From: a virus
Reading direction: 5' to 3' (one strand)
Virus record (IMG/VR): IMGVR_UViG_3300031521_000039
Location: 1 to 64,000 of that record
DNA: 64,000 nt
Under the pieces are notes generated by a model that saw only the letters and a list, made by a program, of their open reading frames with translations, had not been told where the DNA came from and did no database searches. Both the position numbers and the translations under genes were made by a program. How positions within the stretch are numbered: position 1 is the first letter of the stretch; each line of letters starts with the position of its first letter. Of the stretch, positions 1 through 64,000 are shown piece by piece.

Positions 1-10
1 AAGAGACACA

Positions 11-403
11 ATGAAAGAATTAGAAGGAATTGCAGTGAAAGTACAACAGGATATTAGATTATATTTCTTAGAGAATATTTATAATTATAGTCCAAAAATC
101 TATGAAAGAACTGATATGTTACTTAATTCATGTAAAGTATCACCTGTACAGAATAAAAATGGTGAATTTTATATTGAAATATATATAGACAATAAAACAG
201 TACATGTAAATCCATCTTGGTATGATGAATCAGAAATGGGTGTATCAGTTGGTGACTACATGACATTAGATGAAGTCTCTGAGCATTTTGCAATAGGAAT
301 GGGGAAAAATGCAGTAGGAACAGTTAATGACGAATGGGAAAGTACTGGGAAATTTATAAGTGAAATGATGTCGTTCTTACGTTCTAAATATAATATACTG
401 TAA
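11..403 (+). CDS. phage protein of unknown function, possibly 5' incomplete
   Basis: This encodes about 130 residues, acidic and without a signal peptide or membrane segment. The frame stays open to the left edge of the window and no good ribosome binding site precedes the ATG, so the true start may lie outside. The fold is not recognised. Its position upstream of the tail genes would suit a head-tail or tail-completion protein, but that is inference only. The stop is followed by AATAAATTAATT, the boundary element seen throughout this genome, and then by a 13-bp inverted repeat. Confidence 0.6.
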   Translation: MKELEGIAVKVQQDIRLYFLENIYNYSPKIYERTDMLLNSCKVSPVQNKNGEFYIEIYIDNKTVHVNPSWYDESEMGVSVGDYMTLDEVSEHFAIGMGKNAVGTVNDEWESTGKFISEMMSFLRSKYNIL

Positions 404-414
404 TAATAAATTAA

Positions 415-466
415 TTAAATGAAAATAACTTAAATCACAGATTTTAAAAGAAATATTTTCATTTAA
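415..466 (+). terminator. 13-bp inverted repeat downstream of the first gene
   Basis: The arms TTAAATGAAAATA (415-427) and TATTTTCATTTAA (454-466) are perfect complements with a 26-nt loop. No T-run follows, so it may be a transcript-end hairpin or an operator-like element ahead of the small-RNA promoter at 480. Confidence 0.4.
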
Positions 467-479
467 TTACACAAAGTAG

Positions 480-508
480 TTGACATTTTGTCACGTGACA
501 CATATAAT
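480..508 (+). promoter_or_regulatory. consensus promoter with palindromic operator
   Basis: TTGACA (480-485) and TATAAT (503-508) are 17 nt apart, an ideal sigma-70/SigA promoter. The spacer contains the perfect 12-bp palindrome TGTCACGTGACA (489-500), well placed for a repressor. Transcription would start near 515 and run into the hairpin at 564-600, giving an RNA of about 80 nt with no evident reading frame. Confidence 0.75.
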
Positions 509-514
509 AAAGAA

Positions 515-600
515 GTACACAAAAGTTTACAAGTTAAATTTATATAAAAAGTTTCATGTTGGGATAAGGTATTGTGTGTCTAGCGATGCCTTATTTTTAT
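515..600 (+). ncRNA. putative antisense small RNA, toxin locus A
   Basis: The RNA would run from the consensus promoter at 480-508 to an intrinsic terminator. That terminator has stem ATAAGGTAT (564-572) pairing with ATGCCTTAT (586-594), followed by TTTTT. It converges on a 35-codon hydrophobic ORF on the minus strand (722-829). The same layout recurs at 17.7-18.1 kb, so I read it as a type I antitoxin RNA. Direct overlap with the toxin transcript depends on where that transcript ends and is not proven. Confidence 0.5.
564..600 (+). terminator. intrinsic terminator of the locus A small RNA
   Basis: A nine-pair stem (one G-U pair) with a 13-nt loop is followed by a run of five T. Confidence 0.7.
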
Positions 601-721
601 GCAAAAATATAAGAGATACTCTAATTATATCATTTACCACCCTACGTAGTGTCTAGTTACGCTTTTTAAATAATATAATTAGATTCGTCTCCCATTTTTA
701 TCTATACTAGTTTATTGTGTA

Positions 722-829
722 TTAAAATTTATTTAAAACTGTTATAGCAAATTGAATTAATATTGTTACTAATCCAATAATAGCTATAGCCAATTCTTTA
801 TCAAAATGTATATCTCTATTTAGTTTCAT
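722..829 (-). CDS. small hydrophobic peptide, type I toxin-like (locus A)
   Basis: The 35-residue peptide has a charged N-terminus (MKLNRDIHFDKE), one hydrophobic helix (LAIAIIGLVTILIQFAI) and a basic tail (VLNKF). This is the usual plan of membrane-acting type I toxins. GGGAGGCG lies 13 nt upstream of the ATG. A minus-strand TATAAT-like -10 is present near 873-878. A relative with matching core (HxDK...IA.IG...I) and matching leader lies at 17991-18092. It converges with a small RNA from 480. The toxin role is inferred from architecture only; a phage holin-like or stress peptide is the alternative. Confidence 0.55.
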   Translation of the reverse strand: MKLNRDIHFDKELAIAIIGLVTILIQFAITVLNKF

Positions 830-998
830 GTTGTTTTAATCGCCTCCCTTGATGTCTAGTATTTAGGATGGCAATTATAATTATAACATTAGATGGTATT
901 TGAATACAAGAAAATGTTATAATTTACAAATTTATTGTATTAATATACTTCTTATAAATGAATAATAAACAATTTCAATAAATTAATAGAAATATGTA

Positions 999-1027
999 TT
1001 GACTTTTAAATTTGATGGTAGTAATAT
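999..1027 (+). promoter_or_regulatory. promoter of the antirepressor transcript
   Basis: TTGACT (999-1004) and TAATAT (1022-1027) are spaced 17 nt apart. The start near 1034 would give a leader of about 240 nt before the antirepressor ATG, carrying hairpins and two tiny ORFs. Confidence 0.6.
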
Positions 1028-1118
1028 GTAATTAAGGAAACCAACAAATTAATAGAATAAAGACAATACATAAATTATAAACTATATACTGCAATGATAC
1101 TATTCCTTTGGTATCAAA

Positions 1119-1253
1119 TTTATTAGTGAATACATAAGGAGTAATTTATGACTAAGGGTAGCTCCCTTGGTCGGATTATTCTAACTAATAAAAATATAAA
1201 AGGAAAGTAGTATGATTGGAATATATATGGAAACATATGTATTCACTAATAAA
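1119..1253 (+). promoter_or_regulatory. structured leader: 18-bp inverted repeat around an inner hairpin
   Basis: The 18-nt arms TTTATTAGTGAATACATA (1119-1136) and its exact complement (1236-1253) could close a large stem just upstream of the antirepressor ribosome binding site AGGAGG (1262-1267). Inside is a nine-pair hairpin, GACTAAGGG (1150-1158) with CCCTTGGTC (1164-1172). A shorter stem, TGATAC/GTATCA (1095-1116), precedes it. No T-run follows, so control of translation or a protein-binding site is more likely than termination. Confidence 0.55.
1148..1210 (+). CDS. leader peptide 1 upstream of the antirepressor
   Basis: The 20-codon frame begins MTKGSSLGRIILTNKN and has a strong ribosome binding site (AAGGAG, six nt before ATG). 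Its start lies between the arms of the 18-bp inverted repeat, and the inner hairpin lies within its first codons. It ends two bases before the next small frame. It is probably regulatory rather than a functional product. No homologue is recognised. Confidence 0.4.
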   Translation: MTKGSSLGRIILTNKNIKGK

Positions 1254-1283
1254 CAAATTAAAAGGAGGTTTTCTATATGGTAG
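1212..1283 (+). CDS. leader peptide 2, overlapping the antirepressor start
   Basis: The 23-codon frame is preceded by AAAAGGAAAG and starts at ATG 1212. It runs through the right arm of the inverted repeat and through the antirepressor ribosome binding site, and stops at TAG 1281-1283, inside the start region of the next gene (ATG 1277). Ribosomes translating it would open the leader stem and deliver to the antirepressor start, a typical coupling arrangement. The interpretation is inference. Confidence 0.35.
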   Translation: MIGIYMETYVFTNKQIKRRFSIW

Positions 1284-2257
1284 AAAACAAAATTATCAAA
1301 CTATTTACAGGTGAAAAGGTACAAACAAAGGAAAGAGAATATACAAGGATTATGGGTGGATTTGGTGACAATAAACCAATATTTACAATATGGCAAGCTA
1401 GTGAATTATTAGGATTAAAAACTGGTAAAGCAGTAGAAAATTTTAATAATAATTCTAGTAAATTTGAAGAAGAATTAGATTTTATAGACTTAAAATCCGC
1501 TATCCATGGTAAGGACAGCGAAACAAAATCAAGTGTTACCAACGTTTTAAAGGACATAGGATATTCTCAAAATAAATTAAATGCAACTGATAAATGGTTG
1601 GGATTTAGTTTTAGTGGAATTATGAAAATGGTTAAAATTGCAAAGTCAAAAGAATCTTGGAATATTTATGACGAATTTTTAGAAGATTATTTTCAAACAA
1701 AAGCTGAAAATATTGTTATGGAAAAGACATTGCAAGAAAGCAAAGAAACTTTCATAGAAGAACGAAAATACATATTAGGTAGTGTGTTGTTTGAAACTAA
1801 TACAGTCAAGAAAATGGAACTATTGGAGCGAGATAAAGCATTAGAAGAACAAATTAAACAAATAGATATTACTTTAGCAAAAGAACAATTAATGGAACAA
1901 TTACAAGATAGTTTAGCTATAGCAGATAGATTTACTAATAGTAATAAATTATATGATGTGGGTGAATTTAGTAAGATATTAGATATAAAAGGATTTGGAC
2001 GTAACAAATTATTTGAATGGATGAGAGATGGTAAAATATTAAGAGCAAATAATGAACCATATCAAAATCAAGTAGATATGAATCATTTTAAAGTTATTCC
2101 AATAGAAGGAAACAAATTCTGTGATAGTAAGACATTAATTAAATCACAAGGAATTTCATACATAATTAAGAAGTTAATTAAAGACGGGAAAATTGAATCT
2201 AAATCTTATGAAGATATCATAAAGAACATTGATGAGAATTTAAAAGTAGCTAATTAA
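1277..2257 (+). CDS. phage antirepressor with KilA-C domain
   Basis: The 326-residue protein is a DNA-binding antirepressor candidate. Residues about 30-140 form an ORF6N/Rha-like N-terminal module, with sequence such as FTIWQASELLGLKTGKA. Residues about 145-215 are a charged coiled coil. Residues about 220-325 match the KilA-C/ANT type (LYDVGEFSKILDIKGFGRN, LFEWMRDGKIL, NEPYQ). Antirepressors of this class counteract the lysogenic repressor. A repressor-like HTH gene faces it immediately downstream on the other strand, which fits. The ATG has AGGAGG nine nt upstream. The long structured leader suggests post-transcriptional control. Confidence 0.85.
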   Translation: MVENKIIKLFTGEKVQTKEREYTRIMGGFGDNKPIFTIWQASELLGLKTGKAVENFNNNSSKFEEELDFIDLKSAIHGKDSETKSSVTNVLKDIGYSQNKLNATDKWLGFSFSGIMKMVKIAKSKESWNIYDEFLEDYFQTKAENIVMEKTLQESKETFIEERKYILGSVLFETNTVKKMELLERDKALEEQIKQIDITLAKEQLMEQLQDSLAIADRFTNSNKLYDVGEFSKILDIKGFGRNKLFEWMRDGKILRANNEPYQNQVDMNHFKVIPIEGNKFCDSKTLIKSQGISYIIKKLIKDGKIESKSYEDIIKNIDENLKVAN

Positions 2258-2335
2258 TAAATTAATAGAATAAAAACAAAAGACAAGCTAAATGAAACAA
2301 TATAGATTGGACTGAATTTGATGATTAAAATATGT

Positions 2336-2365
2336 AAGACTAGAATTGATTTTCTAGTCTTTTTG
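2336..2365 (+). terminator. intrinsic terminator of the antirepressor
   Basis: The stem AAGACTAGAA (2336-2345) with TTCTAGTCTT (2352-2361) is followed by TTTTG. It overlaps the 3' end of the convergent repressor gene. Confidence 0.75.
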
Positions 2366-3145
2366 CTTTGGGTTTATAAAATACTCTTTAATATAATAGT
2401 TAGAAACCTTTTCTAAGTCGTGCAGTATTTCAAGACTTAAATCCATAAATCCACCATGTGAATATATATTTCTAAGTTCTACTATAAGAGATAGAAAAGT
2501 TATATCATTATATTGAGATGATACTATATTATAAATTGTACGATAAACATAATTAAATTTTATTGATATGGGCAATTCTAATTTTAAATAATCTTGCATT
2601 TCATCTTTATAAATATCTTCTAAAGATGAATCGTTTGTTAGTATTCCTTTTAATATTATTTTAATATTGTTTTCAATTTCATTTTCATATTCCATTTTCT
2701 CTTGTTGTAATTCTAGTTCTTTTTCTATTTCCTTAGCTATTTTTATTCTGTTTTTTATTTCAATTTCAGTATTTAAAAATTTATCTTTGGTTTTATCTAG
2801 AGTAATTCCACTTATTGTTCCTATGATGCCACCTAAAAAGCCACCAAGTGCTAAACCTGTAACTCCACCTGTTATACTAGCAGAACCAATAATGTTATTG
2901 GACGAATTTTTAGAAGACATTGTTATAGCTTTATTTGGTTTATCCCAAATGATATTATAACCTAATGCTTGAGCAATCTCTATTATTTCATTGTATCTAA
3001 TAGTTCCTCTAGTAAGTTTATTATTAAGACTTGCTACAGTTGTAGCTTCTTCTTTTGGTCGTTTTTCATTTAGAATAGATACTAAATCAGTGAGAGTTAT
3101 ATTTTCTTTTAATAGATATTCTTTTACTTGTTGTTTTATATCCAT
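2354..3145 (-). CDS. HTH regulator with glycine-zipper membrane segment
   Basis: The 263-residue protein has an N-terminal helix-turn-helix of the LLM/DUF6471-like kind. It contains the pattern VASLNNKLTRGTIRYNEI followed by EIAQALGYNIIW at about residues 38-68. Residues about 88-115 are a glycine-zipper hydrophobic segment (GGVTGLALGGFLGGIIG), then a charged coiled coil and a helical C-terminus. It is read divergently from the gene at 3367, with face-to-face promoters, as in a lysogeny switch. A membrane-tethered repressor, an immunity protein or a superinfection-exclusion protein are all possible. GGTGGTG precedes the ATG. Confidence 0.7.
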   Translation of the reverse strand: MDIKQQVKEYLLKENITLTDLVSILNEKRPKEEATTVASLNNKLTRGTIRYNEIIEIAQALGYNIIWDKPNKAITMSSKNSSNNIIGSASITGGVTGLALGGFLGGIIGTISGITLDKTKDKFLNTEIEIKNRIKIAKEIEKELELQQEKMEYENEIENNIKIILKGILTNDSSLEDIYKDEMQDYLKLELPISIKFNYVYRTIYNIVSSQYNDITFLSLIVELRNIYSHGGFMDLSLEILHDLEKVSNYYIKEYFINPKQKD

Positions 3146-3171
3146 TAATATTCACCACCTTTATATATACT

Positions 3172-3200
3172 ATTATACATCAACATATAAAAATATACAA
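3172..3200 (-). promoter_or_regulatory. minus-strand promoter of the HTH regulator
   Basis: On the minus strand TTGTAT (3200-3195) and TATAAT (3177-3172) are spaced by 17 nt. The preceding GATG repeats the sequence before the opposing -10 box, suggesting a shared operator. Confidence 0.65.
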
Positions 3201-3207
3201 TAATGTA

Positions 3208-3235
3208 TTGACATTTAAATATAACGATGTATAAT
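3208..3235 (+). promoter_or_regulatory. plus-strand promoter divergent from the HTH regulator
   Basis: TTGACA (3208-3213) and TATAAT (3230-3235) are spaced by 16 nt. The word GATGTATAAT occurs at both opposing -10 boxes, so one regulator could bind both. The leader before the next gene contains TAATAACTA/TAGTTATTA arms (about 3282-3340). Confidence 0.65.
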
Positions 3236-3366
3236 TTAGTTATGGTAAACAAAACAAACATTACCAAATATAAAAATAAGGTAATAACTAAAAAGCTACC
3301 ACCTAATCCCTCAACAAGATTAGTATAGCATAGTTATTATTGAAAAATCAAGGAGATGTATTAATT

Positions 3367-3813
3367 ATGTATCAAATAGGATTAAAAAGAGAAGAATATT
3401 ATGAAGGAACTATTCCAGATTTAAGAGACTTATTAATTTCATTCGAAAAATTTTTAACAGAACGAAAAATAGTGGGACAAGGTTCGATTTTAGATTATAA
3501 AGAATTCTTAGTGAAATGGGATAAAGAAAAAGAATTTCAAAAAGATTTGGAATATAGTGATTTGATTACGTTCTTAGAAGAAAACAAATTTGATGATTTA
3601 AATTTGTATAAACAAGAAGATTATTTAAATGAAGAGTATGATAAAGTCACCTGCATTTATGGCGAAGAATTTTTCGATACTATAGGAGTTAAAGAAAAGA
3701 AATTTAGAAATATTTTCATGCAAGGTGAATACATAATAGAGTATCAAGATAGAATGTATATAGATATAGAAATAAATGGTATAAGACAGGCATATATTTT
3801 AGAAATTTCCTAA
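3367..3813 (+). CDS. acidic protein of unknown function
   Basis: About 148 residues, soluble and charged, with no recognised fold. I chose ATG 3367 because AAGGAG lies 11 nt upstream, a spacing common in this genome; a TTG at 3340 would lie upstream of that site. It is the first gene of the transcript divergent from the HTH/glycine-zipper regulator, the usual position of a cro-like or early lytic gene. No HTH is visible, so its role is unknown. Confidence 0.65.
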   Translation: MYQIGLKREEYYEGTIPDLRDLLISFEKFLTERKIVGQGSILDYKEFLVKWDKEKEFQKDLEYSDLITFLEENKFDDLNLYKQEDYLNEEYDKVTCIYGEEFFDTIGVKEKKFRNIFMQGEYIIEYQDRMYIDIEINGIRQAYILEIS

Positions 3814-3870
3814 TTTACTTTTAATTAAAGATGGTTAAGGTTGTTTAAAAATTAAATATTGTATAAATGA

Positions 3871-3968
3871 ATAGATATGGTATAATTAGAGCATGATAAA
3901 AGAAAAGGACGATTACTCGCCCTATGTATCTCAGCCAGATGTCGGCTCTAATTTCAGTATTCGGTTCT
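3871..3968 (+). ncRNA. putative small RNA facing the locus C peptide
   Basis: A plus-strand promoter is suggested by an extended -10 (TATGGTATAAT, about 3880-3890) with TTGTAT 16 nt upstream. RNA starting near 3896 would converge on the end of the small membrane-peptide gene at 3969-4148. The two ends are linked by complementary words (TAGAGC/GACTCTAATT, CAGTATTC/GAATACT). Its extent and end are uncertain. Confidence 0.35.
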
Positions 3969-4148
3969 CTACTTCAGAATACTTGTAATTAGAGTCTTTA
4001 TTATGTCTTGGTTTATACCAATAGCAATTGCTTTAGATATAGAACCTAGTACTATTAAAAATAGTATAACATTCCAAAGGCTTAATCCATTCTTTTTAAC
4101 TGAAACTGGTTTAGTCTCGTAATCGAAATGAATACGTCTCTCTTTCAT
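3969..4148 (-). CDS. small membrane peptide, possible type I toxin (locus C)
   Basis: The 59-residue peptide has a basic N-terminus (MKERRIHFDYETKP) and one transmembrane helix (LWNVILFLIVLGSISKAIAI), then a short tail. The start is set by GGAGGTG before ATG 4148. A 19-bp inverted repeat lies directly upstream of the ribosome binding site. A putative RNA converges on its 3' end. The layout resembles locus A, but the peptide is longer and not clearly related in sequence. It could equally be an ordinary small phage membrane protein. Confidence 0.5.
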   Translation of the reverse strand: MKERRIHFDYETKPVSVKKNGLSLWNVILFLIVLGSISKAIAIGINQDIIKTLITSILK

Positions 4149-4161
4149 AAAAATCACCTCC

Positions 4162-4217
4162 TCCAAAGTATTTTTCCTTAAAAATAACTTATTATATCTA
4201 AGGAAAAATACTTTGGA
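4162..4217 (-). promoter_or_regulatory. 19-bp perfect inverted repeat upstream of the locus C peptide
   Basis: The arms TCCAAAGTATTTTTCCTTA (4162-4180) and its complement (4199-4217) flank an 18-nt loop. On the minus strand the loop contains GATATAATAAG, a likely -10 box. The proximal arm abuts the ribosome binding site. It could be an operator spanning the promoter, or an mRNA hairpin occluding translation if transcription starts further upstream. Confidence 0.55.
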
Positions 4218-4446
4218 TTATGGTTATTAGAACTATGAAAGACTACGTGCTTTACTATATTATTGTAGATATTAATCTAATATTTTAGTGTTTAAGTTTG
4301 GATATTGTTCAATTCATTTTTCATAACATTTAATTTTCAACCCTTTATCTATTTTAATACAGTAAACATATTATACCATAAAATTGGAAAAATGTAAAAT
4401 TAGATATTAATTTTTAGGATTGATTATAAATCGCTTGAAAAAGTGT

Positions 4447-4535
4447 TATAATATAGATATGGAAGGATAGATATTAATAAGTAGTCGACGATTTATTAAT
4501 ATTGAAAGGGTTATCTCCAATTAACCTTTCTTTCT
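4447..4535 (+). ncRNA. putative leader or small RNA upstream of the homing endonuclease
   Basis: A TATAAT at about 4447-4452 is followed by a 10-bp inverted repeat (ATATTAATAA 4471-4480 with TTATTAATAT 4493-4502). A second hairpin, GAAAGGGTTA (4504-4513) with TAACCTTTC (4522-4530), ends in TTTCTATTTT, which resembles an intrinsic terminator. It may be an attenuated leader of the next gene. The rest of 4218-4446 holds nothing I can identify. Confidence 0.35.
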
Positions 4536-4580
4536 ATTTTATAAAATATTGGAGAATAAATTATATTGGAGGAATTTATT

Positions 4581-6188
4581 ATGGAAGAAATAAAAAGACA
4601 ATTAAACGAAGAAGATTACTTAGAATATATAGAACAATGGGAAATTGAAAACAAAGAATTGATTAAGAGTGGTAAATGTAAAAAAACTTTTACAAATAAT
4701 TTACCTAAATTAAAAACAGGAAGACTTAAAGGAACAACAGTTTGGGAAAACACCATAGAAAAATTAGTTTATTTTATTTATGGTAATGTTAAAGATTGGA
4801 TTACAATAATTGGTTATAATAAAGATACAAAAATGCTAACAGTTAAATATAATAATGTAGAATTTGATATATTGCATTGTAATTTTATAGCTTGTAAATT
4901 TGGAAGAAAAATTGGAGAAATTAAATATTCACATGAATTTAAATATAATGTTGGAGATAAAATAGAAGATAGAAGAAAATTATTGATTATAGATATGGAG
5001 AATAGAAAAGATAGAAGATGGTATAAATATCAATGTATTATTTGTAAAAATATAGATTGGATACGAGAAGATGCGTTAATAGAACAAACACAAGGATGTA
5101 ATTCTTGTAGTGGGCATAAAGTTATTTTTGGATTTAATGATATACCAACAACTGCTCCATTTATGGTTAAATACTTTCAATATGGATATGACGAGGCTAA
5201 ATTGTATACATACACAGGAAGTGGAAACCCAAATAATAAGACTGGTTTAATAAAGCCAATTTGCCCCGATTGTAAAAGAATTAGAAATAAATCCATTAGA
5301 ATTTATGATATATATAGAAATAACTCTATTGGGTGTTCATGCTCTGATTCTATATCTTTTCCAGAAAAAACAATGTTTAATATACTAGAACAATTGAAAT
5401 TAGATTTTCAAACACAATTAAATAAATCAAAATTTCAATGGTGTGATAAATATAAATATGATTTTTACTTTGAATATAATAACGAACAATATGTATGTGA
5501 GGTTCATGGGATTCAACATTACGAACAAACTAATAGAAAAAATTCAAGAACTTTAGATGAAGAACAAGAAAATGATAGAGTTAAGAAACAATTAGCTTTA
5601 GCAAATGGAATTAAAGAAGAAAATTATATTGTAGTTGATTGTAGGTATAGTGAATTGGAGTTTATTAAAAATAATAAGGATGGTATTTTAAATAGTAAAT
5701 TAAATGAATTATTTGATTTAAGAATGGTTAATTGGTTAAAATGTGAAGAATTTGCGTTAAGCAACAGATTAAAAGAAGCTTGTGACTTATGGAACAGTGG
5801 AATTCATAGTAGCACTAAAATAGGTACAAGGATGAAAATTCATGGAGCAACTATTATTAGATACTTAAAAACAGGTCGTAAAGTAAACTTTTGTGACTAT
5901 TCAAAAGACATATCTATAAAAGAAGTAATAAACAAAATGGTTTTGTCAACTAGTAAACCAGTAATATGTTCTGATAATGGAATAATATTTAAAAGTATAG
6001 CTAATTGTTCTAGAAAAAGTAAAGAATTGTTTGGTATAAATATATGTGAACAATCAATAGCAAATGTTTGTAATAAAAATTTAAAGCAAATTAGAACAAA
6101 AGGGTTTATGTTTAGGTATATTTCTGACCTTACACAAGAAGAAATTAAACATATTCAAGAAAATGCAAAATTAAATCAAGCGATATAA
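4581..6188 (+). CDS. free-standing homing endonuclease, Vsr-like/EDxHD type with NUMOD1
   Basis: The 535-residue protein is probably a site-specific DNA endonuclease. Two zinc-ribbon pairs are visible (CIIC...CNSC and CPDC...CSC, about residues 150-260). A Vsr-like nuclease core follows: FPEKTMFNILEQL, YDFYFEYNNEQY, then CEVHGIQHYE (about residues 260-315). The C-terminus (about 455-515) has a NUMOD1-like DNA-binding repeat with FKSIANCSRKS and SIANVCN. A paralogue lies at 34711-36135. It sits about 3 kb upstream of an ORF-less group I intron in the tape measure gene, so it could drive intron homing in trans. The start follows GGAGGAATTTATT. Confidence 0.75.
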   Translation: MEEIKRQLNEEDYLEYIEQWEIENKELIKSGKCKKTFTNNLPKLKTGRLKGTTVWENTIEKLVYFIYGNVKDWITIIGYNKDTKMLTVKYNNVEFDILHCNFIACKFGRKIGEIKYSHEFKYNVGDKIEDRRKLLIIDMENRKDRRWYKYQCIICKNIDWIREDALIEQTQGCNSCSGHKVIFGFNDIPTTAPFMVKYFQYGYDEAKLYTYTGSGNPNNKTGLIKPICPDCKRIRNKSIRIYDIYRNNSIGCSCSDSISFPEKTMFNILEQLKLDFQTQLNKSKFQWCDKYKYDFYFEYNNEQYVCEVHGIQHYEQTNRKNSRTLDEEQENDRVKKQLALANGIKEENYIVVDCRYSELEFIKNNKDGILNSKLNELFDLRMVNWLKCEEFALSNRLKEACDLWNSGIHSSTKIGTRMKIHGATIIRYLKTGRKVNFCDYSKDISIKEVINKMVLSTSKPVICSDNGIIFKSIANCSRKSKELFGINICEQSIANVCNKNLKQIRTKGFMFRYISDLTQEEIKHIQENAKLNQAI

Positions 6189-6247
6189 AATAGTTGGAAT
6201 AATTTACTTATATTTGTTATAATCATCTAATAAGGGGTGGTTATAAC

Positions 6248-6457
6248 ATGGAAAAGAAAGATGTTATGTTTTTTAAAATAATAGCAGGTATTATATGTGT
6301 AGTTATATGTGCAGGTTCTATAATGTATTTAACTAAAAATTATAAAACACATGATCAAATAGTTCAAGAAAAAGCAGATGAATTAAGAGACGAAATGGAT
6401 AGCGTAAATAAAGCTATTGAAAATGGTGATACAAAACAATTTAATAAGAAAAAGTAG
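6248..6457 (+). CDS. small single-pass membrane protein
   Basis: The 69-residue protein has one transmembrane helix (IIAGIICVVICAGSIMYL, about residues 10-29) and a charged helical tail. TAAGGGGTGG precedes the ATG. It lies just upstream of the tail chaperone candidate. No family is recognised. Confidence 0.6.
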   Translation: MEKKDVMFFKIIAGIICVVICAGSIMYLTKNYKTHDQIVQEKADELRDEMDSVNKAIENGDTKQFNKKK

Positions 6458-6458
6458 T

Positions 6459-6488
6459 GAGAGATTATTTTTATAGTCTCTTTTTTTG
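6459..6488 (+). terminator. intrinsic terminator
   Basis: GAGATTATTTTTATAGTCTC forms a short hairpin followed by seven T, between the membrane protein and the tail chaperone candidate. Confidence 0.65.
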
Positions 6489-6518
6489 TTATATTAAAAA
6501 ATAAAGGGGAGAATAAAA

Positions 6519-7103
6519 ATGGCTAAATTAAAAGACGACAGTGTAAAAAAGAAAATTAGAGCTATATATAATGAATATCAAATAATCAATCCAGAATTTA
6601 ATCGAGGGATATATAATGAATTATCACAAATAATTAGAGACAATTCTATAATAGTAAACTTAGAAGAAAAGTTATCTGATATTCAAGTAGATAATACTGT
6701 AAAAATATTTAGATTAATGCTTAAAAAATTAACAAATATAGAAGAAGATTGGGATAATATAGATGATATTAATTTAGATGAAATGTTAAATTTTGCAGAT
6801 GGAGATTTTAAAAAAGTAGTAAATACTTTAATGGATATTATGTTAGAAGTAGCACAAGATAACAGATTAAATGATATTAGAAAATTAAATATCTTAAATG
6901 ATAAATTAATTGAATTTAAAGAAAGTATAACTTCAACGGTGAAAATGGAACAAACATTATCTAATCTTGGATTGGATATGGATAAATTAATTAAAATGCA
7001 AAATGGTGATGAAGATATAAAGAAAGAGTTTCAAGAAAACATTATAAAAGAACTAGAAAAAGAAAACAAACCTAAAAGACAATATAATAAAAAGAAAAAG
7101 TAA
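6519..7103 (+). CDS. probable tail assembly chaperone
   Basis: The 194-residue protein is highly charged and helical, and ends in a lysine-rich tail (KPKRQYNKKKK). No sequence family is evident. The gene directly precedes the tape measure gene, where siphophages encode their tail assembly chaperone, so the role is inferred from position. No clear slippery site for a frameshifted G/GT pair was found. A hairpin terminator follows. Confidence 0.55.
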   Translation: MAKLKDDSVKKKIRAIYNEYQIINPEFNRGIYNELSQIIRDNSIIVNLEEKLSDIQVDNTVKIFRLMLKKLTNIEEDWDNIDDINLDEMLNFADGDFKKVVNTLMDIMLEVAQDNRLNDIRKLNILNDKLIEFKESITSTVKMEQTLSNLGLDMDKLIKMQNGDEDIKKEFQENIIKELEKENKPKRQYNKKKK

Positions 7104-7141
7104 CAGAGAGTAATATTATTTTTATATTGCTCTCTTTTTTA
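7104..7141 (+). terminator. intrinsic terminator
   Basis: AGAGAGTAATAT and ATATTGCTCTCT pair imperfectly around a T-rich loop, followed by TTTTTTA. It lies between the chaperone candidate and the tape measure gene, so it probably attenuates rather than blocks. Confidence 0.6.
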
Positions 7142-7170
7142 TGTGTAAATATGAAAGGAGAGTAATATAA

Positions 7171-9224
7171 ATGGCAGAATATAAAAATAGTATTCGTTTA
7201 GGAATTGCTTTAGAAAATGAAAAAGATGTTAATGGAAGACTACAAACTTTAATAAATACGTTAGAAAAAAATAAAATAAATTTAGATATAAATATTGAAA
7301 ATTCAGATGTTGCTAAACAATTAGAAGCATTGACTAATTTGGCAAATAATTTTAAAAATAGTTTAGGTGGAAAAGTATCATTAGGGAATATTAATGAAAT
7401 AATAAATCAAACCGTTGTACAGGCAGAAAAGTTAAATGGAGAATTACAAAAAGTTTCTAGAACCGATTTAGGAAATGGTCTGTATAAACAAACTGAGTTA
7501 GTAGCAACAGGACTTGGAGAAATTACTAAACAAACTGGAACTGTTCAAAAAATAGGGGATGAATTTAATTATACAGGAAGTGCTGTTCGTACGGCTACAT
7601 CAGATTTAGTCGGATATGATAATGCTTTATTAAAAATAGAAAAAGCACAATCATCGTTATCTAGTTTAAAGTTAGTAGACCAAAATAAAGTTTCGAATTT
7701 ATCAAGCAACTTAAATGCTAATGATATAGGTTCTAATAATGAACTAAAAAATCTATTGAATCAAGTTAAAGAGTTAGAGAATGAAGAAAAGAAGTTACAA
7801 CAAATACAAACCCAAGCATATTCAGAAATGGCTGTTTTGCAAAAAGAAGAATACTCACTTAAACAAAATCTAATTACCGCTGATGGTACTTATAAAAGTG
7901 AATTAGAATCTAGACTTGTGACAGTTAATCAATTAAAATCCGCACAACAACAAAATATACAGGATAATAATTTAACCAATCAGCAAAAAGAACTTGAGTT
8001 AACAAATCAACAAGTTAAATTACAAGAACAACTAAATCAAGCTAGAGCTAAACAGACAGATGTAAGTAATTCTAATGATTTAAAAACTCTTCAACAAGAA
8101 CAAGAATTATTACAAAAACAAGAACAAGCATATCAACAAATTAATGTATTGAAAGCTAATGGTGTTATTAATACATCTGAAATAAGCAAGCTTCAAGAAT
8201 TAGTACGAAGTGCATCATCAATAAAAGAAATAAATAGTGCATTAAGTTCTATAGGCACATCTACAAGTAGAGAAAGTTCTATTAGCACATTAACTAAGCA
8301 AATACAAGAAGCACAAGTAAAATTGGAGCAAATGAAATCTACGTTTGGCTCGAAATTACCTAGTGGTTTTATTTCGTCTACAGAAGCTGAATTAAATAAA
8401 CTATTAGCAGATTTAAAACAAGTAGATGGTACTAATTTTACAGGAATAAAGAATAGTTTAAATTCTGTAAATTCTAGTATGAAGCAAACAACAAGTGAAA
8501 CTCAACAATTAGTTAGTTCATTAAACCAAGCTGGTGGAAGTTCATTTTTTAGTAGTATGAGTAATTTTTTAGGAAAAATCGGAGTGTTTTATGGAGTTCA
8601 ACAAGTAGTTCAAGAAATAACAAGTCAGCTTAAAAGTGCTGGTGAATATACTTTAGTAATGGATAAGGCATTCACAAATATGCAAATGATAACAGGAAAG
8701 TCAAAATCTGAAATCGGTAGTTTAGTAAATGATTATAAACAACTAGGAGAACAATTACATACTACAAATGTAGAGATGATGGGTGGGATGGAAGAAATCA
8801 CAAGAGCAGGTATTCAAGGAGATGAAGGAAAATCACTTATGTCTTCTGCAATTATCGGTTCTAAAATTTCTGGACAAACCACTGAACAAACAACGCAACA
8901 ATTAATTGCTATTAAAAATGCTTTTGATATGACTGGTCAAAGTATGCAAAATGTTGTTGATATGATAAGTAAGATGGATAACGTGAGTGCATCGAGTTTT
9001 GCAGAAATTTCTACAGCTATACAAAGAACAGCATTCAGTGCTCAGGAGGCAGGAACTCCATTATCTAACTTAATCGCATATATTACGACTGTATCCGAGA
9101 AAACGCGTAAATCAGCTTCAACTATAGGCGAGAGTTTTAAAACAATCTACTCAAGATATAGTAATATCAAACTTGGGAACTTAGATGATGATGGGAAAAA
9201 TATTAATGATACCGAACTTGCCAT
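7171..9224 (+). CDS. tape measure protein, exon 1
   Basis: Exon 1 encodes residues 1-684 and two bases of codon 685. Together with exon 2 (9513-13404) it gives an uninterrupted 1,981-residue tape measure protein, which sets tail length and takes part in DNA ejection. The N-terminal part is Gln- and Ser-rich coiled coil. From about residue 500 it has the conserved phage tape measure region (TNMQMITGKSKSEIGSLVNDY, AFDMTGQSMQNVVDMISKM, SAQEAGTPLSNLIAYITTVSEKTR). Without splicing, translation runs on to a stop at 9265-9267 and gives a 698-residue product. AAAGGAGAG precedes the start. Confidence 0.9.
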
Positions 9225-9512
9225 AAACTACAACTTGTGGCTTAATGGAGTAATCCATTTCGAATAACTCGCTTAATACGGGGAAGGCTAAATCTTTAAA
9301 AAGACATGCTAACCTACCGTGCTAAATTATTCTATATAAATAAATTATAGAATATAAAAGCCTAACGACTATTCCTTCGGGAAGTACGCATAAGTATGCG
9401 GAAATGGTGAGTCTCCTATTTAGGAGAGTGATATAGTCTAATCTTATGGGAAATCATAAGCAGTTCATTAGAGAACGGTATAGGAGTTAACGAACCTATA
9501 TGAATATAAATG
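9225..9512 (+). ncRNA. ORF-less group I intron (IA2-like, td-type) in the tape measure gene
   Basis: The 288-nt insertion has the core of phage group I introns. Exon end GCCAU (9220-9224) pairs with internal guide GUGGC to form P1 with the required U-G pair at the splice site. The words ACGGGGAA and CCGTGCTAAATT match the td-type P3/P4 region. P7 is GACTAT (9367-9372) with ATAGTC (9433-9438). Hairpins CGCATA-AG-TATGCG, CTCCT-ATTT-AGGAG and CTTATG-GGAAAT-CATAAG follow. The 3' end is the omega G of AATG (9512). Excision restores the frame and gives ...NDTELA-M-NRIGIAIR... It contains no endonuclease ORF. Confidence 0.9.
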
Positions 9513-12500
9513 GAATAGAATCGGTATTGCAATTAGAACAAACAAAGGACAGTTTAAAGAATTTGATGTAGTTCTAAATGAATTCATGAATAAATTTAAG
9601 AGTGGTCAACTCAGTCAAGTTGATTATTTAGCAGGTGTACAAGCATTAGCTGGCACACGTCAACGAGAGACTTTAATGAGTTTAATGGAGAATATAGACG
9701 ACTTAAACGTACATCAGAAAGAAGTAGCTGAATCAGCTGGAATGTCTAAGAAAATGATGGATGAAGCTTATAATGGAAGTTTAGATGCTAAAGTAAATGA
9801 CTTAAAAAGAGCTTTTGAAGGATTATATGAAAAAATAATGTCTTCAGACTCTTTAAAATGGCTAATTACAGAAGCAACACAATTAGTAACTGCAATAGCA
9901 AATGTTGATGGAAAAACAATAGCATTTATAGGAACAATTGGACTTACTACAGTCGCTATATCTAAATTGGTAACTATGAATAAAATTTTAATGACAGAAC
10001 AGGCGGGAAATGGTCTTGCAACAGGTTTCTCGCATTTAATAGGAATATTAACTGGTATGACTCCACTCATGGGTACTACAACAGTAGCCACGCAAGCACT
10101 TGTTGGTGTTCAAGCAGAAGCAACTTTAGCAACCGAAGCCCTCACAATGGCAGAAGCACGTGCATTATTAGCAACCGAAGCATTGACAGTAGCACAAGAA
10201 GGACAAGCAACAAGTGCATTTGCAATAGGAGTAGCAGAAGCTGAAGTTATGCTTGCGACTGATGCATTAACTATAGCACAAGGAGAAGCAGTAATTGCCA
10301 CAGAAGCACTTGCAGTAGCCGAAGCTGAAGTAGTTATTGAATCAGCGGGATTGACTGGTGTTTCAGGTGCATGGGCATTAGTTACTGGAGGTATTGAAAG
10401 TGCAGTAGTTGCTTCATTATCATTTATGATGACTCCTATTGGATTGGTTATTGGTGCACTTGCTATAACTATAGGTATAGCAGGAAAAGCTTTTTATGAC
10501 TATAAACAACATGAAGCAGAAGTTGAAAAGCAATCAAAGTCACTTAAAGATGCAATAAATGGTGTAAATGAAGCTATAAAAAATGGAGATACAAAAGGAG
10601 CTTCTGATAAACTAGATAAACTTGCGGAATCAGAAAAAAAATATCAAGATGCATTAGAAAAGAAAAAGAAAATCGAAGCTGAAATCACCAAAGTACAGGA
10701 GGATATGACAAACAATCCTTTCAATGGTGAAGGAGATTTACAAGTATTAAATGTTTTACAAAGTGAACTTGAAGATGTGACCAAAGAATTAAATACTCAA
10801 GATGAAGCATTTAAGAAAGCAGGACTTAGTGCAGAAGATTATGCTAATATACAACAAAGTGTAGCTGATGCGAAAGTTGTTGATACAATAAAAGAGCAAA
10901 CCAAAGCACAATTAGAAAGTAGAGAAAATCTTGAAGGGGCTAAAAAAGAATATCAAGATTTTATAACTACGACTCAAGATTTATACACTGAATATCAAAA
11001 TTTATCATCACAAGAAAATTTATCAGCAGAACAAAAGACACAATTAATGTCAGTAACTGAACAATTACAATCTAAATTCACCGATTTAAATATTTCAGTA
11101 GACGAAAATGGTAAAGCACATATCGAAAACACTCCATTAATTGAAGAAAACATTTCATATTTATCTAGTGAAGGAATGACCGTAGAAACATTAACCAGTG
11201 TTCGTTTAGCAGATAGTAAGGCTTGTAGTGAATGGTCTGTAAATAATCAAAACATGACTTATACAGAAGTTATGAATAATATTGAGAATTATAAAACTGA
11301 AATTGAAGCTTTAGGTAAATTGGCAGAAGCTAGAAATGCTAATGCAAGTAACCCAGGTTTTATCGGACCAATTCAAGATACTGATTATGATAGTCAAATA
11401 AAAGATGCTACTGATAAAGAAAAGGCATTAGAAAGTGCTAAAACTAAAATTGATAGTATATATGGCTCTATAAAAGCACCAATTAATAATGCCAAATCAG
11501 GTGGAGTATCTGATGGTGGAAATTATATGCCTTCTGGTGGAGGAAAAGAAAAGAAAGCAAAAGAAGTAAAAGACTATACAGATGATATTGCTAAACTTAA
11601 ATCCACAGATGATATTGACAGATATGCTGACGTTAATAGTGGATTAACTTTAGTAAATAATTCTTTAAAAGAGAATAAATTATTACAGGACGCAACTACT
11701 GGTACAGAACATCAAAATGCGTTAAAACAAGAATTAGTATTATACGAACAAAAAAGAACTGCTATAATGAAGATTGTTGACGAACAAAAAAAAGATATGG
11801 AAGAAAGAAAAACGGCATTACAACAATCTGGGTTTGAATTTGATGCGAATGGAAAACTACTTAATGGAAGACAAAAATTATTGGAATTACAACAACAGGC
11901 TAATGCTATGGGTGGGAATACTGAGGCTGAAAAAACTGCTAAGGAAGATGCGATAAAAAATGTCAAGGATTTAATTAGTAATACAAAGGAATATACAGAT
12001 TTAGTTAATACTAAGATTCCAGAAAATATAAGTCAATGGGAAGAGTTAGCTAATACTATTAAAAAGACTCAACAAGAAACAGTATCTAAGCTTAGAGATG
12101 AGTTAGTTGATGATTTAAAAAGTCAATATGAAGAAGATAAAGATGCTGAATTATCTAAGTTAGATGAAGTTTATAAGGCTGATAAAGATAGATTAGAAAA
12201 AGAATACAAAACTGATTCTGAGAATCTTAAGAAACGTAAAGAGTCTGAAATAGATTTCTATCAACAACAAATTGATAAGTTACAGAAAGAACTTGACGAT
12301 ATTGATAATGATTCAGTTGAGAAAAAAACTAAATTAGCAAAGCTTCAAGCCGAATTAAAATTGTGGCAAGCTGACACATCTGTTTTTAGCAAAAAGAAAC
12401 AAGAAGATTTATCTACTGAGATTTCAAAATTGCAAAAAGACATTAAAAAAGATGATTTAAAGAATCAAATTGAGGCTTTGAAGAAAGAACAAGATGCTAA

Positions 12501-13404
12501 AAAAACAACACAAGATACAGAATTAGATGATTTAAAGACTAGCAATGATAAAGAAAAAGATGAGATAGAAACAAAATATAACAAGCAAAAACAAGTCGCT
12601 GAAGATAAATATAAAGAAATGTTAAAAGATAAGAATTTATATGTTAAAGCTAATGAAATGATGACAAAAAACCAACAAGAACAAATGATTGAATTGCTTA
12701 AAAAGTATGACACTTCATATAAAGATGTTGGATTAATGTTATCAAAGAGTCTTACCGATCCATTTTTAGAACGCATAAAAGCAGTACAAGAAGCTATGAA
12801 AGGATTGGGCATTGCTAATATAGGTGATTCAAATGGTTCATCATATACTACTAGTCAAAAATCAAGTGTAGCAGATAAATTTACCAATAAAACTTCAAGT
12901 GGAACTAATTATTATTATGATGGTAATAATATAATATCCGATGCATATATACCAGATGAAGAAAGACAAAAGATATTAGACAATATAGCTGGATATGATA
13001 CTGGTGGCAGAACTCCAAGTAATATATCTAACAAAGGTGTACTAGGTATACTTCACAAAGATGAAAAGATATTAAATGCAGAAGAAACAAAACAAACAGA
13101 TAAAAATACTGAAATGATTAGTGGAATATATGCCTATATCACTTCAACAAGTGGAGCATTAATATCACAATTATCTAGTCAGTATTCAAATCCTAGTAAT
13201 TATTCATTGCCAAGTCTAGTAGGAACTAATTTAAATGGAATTGCTAGTAATGTTACAAATACTTCAAGTAATGTATCACAACCAATTAATATAAACTTTG
13301 GAGACATTATTAATCATAATGGTGCAGAAGCCAATATGAATATGGATAAAATAATTAAAACAGTAAAAAAATCAATTAAAGAAGACGGAAGACTATACAG
13401 ATAA
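9513..13404 (+). CDS. tape measure protein, exon 2
   Basis: Exon 2 supplies the last base of codon 685 and residues 686-1981. It begins NRIGIAIRTNKGQFKEFD, the usual continuation of tape measure proteins. An Ala-rich block with four copies of a LATEALT-like motif lies at DNA 10125-10340. A hydrophobic stretch (about residues 975-1015) follows. Long Lys/Glu coiled coils run from about 12050 to 12700. The C-terminus is a Ser/Asn-rich tail. The first ATG after the intron, at 9586, is not the true start. Confidence 0.9.
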
Positions 13405-13445
13405 ACAGAAGAAAATAATAAATTAATACAATGTGATAAATAGTT

Positions 13446-13500
13446 AAAAGACATATTTTAAAGTAATCTTAATGATGAAATTTAATGTGTCTTTAATAAT
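13446..13500 (+). terminator. hairpin terminator after the tape measure gene
   Basis: AAAGACATATTTT pairs with AAATGTGTCTTT (11 or more pairs, one G-U) and is followed by AATAATG. It belongs to a recurring hairpin family with a TCTTTTATTATG-like tail. Confidence 0.5.
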
Positions 13501-13540
13501 GTTTATTTTTAAAAAACAAAATTTATAATAGAAAGGACTG

Positions 13541-14365
13541 ATTCATATCGACTATCAACATTTCATGTCTTTTAACTTAACAGACCCAAGAACAGGAAAA
13601 ACTAAAAATATATTTGACGATTTTGGTGGAAGAATAATTAATACAAATGAAACAACTTATGATAGAGAATGTATGCCACAATTAAATTTTATTACTGATA
13701 AGAATGATAATAGAGATGGGGAAATATTTATTGGTGGAGCATTAGGAACAAGAGTTATAGAAATGACATGCTTCTTTTCTGAAGAAGATGGTGGAGGAGA
13801 TTTATCTGAATTAAAAAGGTGGTTATTTAAACAACATAATAATAAAAAACTCCAACAAATATTTGAATGGGATGGAGCAGACGATAATTCAGCCATACTC
13901 GCCATCGAATCTGGAGGGTGGCAATCTAAAGTTTATTACCAAAAGAAATTCTATGGGGAGATTCCTTTAAAATTCATATGCCACTCACCATATTATTTTA
14001 TTAAAGACGAAAAAGATATACTTTTTACTGGTTTAAAAGCAGGAGACATGAGAAATATTAGATGTGCTGGAAATACTGAAAGTTATCCATTAATTAAAAT
14101 AGTTCCCAATGGCACACAATCAGTTATACAATTTAATTGGAATGGTTTAATTGTTACTTTAAATAATGTAGACAAACCTATTTATTTAGATTGTTGGCTC
14201 TCTTCTTGTTATGAATATATTAGTGGCATTATAACTCCAACGAATAAATGTAATACAACTCTCTATAAGGATTTCCCACTAGTTGATGCTGATTTACCTA
14301 ATTCTATAACTGTATTACAAGGGAATTTTGATATGATTATTACTTTGAATAGCAGAATTATATAG
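13541..14365 (+). CDS. distal tail protein (Dit-like)
   Basis: The protein of about 270 residues matches the phage Dit/distal tail family. It has FNLTDPRTGK near the N-terminus, the DFGGRIINTNETTYDRE region, and a CHSPYYFIKDEKD segment. Dit forms the hub between tail tube and baseplate. The first ATG (13565) lies 28 nt from the only ribosome binding site, GAAAGGA (13531-13537). The in-frame ATT at 13541 is well spaced and would add IHIDYQHF, so I propose a rare ATT start. If that is wrong, the start is 13565. Confidence 0.75.
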   Translation: MHIDYQHFMSFNLTDPRTGKTKNIFDDFGGRIINTNETTYDRECMPQLNFITDKNDNRDGEIFIGGALGTRVIEMTCFFSEEDGGGDLSELKRWLFKQHNNKKLQQIFEWDGADDNSAILAIESGGWQSKVYYQKKFYGEIPLKFICHSPYYFIKDEKDILFTGLKAGDMRNIRCAGNTESYPLIKIVPNGTQSVIQFNWNGLIVTLNNVDKPIYLDCWLSSCYEYISGIITPTNKCNTTLYKDFPLVDADLPNSITVLQGNFDMIITLNSRII

Positions 14366-14462
14366 TAAATTAATAAAATTGTATAAAAAATATTGAGAAT
14401 TCATTTAATATGAGTTATTTTATTATGCTTAAAATTAAATTAAGAAAGGAGAAATAAATTAA

Positions 14463-16454
14463 ATGAATAAAATAGAGTTTATTAAAGATGAGTTTTTAAA
14501 TCCAACACCTGTCTTATATTTGTGTAGGGGAATTATTGAAACATCATTAAAAAGCAGAGATTTTAATACTGCTGTAAATATTATTAAATCTGATAAACAG
14601 AACGAAGTTTCTACCCTTACTTTTGAAATCCCGTTTTTCAAGGATAGAAAAATTACGATAGATGATTGTGAAAAACTTGTAAAATTTGAAAATGATTATT
14701 TTTTAATTAAAGAAATTGTAACTGATGATGGAAGCATGCCTAATATAAAAGTATCATGTGAACACGAAAGCACAGAATTAAAAGGATGTTATTGTGAGAC
14801 AATTAATGCAATTGGTGTATCTCCATATGATATGTATTTAGCAATTATGAAAGCAGTTAGACATCCAATTGATTTAACAAAGAATTATAAATGGTTAGGA
14901 ACAGATGTAGTTAATAAATTTCGACATTTACAATGTGAAGATGAACAATCTGTGTATGAAAACTGTATTTCAATGGCAGAAGTTTTCAATGGGTGGATAG
15001 AGGTTACCACAGATGAAAATGGACAAAATTGGATTTTTTTAAGAACCCAAGAAATTGATGATGGAAAATTCATTAAGAAGAATCTTGAAATGAAGACATT
15101 AAATATTACTGCTGATAGCAAAGAAATTTTCACCCAAGTTGAATTATTTGGGAAACAAGATGAGTTGACAGGTGAAGAAATAAATATAATGACAGTAAAT
15201 CCGAATGGCAGAAGTTTTCTAGAAAATTATAGTTATTATCTTGCTAAAGGCATACCAACTAGTAATATTGATAATGAACCGAAATATCAACAATTAAAAG
15301 TAATTAGAGATGAAAAATATATAACGCCACAGGATTTATATGATATGGGTATTGAAGAATTAGCAAAATGTTCTATACCAAAGATTGATGCTTCCATTAC
15401 AATGAGTGACATATCAATTTATATAGATAGTCCAATTGTACCTCCAAGGGTTGGACATAGACTTTTATGTATTGATAAAGATATTGATTTCATATTTACA
15501 TGTAAAATAATTGGAGTAGAAAGACCTTACAACAACCCTGCTGATGTAAAAATTGAAATAAGTAATGTAAATAGGTATGACACAACATATCAAAATATTA
15601 ATCATACTGTAGATAATGCAAATAAAGTAATAAGTACTGACCCTACAAATACAGATGGCAATAATACTGGCGACTCTAAACCATATATCAAAATGAGTGA
15701 TGTAAAAGATGGGGATCACTGGAATGTAACTAAAAGGTTTGGAGATACGTTTTCGTTGGCAACTCAAACAAATAATTTAATTTCACTCAGAGTCGATGAA
15801 CAAAATAAATCATTTGCGGAGTTAAAAATTACGGCAGATGCTATTACAAGTACAGTTTCAGATATAAGCGATACAAATAAGAAAGTATACTCTCAAATCA
15901 CACAGACTGCTAAAAATATTAAAGCTATAGTAGTAGAAGATGCGGATTCAGGAAGTGTAGAATTAGATAAAGATAAATTTGTAGTTGCCTTCAACGGGTC
16001 TACTAATAGACAAGCTGTTATTGATAGAGTTGAAGGCTTATATTTGGGAAATCCTGACACTGGAACATATAGTAAAGTCGGATATGATGGAAGGTTAACT
16101 CTGTATACTGGAAATGGAGAGAAACCATATCACTGTATATCAAAATTAGTTCAAATTGAGATATACAATGATACAGATGATGATAATGGATATACTAGAG
16201 GTGAAGCTACTTTACCAAGTATTTTTGATGGAATAGATGGATCTAGTATAACTGTGGCTGTAAGTATAAAAAAAATATGGAAAGATAATGAATCATCAGC
16301 AAGTTATTATCCTTTTTTCTTTGGAGCATATCCAGAAGAAATAAGTAATGGAAAAGTAAGTATTTTAGGTGCTTCTCAATGGGGGAAAAATGGTGATACT
16401 GACAGTAATTCTTATGATGGTCGTATTTTATGTACAGTTTTATTAATTGCATAA
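14463..16454 (+). CDS. tail endopeptidase-like protein (Tal/gp18 type)
   Basis: The 663-residue protein resembles the prophage endopeptidase tail family (PF06605-type), which builds the tail tip and can carry peptidoglycan-cleaving domains. The first 400 residues hold the conserved hub-like region (FEIPFFKDRKITIDDCEKLVKF, SVYENCISMAEVFNGWIEV). The C-terminal third (ITADAITSTVSDISDTNKK onward) is a linker plus a beta-rich domain, possibly a carbohydrate-binding fibre. AGGAGAAATAAATTAA precedes the ATG. It follows Dit as in most siphophages. Confidence 0.8.
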   Translation: MNKIEFIKDEFLNPTPVLYLCRGIIETSLKSRDFNTAVNIIKSDKQNEVSTLTFEIPFFKDRKITIDDCEKLVKFENDYFLIKEIVTDDGSMPNIKVSCEHESTELKGCYCETINAIGVSPYDMYLAIMKAVRHPIDLTKNYKWLGTDVVNKFRHLQCEDEQSVYENCISMAEVFNGWIEVTTDENGQNWIFLRTQEIDDGKFIKKNLEMKTLNITADSKEIFTQVELFGKQDELTGEEINIMTVNPNGRSFLENYSYYLAKGIPTSNIDNEPKYQQLKVIRDEKYITPQDLYDMGIEELAKCSIPKIDASITMSDISIYIDSPIVPPRVGHRLLCIDKDIDFIFTCKIIGVERPYNNPADVKIEISNVNRYDTTYQNINHTVDNANKVISTDPTNTDGNNTGDSKPYIKMSDVKDGDHWNVTKRFGDTFSLATQTNNLISLRVDEQNKSFAELKITADAITSTVSDISDTNKKVYSQITQTAKNIKAIVVEDADSGSVELDKDKFVVAFNGSTNRQAVIDRVEGLYLGNPDTGTYSKVGYDGRLTLYTGNGEKPYHCISKLVQIEIYNDTDDDNGYTRGEATLPSIFDGIDGSSITVAVSIKKIWKDNESSASYYPFFFGAYPEEISNGKVSILGASQWGKNGDTDSNSYDGRILCTVLLIA

Positions 16455-16474
16455 GAACTTAAGGAGGTTTAGAT

Positions 16475-16729
16475 ATGAAAAAAATGACAATATTTTATAA
16501 ATTAAAAACGTTAGAAATAGTTGCAGTTGTTAGTGGAATTCAAAATTTAGGATATTTTGCAGATATGGATATGGATGTTGTAGAATTAATTTATGGCATG
16601 GTTTTCGTAGAATTAGATACCTATATTATATCACATAGAAAAGAATTTGAATTAATAAAAAATGATGTTGAAGAATTAAAACTTCAAATGAAAGACGAAC
16701 TAAAACAGAGGCTACAAAAATATTTATAA
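16475..16729 (+). CDS. small protein of unknown function after the tail endopeptidase
   Basis: The 84-residue helical protein ends in a charged coiled coil (ELKLQMKDELKQRLQKYL). AAGGAGG lies seven nt before ATG. Its position between two tail genes suggests a minor structural or assembly factor, but no family is recognised. AATAAATTAATAGAATAA follows within 25 nt of the stop. Confidence 0.6.
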   Translation: MKKMTIFYKLKTLEIVAVVSGIQNLGYFADMDMDVVELIYGMVFVELDTYIISHRKEFELIKNDVEELKLQMKDELKQRLQKYL

Positions 16730-16756
16730 AAATTTAATAAATTAATAGAATAATAG

Positions 16757-16785
16757 TTGACATATAACTCGGAAGATGGTAATAT
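16757..16785 (+). promoter_or_regulatory. promoter of the secreted choline-binding-like gene
   Basis: TTGACA (16757-16762) and TAATAT (16780-16785) are spaced 17 nt apart. The following gene therefore has its own promoter inside the tail operon, as expected of lysogenic cargo ('moron') genes. Confidence 0.65.
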
Positions 16786-16857
16786 TAAATTATACCAATG
16801 AAAAGGAATTATGGTATAATATATAATAATATGCAAAATAAAAGGAGAGTGTTAATT

Positions 16858-17709
16858 ATGATAAAATCAATAAATAAATTAATGAAATTGACTATAGCAA
16901 TCACTACAATTCTAAGTGTAAGTTCTGTGGGAGCAAATGCTGAATGGAGACAAAATAGTACAGGTTGGTGGAATACAGAAGGAGATAACTATTCTACTGG
17001 ATGGAGATTATTAGATAACAAATGGTATTATTTTAGTGAATCTACAGGCTATATGCAAACTGGATGGGTTCAAAACACTGATGGGAAATGGTATTACCTT
17101 CAAGAAGATGGAAGTATGGCAACTAATATGACTATTAATGGTTATACATTAGATACTAACGGAGTATGGATTGATAATAGTAAAAAAGTAGTAACTACTA
17201 ATACATCAACTACACCTACTATAATAAATGATTCTAATACAGTATCATCAACAACTAATGTTAAACCAACCGTATCATCTAATAGTGATAATAATTCTTC
17301 AAATTCAAGTAGTAGCTCAGACTCTAGCAGTAGTTCATCATCTAGTAACAATTCATGGCGAAATGCATTGACAGTTTTTTATTATAAAGATAATAAAAAT
17401 GTAAGTGATATGGCAACTGGTAAACAAAATTTAGGATATTATCATCTTGATATTCCAAGTAAGATTGCTGAAACAGAAGCTAAATATGGCTATATTATTA
17501 TAAATATCCCAGACAGAAGTCAAATAACAAACATGATTTCTCATTATAAAGATTATGAAGTAAAAGAGGATAATGGAGTAATGAAACTTGTAAAAAAGTC
17601 AACAACTTATACAAGTTCATCAAGTAATGATACTTCAGGTATTAATTCAAGTGGTACAATCACTCCAACACCAACAACGACATCCTCATCAGTAACAACT
17701 AAAGAATAA
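16858..17709 (+). CDS. secreted cell-wall-binding protein with choline-binding-type repeats
   Basis: The 283-residue protein has a signal peptide (MIKSINKLMKLTIAITTILSVSSVGANA). Aromatic cell-wall-binding repeats follow (STGWWNTEG, GWRLLDNKWYYF, GWVQNTDGKWYYL, about residues 30-90), then a Ser-rich linker and a C-terminal domain of about 80 residues that I do not recognise. The start is fixed by AAAAGGAGAG and the signal peptide; an upstream ATG at 16798 would extend it implausibly. With its own promoter, it looks like a lysogen-expressed surface protein rather than a virion part. Confidence 0.75.
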   Translation: MIKSINKLMKLTIAITTILSVSSVGANAEWRQNSTGWWNTEGDNYSTGWRLLDNKWYYFSESTGYMQTGWVQNTDGKWYYLQEDGSMATNMTINGYTLDTNGVWIDNSKKVVTTNTSTTPTIINDSNTVSSTTNVKPTVSSNSDNNSSNSSSSSDSSSSSSSSNNSWRNALTVFYYKDNKNVSDMATGKQNLGYYHLDIPSKIAETEAKYGYIIINIPDRSQITNMISHYKDYEVKEDNGVMKLVKKSTTYTSSSSNDTSGINSSGTITPTPTTTSSSVTTKE

Positions 17710-17732
17710 TTGTATGAATATAGAAAAACATA

Positions 17733-17761
17733 TTGACAATGCTGAAAATTAGACATATAAT
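17733..17761 (+). promoter_or_regulatory. promoter of the locus B small RNA
   Basis: TTGACA (17733-17738) and TATAAT (17756-17761) are spaced exactly 17 nt, matching the promoter of locus A at 480. Confidence 0.75.
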
Positions 17762-17767
17762 AAGAAT

Positions 17768-17848
17768 TGTAAAGAAGTTAAATAATAAAATTCTACAAAG
17801 CATTTTATTTTAGGTAAGACACTGGGTGCAAAACAGTGTCTTATTTTT
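17768..17848 (+). ncRNA. putative antisense small RNA, toxin locus B
   Basis: The RNA would be about 80 nt, from the promoter at 17733-17761 to a strong terminator (TAAGACACTG with CAGTGTCTTA, then TTTTT). The whole cassette repeats locus A: consensus promoter, 80-nt RNA, hairpin, conserved stretch CTAATTATATCAYTTACCA, then a small hydrophobic ORF on the other strand. I read it as a type I antitoxin RNA by analogy. Confidence 0.5.
17815..17848 (+). terminator. intrinsic terminator of the locus B small RNA
   Basis: A perfect 10-bp stem (17815-17824 with 17834-17843) precedes TTTTT. Confidence 0.8.
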
Positions 17849-17990
17849 ATGTTTAAATATAAATAAAGGACTTTCTAATTATATCACTTACCATCTCACA
17901 TGAGTGCAAATCACGTTTTTAAAGTTTTATAATATACTTGTCCTTATATTAATTATCTTGTCATCTGTTTATTAGAATGTATTAATGGGG

Positions 17991-18092
17991 TTACTTACAA
18001 AAGTGTAATGCTATTGTTATAATCCAACCAATGACCGCAATAACAATAGTTTTATCTGAATGATTTTTCAAGAAGTCTACAAAGTTTTTTAT
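17991..18092 (-). CDS. small hydrophobic peptide, type I toxin-like (locus B), non-standard start
   Basis: This is a relative of the locus A peptide, with core HSDKTIVIAVIGWIITIALHFCK aligning to HFDKELAIAIIGLVTILIQFAI (dash-free over the membrane helix). GGGAGGCGATTAAA is identical upstream of both. At locus B the well-spaced codon is ATA (18092-18090), not ATG. Either ATA is used, or translation begins at the in-frame TTG (18071), giving 26 residues, or the gene is silenced by an ATG-to-ATA change. A TATAAT for this strand lies near 18139-18144. Confidence 0.4.
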   Translation of the reverse strand: MKNFVDFLKNHSDKTIVIAVIGWIITIALHFCK

Positions 18093-18185
18093 TTTAATCG
18101 CCTCCCTCCCAATAGGATATTTGAGATGGCATTATAATTATAGCATATAATCAACCAAATAATACAATTTTATACAAAAATATTC

Positions 18186-18220
18186 AAGATTTGGAAAGTA
18201 AATTTTCTAGGTCTTTTATT
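18186..18220 (+). terminator. hairpin with TCTTTTATTATG tail
   Basis: AAGATTTGGAAA pairs over 12 positions (several G-U) with TTTCTAGGTCTT and is followed by TTATTATG. It lies upstream of the 18277 gene and separates the toxin locus from the tail genes. Confidence 0.5.
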
Positions 18221-18276
18221 ATGTCTAAATTTATATTTTATCAAATAATAAACTGAAAATAAAGAAGGTGAAATTA

Positions 18277-18486
18277 ATGCCAAGTATTTTAACAATAAAA
18301 CAAAAAGAAGCCCAAGATGCCATTAATACAATGAATCAAAAATATATAGATTCAACTACACAACTTAATAAAACAAAAGATGAAGGGTTTGGAATATTAG
18401 AATCTAAATTAAAAACGGAAGCGGAATATCAAAAAGATACATTATTAATGGCATATAAAGATATGAATGATTTAAGAAAGGAATAA
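18277..18486 (+). CDS. small coiled-coil protein of unknown function
   Basis: The 69-residue helical protein begins MPSILTIKQKEAQDAIN and is rich in Lys, Glu and Gln, with no membrane segment. GAAGGTG lies before ATG 18277. It directly precedes the BppU-like gene and is probably part of the baseplate operon. Confidence 0.55.
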   Translation: MPSILTIKQKEAQDAINTMNQKYIDSTTQLNKTKDEGFGILESKLKTEAEYQKDTLLMAYKDMNDLRKE

Positions 18487-18550
18487 AAGAAAATAACAAG
18501 ATAAAATCAACATTTTAAATAAATCAATAATATAGAAAGGAGTTGATTAA

Positions 18551-19513
18551 ATGGCTAATACCGAAATTTTTGAGATTGATAATCGTGATATTGATCTTAA
18601 AAATTATCAGAAGATTAATATACCGGTAGCATTAAATGATACGATTATCCTAAAGTTCGATATTTTTAATAATAATGCACCAGTAGACTTAACAGATTTT
18701 AATATAGAATTTAGGGCATATTTACCTAAGAGTATAGTTCCATATTCTCAAACAGACAATATTGTTAAAAGTGGAAATACATTAACAATTACTTGTGATA
18801 AAGAATTATGTCAAGAAATAGGACAAATTCAAGCTACACTTAGAATATGGAATAGTCAAATGTTGCAAAAATCAAATTATTTAATTGTTTTGAAAGTAAT
18901 GTCTACAATTCCAAGCGATGAAGTTATTTCTTCAGTAGCAACATTATCAGCACTTAATAGTTTAGATTGGGCTATTAATCGATATTTAGAGCTTAAAGTA
19001 GACCTTATGGGACAAATAACATTGGCTGAAACAACATTGTCTAATTTAACTAATGAAGTTACATTAGCAAATACAACTTTAGGCAATATGGTAGCTGAAA
19101 ATACTTTATTAATAACATCATACAACAATGCTGTCACTATGAATGATAAGTTAGATAATAATGTTAATCGAGCAATTAATTTAGATGCACAAGTTGAAAA
19201 TCATATCACTGATTTGAGTTCAAATATTGCAGTTGCAAAGTATTATAATAATGAATTAAAAGTAACTACTACAACTGCACAAACATTAGATACAGATTTA
19301 AAGAGTGAAAATATATGGGCAAGTCAACAAATTGCTATTATGAAATCATTTGGTGACATTACAACATTAGTTACAATAATGAATAATTACAAGATTGAAT
19401 TAGATAGTTTATCTCATTTTGTAGATATAATGATGCAAAGCAATCCTATCAATTGGACAGATGATAATGGTAATAATGTTCTAGATGACAATGGAACTGT
19501 AATAACAATTTAA
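18551..19513 (+). CDS. baseplate upper protein, BppU-like
   Basis: The 320-residue protein has an N-terminal BppU-type domain (IPVALNDTIILKFDIFNNNAPVDLTD, FRAYLPK, IGQIQATLRIW, about residues 20-130). A helical stalk follows (LAETTLSNLTNEVTLANTTL) and a short C-terminus. BppU links receptor-binding proteins to the siphophage baseplate. The neighbouring fibre gene is the likely partner. AAAGGAGTTGATTAA precedes ATG. Confidence 0.8.
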   Translation: MANTEIFEIDNRDIDLKNYQKINIPVALNDTIILKFDIFNNNAPVDLTDFNIEFRAYLPKSIVPYSQTDNIVKSGNTLTITCDKELCQEIGQIQATLRIWNSQMLQKSNYLIVLKVMSTIPSDEVISSVATLSALNSLDWAINRYLELKVDLMGQITLAETTLSNLTNEVTLANTTLGNMVAENTLLITSYNNAVTMNDKLDNNVNRAINLDAQVENHITDLSSNIAVAKYYNNELKVTTTTAQTLDTDLKSENIWASQQIAIMKSFGDITTLVTIMNNYKIELDSLSHFVDIMMQSNPINWTDDNGNNVLDDNGTVITI

Positions 19514-19544
19514 TAAATTAAAATTAATAAGGAGGAATTAAACA

Positions 19545-21260
19545 ATGGCAAAGGTAATAGATTTTGTAACTTCTACTGGAATAACAAATGATGATTATTT
19601 AGTTATGGCTGAAAATTCAACAGGCAATACTAGAAAAATAAAAAAATCAGATGCAACACCTATTATAAATGATTTAGCAACTGGTGGTACAGATAAATAT
19701 TTGAGTGCAGAACAAGGTAAGGTTGCAAAAGGATTGATAGACATTAATACAACAGATATAAATACATTAAAAGGACAAGTTTTACAAAAAACATTAACTA
19801 ATATAGAAATAGGTTCATCTCCAATTACTTCATTAACAGGTATATTAGATGGATTTGTAGATAGTTTAATTTTTAAAGGCAAGACAAGATATAAAACTTC
19901 GGGAGGTATATATACAGATACATATGCAACTGGAGTAATATTAGAATCTGCTGGACAAAATGAAGGTAAAATAACAATGTCTTCATTAAAACCAGACAAT
20001 ACTATAGGAGATTCTATAAATATAACATTAGCAACTCCATTAAGAGGAATAACTGTAAATGCTACTAAATATCAAGATATTTTAAATGTAACAAATAAGA
20101 CAGTTATAAGAAATATTGGTAAGAAAATATTTACAGGTACTAGTACAGAAACTTGGACACTTGGAAATCCAACATTACAAACAAATACATTACAGTTTAT
20201 ATACACAATAGGAGATTGTAAAACAGGATTAAGTTCAACAGAAGTTAATTTAATGAATGATAAATTTGCAATGATTTCTTCTACAGATAATATAGCAAAT
20301 GATAGTGAGTCAATTGCTATAAATGAGAATGGTAAATTATTAATAAGAATATTAAAAAGTAAATTATCAAGCCAAGATGTAGCTGGATTTAAATTATGGT
20401 TAAATAGTGTAAATGTAACCATAGTATATCCATTAGTAAATTCTATTTCTGAGACTATAAATGATGTAGGAACATTACAAACTTTTGCAGATGGATATTT
20501 ACAATTAGATAATGTAATTGTGCCAATAGTAAATTTCAATTATCCAGTAAAATTAGCTTCAGTAGTAGATGAACATACAAAAATAATAGATTCAACAGTT
20601 GATAAAATTGGAGATTTAACTACAGGATTGTCAGATTTGACGAAGATTCCAGGAGTTATTGATGATACTGGAAGTGCGAATATTTATGTAATAACTTTAG
20701 TAAGTGCTCCAACCGCATATGCTAAATATCAGACTTTTAAATTCATAGCTAAAACTGCTAATACAGGAGCAAGTACATTGAATGTAAATGGTTTAGGTGT
20801 TAAAGCATTAGTTAAAGATGTTAACGTAGCTTTGGTTACAGGAGATATTTTAGTAGGACAAATAATAACTGCTATTTATGATGGTACAAACTTTCAAATA
20901 GTACCTGATTTTAGTGCTAAATTCGCAAGCAAAGTGGATGTATCTTATGAAAATCCTATTGTTCCAACATTAATTGGCTCTTGGGTTAATTATGGTGGGG
21001 CAAATAATACAGCAGGATATTGGAAAGACCCTTTAGGAAATATACATTTAAAGGGTACAATAAAAAATGGAGTTGTCAATAACGCAGCTTTTCAATTGCC
21101 CGTAGGCTATAGACCTATATTAACTGAAATGTTTGCTGTGCCTTCTGGTGGCGGTTTATTTGGTATTATACAGATAACCAATGATGGGTATGTTACTCCA
21201 ATGATTGGTTCTAACGCATATTTTTATTTAGATGGTATTAATTTTAAGGCAGGTGTATAA
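19545..21260 (+). CDS. tail fibre protein
   Basis: The 571-residue protein starts with a fibre attachment region (DFVTSTGITNDDYLVMAENS, then SAEQGKVAKGLID). It carries a common fibre module (FIAKTANTGASTLNVNGLG...GQIITAIYDGTNFQIV, about residues 400-460). The C-terminal receptor-binding tip (SWVNYGGANNTAGYWKDPLGNIHLKG...QLPVGYRP) is typical of clostridial tail fibres. It lies just after BppU. AGGAGG precedes ATG. Confidence 0.8.
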   Translation: MAKVIDFVTSTGITNDDYLVMAENSTGNTRKIKKSDATPIINDLATGGTDKYLSAEQGKVAKGLIDINTTDINTLKGQVLQKTLTNIEIGSSPITSLTGILDGFVDSLIFKGKTRYKTSGGIYTDTYATGVILESAGQNEGKITMSSLKPDNTIGDSINITLATPLRGITVNATKYQDILNVTNKTVIRNIGKKIFTGTSTETWTLGNPTLQTNTLQFIYTIGDCKTGLSSTEVNLMNDKFAMISSTDNIANDSESIAINENGKLLIRILKSKLSSQDVAGFKLWLNSVNVTIVYPLVNSISETINDVGTLQTFADGYLQLDNVIVPIVNFNYPVKLASVVDEHTKIIDSTVDKIGDLTTGLSDLTKIPGVIDDTGSANIYVITLVSAPTAYAKYQTFKFIAKTANTGASTLNVNGLGVKALVKDVNVALVTGDILVGQIITAIYDGTNFQIVPDFSAKFASKVDVSYENPIVPTLIGSWVNYGGANNTAGYWKDPLGNIHLKGTIKNGVVNNAAFQLPVGYRPILTEMFAVPSGGGLFGIIQITNDGYVTPMIGSNAYFYLDGINFKAGV

Positions 21261-21261
21261 A

Positions 21262-21591
21262 ATGAAAAAAGTTATAAGAATTGATTTAAATGGATTATTT
21301 ATTGAAGAAGTGTTGATTGAAGAAAATGCAGAAATTTTGAAAGATTGTATTGAAGTTCTATGCCCAGAAGGATTTTACAAACCTAAATGGGATGGCGAAA
21401 AATGGATTGAAGGTTTGACACAAAGCGAAATTGATACGCTTAAAAATACTGTAGAAAAACCAACGCAAGAAGAAATTTTAAGATCAAATTTATTAAAAGA
21501 CAATGTTGCTTTTAAATTACAATTAGCTCAACAACAAAAAATAAATGCTAATTTGTTAACTCAAATAGCTAAATTAGGAGGTACACAATAA
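21262..21591 (+). CDS. small protein downstream of the fibre, chaperone-like
   Basis: The 109-residue protein has a beta-rich N-terminus (MKKVIRIDLNGLFIEEVLI...GFYKPKWDGEKWIEGLTQ) and a coiled-coil C-terminus. This pattern is shared by short proteins encoded after Firmicute phage fibres, sometimes named DUF2977-like or fibre-associated. The start two bases after the fibre stop, with GGCAGGTG upstream, implies translational coupling. It overlaps the next gene by one base (TAATG). Function is inferred. Confidence 0.65.
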   Translation: MKKVIRIDLNGLFIEEVLIEENAEILKDCIEVLCPEGFYKPKWDGEKWIEGLTQSEIDTLKNTVEKPTQEEILRSNLLKDNVAFKLQLAQQQKINANLLTQIAKLGGTQ

Positions 21592-21749
21592 TGGATAATA
21601 ATTTTTGGTTTGGAATAATTAAAGAATATTACAATTTGAGGTTATATACTGCAAGTGATTTAGATTTATTTGTACAAGTAAATTATATTACAGCAGATGA
21701 AAAAGCAACTATTATAGGGACTAATACAACTCAAGCTTCTGCATCATAG
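21591..21749 (+). CDS. xkdX: XkdX family small tail protein
   Basis: The 52-residue protein begins MDNNFWFGIIKEYYNLRLYT and continues YITADEKATIIG, which matches the XkdX family found between fibre and lysis genes in PBSX-like and clostridial phages. The start codon overlaps the preceding stop, and AGGAGG lies 10 nt upstream. The molecular role of the family is unclear. Confidence 0.8.
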   Translation: MDNNFWFGIIKEYYNLRLYTASDLDLFVQVNYITADEKATIIGTNTTQASAS

Positions 21750-21826
21750 GAAAATTATGTTTACTAAAGATAGATAAAATAATAAACAAAAGATAACTAT
21801 ATTTAAATTTAGAAAGGATAAAAATA

Positions 21827-22531
21827 ATGAATAACTTAAAGAAAATTGGTTTTATATTTTTATTAGGAATGGGAATATTTATAGTAGGAGGAAATACAAA
21901 TAAGGTTTATGCATCTGAAATCACAACATCTAGTAGTGTAGTATTTTATCTAGAATCTAATAATAAAACTGTGGGATTGGACAATACAACAAATGTAAAT
22001 TTATTTATCAATAATGTAACAGGAATAATGGCAGAAGATATTACTATTAGTTACAACACTAATAAATTAGAATATTTAAATGCAAATATAACAGATGGAA
22101 TAAATATAATTCAATCAGTAGTTACAACTAGTGGACAAGTAAGATTTATATTGTCTAGTTATGGTGATGAGAATGTAATAGACTCAACTAAAAATATATT
22201 ACAATTACAATTTAAAACAAAAGAACAAGGCAAGTCAAAAATTCAATTAAATAATTGTAAAATATCTGATGGTATAAATATGGAAAGAAATGTATTAAAA
22301 GAAGAATGTGAAGGAATAGTTATTAAAGTCAATAACGATGTTAATGGAGATGGCGAATTCACATTGTTAGATTTAGCGATTGATTCTAAATATTTGAATG
22401 AGGATGCAATTTCCAATGACGATTATACAACAGATGTAGTAGTTAATGGAAAAACTGATAAAGATGATTTAGATAAAATTTCACAAGAAATTCTTAAAAA
22501 TAAGGATTATTATAATTTTGAGAAAAAATAA
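21827..22531 (+). CDS. secreted protein with cohesin-like and dockerin-like domains
   Basis: The 234-residue protein has a signal peptide ending near VYASE (about residue 31). A cohesin-like beta-sandwich follows (about 38-165, with NNVTGIMAEDITISYNTNKLEYL and GQVRFILSSYGD). A dockerin-like region comes next (about 170-225), with calcium-loop motif DVNGDGEFTLLDLAID and a degenerate second loop VVNGKTDKDDLDK. Such pairs mediate extracellular complex assembly in clostridia. It sits between fibre and lysis genes, so it may be virion-associated or secreted cargo. The domain calls are motif-based. Confidence 0.7.
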   Translation: MNNLKKIGFIFLLGMGIFIVGGNTNKVYASEITTSSSVVFYLESNNKTVGLDNTTNVNLFINNVTGIMAEDITISYNTNKLEYLNANITDGINIIQSVVTTSGQVRFILSSYGDENVIDSTKNILQLQFKTKEQGKSKIQLNNCKISDGINMERNVLKEECEGIVIKVNNDVNGDGEFTLLDLAIDSKYLNEDAISNDDYTTDVVVNGKTDKDDLDKISQEILKNKDYYNFEKK

Positions 22532-22667
22532 ATTAATTCACTTTAAAAGAATCATTTTATGGTTAGTTATTAGGTTACTATTTAATTATTATGCAAAGTA
22601 AAGTATGCTAAAAACTTAATTCGTAGTTTATCTATTAACTTATAAATCAATAAGAATTGGTAATTAT

Positions 22668-22699
22668 AAAGACTTGGACGAAATATTTCAAGTCTTTTA
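22668..22699 (+). terminator. intrinsic terminator before the protease gene
   Basis: AAAGACTTG (22668-22676) with CAAGTCTTT (22689-22697) is followed by TATCATG. It is a member of the dispersed hairpin family. Confidence 0.7.
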
Positions 22700-22720
22700 T
22701 CATGTAAAAAATAAAATAAA

Positions 22721-23746
22721 TTGAAAGAAGATGATGTGTTAGTGGATAATAAATTAACAGATATAGAAGTGCAAGAATTAATTAAACAATATCCAATAGG
22801 TGTACTAGATAGTCCAATAGATGAAAGAGATTATCTATACGAACCTACTTGTGCAACCCAGCAAGAATTACCTAGTTCATTTTCATTAGACTATAATTAT
22901 CCTATTCTTAATCAAGGTCAAATAGGTAGTTGTGTAGCACATAGTATTGCAGAAATGAAATCATATATTAATGCAGTAGATAATACTAATATATATTCGG
23001 TTGGATTTATATATGCTAATAGAAAAGAAGATGACTTTAGTGGAAATGGATTAATTCCTAGACAAGCTTTATCTAATATCGTATTAGATGGAGATTGTTT
23101 AAATAGTGATTTCCCAATTAATGAAGAATATCCTAGTATATTAAGTACTTTAGATAGATATAACAAAGAACAACTTTTTGAGAAAGCAAGTAAACATAGA
23201 AGTAAAGCATTTGCGAAATTAGAAGTAGAACAAATTAAAGAATATTTAGTTAATCAACAAAAACCTATTTTAATTACTGTAAAAGTATATAGTAGTTTTT
23301 ATCAATCAAGATATGAAAAAGGAATAGTACGAGATGAAACTTATGGAACTTATTTTGGTTCACATGCAATGGTGATTATAGGTTATGATAGTGACACTTT
23401 AAAGATACTAAATAGTTGGGGTGACTTTGGTGATAATGGGTATATTTATTTAAATATCAATAATCCAATTATTAAAGAATTATGGGTATTGGAAGATGAA
23501 AAAATCATTAAGCCAGTTAAGAAGACTTATTGGAGAGTACAAGTTTCAGCTAATAAATTAAAAGAATCAGCAATTGAGGATTGTAATAAATTAGCTACAT
23601 ATGGCATAGATACTTGTCCAGTATTAGTTAATGGATGGTGGAAAGTTCAATGTGGATGTTTTACTAATGAGGAAAATAGGGACAATATTACTAAGAAGTT
23701 AGAAGATTTAGGATATGTAGTTTATATTGAAAAAGTTGAAAAATAA
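22721..23746 (+). CDS. papain-like (C1A) cysteine peptidase with C-terminal SPOR-like domain
   Basis: The 341-residue protein has the catalytic Cys in NQGQIGSCVAHS (about residue 68), His in FGSHAMVIIGYD (about 215) and Asn in ILNSWGDFGDNGY (about 230). The C-terminal 75 residues (YWRVQVSANKLKESA, NGWWKVQCGCFTNEE, LGYVVYIEKV) look like a SPOR peptidoglycan-binding module. No signal peptide is seen. It lies directly before the amidase, which suggests a role in lysis or in cleaving cell-wall proteins. TTG 22721 and GTG 22736 are both possible starts. Confidence 0.8.
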   Translation: MKEDDVLVDNKLTDIEVQELIKQYPIGVLDSPIDERDYLYEPTCATQQELPSSFSLDYNYPILNQGQIGSCVAHSIAEMKSYINAVDNTNIYSVGFIYANRKEDDFSGNGLIPRQALSNIVLDGDCLNSDFPINEEYPSILSTLDRYNKEQLFEKASKHRSKAFAKLEVEQIKEYLVNQQKPILITVKVYSSFYQSRYEKGIVRDETYGTYFGSHAMVIIGYDSDTLKILNSWGDFGDNGYIYLNINNPIIKELWVLEDEKIIKPVKKTYWRVQVSANKLKESAIEDCNKLATYGIDTCPVLVNGWWKVQCGCFTNEENRDNITKKLEDLGYVVYIEKVEK

Positions 23747-23760
23747 AAGGAGTTGATATA

Positions 23761-24588
23761 ATGTTAGAAATTCAACAACAAATTATTAGTGGCAATAAGA
23801 CTAGAAGAAGTATTCAACCACAATGGTTAGTCGTTCATGATACAGGCGATGAAGGTGCTACTGCACAAAACGAACATGATTATTTTAATGGTGGTGATCG
23901 AGGAGCTAGTGCAGATGTATTTATAGATAGTAATAATATTATTCAAATTATAGATACAGATGAATTCTACAGCTGGGCAATAGGTGATGGAAGGGGTAAA
24001 TATGGAAAAACTAATTCTAATTCTATGAGTTTTGAGATGTCTATTGGAAGTGATGGACAACCCACAGAAACTACTATTCAAAATACATTAGATGCAGTTA
24101 AATATTTTATGAATAAATATAATATTGACATTGATCATGTTGTAACTCATCATGAATGTTCAGATAAGAATTGTCCAGCTTCGTTTAACACAGATGGGAA
24201 TTGGACTAAATGGAATGAATTTAAGAATAGGTTAGCTAATGGTTCTGCTTATAAACAAGGTTGGAATCAAAATTCTAAAGGTTGGTTTTATTGTACAGAT
24301 GTAGATAATAGATATTACTATAAAGATACATGGAAAGAAATAAATTCAGAATGGTATTGTTTTGATTTAGACGGTTATGCAAAACAAAACAATTGGAAAT
24401 TATATCAAAATAAATGGTATTACCTCGATAAAGATTGTAAAATGTCAAAATCAAAATGGATATCATGGAAAGATGAATTTTATTATGCCAATGAAAAAGG
24501 TGAAATGTTAACTAATTGTTTTACGCCTGATAATTATTGGGTAGATTTAGATGGTTCATGGAACAACAGAGCAAAAGGAATTAAATAA
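23761..24588 (+). CDS. endolysin: N-acetylmuramoyl-L-alanine amidase with cell-wall-binding repeats
   Basis: The 275-residue protein has an N-terminal Amidase_2 domain with zinc ligands in VVHDTGD and VVTHHECSDKNCPASF (about residues 20-145). Four or five aromatic cell-wall-binding repeats follow (GWNQNSKGWFYCTD, DTWKEINSEWYCFD, NNWKLYQNKWYYLD). It cleaves the amide bond between MurNAc and L-alanine. There is no signal peptide, as expected of a holin-released endolysin. A putative holin follows. Confidence 0.9.
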   Translation: MLEIQQQIISGNKTRRSIQPQWLVVHDTGDEGATAQNEHDYFNGGDRGASADVFIDSNNIIQIIDTDEFYSWAIGDGRGKYGKTNSNSMSFEMSIGSDGQPTETTIQNTLDAVKYFMNKYNIDIDHVVTHHECSDKNCPASFNTDGNWTKWNEFKNRLANGSAYKQGWNQNSKGWFYCTDVDNRYYYKDTWKEINSEWYCFDLDGYAKQNNWKLYQNKWYYLDKDCKMSKSKWISWKDEFYYANEKGEMLTNCFTPDNYWVDLDGSWNNRAKGIK

Positions 24589-24645
24589 ATTAATATAAAA
24601 ATATAATAGTTATGCTACTTAAAAGGCAAAAGGAGTATGATAATT

Positions 24646-25443
24646 ATGGATAATCAATTATTAAATCAAACTTTGGGTGCTATTATTTCAATAGTACAAA
24701 TATTATTACCACTAGGTAGTGCTTTTTATGGTTTTTATAAAGTAGGTGGTGTGAAATTTATTAAATCTAAAATAGGATTAATTAGTGACTCAAGAACAAG
24801 AGATTTAGTTAATGCTGGGTTTGATAGAATTGTAGACTTGCTTGATACAGAAATTACTAATGCAGAATCTACTGCAAAACCATTAATTCTACAAAAAATA
24901 GCTGAGGGACAATTAAATAAAGATAGCTTAAAAGATATTGGTGTTGAAGTAGCTAAATCAGTAATGAGTCAATTGCCAGAAAAAACTATAAATTTACTAC
25001 AACAAGAAGTAAATGATGTTAGTGTTTATGTAAATAAAAAATTAGAACAACGTCTTGATAAACTAAAACAAGATTCAAATAGTGGAGTATCTAAAACTAT
25101 TTTACCAGAAGTAATCACTCCTATAGTTGATACAACTGAATTAGAAAATAAGAATATAGAACTTACTAACAAGAATTCAACTCTTAGTGATGAAGTTAAT
25201 GATTTACAAAATGCTAATTTGCAACTTACTCAAAATTCAGAACAAGTACAAACTGAAAAAGATAATTTATTAGCACAAGTAAATCAATTACAAGCTAAGT
25301 TAGATACTATAAATAATGCAATAGCTACTGCAAATATAAGTAATAATGTAACTGTTGGTGGTATTATAGTTAATAGTAATGACGCAACTAATTTAGTAAA
25401 TAATATTACTGATATTACTAGTCAATCATTTACAATGCAATAA
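24646..25443 (+). CDS. holin, LL-H family-like, with long coiled-coil tail
   Basis: The 265-residue protein has an N-terminal hydrophobic segment (LGAIISIVQILLPLGSAFYGFYKV). An LL-H holin-like region follows (DSRTRDLVNAGFDRIVDLLDTEITNAE...LILQKIAEGQLNKDSLKDIGVE), then a coiled coil and a C-terminus ending NITDITSQSFTMQ. The family is usually 100-150 residues, so the tail of about 110 residues is an addition. The start at 24646 is chosen for spacing from AAAGGAG; ATG 24637 is too close. It follows the endolysin. Confidence 0.7.
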   Translation: MDNQLLNQTLGAIISIVQILLPLGSAFYGFYKVGGVKFIKSKIGLISDSRTRDLVNAGFDRIVDLLDTEITNAESTAKPLILQKIAEGQLNKDSLKDIGVEVAKSVMSQLPEKTINLLQQEVNDVSVYVNKKLEQRLDKLKQDSNSGVSKTILPEVITPIVDTTELENKNIELTNKNSTLSDEVNDLQNANLQLTQNSEQVQTEKDNLLAQVNQLQAKLDTINNAIATANISNNVTVGGIIVNSNDATNLVNNITDITSQSFTMQ

Positions 25444-25483
25444 ATAAATTAATAACTTAAAACAATTAATTTATTGGGATTTG

Positions 25484-25520
25484 AAAGGCTTAGGGATTAT
25501 TCTCTAGGTCTTTTATTATA
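25484..25520 (+). terminator. intrinsic terminator after the holin
   Basis: A 13-pair stem with several G-U pairs (25484-25496 with 25501-25513) and loop TTAT is followed by TTTTATTATATG. It closes the lysis cassette. Confidence 0.7.
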
Positions 25521-25673
25521 TGGTTATACTCTACGAGGTTTTCATGCTTACGCATGATTTGTTATTTCCAATCAAAGATTTTCATAACAAAAATTTATTT
25601 TATTATTTTAATGGTGTTCATCTATATGGTGAATAACTAAAAATAATTATTATCAAAAGGAGTGTATTAAATT

Positions 25674-25961
25674 ATGAAAACAGTATTTAGTTATAAGGAT
25701 TTAGGATTAGCTTCCTATATTATTACTAATGGAAATGACTTCAAAGGAATAGAAATTAAGTATTCCAAAAGGTTTAATGAATTTAAAATATATGTTCAAG
25801 TAGAAGGTGAAAAAGAACAATTAATTAAAATGAAAAATTACTATGAAGAAAATAAAATAATGATAAATAAAACCAAAATAATACAAGACATGATTATAGT
25901 CCTATCGGACAAAGTAGAAAGAATTCTGAAGAATGAAGAAGACAACAGTATTGAAAGCTAG
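25674..25961 (+). CDS. small protein of unknown function
   Basis: The 95-residue protein has no recognised fold. Residues 1-60 may form a small alpha-beta domain (MKTVFSYKDLGLASYIITNGND), followed by charged helices. AAAAGGAG precedes ATG. It lies just upstream of the winged-helix gene and may be cotranscribed. Confidence 0.55.
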   Translation: MKTVFSYKDLGLASYIITNGNDFKGIEIKYSKRFNEFKIYVQVEGEKEQLIKMKNYYEENKIMINKTKIIQDMIIVLSDKVERILKNEEDNSIES

Positions 25962-26062
25962 TTATAGCCTAGAGTAAATTGACATACAAAGTTAACTATC
26001 GGACATACCTGTCATTAAGTTGGACATGGACGTCCTAATTGAGAAGGAGGTGCATTTAAATT

Positions 26063-26710
26063 ATGCAAGAAATAGAAATATCAGATTATATAAAAGAATT
26101 AAATAGCCAGTTTATAGAAACTATAGGTGGTTCATATTGTAAAATAAGTACTGGAGAACTGTTTACACAAACTGAGGTAAATAAATATGTAAAATTAAAA
26201 ATAGAAGAATATAATACTTTGTATATTGCATCAGTTAGAAGTATAGCAGATAAAGAAGGTATAAATTTAGATCAGCATTTAATTAATAACAGAAGTAAAA
26301 AGAAAACTAATAAGAAATTAAAAGAAAGATATGATGGTGGAGAATTTAATATGGTATATAGAGAAAGGTTAGGTGATATTATGGCTTTAAAATTAAATGC
26401 TACAGAAAAGGGAGTATGGTACTCTTTAGGAGAATTATGTACATATCCTACTAATACAGTTATGATTGGTGGTAATATCCCTTCTTTTGAAGATATATCA
26501 GTTTATATTGGGATGTCAGAAAGGAATCTAAGAAGATATTTAAAGATTCTTGAAGATAAAAACTTAATGAAAACAAGTCAATGTGGTTACAAAAAATCTA
26601 TAGTAATTAATCCTGAATATTATGCTACAGGAAAAGAATTAGATATTGATACTTTGAAACTGTTTAATTTAGTTGAATGTGATGATAATAAAATAAATGA
26701 GAACTTGTAA
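26063..26710 (+). CDS. winged-helix protein, RepL/replication-initiator-like
   Basis: The 215-residue protein has a C-terminal winged helix (FEDISVYIGMSERNLRRYLKILEDKNLMK, then SIVINPEYYATGKE, about residues 145-200). The arrangement resembles Firmicute plasmid RepL-type or phage replication proteins, including the wing-like INPEYYATG stretch. The N-terminal half is charged and helical. GGAGGTG precedes ATG. The upstream 100 nt repeat the word TATCGGACA (25912 and 25998), which could be binding sites. A transcriptional regulator is the alternative. Confidence 0.6.
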   Translation: MQEIEISDYIKELNSQFIETIGGSYCKISTGELFTQTEVNKYVKLKIEEYNTLYIASVRSIADKEGINLDQHLINNRSKKKTNKKLKERYDGGEFNMVYRERLGDIMALKLNATEKGVWYSLGELCTYPTNTVMIGGNIPSFEDISVYIGMSERNLRRYLKILEDKNLMKTSQCGYKKSIVINPEYYATGKELDIDTLKLFNLVECDDNKINENL

Positions 26711-26742
26711 ATAAATTAAAAATAAAAGGAGTGTATTTAATT

Positions 26743-27861
26743 ATGCAAAATAAGATAATTGATTGTGGAATATATAAAATTATAAATAAGACAAATGGTA
26801 AACTTTATGTCGGTAGTAGTAAACATATTCATCAAAGATGGGACGAACATAAAGAAATGTTAGTAAATAATAGACATCATTCTATAAAACTTCAAAGAGC
26901 GTGGAATAAGTATGGCAAAGATAATTTTAAGTTTGATATAATTCAAGAGTGTAAAGAAAGTGAATTACTAGATGTTGAGCAAAGATGGATAGATGAATTA
27001 GATTCATTTAAAAATGGTTATAACTGTACCAATGATACAAAAAATCCATTTAAAGAATATGATAAAACCAATAAAGAAGAAACCTTGGAAAAGTATCATA
27101 ATATATTACTAGAAATGAAGCAAGGAATTTACTTAATAATTACTGAAAAAGCATATTATGAAAGAATGTTAGAAAAAACAAATAAGAAAACATATGACTA
27201 TAAAAGAATAGCCACTATTATGTATTGGTTTAAAACTAATTTTGATATTACTAAATATATTTTATATATAGATATTAAGGGTAAAAAGACAACAAATATA
27301 AATATACAAATATGGGATATGAAACAAAACAAATGTTTATATGATTACATAGAAAAAACTAAAACAATATATTATATAGGAACTGTATTAAAAGGAAGAA
27401 GTGAAATAATAGACAATACATTTAAAATTGATAAAGAAAATCCATTTTATAAATATAATTACATAGGAAAAACCTTTATCTTAGACATGGACAATATAAC
27501 TTATTTAGCAAAAGATGATGTCAAATTATATTTTGAGTATATTTATAATAGAAATGCTTGTGAGTTGCATTTTAAAAGTAGCAAAGCTGGAAAAGTTACA
27601 TTTGATGACGAAATAAGAATGGAGTATACAAATTATATTGATATATTAAAAACTATTTATATAGAACAATATAAAAATGTAAAAATTATAATAAACGAAA
27701 TATTACAAAATTTATATAATATTGTTTTAGATAAGAACCAAATAAAATCCGTAGAACAAAATTTAAAAAAATATAAAATATATGGGGAGTTAAAGAGTAT
27801 CTGCAAAGAATACAATTATAAATATAAAACATCAAAAGGCACTATTGTTATCTATAATTAA
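26743..27861 (+). CDS. GIY-YIG endonuclease-like protein
   Basis: The 372-residue protein has an N-terminal GIY-YIG domain: CGIYKIINKTNGKLYVGSS, then QRWDEHKEML, HHSIKLQRAWNKYGKDNFKF and LDVEQRWID (residues 5-90). The catalytic Arg and Glu positions are filled. The remaining 280 residues are lysine-rich and unfamiliar, with no NUMOD motif seen. It is probably a homing endonuclease or mobile nuclease. It starts at ATG 26743, 11 nt after AAAAGGAG. Confidence 0.75.
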   Translation: MQNKIIDCGIYKIINKTNGKLYVGSSKHIHQRWDEHKEMLVNNRHHSIKLQRAWNKYGKDNFKFDIIQECKESELLDVEQRWIDELDSFKNGYNCTNDTKNPFKEYDKTNKEETLEKYHNILLEMKQGIYLIITEKAYYERMLEKTNKKTYDYKRIATIMYWFKTNFDITKYILYIDIKGKKTTNINIQIWDMKQNKCLYDYIEKTKTIYYIGTVLKGRSEIIDNTFKIDKENPFYKYNYIGKTFILDMDNITYLAKDDVKLYFEYIYNRNACELHFKSSKAGKVTFDDEIRMEYTNYIDILKTIYIEQYKNVKIIINEILQNLYNIVLDKNQIKSVEQNLKKYKIYGELKSICKEYNYKYKTSKGTIVIYN

Positions 27862-27904
27862 TAATTACATAGTAAACAAATTAATATAACAAGGGGTAAT
27901 TAAA

Positions 27905-28207
27905 ATGAGTGGAGTATACATAATTAAAAATTTAAATAAATCTACTGAGGACAAGCTTTTCATGAAGATAGGATGCTCAAAAGATATAAATAAAAGATTT
28001 TCTCAGATAAAAAGTAGTCATCGTTTTAATGGCAACTTAGATGAATTACAAATATATAAAATAATAGAATGTAAATCATATATGAAATTAGAAAAAATAA
28101 TTCATCAAATAATGAAAAGCAGACAAATAACTAATGAATGGTATTTTACAGAACAAAGTTTTTTAGAAGGTAGACTAGCTATGGTTGATTTATCAAGATA
28201 CAATTAA
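27905..28207 (+). CDS. T5orf172/MUG113-type GIY-YIG protein
   Basis: The 100-residue protein matches the T5orf172 domain: GVYIIKNLNKS, FMKIGCSKDINKRFSQIKSSH, then LEKIIHQIM and RQITNEWYF. This is a GIY-YIG relative found alone in many phages. AAGGGG precedes ATG. It follows the larger GIY-YIG gene closely and may be part of the same mobile cassette. Confidence 0.75.
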   Translation: MSGVYIIKNLNKSTEDKLFMKIGCSKDINKRFSQIKSSHRFNGNLDELQIYKIIECKSYMKLEKIIHQIMKSRQITNEWYFTEQSFLEGRLAMVDLSRYN

Positions 28208-28225
28208 TAAATTAATAGAATAATA

Positions 28226-28258
28226 AAAGAGATTAGATTTATATTTCTAATCTCCTTA
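28226..28258 (-). terminator. intrinsic terminator of the small membrane peptide gene
   Basis: GAGATTAGA and TCTAATCTC form a 9-bp stem. The T-run (TTTTATTATT) is on the minus strand, so it ends the gene at 28256-28426; it may also act weakly on the plus strand. Confidence 0.65.
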
Positions 28259-28426
28259 TCTACTTAAAGTATATATAAAACATAATATTACATATTCAAG
28301 CAAATCTTTATTTGCTATATTTTTATGTTTTATAAAATGCTTATTGACTAAAATAATTGTGTAAATAATCATCCCTATGGATGAAATAACTTTTAATACA
28401 GTATTTGTAGCGGTTAAATATTCCAT
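28256..28426 (-). CDS. small membrane protein opposing the fibre operon
   Basis: The 56-residue protein (MEYLTATNTVLKVISSIGMI...) has one clear transmembrane helix (VISSIGMIIYTIILV) and a second hydrophobic segment (LLEYVILCFIYTL). AGAGGTG precedes ATG 28426. It is the only minus-strand gene between 18.1 and 45.6 kb, suggesting independent lysogenic expression. A toxin, holin-like or exclusion role is possible, but nothing specific is shown. Confidence 0.5.
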   Translation of the reverse strand: MEYLTATNTVLKVISSIGMIIYTIILVNKHFIKHKNIANKDLLEYVILCFIYTLSR

Positions 28427-28606
28427 AACATCACCTCTAATATTATTATTTACTATTAGTATTGATGTTATACATACTTTAAAATTCATCATTTATAAAT
28501 AGTTATATTTGTGGTGCTTATCTAATAGGTAAGTAACTAAATACAACTAACGAATGTGATACGTAGGCATTCGGAGTAATTTAAAAAACAGAAAGGATGA
28601 TTTATA

Positions 28607-28918
28607 ATGGCAAATATTTTATACGATGTATATCAAGGGGATAATTACGATCCAAATAGTAAGAAATATGAAATAACTGTAACAGTAGATGATGAAATAG
28701 ATTCAACTACAATAAATACAATACTTCCTAATAACGGAGAAAGGTATAAAACCGTTTCAGGATTAGCATTTCTTCCCACAGATTCATCAGCAACAATTTA
28801 TACTCCAACAAAAATGATAGTAGCTTCATTTGTAGCAGAATTTGGAACAGGGATAAATATAACTACAGGATATAAAGATGGAACATGGAAAATTTTAGCT
28901 TCAGTAGCATTTAAGTAA
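28607..28918 (+). CDS. small structural protein candidate
   Basis: The 103-residue, beta-rich, threonine-rich protein begins MANILYDVYQGDNYDPNSKKYEIT. It has no known family but opens the fibre cluster. AGAAAGGATG precedes ATG. A 100-nt leader upstream contains ACGAATGTGATACGTAGGCATTCG, a possible hairpin. Confidence 0.6.
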   Translation: MANILYDVYQGDNYDPNSKKYEITVTVDDEIDSTTINTILPNNGERYKTVSGLAFLPTDSSATIYTPTKMIVASFVAEFGTGINITTGYKDGTWKILASVAFK

Positions 28919-28947
28919 AATAAATTATGAAAGGATGGTGATAAATT

Positions 28948-31900
28948 ATGATGTCAGACAATAAGATAATTGCATTAATACAGGGGTTATCAGAACAAGT
29001 TTCTGCACAATTCAATGGAGTAGGAATTAAATCAATGATATTTGTTGATCCCAATATATTTAGATTCACATTAAATGATGCTTCTAGCACAGTTTCAGAT
29101 GTAGTTGTCGCAGATTTTAATAATTTTACAAATAAAGAAAAAGCTATAGTAAATAAATTATTAGGATTATATTCTGCAAATAAAAAAGATACCTATATAG
29201 GTGGCGATTTACAGTTATATCCTGTTCAAGGATTTAATCAAACAAATAACAATAAATCATTTACTATTTTATCTAGTAATTTTACAAAAGTTTCGGAGGA
29301 TGAATATTATATAGATGTGATACATGGTTTAAATGACTTAAATTGCATACCTACAATTGTAAATAATAATAATGAAGGTTGCACAGAAGGTTGGAAATAT
29401 GAAGATGCTGATACAATAAGAATAACTTCTACATCTCCATTTCAAGGACGTTGCGTCGTAAATTACAGTTCAAGTAATGGACAAAGATTAGATAATATTT
29501 CATGTGTTAAATCTAGTTATATTTTTGAAAGCAATATAGAAAGAGATGATTACTTCAGTGCAAATATGAATTTTTTACAAAACGGACTCGTTGTTATAGT
29601 CAATGATGGAACAACTAAAACTTTATATACTTGGGAAGGAATAGATAGTCCACAAGGATTATATCTTCCAAGTTCATGGTCGGATAGTACTGCATTGATA
29701 AAAGGCGAAAAAGGTATAGGTTTAAAACCTAAACACAAATTTGAGAACAATAAATTATATTTCGAAAATTCAGATGGAACTTTTGATGAAGGTTTAGTTT
29801 TATATGGGAACATAGATAAAAGTAATTTTACAGAGTTTTTAAAGGATTTCGAAGGAAACAATCTAGACGACCTTACTTTGTACTTAGACACGCACAAAGA
29901 ATTTCTTAATGGAATATTTATTGGCGATGAGAAATCAGAAGGTTCTTTTAAAATAGTAACAAATAATAGTAAATTAGAATATCAAAGATTGGAAAACGGA
30001 ATATGGAAAACTATTGGGATTATTGGTTCTTATACTACAGATGTAATTAATTTAGATTCGGCTTATAGTACAGTTAACTTTAAAACACCTACAAGAGATT
30101 TAAACTTAGCAAGAATCACAACTGATGGAAATTCAATACAAGTAGGAGACGTGAGACTAGATAGATTAATATTATCTGGGAAAGAAGTATATTCACAAAA
30201 AATAGAAAGCACAAACACATCTCATAATTATATAGTTAATAACGATACTAGTATAACACAATCGGTTACTGATTGGGAATTTACTATAAATATACCATCT
30301 CAAAACAATTATAGTTATTATGCACTATATGCGGTTGATACAGATAATACTACTACTGGATATTATAAGTATACAATTACAGACGTGTTAACTGGAAATT
30401 TAGTATACTATAGTGGTTCACCTTTTGAGTTAAAACAAGGATTAACGTATAAATTTACAACTACAGGATTACATACAGAAACATTACCTAAATTAGTACA
30501 TTTAACTTGTGGAAGACAATATAAAATAACTTTTACTGCACAAAATTCAATTGGATTTAAAGGTGGATTAATTGGAGGACAATTTAAACCATATTGTGTT
30601 TTAAAATATTATTTTGCAGAAGAAGATAAATTATTGTCCAAAGGTGATGTAACAGATAGCGTTTCTTCGAATAATTCAGCTACTATTGCAAGTTCAAAAG
30701 CAGTTTATACTTTATCTCAAGCTATAAATAGTATAAGTGGTGGAATGAGTCCAATCATACCAATTTCATGTGAGGATTTCTCTGCTTTAGAAAAAGGGAT
30801 TAATGGTACTCATTATATTTTAACTAATGATGGTGCTATTAATGGTGAAACTGTGCATAAATTTGATAATATATTTATGGTTAATACTTTTGACAGTAGA
30901 GCCATTATAACAACTGACTATGTATTAATTCCTGTAAATAGTAATTCTAAAGGTAATATATTTATTACTAATATTGAACCTGTTAACGGTGGGAAAAGCG
31001 TAATAAAAACAATGAATAATTATCCAAATGAAGATTCTTTATTATCTGCAATGAGTGATGATAACAGCTATAAAGTGACAATTGAATGGGATAGAGGAGA
31101 AGAGTATTGTGGACAACCAACTGTAAATGGTAAAGATGTAATTGGAATTACCAATAAAGCTGGTGGGACATTTACAGGTTATATTATTTTAAATTCTACA
31201 GATATAATTAGTAATAAAATAACATCTACTTTAAATTTAAATATATATACTATAGCTTTTTCTATAATTACGCCTCCTTCAATATCATCAATTACTTTTG
31301 GAAGTTTACCTAATAGTCAAACAGAATTAAAAGTAGGCGATACTATGAATGTAACAGTTGTAGCAGATAAACCTTTTGATACAATTGAATTTCAAGATAT
31401 AGGAGCTTTTCAATATCAAACTATAAATGTAACAAGTAATACAACCGTAACAGTAAATGGTGTAATAGCTAATCGTGGCATTACTTTACAAAATTTAAAA
31501 GCATCAATTAGAGTTAAAAGTACAGAAGGCTCTTGGAGTGGAATAACTGAAAGCATAGATACATTACCTTTAAATAATATAAAACCTAGCATTGCATTAG
31601 TAAGTAAAACATTTTCTAGTGGATTTAGTGCATTGAAAAATTCAGAAACATGTATAGTGCAAGTATCTTCAATAGATTGTGATACTTTGATTTCAAGTGC
31701 AATCGGAACAGAATTAAATGTTGAAACAATGAGTGGTAATAGTTGTACTGTAACTAGATTAAGTGGAGATTATAATGATTTAATCGCAAACTTAAAAATA
31801 ACAGGAACTAGAATAAATAATGGAGCTACTAATTATTTAGATATTTGTGTAGAGATTGCAAATGTGTTACCTAGTTTAGCCACTTCTATAACAAAGATAA

Positions 31901-32415
31901 GAACTGGAGAAACAAAGAATATTAATTGTCTATTTAATCAAAAAGTTATTATAAATGCGAGTACTATAGCTACTCCAAATTATGGTACACTAAATACTGG
32001 AATATTACCAACTAGTATTTATAGTACAACATATAATCCATCTATATCTATAGTTGATGGTGATATACATAGTGATGTGTTGAGAGACTTAACATTAACT
32101 GTAAAAAATATGGCTGGATTAACAGCAACCTTGGTAAATATTTATAAGATTCGTGGATTTATGAGAAAAACAATAACATTGACATATCCAATATTAACTG
32201 CGACTGTACCAACAATTGTTGATATGAATAGTTTGGTTGTTTCAGGAACTATAAATTCAGTTCCACCTTACAATATATGTACACAAATGGTAGCAACACC
32301 TACAGTAGTATCTGATTATAATATTACTGATACAACATTAACTATACCAAGTGCTACATATATGTTCAATTATAATAATTCAAATAATATAACTGTATTA
32401 ATAGAAGAGTTGTAA
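28948..32415 (+). CDS. large tail fibre/receptor-binding protein
   Basis: The 1,155-residue protein has an N-terminal attachment region (residues 1-100). A fibre domain with TLYTWEGIDSPQGLYLPSSW and IKGEKGIGLKP lies at about 200-260. Several Ig-like or beta-sandwich segments in the last third (for example PPSISSITFGSLPNSQTELKV) resemble bacterial surface adhesins. The function, host recognition, is inferred from length, composition and neighbours. AAAGGATGGTG precedes the start; ATG 28951 is an alternative. Confidence 0.75.
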   Translation: MMSDNKIIALIQGLSEQVSAQFNGVGIKSMIFVDPNIFRFTLNDASSTVSDVVVADFNNFTNKEKAIVNKLLGLYSANKKDTYIGGDLQLYPVQGFNQTNNNKSFTILSSNFTKVSEDEYYIDVIHGLNDLNCIPTIVNNNNEGCTEGWKYEDADTIRITSTSPFQGRCVVNYSSSNGQRLDNISCVKSSYIFESNIERDDYFSANMNFLQNGLVVIVNDGTTKTLYTWEGIDSPQGLYLPSSWSDSTALIKGEKGIGLKPKHKFENNKLYFENSDGTFDEGLVLYGNIDKSNFTEFLKDFEGNNLDDLTLYLDTHKEFLNGIFIGDEKSEGSFKIVTNNSKLEYQRLENGIWKTIGIIGSYTTDVINLDSAYSTVNFKTPTRDLNLARITTDGNSIQVGDVRLDRLILSGKEVYSQKIESTNTSHNYIVNNDTSITQSVTDWEFTINIPSQNNYSYYALYAVDTDNTTTGYYKYTITDVLTGNLVYYSGSPFELKQGLTYKFTTTGLHTETLPKLVHLTCGRQYKITFTAQNSIGFKGGLIGGQFKPYCVLKYYFAEEDKLLSKGDVTDSVSSNNSATIASSKAVYTLSQAINSISGGMSPIIPISCEDFSALEKGINGTHYILTNDGAINGETVHKFDNIFMVNTFDSRAIITTDYVLIPVNSNSKGNIFITNIEPVNGGKSVIKTMNNYPNEDSLLSAMSDDNSYKVTIEWDRGEEYCGQPTVNGKDVIGITNKAGGTFTGYIILNSTDIISNKITSTLNLNIYTIAFSIITPPSISSITFGSLPNSQTELKVGDTMNVTVVADKPFDTIEFQDIGAFQYQTINVTSNTTVTVNGVIANRGITLQNLKASIRVKSTEGSWSGITESIDTLPLNNIKPSIALVSKTFSSGFSALKNSETCIVQVSSIDCDTLISSAIGTELNVETMSGNSCTVTRLSGDYNDLIANLKITGTRINNGATNYLDICVEIANVLPSLATSITKIRTGETKNINCLFNQKVIINASTIATPNYGTLNTGILPTSIYSTTYNPSISIVDGDIHSDVLRDLTLTVKNMAGLTATLVNIYKIRGFMRKTITLTYPILTATVPTIVDMNSLVVSGTINSVPPYNICTQMVATPTVVSDYNITDTTLTIPSATYMFNYNNSNNITVLIEEL

Positions 32416-32430
32416 AATACTCTTCTATTT
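32402..32430 (+). terminator. hairpin at the end of the 1,155-residue fibre gene
   Basis: AGAAGAGT pairs with ACTCTTCT around TGTAAAAT and overlaps the stop codon; ATTTCTT follows. Confidence 0.55.
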
Positions 32431-32468
32431 CTTATGAAATAAATTAATAAAGAAAGGAATGAGATTTT

Positions 32469-34457
32469 ATGGCTGAAACAATAGAAGGGTTAAAACAGTG
32501 GTTGGATATAAATTATCCTAAAAAATTACCATTTGAAACAGTTGAGACAACAGGACTTCCAACAGATTCACCAATGTTTCCTGCATTAATTAGATATTCT
32601 ACAGAAGATGAACAAGTTTATTCTTGGTCTATAGATAAAGGAATAGGTAGTTGGAAAATTGGAATGGGTGGTTCTGGTAGTGGAATTAAATATGAACTAA
32701 AAAGTAGTAATTTTATAATATCTAAGGGAACAGGATATCTTTGTGATTTAAGTTCAATATCTACTCAAATGACAGCCTCTTTTTTATCTAGCGATACTTT
32801 TGAAATAGGAGACTTTTTTGAAATTTTTGTTGTAAAAGGAGATAGCAAATCTAAAAATATTGTAGTAGATTTTGTTAGTGGTGGTCACAATTTAGAAAGT
32901 GTTTCTGAAAATTTTACAATGGATTATAATAGTTTATTTAGATTTATCTATATAGATTCTACAATAGGATGGAAAGTAATCCCTATATCATTAATTGGAA
33001 CACAAACTAATGGAGAAGAGATAGTATCAAAATCAGCTAACTTTACAATTGAAAACAATACAACTTATTTAGTTGATACTACTTTTAATATAATTACTGC
33101 AACTGTACCTACTAATATAACATATCCATTTAAATTTAGAATTATTGATTTAAAAAATACAACTAATGTCCGTAATATAAATGTAAATTTTATAACAAAT
33201 GGAAATAAGTTTAGAGGAAATTTAGTTAATGATATTATACATTTTAATGGAACAATGTGTGAATATATAGCGGTTGAATCAACGTATGGATTTACCAAAA
33301 ATGAATTGAGAAGCAATGACGTTTGTATATATGCTTTGAATAAATATTATAGTAAAGGTGATAGATGTTATTGGTGTGGATTTTTAGCCGAAGCAAATGA
33401 TAATATAGCTACATCTACTGGTTTTAAATGGGGAACAACTGGTGCAACATGGAAGCCTATAGATGTAAACGGAAATTGGAAAGGTATGTATAATGTTTCT
33501 AATTCTTATTTAACCAGTGATTTAGTGGTAACATATGATAGTTCTAATACAATATACACTTTTGTAGGAAGTGCAAGTGCTGGAGATACTTCATATAATC
33601 CCAATACTGGTGTCAATAAGGATAGATGGAGACCAATAAACTTTAATGGTTCTGATTGGTTTGAAGGAGCTACTGATATTGTAAATGGTAGACAAGGTGT
33701 TATTCCTCCTCCACAAAAAGGAGATAATAAAAAAGTATTATGGGGTGATGCAAATTGGGCATCGCCTTATATAATTGGTGAAGTAAAAACATTGGCAATT
33801 TCAACAGTACCTAGTGGTTGGTTATTATGTGATGGTTCGGCAATATCAAGAACAACATATTCAGATTTATTTAGTGCAATTAGTACAATATACGGGATCG
33901 GAGATAATAGTACAACGTTTAATTTGCCTAACTTTAATGGTAGAACTCCAATAGGAACAGGACAATTAACATTTAATACATCATTTAATTATACAGATAT
34001 AAATATTTCAACTGATATAATTACAGTATTACCAAATAACACTCTTTATACAGGTACACCAGTAACAATAACTACAAGTGGAACTATTCCTGCTGGATTA
34101 GTATTAGCTACGACATACTACGTAATAAAATTAAATTCTACCACTATTAAACTTGCTACAACTTTGACTAATGCTTTAGGTAGTACTGCTATAAATATTA
34201 CAACACAAGGAACAGGAGTACATACGTTAACTTATATTGGTGCAAATAGAACTTTAGGAAACATAGGAGGAGAAGAGAACCATTCAATTACATATGAGGA
34301 AATACAACATGCACATAATTATGGTGGAGGTTCTGTCGGAAACTTTAATAATAACTATTGGGCTTCAAATAGTGTAACCGATATGAGGAATTTAAGTGGT
34401 ATTGCTGGAAACAATATGCAACCGTATTTGGTATTAAATATGATTATAAAATATTAA
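32469..34457 (+). CDS. tail fibre with C-terminal tail-collar domain
   Basis: The 662-residue protein carries the phage collar domain near the C-terminus (IIGEVKTLAISTVPSGWLLCDGS, TTFNLPNFNGRTPIGTG, then GNIGGEENHSIT and NNMQPYLVLNMIIKY). The collar is split by an insertion of about 80 residues. A middle domain (WKGMYNVSNSYLTSDLVVTYD...YTFVGSASAGDTSYNP) resembles short carbohydrate-binding modules. It is likely a receptor-binding protein. Confidence 0.8.
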   Translation: MAETIEGLKQWLDINYPKKLPFETVETTGLPTDSPMFPALIRYSTEDEQVYSWSIDKGIGSWKIGMGGSGSGIKYELKSSNFIISKGTGYLCDLSSISTQMTASFLSSDTFEIGDFFEIFVVKGDSKSKNIVVDFVSGGHNLESVSENFTMDYNSLFRFIYIDSTIGWKVIPISLIGTQTNGEEIVSKSANFTIENNTTYLVDTTFNIITATVPTNITYPFKFRIIDLKNTTNVRNINVNFITNGNKFRGNLVNDIIHFNGTMCEYIAVESTYGFTKNELRSNDVCIYALNKYYSKGDRCYWCGFLAEANDNIATSTGFKWGTTGATWKPIDVNGNWKGMYNVSNSYLTSDLVVTYDSSNTIYTFVGSASAGDTSYNPNTGVNKDRWRPINFNGSDWFEGATDIVNGRQGVIPPPQKGDNKKVLWGDANWASPYIIGEVKTLAISTVPSGWLLCDGSAISRTTYSDLFSAISTIYGIGDNSTTFNLPNFNGRTPIGTGQLTFNTSFNYTDINISTDIITVLPNNTLYTGTPVTITTSGTIPAGLVLATTYYVIKLNSTTIKLATTLTNALGSTAINITTQGTGVHTLTYIGANRTLGNIGGEENHSITYEEIQHAHNYGGGSVGNFNNNYWASNSVTDMRNLSGIAGNNMQPYLVLNMIIKY

Positions 34458-34478
34458 ACATAGGAGGATATATAAGGA

Positions 34479-34676
34479 ATGACAGACCATAGCGTATCAA
34501 AATTTGATAAAGAATATTCTACTCAATGGAATAAAGAAAAAGAATATTTAGAACAAAAAGGTGTTAAATACACATTCGTTAAAGAAATAAATAAAATATC
34601 AACTTATAAGTATAAAAAGAACTCAAAGTTATTTAAAGCTTTGGGTTCTTTTTATATGGAATTAGAAACTAAATAA
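34479..34676 (+). CDS. small protein with terminator-like hairpin in its 3' end
   Basis: The 65-residue basic protein (MTDHSVSKFDKEYSTQWNKEKEYLEQ...) is of unknown function. AGGAGG is upstream. A 12-bp perfect stem (AAGAACTCAAAG 34617-34628 with CTTTGGGTTCTT 34639-34650) followed by TTTTT lies inside the last codons, so transcription may often end within the gene. It sits directly before a homing endonuclease and may have arrived with it. Confidence 0.55.
   Translation: MTDHSVSKFDKEYSTQWNKEKEYLEQKGVKYTFVKEINKISTYKYKKNSKLFKALGSFYMELETK
34617..34655 (+). terminator. intrinsic terminator inside the preceding CDS
   Basis: A 12-pair stem with one G-U pair and a T-run lies about 25 nt before the stop codon of the small gene. 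Confidence 0.6.
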
Positions 34677-34710
34677 TAAATTAATAAAGGATTGAAAGGA
34701 AAGTGATTGT

Positions 34711-36135
34711 ATGAGACAAGTATTTATAGATAAACTACCTAAGAAAAAGAATAGTTTTAATTGGGAAAAATCCATTGGTTATATTGTAAATTTCGTATAT
34801 GATAATATTAATGGAAAATTAGAAATAGTTAATTATCAAAAAGGGTATTTATTTGTGCGTTATAATAAAATAACAACTAAAATTTTCACAGGTTCTTTTA
34901 CAAATGGAAGAATAGGATGTATTATAGGTAAAAAGACAAAAGATTTTAAAATAGATGTTGGACAAGCTATAAAAGATGAAAAAAGAAACATTATAATTAC
35001 CAATAGAGAATATAGAAAAGATAATAAAGAGAAACAATGGAAATGGTATAAATACACATGTAATGTGTGTGGTTGGACTGAAGGTTGGACAGAAGAATTA
35101 GCTTTGTTAAAAGAGCACAATTGTGCATGTTGTACTAATAAAAAGGTGGTTCAAGGAATAAATGATATTACAACTACTAATCCAGAAATGATTTGCTATT
35201 TTCAAGGAGGATATGATGAAGCTAAGTTATATACTTATGGAAGTAATGAAGAAATATATCCTATTTGTCCAAACTGTGGTAGAATAAAAGACAAAAAAAT
35301 GAAAATATACACAATATATAAACAACATTCAATAGGATGTACTTGTTCTGACGGTCATTCATATCCTGAAAAATTTATATGCTCTTTATTGGAACAAATT
35401 AATATAAATTTCATATATCAAGCAACAAGATTAGATTTATCTTGGTGTAATAATTATAGATATGATTTTTATTTTGAATGGAATAATGAGTCGTATATTA
35501 TAGAAACACATCAGCTTCAGCATTATAAGGATAAAACACGAGATAGTAGAAGAACTTTTAATGATGAACAAAATATAGATAATCAAAAAAAAGAATTGGC
35601 TTTAAAAAATAATATTAATCATTATATAATTTTAGATTGTAGAAAATCAGAATTGGAATGGATTAAAAATAGTGTTATGGATAGTAAGTTGCCTAATTTA
35701 TTATATTTTAAAGAATATAGTATAGATTGGTTAAAATGCAATGAATTTGCTTGTAGTAATTTAGTAAAAGCTGTTTGTAATTATAAAAAGAGTAATCCGG
35801 AGATTATGCCCTCCAAAATAGCAAAGATTTTTAAAATAGCACATAATAGTACAATTAATTACTTAAAACAAGGTGTTGAATTAGGTTGGTGCTATTATAA
35901 TCCAAAAGAAAGTAGAATAAAATCAACCAAAAAGAATGGTCGAAAAAATGGAAAGGAAGTTGAAATATTTAAAGATGGAATTCCTTTAGGAAAATTTCCT
36001 AGTTGTGCTGAATTATCAAGACAATCTGAAAAACTATTTGGAGTTAAATTGATAGCAAATAGTATATCGTCAGTTTGTCAAGGGAAACAAAAAATGTATA
36101 AAGACTTTATGTTTAAGTACATTATAAAATACTAA
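34711..36135 (+). CDS. homing endonuclease, paralogue of the one at 4.6 kb
   Basis: The 474-residue protein shares all domains with the 535-residue protein at 4581-6188. It has zinc ribbons (CNVCGW...CACC, CPNCGR...CTCSD), the Vsr-like core (SYPEKFICSLLEQI, YDFYFEWNNESYIIETHQLQHYKD) and a C-terminal NUMOD1-like repeat (LGKFPSCAELSRQSEKLFG, SISSVCQGK). In the nuclease core the E-x-H-x-x-Q-H-Y pattern is kept. It lies between two complete fibre genes, so it is free-standing and not in an intron. GAAAGGAAAG precedes ATG. Confidence 0.75.
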   Translation: MRQVFIDKLPKKKNSFNWEKSIGYIVNFVYDNINGKLEIVNYQKGYLFVRYNKITTKIFTGSFTNGRIGCIIGKKTKDFKIDVGQAIKDEKRNIIITNREYRKDNKEKQWKWYKYTCNVCGWTEGWTEELALLKEHNCACCTNKKVVQGINDITTTNPEMICYFQGGYDEAKLYTYGSNEEIYPICPNCGRIKDKKMKIYTIYKQHSIGCTCSDGHSYPEKFICSLLEQININFIYQATRLDLSWCNNYRYDFYFEWNNESYIIETHQLQHYKDKTRDSRRTFNDEQNIDNQKKELALKNNINHYIILDCRKSELEWIKNSVMDSKLPNLLYFKEYSIDWLKCNEFACSNLVKAVCNYKKSNPEIMPSKIAKIFKIAHNSTINYLKQGVELGWCYYNPKESRIKSTKKNGRKNGKEVEIFKDGIPLGKFPSCAELSRQSEKLFGVKLIANSISSVCQGKQKMYKDFMFKYIIKY

Positions 36136-36154
36136 AAGAAAGGGAGGTAATAAT

Positions 36155-37240
36155 ATGACAGACATTTTTGCTTCAAGCTACATAAAAAAATTAACCAAAC
36201 ATATTGTAAAAAATAATTCAGCCGTTTTTGAAAACAGAGATGGTCTACAATTTACAGGAAATGTAACTATTAGTGATGATAGCGGAAATAATAATACAGT
36301 AGTAAATATTCCTACAACAGATCTTAGTGGATATATACCAAATACAAGAAAAATTAATAATAAAGGTTTAAGTGCAGATATCTCTTTGACTGGTTCGGAT
36401 ATAGGACTCAGTAACATAACTAATGATGCACAAGTTAAAAAAATAACTTCAAGTGTGGATAATAACTTAGTTTCATGGAACGGAATTAATGGAGATACTC
36501 CAAAAGATAGTGGGATATTAGCAACTAATGTAGTTACTAAAGATGATATCCAAACGCTAACTCAAAAAACATTAACAAGTCCTATAATAAGTACAATAAT
36601 TAATACTGGAACTATAACAATTCCTACAACTACAGGGACTCTTGCATTAAATTCAAACCCTGCAAATATAAACCCATCAGCTACCAATACTTATACATTA
36701 GGGACATCTGCTTTATGTTGGAAAGAAGAATATATAAATAGTATTTATTCAGCTAGTGGTACACCTTTGAAATTAGGAGTCAACGGTACAACTTATGCTA
36801 GTGTTAATACAACAGGTTTGACAGTTACAACTAGTGGTTATGGAAATGCTTTAATTGATACTTCTAATATTCCAACTGGAACAACTAGAACATTAAAAGT
36901 GCCTAATAAAGATGGGGCTATTGCATTAGGAACTATATACAAAGGAACTGTAACTATTGGTGATGTAGGTGGGACAAGTGGAAGTTTACCTGTATCTGGT
37001 GATATAATATCTGCAACGGCTACGAATAGTTCAGGAATAGACATAGCTATAAGTCATCCTTCTTTATCTGCTAATGCAATATATAATATTACTATTGAAA
37101 ATCTTGGAAGCGAAGTATTAGCTAATGATATAACTCAAACAGTATTTACAAGAATATCTACTAGCCAAATAAGAGTATTTTTTGAGGAAACATCTACATC
37201 TTCACAAAACGTAAAATTAAATATTATGATATTTGATTAA
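36155..37240 (+). CDS. tail fibre protein
   Basis: The 361-residue protein has the common fibre segment LSGYIPNTRKINNKGLSADISLTGSDIGL...TNDAQVKK near residue 50-90. Beta-rich threonine repeats and a C-terminal tip (GTVTIGDVGGTSGSLPVSGD...) follow. AAAGGGAGG precedes ATG. Confidence 0.7.
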   Translation: MTDIFASSYIKKLTKHIVKNNSAVFENRDGLQFTGNVTISDDSGNNNTVVNIPTTDLSGYIPNTRKINNKGLSADISLTGSDIGLSNITNDAQVKKITSSVDNNLVSWNGINGDTPKDSGILATNVVTKDDIQTLTQKTLTSPIISTIINTGTITIPTTTGTLALNSNPANINPSATNTYTLGTSALCWKEEYINSIYSASGTPLKLGVNGTTYASVNTTGLTVTTSGYGNALIDTSNIPTGTTRTLKVPNKDGAIALGTIYKGTVTIGDVGGTSGSLPVSGDIISATATNSSGIDIAISHPSLSANAIYNITIENLGSEVLANDITQTVFTRISTSQIRVFFEETSTSSQNVKLNIMIFD

Positions 37241-37328
37241 TAATAAATTAAAAGAAATAATAACACGTTAAAATAGCAATTTAAAAAGGACTTGGATAAA
37301 AAATATATAAAAAAGTAGGTGATGACTT

Positions 37329-37796
37329 ATTGAAAATAGTGAACTTCTAAAAAAAGTAGAAGTGATAAATCCAGAATTATTGTCTAAATTAACATTAGAT
37401 TCAAATGGACAAATATTAATAGAAGGCAAAAAAATAAATGATAATCAGACATACTACAATGTAGCAGGTCTAGGTGGAGTTATACAATATACTTTTGGAT
37501 ATATAAGTAACGCTAATACTATAATGACTGCAAGCTCAAATAATATAACCCATTGTGGAAAAGTTGTTGGTATTATATTAGAGAATAAGAATGAGGGAGA
37601 AAAAGTAGAAATTATAACTGGAGGGGAGGTGGTGAATCCAAATTGGAGCTTGATTTCAGGAAATTCATATTATATTGGATTGGGAGGTGATGCAACAAAT
37701 ATAGCACCAACAATTGGTTTTGTTCAAAAAATTGGTATAGCTAAAAACTCAAATACTTTAGTTATAAGATTAGAACAACCTATAAAGTTAATGTAA
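37329..37796 (+). CDS. fibre-associated domain protein, possible ATT start
   Basis: The C-terminal 110 residues (TFGYISNANTIMTASSNN...GNSYYIGLGGDATNIAPTIGF...NTLVIRLEQPIKLM) form a domain repeated in the next gene. The frame opens with ATT GAA AAT (37329), seven nt after AGGTG, giving IENSELLKKVEVINPELL. The first ordinary start is GTG 37362, with no ribosome binding site. I favour an ATT start but cannot prove it. Confidence 0.6.
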   Translation: MENSELLKKVEVINPELLSKLTLDSNGQILIEGKKINDNQTYYNVAGLGGVIQYTFGYISNANTIMTASSNNITHCGKVVGIILENKNEGEKVEIITGGEVVNPNWSLISGNSYYIGLGGDATNIAPTIGFVQKIGIAKNSNTLVIRLEQPIKLM

Positions 37797-37840
37797 ATTA
37801 ATAAATAAATTAAAATAACAAAAGAAAGAAGGTTTTAATA

Positions 37841-38347
37841 ATGTCAGATAAAATTTTATTAAATGTAAATGGAGAAATAGTAAGTAAATCAGTATTAACA
37901 GTTAGTGGTGGCAGTAGTGATGCAGGAAAAACAATTGGAACTGATTTAAATGGAAAAATAGATATGAGCCTTATGCCTTCAGGGATAGGGGCAGATACAA
38001 CAACTTTACTAGCAAGTGAGTCATTAAATATTGGTGATTTCGTTAACATTTGGGATGATGCTGGAACAATAAAAGTTAGAAAAGCAGATAATTCTGATTC
38101 TACAAAAGTTGCAAATGGATTTGTAAAAGTTGCAGTTGCCAGTGGTTCAAATGCCGTTATTTATACAGAAGGCGATAATGATACCTTAACTGGATTAGCA
38201 GTTGGAACAAGATATTTCTTAGGAGTAACTGGGAGTTATACTTCAACAGTTCCTACAATTTTGGGAAGCATTATACAATCTCTTGGAACAGTTAAAAATC
38301 CAACAACAATTAGATTTGAACAAAAAGATCCTATAAAGAACGCTTAA
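37841..38347 (+). CDS. fibre-associated domain protein, paralogue of the preceding gene
   Basis: The 168-residue protein shares its C-terminal domain with the gene before it: VGTRYFLGVTGSYTSTVPT against NSYYIGLGGDATNIAPT, and IRFEQKDPIK against IRLEQPIK. This domain is often a terminal or spacer module of fibres. AAGAAGG precedes ATG. Confidence 0.65.
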   Translation: MSDKILLNVNGEIVSKSVLTVSGGSSDAGKTIGTDLNGKIDMSLMPSGIGADTTTLLASESLNIGDFVNIWDDAGTIKVRKADNSDSTKVANGFVKVAVASGSNAVIYTEGDNDTLTGLAVGTRYFLGVTGSYTSTVPTILGSIIQSLGTVKNPTTIRFEQKDPIKNA

Positions 38348-38363
38348 TTAGTAGGTGGTTTAA

Positions 38364-38741
38364 TTGTTAAAACTAGCTACTAATGGAGAAATATTAAATG
38401 TAAAAGATACAAAAACGCTTGCTATTTTTATCAAGGGAGTAGTGCAATTAGGAACAATTTATATGGGGATAATGCCCAATAATATGAAATTATCTTCTGT
38501 AACAATAAAAACAGATACTTCCCCAGTAGGAAGTCCTATTTTATTAGATGTTTTAAAAAATGGCACTTCTGTTATTATGTCAAATATTAAATTAGAATCG
38601 GCTTCAACTTTTCTTCACTTGGACTTAACTCCAATTTTAGCATTTAACAAAGATGACATAATTGAAATAAAAGTTAATAGTGTAGGAACGTCTCAAATAG
38701 GTTCTAATTTACTTATAAATTTTGAATTTAACATTATATGA
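38364..38741 (+). CDS. small beta-rich fibre-associated protein
   Basis: The 125-residue protein (MLKLATNGEILNVKDTKTLAIFIKG...) probably starts at TTG 38364 after AGGTGG. It lacks known domains, but beta-rich composition and position suggest an accessory fibre or tip protein. Confidence 0.55.
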   Translation: MLKLATNGEILNVKDTKTLAIFIKGVVQLGTIYMGIMPNNMKLSSVTIKTDTSPVGSPILLDVLKNGTSVIMSNIKLESASTFLHLDLTPILAFNKDDIIEIKVNSVGTSQIGSNLLINFEFNII

Positions 38742-38759
38742 TGGAAAGGAATGATGATT

Positions 38760-38999
38760 ATGAACAAATTACAATTATGTGTTCAAGCAGTAACAAAAGT
38801 TTATGGAAATGAGGAAATTTCTTTTGAAGAAGCACAAGCGTTATACAATTATTTTTGTTCGGGTTTATGCTTTATAAATTTAGAAAATGCAAAAATAGAT
38901 GAAAACATGAATTCTGATGAATTAAAACACCAAATAGAGATTTTATTAAAAGATACACTTGTTCAATATTACAAGTGTATGGAAGGTTTAACTCTATAA
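38760..38999 (+). CDS. small protein of unknown function
   Basis: The 79-residue helical protein (MNKLQLCVQAVTKVYGNEEISFEEAQALYNYF...) is acidic and cysteine-containing. The start at 38760 is chosen because it is nine nt from AAAGGA. It may be an assembly helper of the fibre cluster. Confidence 0.55.
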   Translation: MNKLQLCVQAVTKVYGNEEISFEEAQALYNYFCSGLCFINLENAKIDENMNSDELKHQIEILLKDTLVQYYKCMEGLTL

Positions 39000-39062
39000 A
39001 ATAACACAAACAAAATAAACAAATAGATAAAAAATAATTTATGCGAAAGAAGGAATGTACAA

Positions 39063-40181
39063 ATGGCAACACCAATAGTAATAGATGGAAGAGCAACTTA
39101 TTTAAACTTAGGACAATTTATTTTTGACACTTTAGAAGCAAACGGATGGACAAAAGAAATGTCAGTTTTAACTGATGCAGTAATGAAGAAAAATTATAAT
39201 GGTTCAGATCACTTTGTATTTTTTACACCAATAACAGCAGATGGATATCAAACAACAGTTGGAAATGCAGAAGGATATACAAGAGGAAAAACTGGAGTAA
39301 CTTGTGCCTATACAGAAACTACTACTGGAAGTCCAACAGTAGCGGAAGTCGGAACTATAACGGTTCAAAATTTCTGTACTACTGCGGGTAATTATAATTT
39401 CAGATTTAAAGATGGAACAATTGATGTAACAATTCCAGTTCCAGTTTTAGTAACAGATAATACTACAAATTTAGTAGCAACAAAATTAAAAACTGCAATT
39501 GATGCAAATACAACTTTTATGGCTAGTTATACAACAAGTATTTCAAATAATATTATTACTTTTACTAAGAAAGCAAATGGAATAACGCCGGTAGTTATTT
39601 TATTTGATATTGGAATAACTGGAGTAGCTGGCGTATTTGTAAATAAAAATGCTAGAACATTAAGTTGGGGAAGTACAACAGTTGCTTCGGCTTCTTATGT
39701 AAGTGTAAGAATATATTTATGGGATGACCATTTTGTAATTGGTGTTAATCCAGATACTGGTGTGGCAAATTCACAACCATTCTTATTATATTCTGGTTCT
39801 CCTAAATCCTATGGTGGAGTAAAACTTAATAACTGGGGAGATATGATAGGTGGAACTTGTTTAGAAGCCGTATCGGTATACCCAGTAAGAAATAGAACAG
39901 GTGCTACTAATAGACCAACTTATCAAACACAAGGTTCTATAGCTCCAATAAATCCAGGGGAAGATGGACTAATGTACATATCTCCAATGTCAGTTGCAAA
40001 TGCTACAGATGGTATTAGGGGTGATTTTCAAGACATATATGGACTACCTGCATCAGGGGTTCAACACTTAGATACTCTTACAAAAGGTGGAATCGTACAT
40101 GATATTTGGATTTCTGGAACTACTGGGTCTACTACATTTGCTGGAACAAAAGTAATTGCAGTATTCAATAGAACTGTATAA
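39063..40181 (+). CDS. tail or fibre structural protein
   Basis: The 372-residue protein begins IVIDGRATYLNLGQFIFDTLEANGW. It contains an inserted beta-domain (AGNYNFRFKDGTIDVTIPVPVLV...LKTAIDANTTF, about residues 105-170) of a kind seen in tail and sheath-like proteins. The C-terminus has ARTLSWGSTTVASASYVSVRIYLWDDH. It is probably a virion protein. AGAAGGAATG precedes the start. Confidence 0.65.
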   Translation: MATPIVIDGRATYLNLGQFIFDTLEANGWTKEMSVLTDAVMKKNYNGSDHFVFFTPITADGYQTTVGNAEGYTRGKTGVTCAYTETTTGSPTVAEVGTITVQNFCTTAGNYNFRFKDGTIDVTIPVPVLVTDNTTNLVATKLKTAIDANTTFMASYTTSISNNIITFTKKANGITPVVILFDIGITGVAGVFVNKNARTLSWGSTTVASASYVSVRIYLWDDHFVIGVNPDTGVANSQPFLLYSGSPKSYGGVKLNNWGDMIGGTCLEAVSVYPVRNRTGATNRPTYQTQGSIAPINPGEDGLMYISPMSVANATDGIRGDFQDIYGLPASGVQHLDTLTKGGIVHDIWISGTTGSTTFAGTKVIAVFNRTV

Positions 40182-40209
40182 TAAATTATAAAAAGGCGGT
40201 GTGAGCCTA

Positions 40210-40959
40210 ATGAACTACGATAGTATTATACTTAATGCCTTTTCTACAACAAGAGAAAGGCAGATATTGGACAACTTATCAACTTCAATTAGGAGTTCAA
40301 CCGATAAGCCTACAATATCATTAAATAATTTTGTATTTTCATCAAGAGATAAAATTTACAACTCTGTTTTAATTGACACAATAGATACTTATTCAAGAAA
40401 TTATAAAATAATGGATGGAATAAACTCAAGTTTTAGGGATATACCGAATATCCCTTTTAGTACTGTAAATAACTTAATTGTTTCACTTAGAGACGATGTA
40501 AAATCTAATAGTGTTGTGATGAATACATTTAAAACATCAAATAGAGATATAAACGAAAATAGTATATGTTTAAATGGATTTATTACTTCTAGAGAAGATG
40601 CAGTTCTTGATAATATTAGTGTTTATGATAATTACATGTTAAATAATTCTTATATATCAGGATTAAACGTATCCTATAGAAATAATCCTAATAAATCATT
40701 TACAACCCTTAATTCACAAACTATTTCTATTCTTGATACAGTTACACCAACTTATATAATGGATGGATTTTTTACTACATCAAGAGATTCTAATTATAAT
40801 GGCACAATAAATAATTATATTTTAGATTGTATGAGAATTGGAGTAAGTATAGATTCAATAGTAATAAGTGATAAATTAAAAGCCTCACATGAAGCAGTAG
40901 TATTGTATCAATCTATGATAGAAATACCACAAACATTAATAATAGCTTCATGGTATTAA
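40210..40959 (+). CDS. repeat protein with recurring S/T-x-RD motif
   Basis: The 249-residue protein is built of degenerate repeats of about 25-30 residues, each with an F/Y-x-x-S-x-R-D/N/E core (AFSTTRER, NFVFSSRDK, TYSRNYK, SSFRDIP, VSLRDDV, FKTSNRDI, FITSREDA, VSYRNNP, FTTSRDS). This suggests a beta-solenoid or fibrous structure. No family is recognised. It sits among fibre genes. ATG 40210 is preferred to GTG 40201 because of GGCGGTG. Confidence 0.65.
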   Translation: MNYDSIILNAFSTTRERQILDNLSTSIRSSTDKPTISLNNFVFSSRDKIYNSVLIDTIDTYSRNYKIMDGINSSFRDIPNIPFSTVNNLIVSLRDDVKSNSVVMNTFKTSNRDINENSICLNGFITSREDAVLDNISVYDNYMLNNSYISGLNVSYRNNPNKSFTTLNSQTISILDTVTPTYIMDGFFTTSRDSNYNGTINNYILDCMRIGVSIDSIVISDKLKASHEAVVLYQSMIEIPQTLIIASWY

Positions 40960-41003
40960 GATTATTCTCATGGGTCTGATAATAGATTTCATGAGAATAA
41001 TCT
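40960..41003 (+). terminator. 14-bp hairpin after the repeat protein
   Basis: AGATTATTCTCATG (40960-40973) and CATGAGAATAATCT (40990-41003) are perfect arms with a 16-nt loop. The tail is ATTAAAT, so termination strength is uncertain. Confidence 0.5.
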
Positions 41004-41061
41004 ATTAAATAGAATATAAAAGTACTTATGACTTTTCAATATAAAGAAAGGAGTGATATGA

Positions 41062-42435
41062 TTGGAAAATTTTCAATTAATTAAACAAATGCAAACTAAT
41101 ATTAGTAATCCCAATGAACCAATAATTATAAATAGCACAGATTGGATACTAGATATTGCATCTAATTTATACAAACTGACTGTTACACATGGTTTGCAAA
41201 CAGATAAAATATTAACAGAAATGTATAATGATAAAAATGAAGAAGAAACAATATCTGTAAGAATAGTTGATAATAATACTTTAGAATTAAAAAATTCCAT
41301 GCCTATAAATGGTACATTGATGATAAATTATAGTTCTACATCTAGTAATGGAGGTGGTTCAGTAGGAGATTTAAGTGGATTTACAACAGATGATTTAACA
41401 GAAAGTTTAACTAAAAAATATATCACTCCTATACAAGTAAATAAATTAAATAATATTAGTGATAATGCTAAAAAAGTTGAATCTTCTTTAACTAATGGGA
41501 ATATTAAAATAGATGGAGCAGAAACAAGTGTTTATACACATCCATTATCACATAGCCCAAATATTATAGCACAAGATTCTAATAATAGATTTGTTAGTGA
41601 TGCTAAAATAGCTAGTTGGGATGCAAAAGCTAATACAATACATAATCATGTAATTGGTGATATTACAAATTTACAATCAACTTTAGATAATAAATTAGTT
41701 TCTAGTAATATTAAAGCTGGTTCTAATATTACTATTACATCTAGCGGTAATGATGTAACTATTAATGCGAGTGGAGGAAGTAATAATATAAATGATAGTT
41801 TGAGTACGTCTGTAATAAATACTTATTCTATTGATAAATTAAATTCCACTTATATAAAACAAGTAGCTAATAAATCACTTATAGCAGATTCAGAAATAAC
41901 TCGTTTATCAAGTATCACAAATTATGATCATACAAACGTTGACACACATATGGCTAATAATGGTATTCATGTAACATCTACGGATAAAACTAATTTAGCT
42001 AATGTAGTTGCTAACTCTCATACACATACTAATAAAACAGTTATTGATAAATTTACGGAAGTTAGTGGACAACCATATTATAATGGAAGTGCCATGGGTG
42101 GTGGAATATCAGACTTAACTTCATTTACTACAAATGATTTAGTAGAAAGTACAACTAAAAAATATATTAGTCCTGCTGAAAAAACAATATTGTCTAATAC
42201 AAGTGGAATAAATACTGGGGATGAAACAATTGCAACTATCAAAACAAAACTTGGACAAGCTAATTCAACTACTGATGGTTATGTATCTAGTACAGATTGG
42301 AATACTTTTAATAATAAATTAAATACAAGTAACATTAAGCAAGGAAGTAATATTACAATTACAACTAGTGGTTCTGATATTACTATTAATAGTACTGGTA
42401 CAGGCATATCAACATGGAATACATTCAATCTATAG
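41062..42435 (+). CDS. tail fibre protein
   Basis: The 457-residue protein has two copies of a fibre module (DLSGFTTDDLTESLTKKYITP and DLTSFTTNDLVESTTKKYISP) and repeats of the form AGSNITITSSGNDVTINASG. It starts with TTG 41062; GAAAGGAGTG lies upstream and an out-of-frame ATG at 41058 is ignored. It is related to the next gene through the GSNITI-type repeats. Confidence 0.7.
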   Translation: MENFQLIKQMQTNISNPNEPIIINSTDWILDIASNLYKLTVTHGLQTDKILTEMYNDKNEEETISVRIVDNNTLELKNSMPINGTLMINYSSTSSNGGGSVGDLSGFTTDDLTESLTKKYITPIQVNKLNNISDNAKKVESSLTNGNIKIDGAETSVYTHPLSHSPNIIAQDSNNRFVSDAKIASWDAKANTIHNHVIGDITNLQSTLDNKLVSSNIKAGSNITITSSGNDVTINASGGSNNINDSLSTSVINTYSIDKLNSTYIKQVANKSLIADSEITRLSSITNYDHTNVDTHMANNGIHVTSTDKTNLANVVANSHTHTNKTVIDKFTEVSGQPYYNGSAMGGGISDLTSFTTNDLVESTTKKYISPAEKTILSNTSGINTGDETIATIKTKLGQANSTTDGYVSSTDWNTFNNKLNTSNIKQGSNITITTSGSDITINSTGTGISTWNTFNL

Positions 42436-42453
42436 AAAGGAGTGATAAATTAA

Positions 42454-44421
42454 ATGGCAACAAATTTAAATTTTAATGCAGACAGCAAAAGCAATTTAGC
42501 TTCATATACAACTGCTGGAGAAGTAGTTTTTACAGAAGACAACATCTATTTAGTTAAAAATGATGGAAGTAAAATAAAATATAGTTCAATAGAAGTCGTT
42601 CCGTCACTTCCTAGTAGTGGAATCAGTTCAGATAAAATATACATTTTAAGTACACAAAATTATAGTATTAACTACTATGATGGAAGTGCATGGCATGTAT
42701 TAGGAAGTAATCAAATTATCATCGGAACTACTAATGCAGATACTACGAAGTTATGGTTAGATATTTCAACACCAACTAATCCGATACTTAAATGGTATAG
42801 TGGAACTGCATGGATTAATGTAAATAATCAAAGGAATTTTACTACAAATAAAATAGATTTAACAAGTGAAGTTACAGGTATTTTACCTATTGTTAATGTA
42901 AATACAACTACTTTAGCTAAAACTACAGATATACCTAATGTAAGTAATAAATTAGAAGCGACTAATATAAAAGCTGGAACAAATATAAATTTAAGTACTA
43001 GTGGAAATGATGTAACGATTAGTGTATCTGGTTCTAATGCTACAAGTATAAATTCTCATGCAGTAGATAACTCTACATATTCACCTAATAGAGTTTTAAT
43101 AGTTGATAATAGTGGTAATTACACTCATGCAAATGTTAATGTTGCTGGAATAGTTGCTACTAATGGAACAATATTACAACCAAGTGGAAGTCCAACAACT
43201 ATTCTTAGTGGGGAAGAAAAAACTTTTAGTTATCCTAGTTGTTCTGCTGATAAAATGTTAATGAATATACAAGAAGTTATAAGTGGGAGTTCTGTTACAG
43301 ATAATCATTTGGATTTTAGTGATAGTAGCAAATATACTTCACAAGATGTAAGTAAAATATTAATAAGTAGTAATAAAGCACAATTAAAATCACAATCTGA
43401 CAATAATGTAACACCTACTTTAACTGGATATAATACCTCTGTAAGTGGTAAAACTTATATTGTTACGGATAATGGAAGTATAACTGGATATGAATCTTGG
43501 AAAACATACATTAATACTGGTTTAATTGGAAGTTATCAATGGGCATCATCATTTACAGGTTCAAATTACTCACAAATAGATTATGGAGTTGGAAATGAAA
43601 GATATTTTAATAGAATAGATATTGGTATATATGCAAATTCTGGAAATGCTAAAACTGTTATAATATATGGTTTAAAAACAGATGGAACTTTGACAGGTAC
43701 ATTAACTACTTGTAATTTAACAAATACAAGTAGTTATCAAACTTTTTATTTTTCGTATGTGGATAAATTACGCGGTATAAGATTAGTTGTTACTGATAAA
43801 TATGCTTTAGATGCAAATTTTAGAATAATGGGAGTTCAACTTTTTACGAATAATTATCCAATAATTCCACAATATTTGAAAACAACAGGTAGTAGCAACT
43901 TTAGTTTAACAACAACTGATACAATTACATCTTTAAGTATGCCAGTAGTAATTCCTACCAACACTAATGTTAAATGTTTATTTAGCGTGGATAATGGAGT
44001 TAATTGGTTATATAAAGACGGAACGGGGTTTCATAAATATACTGGTGATTTAACAGTAACATGGACAAGTTCAAATGTGAATACAGAATTACAAACTTAT
44101 TTTACTAATTTACCAGTAACGCAATTAAAATCAGATTTAAATAGTTTAAGCATAATACCTATTTCGTTAGATTTTGCTTGGGATATGTCGACATCTGATT
44201 TAATGGTTACACCAACTATATCACCAGTTACATTAATATATACAACATTACCACATTTAGAATCTTCAAGTTTTGGACGTTTCGATGATGCTTATGTAAC
44301 ATTTGGTGTAAAAATAATTAGAGATCCATTAGACAATACGAAAACAAATCAGATGGCAATTAAAAACCTAAGTAATCGGAATCGAACAGCGAATCCAAAT
44401 GTGATTGTAACAACAAGTTAA
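42454..44421 (+). CDS. tail fibre with F5/8 type C (discoidin)-like domain
   Basis: The 655-residue protein begins with a fibre attachment region and carries AGTNINLSTSGNDVTISVSG as in its neighbour. At about residues 360-470 it has a discoidin-like segment (QWASSFTGSNYSQIDYGVGNERYFNRIDIGIY...LRGIRLVVTDKY...FRIMGVQLF), a fold that often binds sugars. It is a candidate receptor-binding protein. Confidence 0.7.
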   Translation: MATNLNFNADSKSNLASYTTAGEVVFTEDNIYLVKNDGSKIKYSSIEVVPSLPSSGISSDKIYILSTQNYSINYYDGSAWHVLGSNQIIIGTTNADTTKLWLDISTPTNPILKWYSGTAWINVNNQRNFTTNKIDLTSEVTGILPIVNVNTTTLAKTTDIPNVSNKLEATNIKAGTNINLSTSGNDVTISVSGSNATSINSHAVDNSTYSPNRVLIVDNSGNYTHANVNVAGIVATNGTILQPSGSPTTILSGEEKTFSYPSCSADKMLMNIQEVISGSSVTDNHLDFSDSSKYTSQDVSKILISSNKAQLKSQSDNNVTPTLTGYNTSVSGKTYIVTDNGSITGYESWKTYINTGLIGSYQWASSFTGSNYSQIDYGVGNERYFNRIDIGIYANSGNAKTVIIYGLKTDGTLTGTLTTCNLTNTSSYQTFYFSYVDKLRGIRLVVTDKYALDANFRIMGVQLFTNNYPIIPQYLKTTGSSNFSLTTTDTITSLSMPVVIPTNTNVKCLFSVDNGVNWLYKDGTGFHKYTGDLTVTWTSSNVNTELQTYFTNLPVTQLKSDLNSLSIIPISLDFAWDMSTSDLMVTPTISPVTLIYTTLPHLESSSFGRFDDAYVTFGVKIIRDPLDNTKTNQMAIKNLSNRNRTANPNVIVTTS

Positions 44422-44448
44422 TAGAGAAACAAAGGAGGAATTAAAATC

Positions 44449-44823
44449 ATGATAGCGTATGTATATTGGAAAGGAAGTTTAGGAATAAATTGTATAATAA
44501 ATAATGTGACTTCAATTTCAGGAAATCAAATAATCGGTGACACAACAATAAATTTTGGAGGAGGTTCTAATTATGTTATATTACAAAATTCAATAGATAA
44601 AAATATAGGAGATGTAATTGATATTTCAAATTTAACAGATTGTAGAGATTTTTTCTTAAAAGGCAAGGATTTTTGGTATTTAGAACAAATTAATAAAGCT
44701 AATACTAGAGTTGGTAATTTAGAAACAGAACCACCACTTGCCAATCAAATATCTAGTGCAAATGCATTAATCGATGATTTATCTCAAATGATGGTAGAAA
44801 TGTCTACCGTTACTTTGGCTTAA
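44449..44823 (+). CDS. small protein downstream of the fibre
   Basis: The 124-residue protein begins MIAYVYWKGSLGINCIINNVTSISGN. It has a C-terminal helix (ANQISSANALIDDLSQMMVEMSTVTL). It is equivalent in position to the fibre-associated protein before XkdX in the first fibre block. AGGAGG precedes ATG. Confidence 0.6.
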   Translation: MIAYVYWKGSLGINCIINNVTSISGNQIIGDTTINFGGGSNYVILQNSIDKNIGDVIDISNLTDCRDFFLKGKDFWYLEQINKANTRVGNLETEPPLANQISSANALIDDLSQMMVEMSTVTLA

Positions 44824-44863
44824 ATAAATATAAAAATAAAAGGAGCAAAGGAGTATGATTAAT

Positions 44864-45052
44864 ATGACAAGTTTTAAAAACGTAATGGAAAGAGCAATAA
44901 GGAGTTCATACACAACCAAAGAAAGAAAATATTTCGAGGAGAAAATTGCTACATGGTCACTTAATGGTTGGCTAGAAGACACAGAAGTAGCTTATTTACT
45001 AGGTATTTTAGATGAAGTCTATGGAAAGACTACAACAGGAACACAAGCTTAA
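44864..45052 (+). CDS. XkdX-like small protein
   Basis: The 62-residue protein (MTSFKNVMERAIRSSYTTKERKYFEEKI...GWLEDTEVAYLLGILDEVYG) resembles the small XkdX-like proteins that close fibre operons. Its position after a fibre and helper gene mirrors the first block. Start 44864 is favoured over ATG 44855, which is too close to AAAGGAG. Confidence 0.6.
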   Translation: MTSFKNVMERAIRSSYTTKERKYFEEKIATWSLNGWLEDTEVAYLLGILDEVYGKTTTGTQA

Positions 45053-45101
45053 TAGGTCAAATTCTGTTAAATCTAACATTTTAAATTAATTCTAACAAAC
45101 A

Positions 45102-45138
45102 AAAACAGAGTAGATATTATTAACTACTCTGTTTTCTA
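45102..45138 (+). terminator. strong terminator closing the fibre operon
   Basis: AAAACAGAGTAG (45102-45113) pairs perfectly with CTACTCTGTTTT (45124-45135). Confidence 0.8.
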
Positions 45139-45264
45139 CAAGTTTAAACAAATTAATATAATAAAAGAAGTTGATTAAATGAAAAATCAATTTTTATTAC
45201 AATATAAATATAGCACAAATTAATATGGTTGTAAATAGATTTTGCAAAATATCTTTAATTTATT

Positions 45265-45310
45265 TTTACTATTAAACTACATCAATTGATAAATACCGTT
45301 TAATAGTAAA
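45265..45310. repeat. 13-bp perfect inverted repeat in a non-coding region
   Basis: TTTACTATTAAAC (45265-45277) and GTTTAATAGTAAA (45298-45310) are exact complements with a 20-nt loop. No gene is recognised in 45053-45630. Confidence 0.6.
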
Positions 45311-45401
45311 ATAGTAGAAAAGTCATCGTGGGTTAACTCTCCTACTATCAGTTAAATTAAAATGTACACTTGTGCAATTTAGTACATTAAATTTTATTAT
45401 A
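45310..45401 (-). ncRNA. putative small RNA with shared terminator hairpin
   Basis: A minus-strand extended -10 (TGATATAAT, 45396-45401) would start an RNA of about 75-85 nt. It contains a GTACA/TGTAC stem and ends in a hairpin with AGTAGGAGAGT and ACTTTTCTACT arms followed by ATTTT. Nearly the same hairpin ends the ribbon-helix-helix-like gene (45595-45633). No -35 box is clear. Confidence 0.35.
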
Positions 45402-45630
45402 TCATATTGAAAATTAAAATACCATACATCAGAAAATTTTAATAGGCATATAGAATTGTTTAAATGATAACTTGTAAGGATTTAATTGAGTTTGAATTTT
45501 AAAATTGCTTAGATTTGATGTTTTTTAATCGACCGTTTTCATTGCAGTTCTTCGGATTAAAAACGGGCAATGCGAACGATATGGAACGAACAAGGACGAT
45601 AGAAAAAGTAGAAAAGATATACTCTCCTAC

Positions 45631-45858
45631 TTATGAGTTTCTAACCTTACTAATAAAGGTTTTCATATTTTCTTCATTATCTAATAATGATATTAAACAG
45701 TCAAAACCTAGTGTACATGGACGATTCAAGCATTTCATAAGTTTTTTAAACTCATCTAAAGACTCTTTATCTATTTTAACAGTGAGTTGACTACGTGGTT
45801 TGTCCAACCAACTTTTATGATCTATTTTAAATCCATTGAATATGTATTCTTCAGACAT
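45631..45858 (-). CDS. ribbon-helix-helix-like small DNA-binding protein
   Basis: The 75-residue protein has a beta-strand plus helix-turn-helix pattern (RSQLTVKIDKESLDEFKKLMKCLNRPCTLGFDCLISLLDNEENMK) compatible with CopG/ParG-like repressors. GGAGGTAAATTT precedes ATG. It is monocistronic and on its own promoter. The fold assignment is tentative; an anti-restriction or other small regulator is possible. Confidence 0.5.
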   Translation of the reverse strand: MSEEYIFNGFKIDHKSWLDKPRSQLTVKIDKESLDEFKKLMKCLNRPCTLGFDCLISLLDNEENMKTFISKVRNS

Positions 45859-45889
45859 AAATTTACCTCCATTAGTTCTCTATAGGTAA

Positions 45890-45918
45890 ATTATATTACA
45901 TAATGAAACATTGGTCAA
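45890..45918 (-). promoter_or_regulatory. promoter of the ribbon-helix-helix-like gene
   Basis: On the minus strand TTGACC (45918-45913) and TATAAT (45895-45890) are spaced 17 nt. Confidence 0.7.
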
Positions 45919-45964
45919 GCATGGTTTAATAAGTTTTATAACATTTTTCGCATAATCTTTATTT

Positions 45965-45990
45965 CTCGAACAATTGTTTGAGCATTTTTT
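45965..45990. promoter_or_regulatory. near-perfect palindrome with T-run
   Basis: CTCGAACAATTGTTTGAG is palindromic with one G-U-type mismatch and is followed by CATTTTTTA. It may be an operator or a terminator. The surrounding 45919-46129 has no gene that I can support. Confidence 0.4.
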
Positions 45991-46129
45991 ATAAATGGTT
46001 TGGCTTATTTAGAAGGTTTGTAAGGATAAGGTGATTTAGGTGCATAAAGTAGTGGATTATATAAGAATAATTATACATTTTTAATGAATAATATACAAAA
46101 TTAAAATAAGAAAGGAATTGATAAATATT

Positions 46130-46684
46130 ATGGAAGAAAAAAATACAGTAGTTGTTGAGTTCAATGAAGAATTACTTGAAGAATGGACAAAAAATTATTT
46201 TAAGAAGCATCCTAGAGCAAGAAAGATTCCTATAACCAATTGCGTTCATCCAAGTATTAACACTTGGACAATAATGCCAAGGCTATCACAAAATTCATTA
46301 AAACATAGATGGGCTAGTTTTACTCAATATGTTTTAGATAAACAGAATAAAGAAATGTTAGGTATAAATAAGTGTAAGGTGGAAGTAATTATTCATAAGG
46401 CAACTCAAATAAGATGCGATGCCGATAATTATTGCCTAAAATTCTGCAACGATCAATTTGTGGATTCTGGCTTGTTAGTAGACGATAGTTATAAAGTCAT
46501 AACAGAAACAACTACACGAATTATATATAATAAAGGTGTAAACAAGATGGAGATTATTTTTAAAGATTGTGAATTTAACTTAGAAGAGTTGAAAATTGCA
46601 CTAGAAAAAGAACAAATTAAACGAGATAAAAGAGAAAAAACAATGTCTGAGAAGAAGAAAACTAAGAAAAAGAAGATAAAATAA
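46130..46684 (+). CDS. rusA: RusA-like Holliday junction resolvase
   Basis: The 184-residue protein shows the RusA plan: HPSINTW near the start, KHRWASFTQYV, then CDADNYCLKFCNDQFVDSGLLVDDSYKV with the conserved Asp residues of the active site (about residues 100-130). It would resolve recombination intermediates before packaging. The C-terminus is lysine-rich and longer than usual. ATG 46130 follows GAAAGGAATTGAT; an upstream TTG overlaps that site. Confidence 0.8.
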   Translation: MEEKNTVVVEFNEELLEEWTKNYFKKHPRARKIPITNCVHPSINTWTIMPRLSQNSLKHRWASFTQYVLDKQNKEMLGINKCKVEVIIHKATQIRCDADNYCLKFCNDQFVDSGLLVDDSYKVITETTTRIIYNKGVNKMEIIFKDCEFNLEELKIALEKEQIKRDKREKTMSEKKKTKKKKIK

Positions 46685-46687
46685 ATT

Positions 46688-46876
46688 ATGAAAATTTGTA
46701 CATCAAATAAAAGAATTATTAGAGAAGATTTAGCTAATCCATTTAGTGATATGTCTTACCATGAAAGATTAGTTATGGCTGGAGCAATTGATTTGACTGA
46801 TAATTGCTTTGTTCAAGATTTAGGTAATGGTTATTGTAGGATGATTGCTATAGATAAAACTAAAAAGGTTAAATAA
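46688..46876 (+). CDS. small protein of unknown function
   Basis: The 62-residue protein (MKICTSNKRIIREDLANPFSDMSYHERLVMAG...) follows the resolvase by three bases, suggesting coupling. No family is recognised. Confidence 0.5.
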   Translation: MKICTSNKRIIREDLANPFSDMSYHERLVMAGAIDLTDNCFVQDLGNGYCRMIAIDKTKKVK

Positions 46877-46911
46877 ATTAAAAAAACTTAGAAAGGATGC
46901 GATTTAATATG

Positions 46912-47934
46912 GGAAGACAAACTAATAAAGTATTATTAACTACACCAGAAGAAATCAATAAAATATTAATTAATAACAAGGAGTTAACACAAGATTTTAT
47001 AAATTATTTAGAAACGACAGATCATTCGCCTAAGAGTATTGTAGTCTATAAAAATAATTTGAACATCTTTTTCGTGTATTTAATGCAAAAAGAAAAGAAT
47101 ATTGACTTTGTAGATATTAAAAAAAGACATATAATGAACTTTCAAAATTTTATGATTAAAGGAGGATTAAGTCCAGCTAGAATTCGTAATATCAAAAGTA
47201 CGCTCTCCTCATTAGGCTTATTTATAGAAGCAATTTTAGATGAAGAAAAAAAATGGGAAAACTTTAGAAATATAATTAACAAAATTCCAAGTCCTAGTTT
47301 GTCTTCAACTAGAGAAAAAACAATATTGTCAGATGATGATTTAGAAAAACTACTAGATAAATTGGTTGAATTAAATAAAATACAAATTGCTTTATTTGTG
47401 GCAATGTCAGCATTTAGTGGGACTCGTAAAGCTGAGACGATTCAATATAAAAGAAGTTTCTTTACTGAGGATAATTGTAAAAATGGATTATATGTAACTC
47501 CTGAGATCAGGACGAAAGGGCATGGTTCTAAGGGAAAGCCACTTGTAAAATATTGTCTTAAATCTAAAGTTGATAAATATTTAGATTTGTGGGACATAGA
47601 AAGACAAAAACAAAATATCGAATTAGATGATTTATTTGTAACAAAGAGAAAAGGAGAATGGATACCTGCTTCAATAAGTACAGTAGATAGTTGGATGGGA
47701 AAATGTAGTGAAATATTAGGAGTTACAAGTTATGCTCATATGTATCGTCACTTTTTCATTTCTTATCTTCGAAGAGAGTCAGTTCCTATCGAAATAATTA
47801 AGGATATTGTAGGTCATGAAGATGTATCTATGAGTCAAAAATATGACGATAATCCTAAAGAAGATGGGTTCTTAAAATATTTTTCAGAAGATGGAATAAA
47901 TAAAATTGAAGATAAAAAATTGTCTGATTTATAA
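46912..47934 (+). CDS. tyrosine recombinase (XerC/D or integrase type)
   Basis: The protein of about 340 residues has an N-terminal SAM-like DNA-binding domain (KELTQDFINYLETTDHSPKSIVVYKNNLNIFF, about 20-110). The C-terminal catalytic domain has Arg in FSGTRKAE, His/Arg in YAHMYRHFF, His in VGHEDVS, and Tyr in MSQKYDD. These fit the R-K-H-R-H-Y pattern. ATG 46912 (MGRQTNK) is at the best distance from GAAAGGATG; ATG 46897 is nearer. Long inverted repeats follow, so it may integrate the phage or resolve replicon dimers. Confidence 0.85.
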   Translation, partial: GRQTNKVLLTTPEEINKILINNKELTQDFINYLETTDHSPKSIVVYKNNLNIFFVYLMQKEKNIDFVDIKKRHIMNFQNFMIKGGLSPARIRNIKSTLSSLGLFIEAILDEEKKWENFRNIINKIPSPSLSSTREKTILSDDDLEKLLDKLVELNKIQIALFVAMSAFSGTRKAETIQYKRSFFTEDNCKNGLYVTPEIRTKGHGSKGKPLVKYCLKSKVDKYLDLWDIERQKQNIELDDLFVTKRKGEWIPASISTVDSWMGKCSEILGVTSYAHMYRHFFISYLRRESVPIEIIKDIVGHEDVSMSQKYDDNPKEDGFLKYFSEDGINKIEDKKLSDL

Positions 47935-48245
47935 ATAAATTAACAAAATAAATAAGTTATTAAAATACGAGCTTTATCAACACATAACCACTATATATAG
48001 TATGCAATACATAAAATAAGATTGATTTCATAGTTAAAAATAATTCGAATTAGGTTACATGGAGTTGTCAGACTAATCAAAATTAAATAAACTATGAAAT
48101 CAATCTTACTAATTAAATATAATAGTAATTATTTTGTAAGCTTTCCACCATAGATAGCTTTACAATAATTAATATAACCAATATTAATAATAATTATACA
48201 TATAAAAAAATAATATATATATATACATTTCCATAAATTGAAAGG
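47935..48245. repeat. non-coding region with 19-bp inverted repeats; candidate recombination site
   Basis: TAAGATTGATTTCATAGTT (48017-48035) and its exact complement (48090-48108) are 54 nt apart. An imperfect inverted repeat lies at 48127-48142 and 48156-48170 (AATTATT..TGTAA..GCT with AGCTTTACAATAATT). There is no gene. Its location beside a tyrosine recombinase suggests an att or dimer-resolution site. A structured RNA or replication origin cannot be excluded. Confidence 0.5.
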
Positions 48246-48257
48246 ATGGTGTCCGAT

Positions 48258-48455
48258 ATGAATGAAAGTAAATTATTACAATATCTGCAATCAGTTTTAA
48301 AAGAAAGAAATAAAACAATTATTGAACAAAATAAAGATATAACAAATTTAAATTTAGAAAACATAAGTTATAGAAATATGATTGAAATATTAACACTTCT
48401 ATTGATATTATCTGCCATAGGAAATGTATTTATGATATTTTTATTAACACATTAA
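48258..48455 (+). CDS. small membrane protein preceding the holin
   Basis: The 65-residue protein has an N-terminal helix (KLLQYLQSVLKERNKTIIEQNKD) and a C-terminal transmembrane helix (MIEILTLLLILSAIGNVFMIFLLTH). AAAGGATGGTG precedes ATG 48258. It may be a spanin-like or antiholin partner of the next gene, by position only. Confidence 0.55.
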   Translation: MNESKLLQYLQSVLKERNKTIIEQNKDITNLNLENISYRNMIEILTLLLILSAIGNVFMIFLLTH

Positions 48456-48538
48456 TTTGTACAATTAAATACTAAAGAAAACAATTTAAATAAGGAGATG
48501 ATTATCAAAAATTAAACAAGCGAAAGGAGTTAATTATT

Positions 48539-48940
48539 ATGGATTTTGCAGGACTAAGTACTTTAATAAACGAACATGGACTAGCAGTTGTATTACTATT
48601 ATTATTTTGTTGGGGGTGTTTTACAACAATTTCTCCATATATAAAAAATAAACTAAATAAAAGAGTAGAAAATGATGATAAGTTAGAAGATAATGTTCAT
48701 AAGGAATATTTTAAAATGACTAAAGAAACTAGAGATATAAATAATAGAATATTGGGAGAATTACAAATAGTAAATATAACCAATCAACAAATTTCTGCAA
48801 CTAATGAATTATTAGCAAAAAACAATAGTACATTATCGGAATCATTATGTGGTAGAATAACTACACTAGAAACTACTACTGACGAGATAGGAAAAACAGT
48901 TGAAAAGATTAATACAAAAATTGATGTTATATTAAAATAA
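48539..48940 (+). CDS. BhlA/UviB-like holin
   Basis: The 133-residue protein has a hydrophobic N-terminal helix (GLAVVLLLLFCWGCFTTISPYI) followed by a long coiled coil (NRILGELQIVNITNQQISATNELLAKNNS). This is the BhlA/UviB plan found in clostridial plasmids and phages. A second holin candidate of a different type lies at 24646. AAAGGAG precedes ATG. Confidence 0.7.
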   Translation: MDFAGLSTLINEHGLAVVLLLLFCWGCFTTISPYIKNKLNKRVENDDKLEDNVHKEYFKMTKETRDINNRILGELQIVNITNQQISATNELLAKNNSTLSESLCGRITTLETTTDEIGKTVEKINTKIDVILK

Positions 48941-48943
48941 AAA

Positions 48944-48963
48944 AGTAGCCATTTCTAGCTACT
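48944..48963 (-). terminator. bidirectional terminator hairpin
   Basis: AGTAGC and GCTACT form a 6-bp stem with an A-rich 5' flank, so T-runs follow on the minus strand; it lies at the end of the plus-strand holin gene. Confidence 0.5.
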
Positions 48964-49062
48964 CTAGTACTATCAAGAAATAAATAGTTACATATGGTAA
49001 AAGAATACTGTTTATCTCTCTTAACTAAATTATACTACTTTTAACAATAATGTCAATATATA

Positions 49063-49133
49063 AATAAGGTACTGTTAATATATTTATTACACTATAATGT
49101 GTTTTATTTATATTAATAGTACCTTATTTTTTC
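49063..49133 (+). terminator. 20-bp hairpin in the convergent intergenic region
   Basis: The arms at 49063-49082 and 49109-49128 pair over 20 positions with one G-U pair, and TTTTTT follows. It separates the plus-strand holin operon from the minus-strand replication arm. Confidence 0.7.
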
Positions 49134-49222
49134 GCTTTTTTTATTGAAGAACGAATGGTTTATCAATATTTGAAAACTTTTGGCATTACTATCATATGTA
49201 TATTATTTGAATTCTATACATT

Positions 49223-49354
49223 CTATTTAATTGCTGAATTTTTAATACTTAAGCAAATCATTTCTTTACTAATAACAGTTTTATGATCACACTTGTTATT
49301 AAAACTGTGAGGACAATCTTTATTTGAACATTTTAGTGTATTTGTTTTATTCAT
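49223..49354 (-). CDS. small cysteine-containing protein
   Basis: The 43-residue protein (MNKTNTLKCSNKDCPHSFNNKCDHKTVI...) has a CxxxxC...C...C pattern that may bind zinc. AAGTGATAAT precedes ATG. It is the last gene of the minus-strand arm. The function is unknown. Confidence 0.45.
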   Translation of the reverse strand: MNKTNTLKCSNKDCPHSFNNKCDHKTVISKEMICLSIKNSAIK

Positions 49355-49404
49355 ATTATCACTTCCTTTTATATTTATATTAATAAGTCATTAAACTTAT
49401 CCTT

Positions 49405-50109
49405 TTACAAAGACTTTAATCTTTCATATTCATCCTCTAATCCACAGAATATTAATTCTAATGCATAAGGAAGTGTAGTAATCCATTTACAAAATATTTC
49501 TTGCCACTCTAATTTAAGCCTATGGTGTCTACGTTGTAACAAGATATTTCTAATAGTTGAATAATTCATATTTACTGTTCTTGTGTTAATATAGCTTTCT
49601 GGAAGTATCCTTTTTGCTGAAGCTAAAACACTATCTTTACTTTTTTGATCTTGAACTTCAAAATAAACATCTCTCAAATAATTCAACCCCTTTATAGCAT
49701 ATGATATAGATTGTTTTTCTGCCTCAACATGATATTCAAACATATCTAATGAAATTTCAGTATTTTTATCAAATAGTTTATGCATTGTACTTGTTGAGTT
49801 TGCAGACGTTCCTATTTTATAAGTATCAAATTCTGACCACCAATATCTAGGAGCGGTAATATCGCACCATACTTGTATTTGCCTCATGAATTTACAATGT
49901 TCAGTACCAGCCTTAATTAATGTTTGTGCTAGTTTTAAATCTTTTTCACCTATGGCAAAACTTTCTATATTGGTATTAATTACACTGTTACCTTTTTTTA
50001 GATAGTAACGATAATCATAGCTATCACTTAAATCCCATGAATTTTTTGCATTTCTCATACCTCTAAAACTTGCTTTAAATCCATAAACTTCTGTCTTTTC
50101 AATTTTCAT
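49405..50109 (-). CDS. possible ThyX-like thymidylate synthase relative
   Basis: The 234-residue protein contains MRQIQVWCDITAPRYWWSE, TSANSTSTMHK, and then ILPESYINTRTVNMNYSTIRNILLQRR...EWQEIFCKWI. The order and spacing recall flavin-dependent thymidylate synthase. However, the standard RHRxxSxNExSxRY motif is not intact, so activity is uncertain. It lies in a nucleotide-metabolism cluster, which supports the idea. CCAAG- or GGAGGG-type sites precede ATG. Confidence 0.45.
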   Translation of the reverse strand: MKIEKTEVYGFKASFRGMRNAKNSWDLSDSYDYRYYLKKGNSVINTNIESFAIGEKDLKLAQTLIKAGTEHCKFMRQIQVWCDITAPRYWWSEFDTYKIGTSANSTSTMHKLFDKNTEISLDMFEYHVEAEKQSISYAIKGLNYLRDVYFEVQDQKSKDSVLASAKRILPESYINTRTVNMNYSTIRNILLQRRHHRLKLEWQEIFCKWITTLPYALELIFCGLEDEYERLKSL

Positions 50110-50141
50110 ATTTTTAACCCTCCATTCTTATATTAATTTAT

Positions 50142-50459
50142 TTATTGGTTTTTTATATCATTTCCACCAATTTTATAATCATCTTTAAATAAATCTAATC
50201 CTTTAGCATACTCATCTATATAACTTAAATCATCATTTCCATCAACTACAGTCGAATATTCATTATTTTTATTTAATCTATTATGTAATTCCTGATTGTC
50301 ACTTCTTAACTGTCCATTATCTTTTTGTAATTCATAGTTATTTATTTTCAACAAGTCATTTTCTAATTCAAGCTTGTTTAATCTTGTATATAAATCCATT
50401 AATGTTAATTGTCCATCTCTTGATTCCATTTCTTCTTTACATTCACATACATTACTCAT
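50142..50459 (-). CDS. coiled-coil protein of unknown function
   Basis: The 105-residue protein has CECKEEMESRDGQLTLMDLYTRLNKLELENDLLKINNYELQKDNGQLRSDNQELHNRL, a leucine-rich coiled coil. No enzyme motif is seen. AAGGGAGATAATAAAA precedes ATG. The AATAAATTAATATAA element begins at its stop. Confidence 0.6.
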   Translation of the reverse strand: MSNVCECKEEMESRDGQLTLMDLYTRLNKLELENDLLKINNYELQKDNGQLRSDNQELHNRLNKNNEYSTVVDGNDDLSYIDEYAKGLDLFKDDYKIGGNDIKNQ

Positions 50460-50519
50460 TTTTATTATCTCCCTTTTAATTCATATTTTTATTGTTATAT
50501 TAATTTGTTAAATTGCTTT

Positions 50520-50711
50520 TTAATATTCATCTGTTGGTTTTGTAGCCAAACAAACTATATCATTCATTTGTTTGGTCAAAGACTCTATTAAATAACATCT
50601 ATCACATTTACTTTCTAAATACTTATTGCAAGTACATTGTAAGTTTTCAGTTTCATTAATTGCTTTGTTTATTATTGTAGCAATATTAAGATAATCATTT
50701 CTTTTTGACAT
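50520..50711 (-). CDS. small cysteine-rich protein
   Basis: The 63-residue protein has CTCNKYLESKCDRC, a possible metal-binding loop, in an otherwise helical chain. Function is unknown. GGAGGGAATATG precedes the start. Confidence 0.5.
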   Translation of the reverse strand: MSKRNDYLNIATIINKAINETENLQCTCNKYLESKCDRCYLIESLTKQMNDIVCLATKPTDEY

Positions 50712-50766
50712 ATCATATTCCCTCCAATTTTACGTTAAATTTTAATATTTACTTGGTTATCTTAAT

Positions 50767-50934
50767 TTATTTTAGTCTAAACCATGCTTTATAATAATTA
50801 ATCTTGCCTATATCTACTGGAACATCATTCCATATAACTCCATCATCCATACTATATTCTAAAGAGTTACAATCATCATTATGTTGTTTGTATACTGTTT
50901 GATATCCACCTTTATATATTTTTCCCTTTTCCAT
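50767..50934 (-). CDS. small protein overlapping the ligase stop
   Basis: The 55-residue protein (MEKGKIYKGGYQTVYKQHNDDCNSLEYSMDDGVIW...) starts within the ligase stop codon (TAATG), so it is translationally coupled. It ends WFRLK and is followed by the AAATTAA boundary element. No family is recognised. Confidence 0.5.
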   Translation of the reverse strand: MEKGKIYKGGYQTVYKQHNDDCNSLEYSMDDGVIWNDVPVDIGKINYYKAWFRLK

Positions 50935-52214
50935 TAATTATAAGACACTTCCTTTCCTTCTTCTCTAATACATACAAATGTTGGAAATTGTAAACTGATT
51001 AATTTAGTTTTCTTATCCATAGTTTCTTCTTTATATTTTACTTCTAAAATTCTACCTATGTATTTGTCACGATTTATCCAATATTCTTGACGTTGTTCAT
51101 CTGAGTAGCCACTTCCTACATTAACCTTATTTCCTTTGTAGTCTATTATAAATGAACCTAATACTCCTTTATATTTTCCATCCCCTTCTTCATATCCAAT
51201 GATTTTACAGTCCGCAGTTAAGAATTTTTTCACTTTTAATATTCCATTGTGTCGTTTGTTTCTCCATTCACAATCTTTAATAGCCATTAATCCTTCTTTA
51301 TCTTCTGATGTAGCAACATCTAAATATTCATCTACTACTTCAATATCTGATCCTTCATAATAAACTTTTGGAATATCTAAATTTATTAATCCTTTTTCTA
51401 ATGCTTCAGCTTTTAATTGTCTTAATTGTTTTAATCTTTCTTTGTATTTTAACTTGCTCTTTCCCGCAAAGAATTCATCTATAGGTAGTAAATCAAATAC
51501 TATAAAATCTATCATAGTTTTATATTCTGTATCTGAATTAACTATTGATGTAGTTAATCTAAAGTTTTCTCCATTTGATATATTATCTGTATTCTTTTTA
51601 ACTAATTCACCATTGAAATAATATCCTTTGAAACTTGTTTGATTTAATTGTTCAAGTATATGAGATAAATTTGATATTTCTTTTCCTTGTCTACTGAGCA
51701 TTATTCCATTAACATCTGAGCAATTAATACCATTAAGTTTTTCTTCTAAAATAAACCATGTACCTTTCTTTAATGGATATTTGTGTATTGGATATGCCTG
51801 TTGGATATTAAATTCTGGAATTAATCCTTTGATAGCTTTGTTAATTGTTTTACCTGATATATTACATCTAAGGTCTTTAGTAAGTACCTTAATCCATAAT
51901 TCTTGTTCTTCAGTAGATTTGATACTTAAAAATATTAATACTCTATTTCTAAGAATATCATTTATATTACTTTTTGACAGTTTATTCAACATATCGAATC
52001 CATTGCTCCAAGTTTTATCATTATTTGCCACAAATTCATGTAGTAGACATCTAAGTTTCTTTTCGCTGAATCCAAATTGAATACTATCATTGTATGTATA
52101 ATATAGTATTTTAGTAAAATCTTCATTATCTTTATTATTTTGTATTATTGATACCTTGTCATTTGTACCACTTGTGCTTTCTAATTGGTTAATTATTTTT
52201 ATTACTTCTTCCAT
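50934..52214 (-). CDS. ATP-dependent DNA ligase
   Basis: The 426-residue protein carries nucleotidyltransferase motif I EEKLNGINC (K-x-x-G, catalytic Lys, about residue 153), motif III FNGELV, motif IV EGLMAIK and motif V LKVKKF. A C-terminal OB-like domain (CKIIGYEEGDGKYKGVLGSFIIDYKG) is present. It seals nicks with ATP. The N-terminal domain is related to DNA ligase-binding regions of large phages. AAGGAGATAG precedes ATG. Confidence 0.85.
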   Translation of the reverse strand: MEEVIKIINQLESTSGTNDKVSIIQNNKDNEDFTKILYYTYNDSIQFGFSEKKLRCLLHEFVANNDKTWSNGFDMLNKLSKSNINDILRNRVLIFLSIKSTEEQELWIKVLTKDLRCNISGKTINKAIKGLIPEFNIQQAYPIHKYPLKKGTWFILEEKLNGINCSDVNGIMLSRQGKEISNLSHILEQLNQTSFKGYYFNGELVKKNTDNISNGENFRLTTSIVNSDTEYKTMIDFIVFDLLPIDEFFAGKSKLKYKERLKQLRQLKAEALEKGLINLDIPKVYYEGSDIEVVDEYLDVATSEDKEGLMAIKDCEWRNKRHNGILKVKKFLTADCKIIGYEEGDGKYKGVLGSFIIDYKGNKVNVGSGYSDEQRQEYWINRDKYIGRILEVKYKEETMDKKTKLISLQFPTFVCIREEGKEVSYN

Positions 52215-52364
52215 TTCTCTATCTCCTTTATTCTATTAATTTATTTACATATTATGTAATATAAGTTGTAAGGGCTTGTACTATTTAGAATTTAATTTCC
52301 CTTACAAGACTATATTACTACTTATGGTTTGTTTTGTCAATGTATTTATATTAATTTGTTTTAG

Positions 52365-53519
52365 TTATTTATATTTTTCAACTAATCTATCCATAACATC
52401 CCAATCTAATGTGCAATATAATTCTTCTTCATATTCTATCTCATTACCTCGTCCTAATGTTTGTGTTTCAAAGAATACTAATCCTTTTGTGTCTTTTTTA
52501 TTTCTATTTATTTCATATCCTAAGTCAGCTTCATGCCAATATAAATATCTATCATTATCTGTATGAGTTGGATTTTCAGGACAAGTATTATGTAAGTATA
52601 AAGTATCGTTTAACATATCTAATGCTTCATCTAATTGGCTATTGTAATCATAGTCATCATCGTATCTATGGGTTAATTTCCCTTTAGCATCATAACCTAT
52701 ATCATTAATCTGAACACAACATATTGGAGGTTGACCTAGTAAAAATTTAATATCTTCTATTTTGTCATAGCTTGTACATTCAAATTTGGGTAGTTTAGGT
52801 GCTTTTCTAAATATTAATATATGTGTTTTTATAGTTGTTCCACTTGCTGAAAATGTTTCTGGTGGTAATTCTATATTAGCAATAAACCAACAATTATCCA
52901 ATATGAATTCTCTAACTTTTTTTAAGGCTGATTTATAACCAATTCCACTAGGTAAAATAAATATTCCATAACCACCTACTTTTAATGATTTAACTGCCAT
53001 TTCTAAAAAGAAAACATCACTATTAGCTTTGTATTTACCACTCTTTTTATCTAATTTGGTACAATCCCATTGTAAATCTCCTTCTACTGGTATATTAAAA
53101 GGAGGATTACTTATAATAGCATCGTAGTAATTTTCTCTGTAATGATTAATGGCACTATCATTTATTACTTCATGGTTTGTACAAATATTTAATATTTTAG
53201 CTGATACCTCATCAATTTCAACACAAGTTATTTTACTATCTTCTTTTATGTATTTAATTAAACTTCCACTACCAGCAGATGGTTCTAAAATTTTTGCTCC
53301 AACAGATAATTTAGGATTAATATAATCAGCTATAAATTTTGACACACATGATGGAGTAAAAAATTGTGCTAAACCGTCAACACCTAATACTGAACCATAT
53401 CCACTATAGTTTTCTTTTAATAATTGTTTCTCTTCTTCTGTAATCTGTTCTAGTGGCTTATGTATTATTGATATACATTCTTTGTTTTTCATTACTCTTT
53501 TTCTTTCATCTGAATTCAT
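52365..53519 (-). CDS. N6-adenine DNA methyltransferase
   Basis: The 384-residue protein has SAM-binding motif I (LEPSAGSGSLIKYI, about residue 80-93) and catalytic motif NPPF (DAIISNPPFNI, about 132). The region FFTPSCVSKFIADYI is also typical. It would methylate adenine in DNA, perhaps to evade restriction. No companion restriction gene is visible. AAAAGGAGATTTTATAAG precedes ATG. Confidence 0.8.
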   Translation of the reverse strand: MNSDERKRVMKNKECISIIHKPLEQITEEEKQLLKENYSGYGSVLGVDGLAQFFTPSCVSKFIADYINPKLSVGAKILEPSAGSGSLIKYIKEDSKITCVEIDEVSAKILNICTNHEVINDSAINHYRENYYDAIISNPPFNIPVEGDLQWDCTKLDKKSGKYKANSDVFFLEMAVKSLKVGGYGIFILPSGIGYKSALKKVREFILDNCWFIANIELPPETFSASGTTIKTHILIFRKAPKLPKFECTSYDKIEDIKFLLGQPPICCVQINDIGYDAKGKLTHRYDDDYDYNSQLDEALDMLNDTLYLHNTCPENPTHTDNDRYLYWHEADLGYEINRNKKDTKGLVFFETQTLGRGNEIEYEEELYCTLDWDVMDRLVEKYK

Positions 53520-53614
53520 TTCTTATAAAATCTCCTTTTTATTATATTTTATTTCTATTAATTTATTTAAATAAGACAAACATTTTCAATCTGCCTTATT
53601 TTCTTTATATGGTT

Positions 53615-54019
53615 TTATAAACCTAATTCTGACTTTAATTTATAATATAAGCTTAGTTTCTCCTGATAATTTTGTTCTTTCTGTTCTTCTTCTAGTTTTT
53701 CTTTCTCTTTCAAGTCTTTTAATATTTCGTTTATTTCTTCTTGTGTAAAAACTTTGCATTCCACTAAGTCGTCTGCAAAATCACTATTTCCATATTCTCC
53801 TCCATCACAATAAGCCATAAGCATTTGATATAAATCGTATGAATCTTTATAGCTGAATACTGGCTTATTCCAATGGGTATCTATTTCTAACTCCCAATAT
53901 AGGAACTCATTTTCATGTGTTATCATAAGACTCCCATTATATCCAAAACTCCAACATATGTATTTAATATTCTTACCTTTTAAATCTTGTAAGTGTTCTA
54001 ACATTTTTAAATTTACCAT
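53615..54019 (-). CDS. hypothetical protein
   Basis: The 134-residue, acidic protein with C-terminal coiled coil begins MVNLKMLEHLQDLKGKNIKYICWSFGYNGSLMITH. No family is recognised. AAGGAATTATTATG precedes the start. Confidence 0.55.
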   Translation of the reverse strand: MVNLKMLEHLQDLKGKNIKYICWSFGYNGSLMITHENEFLYWELEIDTHWNKPVFSYKDSYDLYQMLMAYCDGGEYGNSDFADDLVECKVFTQEEINEILKDLKEKEKLEEEQKEQNYQEKLSLYYKLKSELGL

Positions 54020-54154
54020 AATAATTCCTTCTTTCTATTAATTTGTTAACCTCTTATTTATAATAACATCTTTGGAATAATAATGCAATATATATATTTC
54101 TATTAATTTATTATAAAAGAAAGGACAGAACTTTTACATTCTGCCTAACTCAAT

Positions 54155-54379
54155 TTATTTTATCTCTTTATTTTCTTGTTTATATATCTCAGTCATAAAG
54201 TAGTTATTTAACAATGCTAAAATAGTCCCTAATATAATTATAATGAATGATATTGAAATGGTATCACATCCAATAAATAGTTTAAATATTGTTGCAACTG
54301 TTAATACTGAACCAACAATATTAATAAAAGCACTTATCATGCAACCTAGTATTTTTAAAATGCGTTTTAATACTTTCAT
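54155..54379 (-). CDS. small membrane protein, two helices
   Basis: The 74-residue protein has two transmembrane helices (CMISAFINIVGSVLTVATIF and ISFIIIILGTILALLNNYF). A charged tail follows. Its role is unknown. Confidence 0.55.
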   Translation of the reverse strand: MKVLKRILKILGCMISAFINIVGSVLTVATIFKLFIGCDTISISFIIIILGTILALLNNYFMTEIYKQENKEIK

Positions 54380-54445
54380 AATTACATCTTCTTTCTCAGT
54401 AGTATTTAATTAATACTATTATGCTTGGATTAAATTTGTTGATTA

Positions 54446-54562
54446 TTATTCTTTATCTTCTTTTTTACTTTTTGAACTTGCAATAATTGCTTTGCATATA
54501 GGTTCTACTATACACATTCCTGTCATTAATATTATTAACATATAAAATGATAAATCTTCCAT
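54446..54562 (-). CDS. small membrane peptide
   Basis: The 38-residue peptide (MEDLSFYMLIILMTGMCIVEPICKAII...) has one transmembrane helix and a lysine-rich tail. GGAAGGTAGTG precedes ATG. It lies in the same operon as the two-helix membrane protein. Confidence 0.45.
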   Translation of the reverse strand: MEDLSFYMLIILMTGMCIVEPICKAIIASSKSKKEDKE

Positions 54563-54631
54563 AATTACACTACCTTCCTATTATGTATTAATTTATTGAA
54601 TTAACTTAAAAGTATGATTTTAAGTGGTTAT

Positions 54632-55015
54632 TTAGAAATCGAGCCTAGTGATAGCCTTATTCTTAGAACGCATACTAGTTAAAATAAGATATAATTCACT
54701 TGATTTTCTAATACCAGCAATCTTTTGACATATATCAGTCATTATTATTTGTTTTATACCAATTGAGTTTTCAAGAATGTCTCTTTCATGACAATATATT
54801 TGACATTGAACTCCATCTTCATTGAAATAGTAATATTTATCAACAATTTCCTTTTTATCTTTCTTAATTTCAGAGTTAAATTTTTTAAAAGTATTTGAAA
54901 TATCAATAAGAACTTCATCAATATTTCTTATATCTCCATTTGGTAGATGAGTTACAATATTAATTTTAGCTAGAACATCTTGTACATGTATTTATTTTAA
55001 AACTAATGCTAACAT
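54632..55015 (-). pseudogene. gene interrupted by an in-frame TAA at codon 8
   Basis: The ATG overlaps the dUTPase stop (TAATG) after a GGGGGTG site. The frame reads MLALVLK-stop and then stays open for 119 codons (IHVQDVLAKINIVTHLPNGDIRNIDEV...SKNKAITRLDF). No alternative start with a ribosome binding site exists in the downstream part. A nonsense mutation or stop-codon read-through are the options. Codon use looks like a real gene. Confidence 0.6.
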
Positions 55016-56172
55016 TATTTCACCCCCGTACTTGAATATCCACCCCTATTTACATCTCCAAGTTGTTCTACTATTTCAAATTCAACATTTTCCATAACTC
55101 TATCAACTACTTCAAATTGTAAGATTCTATCATCGTAGTTTATTTCTCCATTTTTAGTACACCAAACCATTGCTCCCCATTCATCATCATTTCCTTGGAA
55201 TTTATTATCTATTTGACCCACTGAATTAGTTAAAATAAATCCATAATTTTTAAACATTCCTGAACGTGGATAAACATTAGATTTCTTATTAGGTGGCATC
55301 TTCATTGCAAATCCCAATTTAAAGAATAAAGTATCTCCAAAGCTATATTTACAAGGGAAAGTTGTTTCTACTCCATTCTTGAACACTCTACTTACTCTAA
55401 GATCCACTAAGTCTCCACCATCAATCTTTTCCATAGGTGTAATATTTTTATCTATGTATCTTACTTGTAATTTCATTGGCTCTAATTGTTCTTCATTTTT
55501 ATTATTAAGAATAAGTCTTATAACATCATTTACAATATCACTATTGCCATTATAGAAAATATAAATAATTTTCTCTGCACAACCAGTAGTATAAGTTTCT
55601 ATTTTTTGAATCATTTTCATATTTGATAAACTACTATTTTTTGTTCCTAAGTCATTGCATAATAAGTCCATAGTATTAAATTCTAAATCTAGCTTATAGT
55701 TATCACCCACTTCTAAATTATCCATATTAGTATCTGATAACGGAACTTCAATTAATATTAATTTATCATTACCTAAACTTATTATATTTGTCTCGTATAT
55801 GTAATCAATTAAAAATTCCTTATTATTAATTTTAACAGTTATATTTGGAACACTTGGTGTTATATATTTTGTTTGAACTTTATCTATGATTTCTGCCTTC
55901 ATATGTTCTAGTGTTTCCTTATTATTAAAATCCATTGTATATCCTTCTTCTATATCAATTGTTGATTTAATTTTATTATTCATTCTAAACTCTCCTTCTA
56001 ATTCATCTATAATTTTTCTAATTTCTTCTTGATATAGACCGTTAAAAAACCATGAGTATTGAGAGTTTTCATTAGCTTGTCTATATATTATTTCAGCTTT
56101 GCAGATAGTTAATAATTCTGTTATTGATTTTTCATGATAATATTCTTTAAGTTTGTTTATATTGTCATTCAT
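55015..56172 (-). CDS. dut: dUTPase with long N-terminal extension
   Basis: The C-terminal 150 residues have the five dUTPase motifs: DLVDLRVS, YPRSGM, GQIDNKFQG, RILQFEVV and RGGYSSTG. The enzyme hydrolyses dUTP. A typical dUTPase is about 150 residues; here about 235 residues precede it. The first 65 are helical, the rest unrecognised. I start it at ATG 56172 (MNDNINK) because AAGGAGAG is upstream; a longer frame to 56214 has no site. In-frame ATGs after GGAGAG and GAAGGA inside could give shorter forms. Confidence 0.85.
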   Translation of the reverse strand: MNDNINKLKEYYHEKSITELLTICKAEIIYRQANENSQYSWFFNGLYQEEIRKIIDELEGEFRMNNKIKSTIDIEEGYTMDFNNKETLEHMKAEIIDKVQTKYITPSVPNITVKINNKEFLIDYIYETNIISLGNDKLILIEVPLSDTNMDNLEVGDNYKLDLEFNTMDLLCNDLGTKNSSLSNMKMIQKIETYTTGCAEKIIYIFYNGNSDIVNDVIRLILNNKNEEQLEPMKLQVRYIDKNITPMEKIDGGDLVDLRVSRVFKNGVETTFPCKYSFGDTLFFKLGFAMKMPPNKKSNVYPRSGMFKNYGFILTNSVGQIDNKFQGNDDEWGAMVWCTKNGEINYDDRILQFEVVDRVMENVEFEIVEQLGDVNRGGYSSTGVK

Positions 56173-56282
56173 TTTTAATCTCTCCTTTGATTTATTTCGT
56201 TTTGGCGACTGCACTTGTGAATAAGTGTATTGGTTAAATTGATAATTGGTAATACATGGTAAAATGTAGCAATTTAGCAGGT

Positions 56283-56480
56283 TTATTTTGCTTCATATAT
56301 TGCTATATGTGTAGGGTTATAATCATTTTCATCAACTTCATAAATCATATCGTTCCATTCAAAATATGGATATCCTGTTTGCTTTACTAATTCAAAGAAA
56401 ATATTTATGTTTCCTATAAATATGTATTTAGATAATAATATTTCTTCCTTTTTAATATTTGTTTGTGGTTTTATATTCAT
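56283..56480 (-). CDS. small protein of unknown function
   Basis: The 65-residue protein (MNIKPQTNIKKEEILLSKYIFIGNINIFFELVK...) may be a small alpha-beta domain. AAGGAGAG precedes ATG. The region 56490-56699 upstream holds no supportable gene. Confidence 0.5.
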   Translation of the reverse strand: MNIKPQTNIKKEEILLSKYIFIGNINIFFELVKQTGYPYFEWNDMIYEVDENDYNPTHIAIYEAK

Positions 56481-56699
56481 TACAATCTCTCCTTTTTCAC
56501 CATTCTATTATTTTATTAACTGACAATAAAATATCTGTTTTAATAGAATATTTAGTTTTTAACCTAGCCTATAGCCCCATTCTTAAAATTGATTTTTTGT
56601 ATTTTTAGTAATTTTGACGAATTTCACTATAGTTGCTTTAGATTTAATTTTTCTTGGAATTTTCGATATTTACTTTTAAAATCAATCCTAGAGCGTTTT

Positions 56700-57170
56700 T
56701 TAATAATCTAATCCCTTTTTATAAATATGTTGATTTGAAGTTGCAAGTTTCACGTTATATTGTAAATTATTGTCACATCTTAATTCTTCTATATACCTTC
56801 CTGTTTTTATATAATCACATAATTCTAATTCAAATTTAGGACAGTCTTTTAAATCATATCTAGTAAATAACCATATTGGTTTATTTAATGTTTTTAAATC
56901 TCTTAACATTTGTTCTAATTCGATATGATTTTGGTCATTAACTTCTCCTCCAAATATCTGTATTGAAGTTATCATATTATTAAAATCTTGAACTTTAGTT
57001 TTTATATTCTCAAAATACACCTTATTATATAAATCTCCCTCGTTAAAGTTCCAAGACTCAGGATTATGGCAGTTGGGGCAATGACCTAATTTGCCATCAC
57101 CCTTGCAACCTGCTACATATATTTCTAAGGCTCGTCTACTTAAAGTATATTGAGTGGCTAATACATTCAA
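56700..57170 (-). CDS. nrdG: anaerobic ribonucleotide reductase activating protein (radical SAM)
   Basis: The 156-residue protein contains a radical-SAM cluster motif in AGCKGDGKLGHCPNCHNPESW (three Cys, spacing C-x8-C-x2-C). It also has SIQIFGGEVNDQNHIELEQMLRDLK. It activates the glycyl radical of NrdD. The start is TTG immediately after the NrdD stop. Eight residues separate the first two cysteines, more than in the usual C-x3-C-x2-C. Confidence 0.8.
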   Translation of the reverse strand: MNVLATQYTLSRRALEIYVAGCKGDGKLGHCPNCHNPESWNFNEGDLYNKVYFENIKTKVQDFNNMITSIQIFGGEVNDQNHIELEQMLRDLKTLNKPIWLFTRYDLKDCPKFELELCDYIKTGRYIEELRCDNNLQYNVKLATSNQHIYKKGLDY

Positions 57171-59096
57171 TTATTTACTAGCCTTACCTATAGAATCTGA
57201 ATTGTACATTTGTCTATTTGGAGCATCTTCTTCTCTTCTAACTTTGTGCCAGTTCTTAATATTAGTTAAGAAGCCAACTACTCTTGTATAAAAATCTTCA
57301 ATTTCAGCACCACATATAGGACAAATATGGTCTGAACCTACTGTCATATGACCATTAGCACATTTTCTTAACATATAATTAATTGCAAAATATATTACTC
57401 CTTGCTTTGCACATGTTTCAATTAATAACTTCATATCTTCTACATTGTCTAGTCTTTCATCACAAGATATATGCATTATTGAACCACCAGAAAAATATTT
57501 ATCAAATGTTCCTTGAAGTCTTATTCTATCTAGTAAATCTGCATTTACTATTAATGGTATAAATTGATTAGAATACAAGTTATATTCTGTTTGGTACTTT
57601 AATAGTTGGTCTTTTGATGCTAATTTAATTGATACATTTTCTGCTGGAATTTGCTCACAATTATGAGGAGTTTTAAATCTCTTTTGCATTTTGTCATTAA
57701 CTGTATTTATTATATTAATGATTTCTAACCCTAATTGCATTCCATTCTCTGTTTTAATATCTTCTCCTAAATATGATATTGCTTCATTAAATCCATTAAT
57801 TCCACAAGTTGAGTATTGAGTATTAATATCTACAAATCCTAAGTCATATAATGGGTGATTTCCATTATCTATTCTTTTTTGAACTATTTTTCTTTTTGTA
57901 TGATTAATTTTTGCACACATCTCAACTAATAAAGCTAATTCTTTTTTAAATTCTTCTTTATCATTTTGATATTTTATTGATAATCTAGGTAAATTAATTG
58001 TACAAACTCCTAAACTACCAATTTTACTTGAACCACTTCCAAAACTATTAAAATATTCATTAGTAGTTTCACTACGAAGTCTACAACAAGAAGATAATGT
58101 GCTAGTCTTACCCATATACATGTTTATAAAAGCAAATTTCATATTCTTTTCTGCTATATAATTAACAAAACCTATATCTTGTAATTCTTGATTATCATTT
58201 ATACTAAAACAAGCTGTTGTAACAGGAAAAGTTATTGGGGTTCTTTCTTGTTCTCTATTCATAATATCTAAATATAAATTTTGCATCTTTTTAACTATTT
58301 CTCTATCAGGATGACTACCATCTGGAAATATGTAATCATTAATCATCTTATCTAAGAATCTACCATCATAAATTGATACATTAGTAAATGGGGATTGATT
58401 CCCTCTCATTGGTTGGTTTATTGTATATATAAATGATGTTAATTGTGAGTCAACATAGTTCCAACAATCTTCTTCTGTCATAAAAGAAAAATGTTCATCT
58501 CTTTTATTTTCTATTATATTTTTAACATAGTAACTCATTACAACTAATAAATCTGCTAGTCCACAAGCTCCTAATGTTGAATTACTTGCAACTACTACGA
58601 ATTGTTCTAATTGAGATTTGAATGCAGTTAGATATTTAGGTGGTACACTATGTATTTTTTTAACCATACTAAGTCCATTCATCATAATGTCATATGTAGA
58701 ATAATTATAACAATATGGTAATCCACCTCCTACGCCTATAAAATCATTTATGTAAATATCACCAACTAAATTCTTTTCTACAACTTCATTTGCAAATCCT
58801 AGTCCATATAAAGCTTTAGATTCTTTCCACATCATATAGTAACTGTTTATCTTTTCAAAAGGTTTTTTCAATTCAGTTGAATAACTAATTACTGAAACAT
58901 CATCTACATTACTATTTTGATCTACAGATATATCTGTAGTAGTTTTTACTTTTTTACTAAAGAATCCTTTTGAAAATTTAGCTAAGTCTAACTGTGCCCC
59001 TATTCCATCCATATCAAATAACTCACTTGGATATTTACCTCTTAGATACATCATTAAATCATCGAATTCTCTTTCATAGCTTGTGTTAATATACAT
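57171..59096 (-). CDS. nrdD: anaerobic (class III) ribonucleotide reductase, large subunit
   Basis: The 641-residue protein has a C-terminal zinc finger (CANGHMTVGSDHICPICG) and the glycyl-radical region RVVGFLTNIKNW. Active-site segments include PRLSIKYQN and TNEYFNSFGSGSSKIGSLGVCTINL, and AENVSIKLASKDQL is conserved. It reduces ribonucleotides without oxygen. It forms a cluster with NrdG, NrdH and an FTR-like protein. GGAGAGATG precedes ATG. Confidence 0.9.
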   Translation of the reverse strand: MYINTSYEREFDDLMMYLRGKYPSELFDMDGIGAQLDLAKFSKGFFSKKVKTTTDISVDQNSNVDDVSVISYSTELKKPFEKINSYYMMWKESKALYGLGFANEVVEKNLVGDIYINDFIGVGGGLPYCYNYSTYDIMMNGLSMVKKIHSVPPKYLTAFKSQLEQFVVVASNSTLGACGLADLLVVMSYYVKNIIENKRDEHFSFMTEEDCWNYVDSQLTSFIYTINQPMRGNQSPFTNVSIYDGRFLDKMINDYIFPDGSHPDREIVKKMQNLYLDIMNREQERTPITFPVTTACFSINDNQELQDIGFVNYIAEKNMKFAFINMYMGKTSTLSSCCRLRSETTNEYFNSFGSGSSKIGSLGVCTINLPRLSIKYQNDKEEFKKELALLVEMCAKINHTKRKIVQKRIDNGNHPLYDLGFVDINTQYSTCGINGFNEAISYLGEDIKTENGMQLGLEIINIINTVNDKMQKRFKTPHNCEQIPAENVSIKLASKDQLLKYQTEYNLYSNQFIPLIVNADLLDRIRLQGTFDKYFSGGSIMHISCDERLDNVEDMKLLIETCAKQGVIYFAINYMLRKCANGHMTVGSDHICPICGAEIEDFYTRVVGFLTNIKNWHKVRREEDAPNRQMYNSDSIGKASK

Positions 59097-59112
59097 TTAT
59101 ACATCTCTCCTT

Positions 59113-59334
59113 CTAGTTGTTTATTACTTCTTGTAAAGTTTTTAATTTATTATCAACCACTATTAATGGTAATGATAGCATGTCGTTTTCTTGTGCTAAT
59201 TTTATATATTTATCTTGTTCTTCTTGTGGTAATTCATTTAATAATTTATATTCAAACTCCATACCTTTATTTGTTAGAACTGTTTTAGTCATGTTACAAG
59301 CTGAACAATTTTGTTTTCCTATTAATAAAATCAT
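59113..59334 (-). CDS. nrdH: glutaredoxin-like/NrdH protein
   Basis: The 73-residue protein has the CSAC (CxxC) redox motif in ILLIGKQNCSACNMTKTVL and the cis-Pro in SLPLIVVD. It is a thioredoxin-fold electron donor. It overlaps nothing but starts four bases from the FTR-like stop (TAAATG). AGGAGG precedes ATG. Confidence 0.8.
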   Translation of the reverse strand: MILLIGKQNCSACNMTKTVLTNKGMEFEYKLLNELPQEEQDKYIKLAQENDMLSLPLIVVDNKLKTLQEVINN

Positions 59335-59514
59335 TTAAATTTCCTCCTTAATATAAAGTCCACATATGCAAATATCTTTCTCTCTTTTGTCTTTGCAAGG
59401 ACATTTAGTATCCTCATTTTCAATAATCATACATGGACAATATTTGTTATTTGCTAATACTTTCATTGCTACTTCTTTTCTTTTTTTAATGTCTGGATTT
59501 AATATCATTGACAT
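59335..59514 (-). CDS. small ferredoxin-thioredoxin reductase catalytic subunit-like protein
   Basis: The 59-residue protein begins MSMILNPDIKKRKEVAMKVL and then has YCPCMIIENEDTKCPC and DICICGLYI. The three CxC pairs and the CxCGLY ending match the FTR catalytic domain, which passes electrons from ferredoxin to thioredoxin-like proteins. The spacing between the first two pairs is shorter (nine residues) than in plant FTR. GAGAGTG precedes ATG. It is directly upstream of NrdH, so it may reduce it. Confidence 0.7.
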   Translation of the reverse strand: MSMILNPDIKKRKEVAMKVLANNKYCPCMIIENEDTKCPCKDKREKDICICGLYIKEEI

Positions 59515-59551
59515 CTTTCAAATCACTCTCTTTCTATTTTGTTATATTAAT

Positions 59552-60319
59552 TTATTTAAAATGACTTTCAGTAAGTAGATTATTACTTAGTAAAAATGCT
59601 TTAAGCTCTACTTTAATTTCTTGGATATCATTATATTTACCCATATCAAATACAGGAATATCATATGCTTTAGCTATTCTAATTGCTTGTCCTGTACCTC
59701 CACTACCTTTACCTTTCTTAGTCCAACATATAACAAATGCTGAAGGTGTTTCTAAATCTTGCCCTAATACTTGATGACTGTTTCTAGCTTGTAATTTTTG
59801 AGCACCTTGTTTTAAATTAAACCAATAAGGATGATATTTTTGTGCTATTTCAAAAGCTTTAGGATTAGATACTATTAACTTTGAATCAGAATTTTGAAAT
59901 CCACTCCAAGGTAAATATATTTCTTTATCACCATTAACTTTATCACATCCATTTTCAAATGCTTTATCTGAACCGTCAGCACCACCAGAACGTAATTTGA
60001 ATCCTTTGTTAGCAAAATATGTACCTAGACTTTCAAATAGTTCTAATATTTCTTGTGGTGTTTCTCTTGAACCTATTCCTGCATAATATATATTCATTAT
60101 ATTATTATCGCCTAATGTATATTTATTGTCATTTGATATAATAGTAGGCATTTCATATGTTATTCCATTTGCTTCAAATCTTAGCATATGTGTGTTAACA
60201 TTTTTATTTGAAAACTCATCTAAAACTTTATCAGTTTGTTCTTGTTCCATTCCACTAGCTTCGTCAATAATTCCTTGTTGAGACTTAGCTCTTAGACCTC
60301 TAACCATTTTATCATCCAT
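59552..60319 (-). CDS. SLOG/DprA-like nucleotide-binding protein
   Basis: The 255-residue protein has YAGIGSRETPQEILELF (about 78-94), then KLRSGGADGSDKAFENGCD and EIYLPWSGFQNSDS. It ends in VICWTKKGKGSGGTGQAIRIAKAYDIPVFD. These are the phage SLOG-family motifs; the family may bind nucleotides or NAD derivatives. The role in phages is unclear. AAAGGAGTTG precedes ATG. Confidence 0.75.
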   Translation of the reverse strand: MDDKMVRGLRAKSQQGIIDEASGMEQEQTDKVLDEFSNKNVNTHMLRFEANGITYEMPTIISNDNKYTLGDNNIMNIYYAGIGSRETPQEILELFESLGTYFANKGFKLRSGGADGSDKAFENGCDKVNGDKEIYLPWSGFQNSDSKLIVSNPKAFEIAQKYHPYWFNLKQGAQKLQARNSHQVLGQDLETPSAFVICWTKKGKGSGGTGQAIRIAKAYDIPVFDMGKYNDIQEIKVELKAFLLSNNLLTESHFK

Positions 60320-60321
60320 AA

Positions 60322-60624
60322 TTATAATTCAACTCCTTTACATATATTTTTATATTTATCTATATTGTTGTTTCTAACAGTCATTTGTTTTACATTATCA
60401 AGCATTACATTACGTGCATCAGCAAATTGACTAAAGAAATCATTCTTTTCTAGTTCCTTATTTACTTCTTCTGTTATTGTTTTATATATTTTAGATTTAT
60501 TACTCACAAATTGTTTATATACTTGCTTAGTATGTATTTTCTTTCCTAAGTATGGAATCTTATGATACCATTTATCTTTAATAGTAACCATGTCTCTTAA
60601 TTCTTGTTCTTTACATTTATCCAT
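60322..60624 (-). CDS. hypothetical protein
   Basis: The 100-residue, basic, helical protein (MDKCKEQELRDMVTIKDKWYHKIPYLGKKIHTKQ...) overlaps the SLOG operon spacing closely, two bases upstream of it. AAAAGGAG precedes ATG. No family is recognised. Confidence 0.55.
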   Translation of the reverse strand: MDKCKEQELRDMVTIKDKWYHKIPYLGKKIHTKQVYKQFVSNKSKIYKTITEEVNKELEKNDFFSQFADARNVMLDNVKQMTVRNNNIDKYKNICKGVEL

Positions 60625-60643
60625 TGAAAATTCTCCTTTTTAT

Positions 60644-61006
60644 TTATTCTTCATCTTCAAATTCTTCAAAATCCTCTTGTTGTTCCTTAATAATATTCCT
60701 GAATATCTTCTTATTTAAAATTTTCTCATCAATAGTCTCATCTAATTTAGACAATCCTTTTATCAATTCCATTTTATATTCAAGTTCTTTCTTGGCATGT
60801 TCACAATCACATCTAGTAGGTGATACCCATTGAGTTTGATTGTTTATTTTAAAGATTCTCCATTCATCAGATTCCACTTCATTATCACAGTATATACATA
60901 TATCATAGCCATCAGGATTTTTATATGTTCTTGATGATAGCAAATCTTTTAAATTAATGTATCCAGTTTCTAACTTATAATATTTTTTCATTTTATTATC
61001 ACACAT
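60644..61006 (-). CDS. hypothetical protein
   Basis: The 120-residue protein contains CIYCDNEVESDEWRIFKI and RCDCEHAK, a possible zinc-binding pair, and an acidic tail (EQQEDFEEFEDEE). It is of unknown function. Confidence 0.55.
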   Translation of the reverse strand: MCDNKMKKYYKLETGYINLKDLLSSRTYKNPDGYDICIYCDNEVESDEWRIFKINNQTQWVSPTRCDCEHAKKELEYKMELIKGLSKLDETIDEKILNKKIFRNIIKEQQEDFEEFEDEE

Positions 61007-61120
61007 TCTTTCTTATATTAATTTATTAACTCTTGATAAAATCAGCATTTCATTGTATTATTCAACCTCTGTATGCTAGTGATAGACCCATTGTTATTTT
61101 TTATCTTTTATGAAAATTGG

Positions 61121-62038
61121 TTATTTCGCTTCAATAAATTCTATACTACCAACTATATTTCCAGCTTTAAATTCTTTATATGATTTGAATAATTTAACCT
61201 TCATTATTCTATCATGTGAAAGTTCCCCTACGCCTCCTATTATTTTTACACCACCACATCCCATTACAAAAGCTTTATTATACGAATTTCTTGCAATTAC
61301 ATTTTCTCCAGTATATACATTATTTATATATGTTTTTACGGTATCGCCAATATGTAATGGTATTAAATCAATATCTACTATTCCAGCATCTTCTCCCACA
61401 ATACTTTCTTCAAACATTTTTAGAGTAAGTTTAACTTTATTTTCTTTTAGATACCATTTACCTTCTTGCAAAGCCTTATGAGAATTACTATACTTTGATA
61501 ATACTTCTAAGATTTTATTAAATGTGCCATTGAAATTATTATCTCTAAACTTTAACATAAATTCTGCAAATTGATTTTCATTTACTATATCACATACTTT
61601 AGCAAAAGATATAGATTCTTCATCTAATTTTATATATGTAGTATTTAGCCATCTTTCACAAAAAATGATTGGTGCTAATTTATTTTCTTTTACAACAGAG
61701 ATATGTTTATTCTCACCTCCACTTATTTGTAATATGTTTTCTGATTTTGTATCTTTAAATTTTGTTCCTTCCTTAAAATTTAATATTTCTGATAATTTGT
61801 ATATATCGTTTGTATTGTCATATGCAATTTCATCATTATCGTCATCAACAAACCATCCTAAATCATAAGTATGTTCTTCTCCAATATCATCTAAAATTGT
61901 AACTAAAGTGTTGAATCTATTATATTTATAAAATTCTGCTTTAATAATCGTATGTGACTTCTTTCCAGTAAGTGGTGTTCCTTGATATATTAAATTTTTA
62001 CCTACTAATTCTTTTCTTATTTTATCTGTTATTATCAT
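61121..62038 (-). CDS. hypothetical protein
   Basis: The 305-residue protein has two similar beta-rich ends (RKELVGKNLIYQGTPLTGKKSHTIIKAEFY and HIGDTVKTYINNVYTGENVIAR). No enzymatic motif is visible. AAAGGAG precedes ATG. Confidence 0.6.
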   Translation of the reverse strand: MIITDKIRKELVGKNLIYQGTPLTGKKSHTIIKAEFYKYNRFNTLVTILDDIGEEHTYDLGWFVDDDNDEIAYDNTNDIYKLSEILNFKEGTKFKDTKSENILQISGGENKHISVVKENKLAPIIFCERWLNTTYIKLDEESISFAKVCDIVNENQFAEFMLKFRDNNFNGTFNKILEVLSKYSNSHKALQEGKWYLKENKVKLTLKMFEESIVGEDAGIVDIDLIPLHIGDTVKTYINNVYTGENVIARNSYNKAFVMGCGGVKIIGGVGELSHDRIMKVKLFKSYKEFKAGNIVGSIEFIEAK

Positions 62039-62101
62039 TTTTCATTTTCTCCTTTATATTTAGTTATATTAATTTGTTAAATTTCAGTTAAAACTATTCT
62101 T

Positions 62102-62215
62102 TTATTTATTCATAACTCTAGCATATATACTTTTCAATGAATTTGCTATTTTTAAACTATTCTTATATGTAGAATTAGATAATAATTGTAATGCTTCTAA
62201 TTTAGTTATATTCAT
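62102..62215 (-). CDS. small protein of unknown function
   Basis: The 37-residue, basic, helical peptide begins MNITKLEALQLLSNSTYKNS. GGAAGTG precedes ATG. It ends in VMNK. Confidence 0.4.
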   Translation of the reverse strand: MNITKLEALQLLSNSTYKNSLKIANSLKSIYARVMNK

Positions 62216-62283
62216 TTAATTCACTTCCTTTCATTTACTATAATATACCAACTAAGTTTTAAAGTCAATGTACTTTTATTAAT

Positions 62284-62874
62284 TTATTTAACTATATATC
62301 CTTTTACTTTCTGAACTCCTAATTTAGAAATACGTTTAGAGTATTCTCTATCGCTTTCACCATATTCTCTTTCTATAAATACATCTAGTCTTGTATCTAT
62401 TGCAAAATGTTTATTACTTCCTTTATCATTTACAATAACCTGTCCATATCTTTCTAGGTATATTTGAGTATTTTGTGGTATTACATTATTTGCAACTCCA
62501 CCTCGACTAAGTTTTTTACCTTGACTTGTTATTGATCCATAACCATTTTCTGAATTCATAGAACTATAAAATGTTAATACAAATTCTTGCCATTGTGGTT
62601 CAATCTTCTTTTGTTTTTCCAACTCTTTTTCTTTTTGTAATTTTAATTCTTCACCTTTCTTTTTCTCTAGTTCTATTTTATCTCTTTCATATTGTTCTTG
62701 CATTGGATTAATTAATAATCCAAATTTATCAGTTTTTAGTACCATTTCTTTTGCATTAACTTGTTTTTCAGCTATCTGCATTGCATTATTGTGAAATGGT
62801 GTTTGGTGTGTACTATATGTAGATAATAACAATGTTGTACTAAGTACACAGACAATCCTCTTTCCTTTTAGCAT
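62284..62874 (-). CDS. secreted 3D-domain (RlpA-like double-psi barrel) protein
   Basis: The 196-residue protein has a signal-peptide-like N-terminus (RIVCVLSTTLLLSTYST). A coiled-coil charged linker (about 55-95) follows. The C-terminal 3D domain has SRGGVANNVIPQNTQIYLERYGQVIVNDKGS and FAIDTRLDVFIER, with the three Asp of the family. It is likely a cell-wall lytic or remodelling enzyme, possibly a lytic transglycosylase. GGAGCTG precedes ATG. Confidence 0.75.
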   Translation of the reverse strand: MLKGKRIVCVLSTTLLLSTYSTHQTPFHNNAMQIAEKQVNAKEMVLKTDKFGLLINPMQEQYERDKIELEKKKGEELKLQKEKELEKQKKIEPQWQEFVLTFYSSMNSENGYGSITSQGKKLSRGGVANNVIPQNTQIYLERYGQVIVNDKGSNKHFAIDTRLDVFIEREYGESDREYSKRISKLGVQKVKGYIVK

Positions 62875-62895
62875 TTAATCAGCTCCAATCTTATG

Positions 62896-63759
62896 TTATT
62901 TTTTAATCATAGTTATAGCTTTTTCTGTTTCATTTGCAATCTCTACTGTGTTATTAGCAAGTTCTTGAACCGCTGAACTAGTTTGTTCCATACATGCACT
63001 TACTGAAATCATTCCATCATTTATTCCTTCTATACGTGATATTCTAAGTACATTACTTTCTTTGAGTTTCTTACTATTTTCTTTACCTGTTTCAGTTTTT
63101 TTAAGAATAATATTAGCTGTAACTTGTAAGTCTTCTACAATTTTACTAATCATTGTACTTGAGTTTTTAGTTTCTTCTGCAAGTTTTTTAACTTCATTAG
63201 CTACAACTGCAAACCCTTTGCCAGCATCTCCTGCTCTTGCAGACTCTATACTTGCATTTAGCGATAAAAGATTAGTTTGATTAGCTATTTCTTTGATTAC
63301 ATTTGTTATTTTAGAAATATCTTTCATTTTTACATATAATTCATTTGCATTATTATAGTTGTCAACATTATCATTATGGAATACTTCCATAATTCCACTA
63401 TTATTTTTTGCACTCTCATATGCAAGATTAACTTCTGAAGTAATATGAACTATATTTGATGTTACTTCTTGTATAGTAGCACTTATTTCTTCAACTGAAC
63501 CTGCTTGACCGGTAATAGTATTGTTGATAGTTTCTATTTCTGTAAGTATATTTTTACCTACTTTATTTGTTGATTTTTTATATTCTTCGAATTCTTTATC
63601 TTTACTAATTAAAGTTGTATGTAGTTCTTTATTTTTTAATTCTAGTTCTTTGATTTTATTATCACTTTCTAGTTTAAGTGTTTTTAACTTGTTGTCCATT
63701 TCCTTTTCTAAAGATTCTCTTAGTTCTTGTAGTCCTTTTGTATTTTTAAATATTTTCAT
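62896..63759 (-). CDS. soluble methyl-accepting chemotaxis-like signalling protein
   Basis: The 287-residue protein has a coiled coil (about 10-65) and the MCP signalling hairpin ([46 protein letters not shown]). No transmembrane or HAMP domain is seen. The hairpin is the part that binds CheA/CheW, so it could interfere with host chemotaxis or signalling. The start (GAGAGTG) overlaps the stop of a 25-codon frame. Confidence 0.8.
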
Positions 63760-63833
63760 GTTGATACACTCTCCTTTAATTCAATTTTTATTCTTTTTGT
63801 TTTTAATAGCTTATATATTGTGTCATCTCTCAT
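63756..63833 (-). CDS. small leader peptide coupled to the chemoreceptor-like gene
   Basis: The 25-codon frame ([19 protein letters not shown]...) has AAAAGGAG upstream and ends in ATGA overlapping the next start, implying translational coupling. Confidence 0.45.
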
Positions 63834-63849
63834 TATTGATTGTCTCCTT

Positions 63850-64000
63850 TTATATTTTAATTTCTGTTACTTCATCTTTAATTTCTATTTCCTTACTTCT
63901 GTCAAAATTAAAATGATTGTTTATCCCAATATCACTTTGGAAATAGAATTTTTCATTACAATTATCTGTTAAACATCTTGCTACAAATTCAACATATTTA
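63850..64000 (-). CDS. partial gene, 3' end
   Basis: The frame is open to the right edge of the window and ends EIEIKDEVTEIKI. It contains ARCLTDNCNEKFYFQSDIG, with a possible zinc-binding pair. The start lies outside. Confidence 0.5.
   Translation of the reverse strand, partial: KYVEFVARCLTDNCNEKFYFQSDIGINNHFNFDRSKEIEIKDEVTEIKI

What the first reader, a model, noticed from the sequence alone, without database searches (positions are those of the whole stretch)
9225..9512. ORF-less 288-nt group I intron splits the tape measure gene
Two large frames of one tape measure protein are separated by a segment with td-like group I hallmarks: P1 (GCCAU with GUGGC, U-G at the cut), CCGTGCTAAATT, P7 GACTAT/ATAGTC and a terminal AATG. 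Splicing after 9224 and 9512 restores a 1,981-residue protein with the junction TELA-M-NRIGIAIR. Introns in phage tape measure genes are uncommon, and this one is short and carries no endonuclease.
Basis: partly seen in the sequence, partly recalled or inferred. Interest (0 to 1): 0.75.

Follow-up and report, generated by a model that had tools for sequence, protein, structure and literature searches.

The report
Roving group I intron in phage gene

Summary
[quoted passage not shown] It splits the tape measure gene into 7171-9224 and 9513-13404; joined, these give 1,981 residues. A relative without an intron here reads GGCCAT^GAACAGAATCGG through the predicted junction. Five diverged copies show strong compensatory change (20 of 76 pairs changed on both sides; 1-2 when partners are slid).

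Tape measure introns are not rare: phage ICP1 has three proven by RT-PCR, a C. difficile phage-plasmid carries two group I matches, and this phage lineage shows at least five insertion sites in one 370-nt stretch. The intron's main interest is also not its location. It belongs to an ORF-less family at three sites: tape measure codon 685 (window, L004), codon 652 (L014), and a tyrosine recombinase gene (5 contigs). The recombinase copy is 97.2% identical to the window's, though the flanks share only CCAT.

That is good circumstantial evidence for recent ectopic transposition of a minimal intron. The mechanism (reverse splicing, endonuclease in trans, or another route) is unproven, and direction is unresolved. 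Splicing is inferred, not shown.

The parts
7171..9224 (+). Exon 1 of the tape measure gene (684 codons plus 2 bases; last bases GCCAT)
   Evidence: Pfam PF10145 and several tape-measure PHROGs; in-frame join to exon 2
9225..9512 (+). ORF-less group I intron, 288 nt, starts AAAC, ends AAATG (omega G at 9512)
   Evidence: RF00028 67.2 bits; orthologue L004 3645-3929; intronless relative L002; covariation
9513..13404 (+). Exon 2 of the tape measure gene, begins GAATAGAATCGG
   Evidence: Tape-measure PHROGs; join gives 1,981 aa
9220..9241 (+). P1: GCCAU (9220-9224) with guide sequence GUGGC (9237-9241), U-G at 5' splice site
   Evidence: Sequence; CCAU/GUGG invariant in all five copies, the fifth pair only in the TMP-685 copies
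9268..9411 (+). P3: CUCGCU (9268-9273) with GGUGAG (9406-9411)
   Evidence: 100% of cells paired across five copies
9278..9320 (+). P4: ACGGGG (9278-9283) with CC (9313-9314) and CCGU (9317-9320)
   Evidence: RF00028 alignment; invariant
9367..9438 (+). P7, guanosine-binding helix: GACUAU (9367-9372) with AUAGUC (9433-9438); P7.1 and P7.2 hairpins lie between P7 and P3
   Evidence: RF00028 alignment; P7 invariant, P7.2 has 4 of 5 pairs with double changes
9443..9500 (+). P9 (9443-9460), P9.1 (9463-9476), P9.2 (9479-9500)
   Evidence: Pair counts; P9.2 has 4 of 6 pairs with double changes

Best explanation
9225-9512 is a minimal, self-splicing group I intron (most like subgroup IA) in the tape measure mRNA. 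The guide sequence GUGGC pairs with exon GCCAU. Guanosine bound at P7 cuts after U9224, the freed exon attacks after G9512, and the joined mRNA encodes a 1,981-residue tape measure protein. The intron belongs to a small ORF-less family that has moved, recently and without an endonuclease of its own, between at least three sites in related large phages: tape measure codons 685 and 652, and a tyrosine recombinase gene, each time right after CCAT. Shown: the conserved ribozyme fold, the empty allele, and the same intron in different genes. Inferred: that it splices, and how it moved. Reverse splicing guided by GUGG, followed by cDNA recombination, is one candidate; cutting by an endonuclease in trans is the other.
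For: RF00028 67.2 bits. Covariation over five copies: 97.9% of cells paired, 20 pairs changed on both sides, against 9.2 in shuffles and 1-2 when slid. Empty allele in L002, GGCCAT^GAACAGAATCGG, giving TETAMNRIGIAIR against TELAMNRIGIAIR here. Empty in L009 too. Orthologous intron at the same site in L004, 90.7% identical, where the exons are 78-84%. 97.2% identity to the recombinase-gene intron in L015 (identical in L019, L020, L021) and 95.8% to L016's. Its removal restores a Phage_integrase domain reading YLNH-KDVSTTLAFYQK. The window's TMP is only about 58% identical to that of the same phage contig as L019 (L009). Flanks share only CCAT: 7/30 and 4/30 identity in register, no BLAST match.
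Against: No RNA data. P10 is weak at this site (G-U, A-U, then A-C mismatch) but three Watson-Crick pairs at the recombinase and codon-652 sites. No reverse transcriptase was found in eight related records, so the reverse-splicing route would have to borrow one. The records are fragments of uncultured phages.
Confidence: 0.93

Rival explanations
1. The intron is a degenerate homing intron that lost its endonuclease gene. Each site was reached when an ancestor had an endonuclease, or by a free-standing endonuclease cutting in trans (collaborative homing), with no RNA-level transposition.
For: Collaborative homing is described for phages (PMC3984707; PMC10448857). A GIY-YIG protein is encoded at 26731-27861 in this window, and G005, the codon-652 carrier, has one with an equally long frame. 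A more distant intron with the same CCAT^AAAC start carries an ORF in the thyX-like gene of L055.
Against: No family member at any of the three sites carries an ORF. The G003, G004, G006 and G007 carriers have no GIY-YIG match and, apart from one below-cut-off match in G004, no HNH_3 match. The flanks have no shared sequence beyond CCAT for a homing endonuclease to recognise.
Confidence: 0.4
2. The intron moved by reverse splicing into a new mRNA at CCAU, reverse transcription and recombination.
For: The shared target is exactly the P1 complement (CCAU with GUGG), within the 4-6 nt expected for reverse splicing (PMC3984707). The flanks are otherwise unrelated. Near-identical ORF-less copies lie in two genes.
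Against: CCAU would be required for splicing whatever the route, so it does not discriminate. No reverse transcriptase was found in the records. [quoted passage not shown]
Confidence: 0.35
3. It is a transposase-moved derivative of an IStron (a group I intron joined to an IS200/IS605 element), mobilised in trans.
For: A short fixed target (CCAT) and unrelated sites are what IS200/IS605-type insertion would also give. IStrons exist in Clostridia (established knowledge; IStron reference).
Against: No Y1 transposase in G000, G003, G004, G005, G006 or G007; only G001, which lacks this intron, has it. No transposase remnant is seen in the intron.
Confidence: 0.07
4. There is no intron: the gene is broken, or the two frames are separate proteins.
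For: Each half is a long frame by itself, and no RNA data exist.
Against: RF00028 match and covariation; the exact empty allele in L002; the same insert kept at higher identity than the exons in L004. The exon 2 frame has no start until 9586, which would drop the conserved NRIGIAIR stretch.
Confidence: 0.02

Closest known systems
ICP1 tape measure introns (Vibrio phage; PMC10448857)
   Same: Introns interrupt a tape measure gene; splicing restores the frame; HEG content of the introns varies and can be nil
   Different: Four exons with three introns and HNH-3 endonucleases; proven by RNA-seq and RT-PCR; no reported copy in another gene that I found
td-like / subgroup IA phage group I introns (T4 td, Twort, SPO1)
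   Same: P1 with U-G, P3-P7 core, P7.1/P7.2 hairpins, omega G
   Different: Here the whole intron is 288 nt with no ORF. td carries I-TevI (established knowledge)
BAKA/Optimus and LittleE introns of Cluster J mycobacteriophages (PMC3706429)
   Same: A 265-bp ORF-less group I intron in a tail gene shares a 98%-identical 156-bp segment with an intron in a capsid gene of a related phage: a similar two-gene distribution
   Different: There the shared part is only the 5' end and one copy carries an endonuclease gene; here whole introns match at 97% and neither carries one
rDNA group I introns at multiple sites (Bhattacharya et al. 2005, PMC1299323)
   Same: Related introns at different sites, taken as circumstantial evidence of reverse splicing
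   Different: There in fungal nuclear rRNA genes; here in phage protein-coding genes at 97% identity
C. difficile CD161 plasmid (NZ_CP029155) tape measure gene
   Same: Two RF00028 matches (84.9 and 50.7 bits) between two annotated tape-measure CDS
   Different: Tape measure not clearly related by BLAST; two neighbouring introns; only the 3' part resembles this one (75% over 109 nt)

Membership tests
Group I intron (RF00028) | Covariance-model score above gathering cut-off | tested here: met
   67.2 against 50 bits, full model length 1-253
Group I intron (RF00028) | P3-P7 pseudoknotted core and P4-P6, supported by covariation | tested here: met
   All pairs of P3, P4, P6, P7 kept in five copies; P3 varies on one side; double changes in the peripheral P2, P5a, P6a, P7.2, P8, P9 and P9.2. 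The core helices themselves hardly vary
Group I intron (RF00028) | U at end of exon 1 in a U-G pair of P1; G at intron end; exons join in frame | tested here: met
Group I intron (RF00028) | P10 pairing with exon 2 | tested here: inconclusive
   Two contiguous pairs (one wobble) at this site; three at the sister sites
Group I intron (RF00028) | Guanosine-dependent splicing | not testable with these tools
   Needs RNA
Subgroup IA (td-like) | P7.1/P7.2 between P7 and P3 | tested here: met
   Both hairpins lie between the P7 5' strand and the P3 3' strand; P7.2 has 4 of 5 double-changed pairs. No subgroup-specific model (IA1 against IA2) was run
Mobile homing intron | Encodes a homing endonuclease | tested here: not met
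   No ORF in any of the family's copies
IStron | Carries, or co-occurs with, an IS200/IS605 TnpA | tested here: not met
   No PF01797 in any carrier record; the records are partial

The most novel reading that the evidence does not exclude
A minimal, endonuclease-free group I intron spreads between unrelated phage genes by RNA-level transposition (reverse splicing at CCAU guided by GUGG), making these phages a natural system for a route that has had only circumstantial support.
Probability: 0.33. Interest if true: 0.8.

Novelty: new member of a known kind. Interest (0 to 1): 0.55.

Why it matters
The intron itself is ordinary for phages. Its distribution is not: the same ORF-less element at 97% identity in a tape measure gene and a tyrosine recombinase gene, with four shared flanking bases, is a recent natural case of ectopic group I intron movement in protein-coding genes. 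A 2014 review (PMC3984707) says reverse-splicing mobility has no direct experimental evidence, the best circumstantial cases being rDNA introns. Both intron-bearing and empty tape measure alleles are now in hand, so the competing routes can be tested on short synthetic RNAs. It also shows that default whole-window Rfam scans can miss such introns, leaving split tail genes misannotated.

Tried and rejected
The whole-window Rfam scan at gathering threshold found nothing; a narrow scan and the genome search found the intron. A combined Rfam scan of L002-L004 also found nothing although L004 carries the orthologue. The genome-contig scan with the tape measure alignment gave no relative, so the host is unknown. 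IS200/IS605-driven movement: judged unlikely. Reverse transcriptase in the records: none. The tree of the intron copies did not resolve direction: bootstrap 22-55, long outgroup branch. P10 fits the recombinase site better while P1 fits the tape measure site better, so direction is left open. The 5' splice site of the second L004 intron (near codon 734) could not be fixed by eye. A broader DNA pattern found no HEG-bearing family member in viral contigs.

Full report
OBSERVATION. The sequence at 9225-9512 is as described. Exon 1 (7171-9224) and exon 2 (9513-13404) join in frame to 1,981 residues with TELA-M-NRIGIAIR at the junction. Exon 1 carries PhageMin_Tail and both exons match tape-measure PHROGs. 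A narrow Rfam scan gives RF00028 at 9220-9460, 67.2 bits against a cut-off of 50, E 1.8e-16. The same library at default filters over 64 kb reports nothing. The 85,197-nt viral record has no second match.

JUNCTION. The decisive comparison is with relatives. L002 (identical to L003 over the 4,586 nt they share) has an intact frame at this site, DTETAMNRIGIAIRNNKGQF, with DNA GGCCAT^GAACAGAATCGG: the predicted ligated junction. L009 and its near-identical contigs are also uninterrupted here, with GGCAAT instead of GCCAT. L004 (196-kb contig) has an orthologous intron at the same position, 285 nt, 90.7% identical by global alignment, while its flanking exons are 78-84% identical.

STRUCTURE. With a td-like secondary structure placed on five distinct copies, 97.9% of 374 cells pair. 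20 of 76 pairs have changes on both sides (shuffles 9.2, none of 500 as high; slid controls 1-2). The double changes fall in P2, P5a, P6a, P7.2, P8, P9 and P9.2; P3, P4, P6 and P7 are kept throughout. CCAU/GUGG of P1 is invariant. The fifth P1 pair (G-C) exists only at the codon-685 site. A single-strand fold gives z = -2.6.

THE SAME INTRON ELSEWHERE. Scanning IMG/VR with a conserved 22-base core found seven stretches, one being L014's own contig and one L004's. The other five (L015, L016, L019, L020, L021) hold the intron in a different gene. Its removal restores a tyrosine recombinase (Phage_integrase, E 4.8e-21)...HCVRKTASNSMLSKGIDPSLVSKYLNH-KDVSTTLAFYQK, so the likely catalytic tyrosine lies in exon 2 (inference from the family motif). 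The recombinase intron is 97.2% identical to the window's in L015 (identical in L019, L020, L021) and 95.8% in L016, although the recombinase exons of L015 and L016 are only 65-78% identical. RF00028 scores the G004 recombinase copy at 61.8 bits. L014 has a third version, 78.4% identical by global alignment, in the tape measure gene at about codon 652 (RF00028 69.2 bits). In register with the splice sites, window and recombinase flanks match at 7 of 30 (upstream) and 4 of 30 (downstream) positions, with a run of four (CCAT) upstream and none downstream. L019 and L009 lie on one 218-kb contig: that phage has the intron in its recombinase gene and lacks it at tape measure codon 685, while its tape measure protein is about 58% identical to the window's there. 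Vertical descent cannot explain 97% identity in another gene; recent ectopic movement, probably between co-infecting phages, can (inference).

HOW IT MOVED. Two routes are left open. Reverse splicing needs four to six bases complementary to the guide sequence (PMC3984707), which is what the sites share. But CCAU would be needed for splicing anyway, and no reverse transcriptase was found in eight records. Endonuclease in trans is known for ORF-less phage introns. This window and G005 have a GIY-YIG gene with equally long frames, but the other carriers do not. IS200/IS605-type movement is unlikely. A tree did not resolve direction. P10 is three pairs at the recombinase and codon-652 sites but only G-U, A-U here, which weakly suggests that the codon-685 copy is not at its home site; P1 points the other way.

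TAPE MEASURE GENE AS A HOT SPOT. Within the lineage, insertions occur at about residues 611 (L002, with an ORF bearing NUMOD1 and a GIY-YIG-like start by eye), 652 (L014), 666 (L009 group, RF00028 38.3 bits, below cut-off), 685 (window, L004) and 734 (L004, with a 373-residue ORF). The C. difficile CD161 plasmid has two RF00028 matches between two tape-measure CDS. ICP1's tape measure transcript has four exons and three introns, proven by RT-PCR, and that paper calls the gene frequently interrupted (PMC10448857). Phages with about 18 group I introns per genome are reported (PMC12363816). So a tape measure intron is not in itself surprising.

VERDICT. Its unusual feature is the near-identical, endonuclease-free copy in an unrelated gene. 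Splicing, host and mode of movement are untested.

Noticed in passing
L015 1880-2168 (- strand), L016 2853-3143, L019 675-963: The same ORF-less intron sits in a tyrosine recombinase gene just before the likely catalytic tyrosine; without splicing the recombinase would lack it.
   Followed up: yes
L056 (NZ_CP029155.1 record positions about 74841-75388): C. difficile plasmid/phage tape measure gene is annotated as two CDS with two group I intron matches (50.7 and 84.9 bits) between them; no intron annotated. Exon 2 resumes before an ALQRSASMLSSAG motif that resembles the codon-611 insertion region of L002.
   Followed up: partly
L002 1766-3000: A 1.2-kb insertion at tape measure residue 611 with a 292-residue ORF (NUMOD1; GIY-YIG-like N-terminus by eye) and group I style ends.
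   Followed up: partly
L004 4077-5692: A second insertion in the L004 tape measure gene at about residue 734, with P7-like segments and a 373-residue ORF of unknown family; its 5' splice site is unclear.
   Followed up: partly
L055 about 980-2000 (reverse complement): ORF-bearing intron with the same CCAT^AAAC...GTGG start in a thyX-like gene of a Negativicutes MAG; a possible distant relative with an endonuclease.
   Followed up: partly
window 26731-27861: Free-standing GIY-YIG protein (PF01541, E 8.7e-14); the codon-652 intron carrier G005 encodes a GIY-YIG protein in an equally long frame.
   Followed up: partly
window 62896-63759: Methyl-accepting chemotaxis signalling domain (E 3.2e-32) encoded by the phage record; unusual cargo for a phage.
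   Followed up: no
window 22721-23746: Papain-family cysteine protease with a possible SPOR domain, downstream of tail and choline-binding-repeat proteins; perhaps a lysis or entry enzyme.
   Followed up: no
G001 (contig of L002) 15442, 68481, 93081, 225651: Four equally scoring IS200-type Y1 transposases on the 229-kb viral contig.
   Followed up: no
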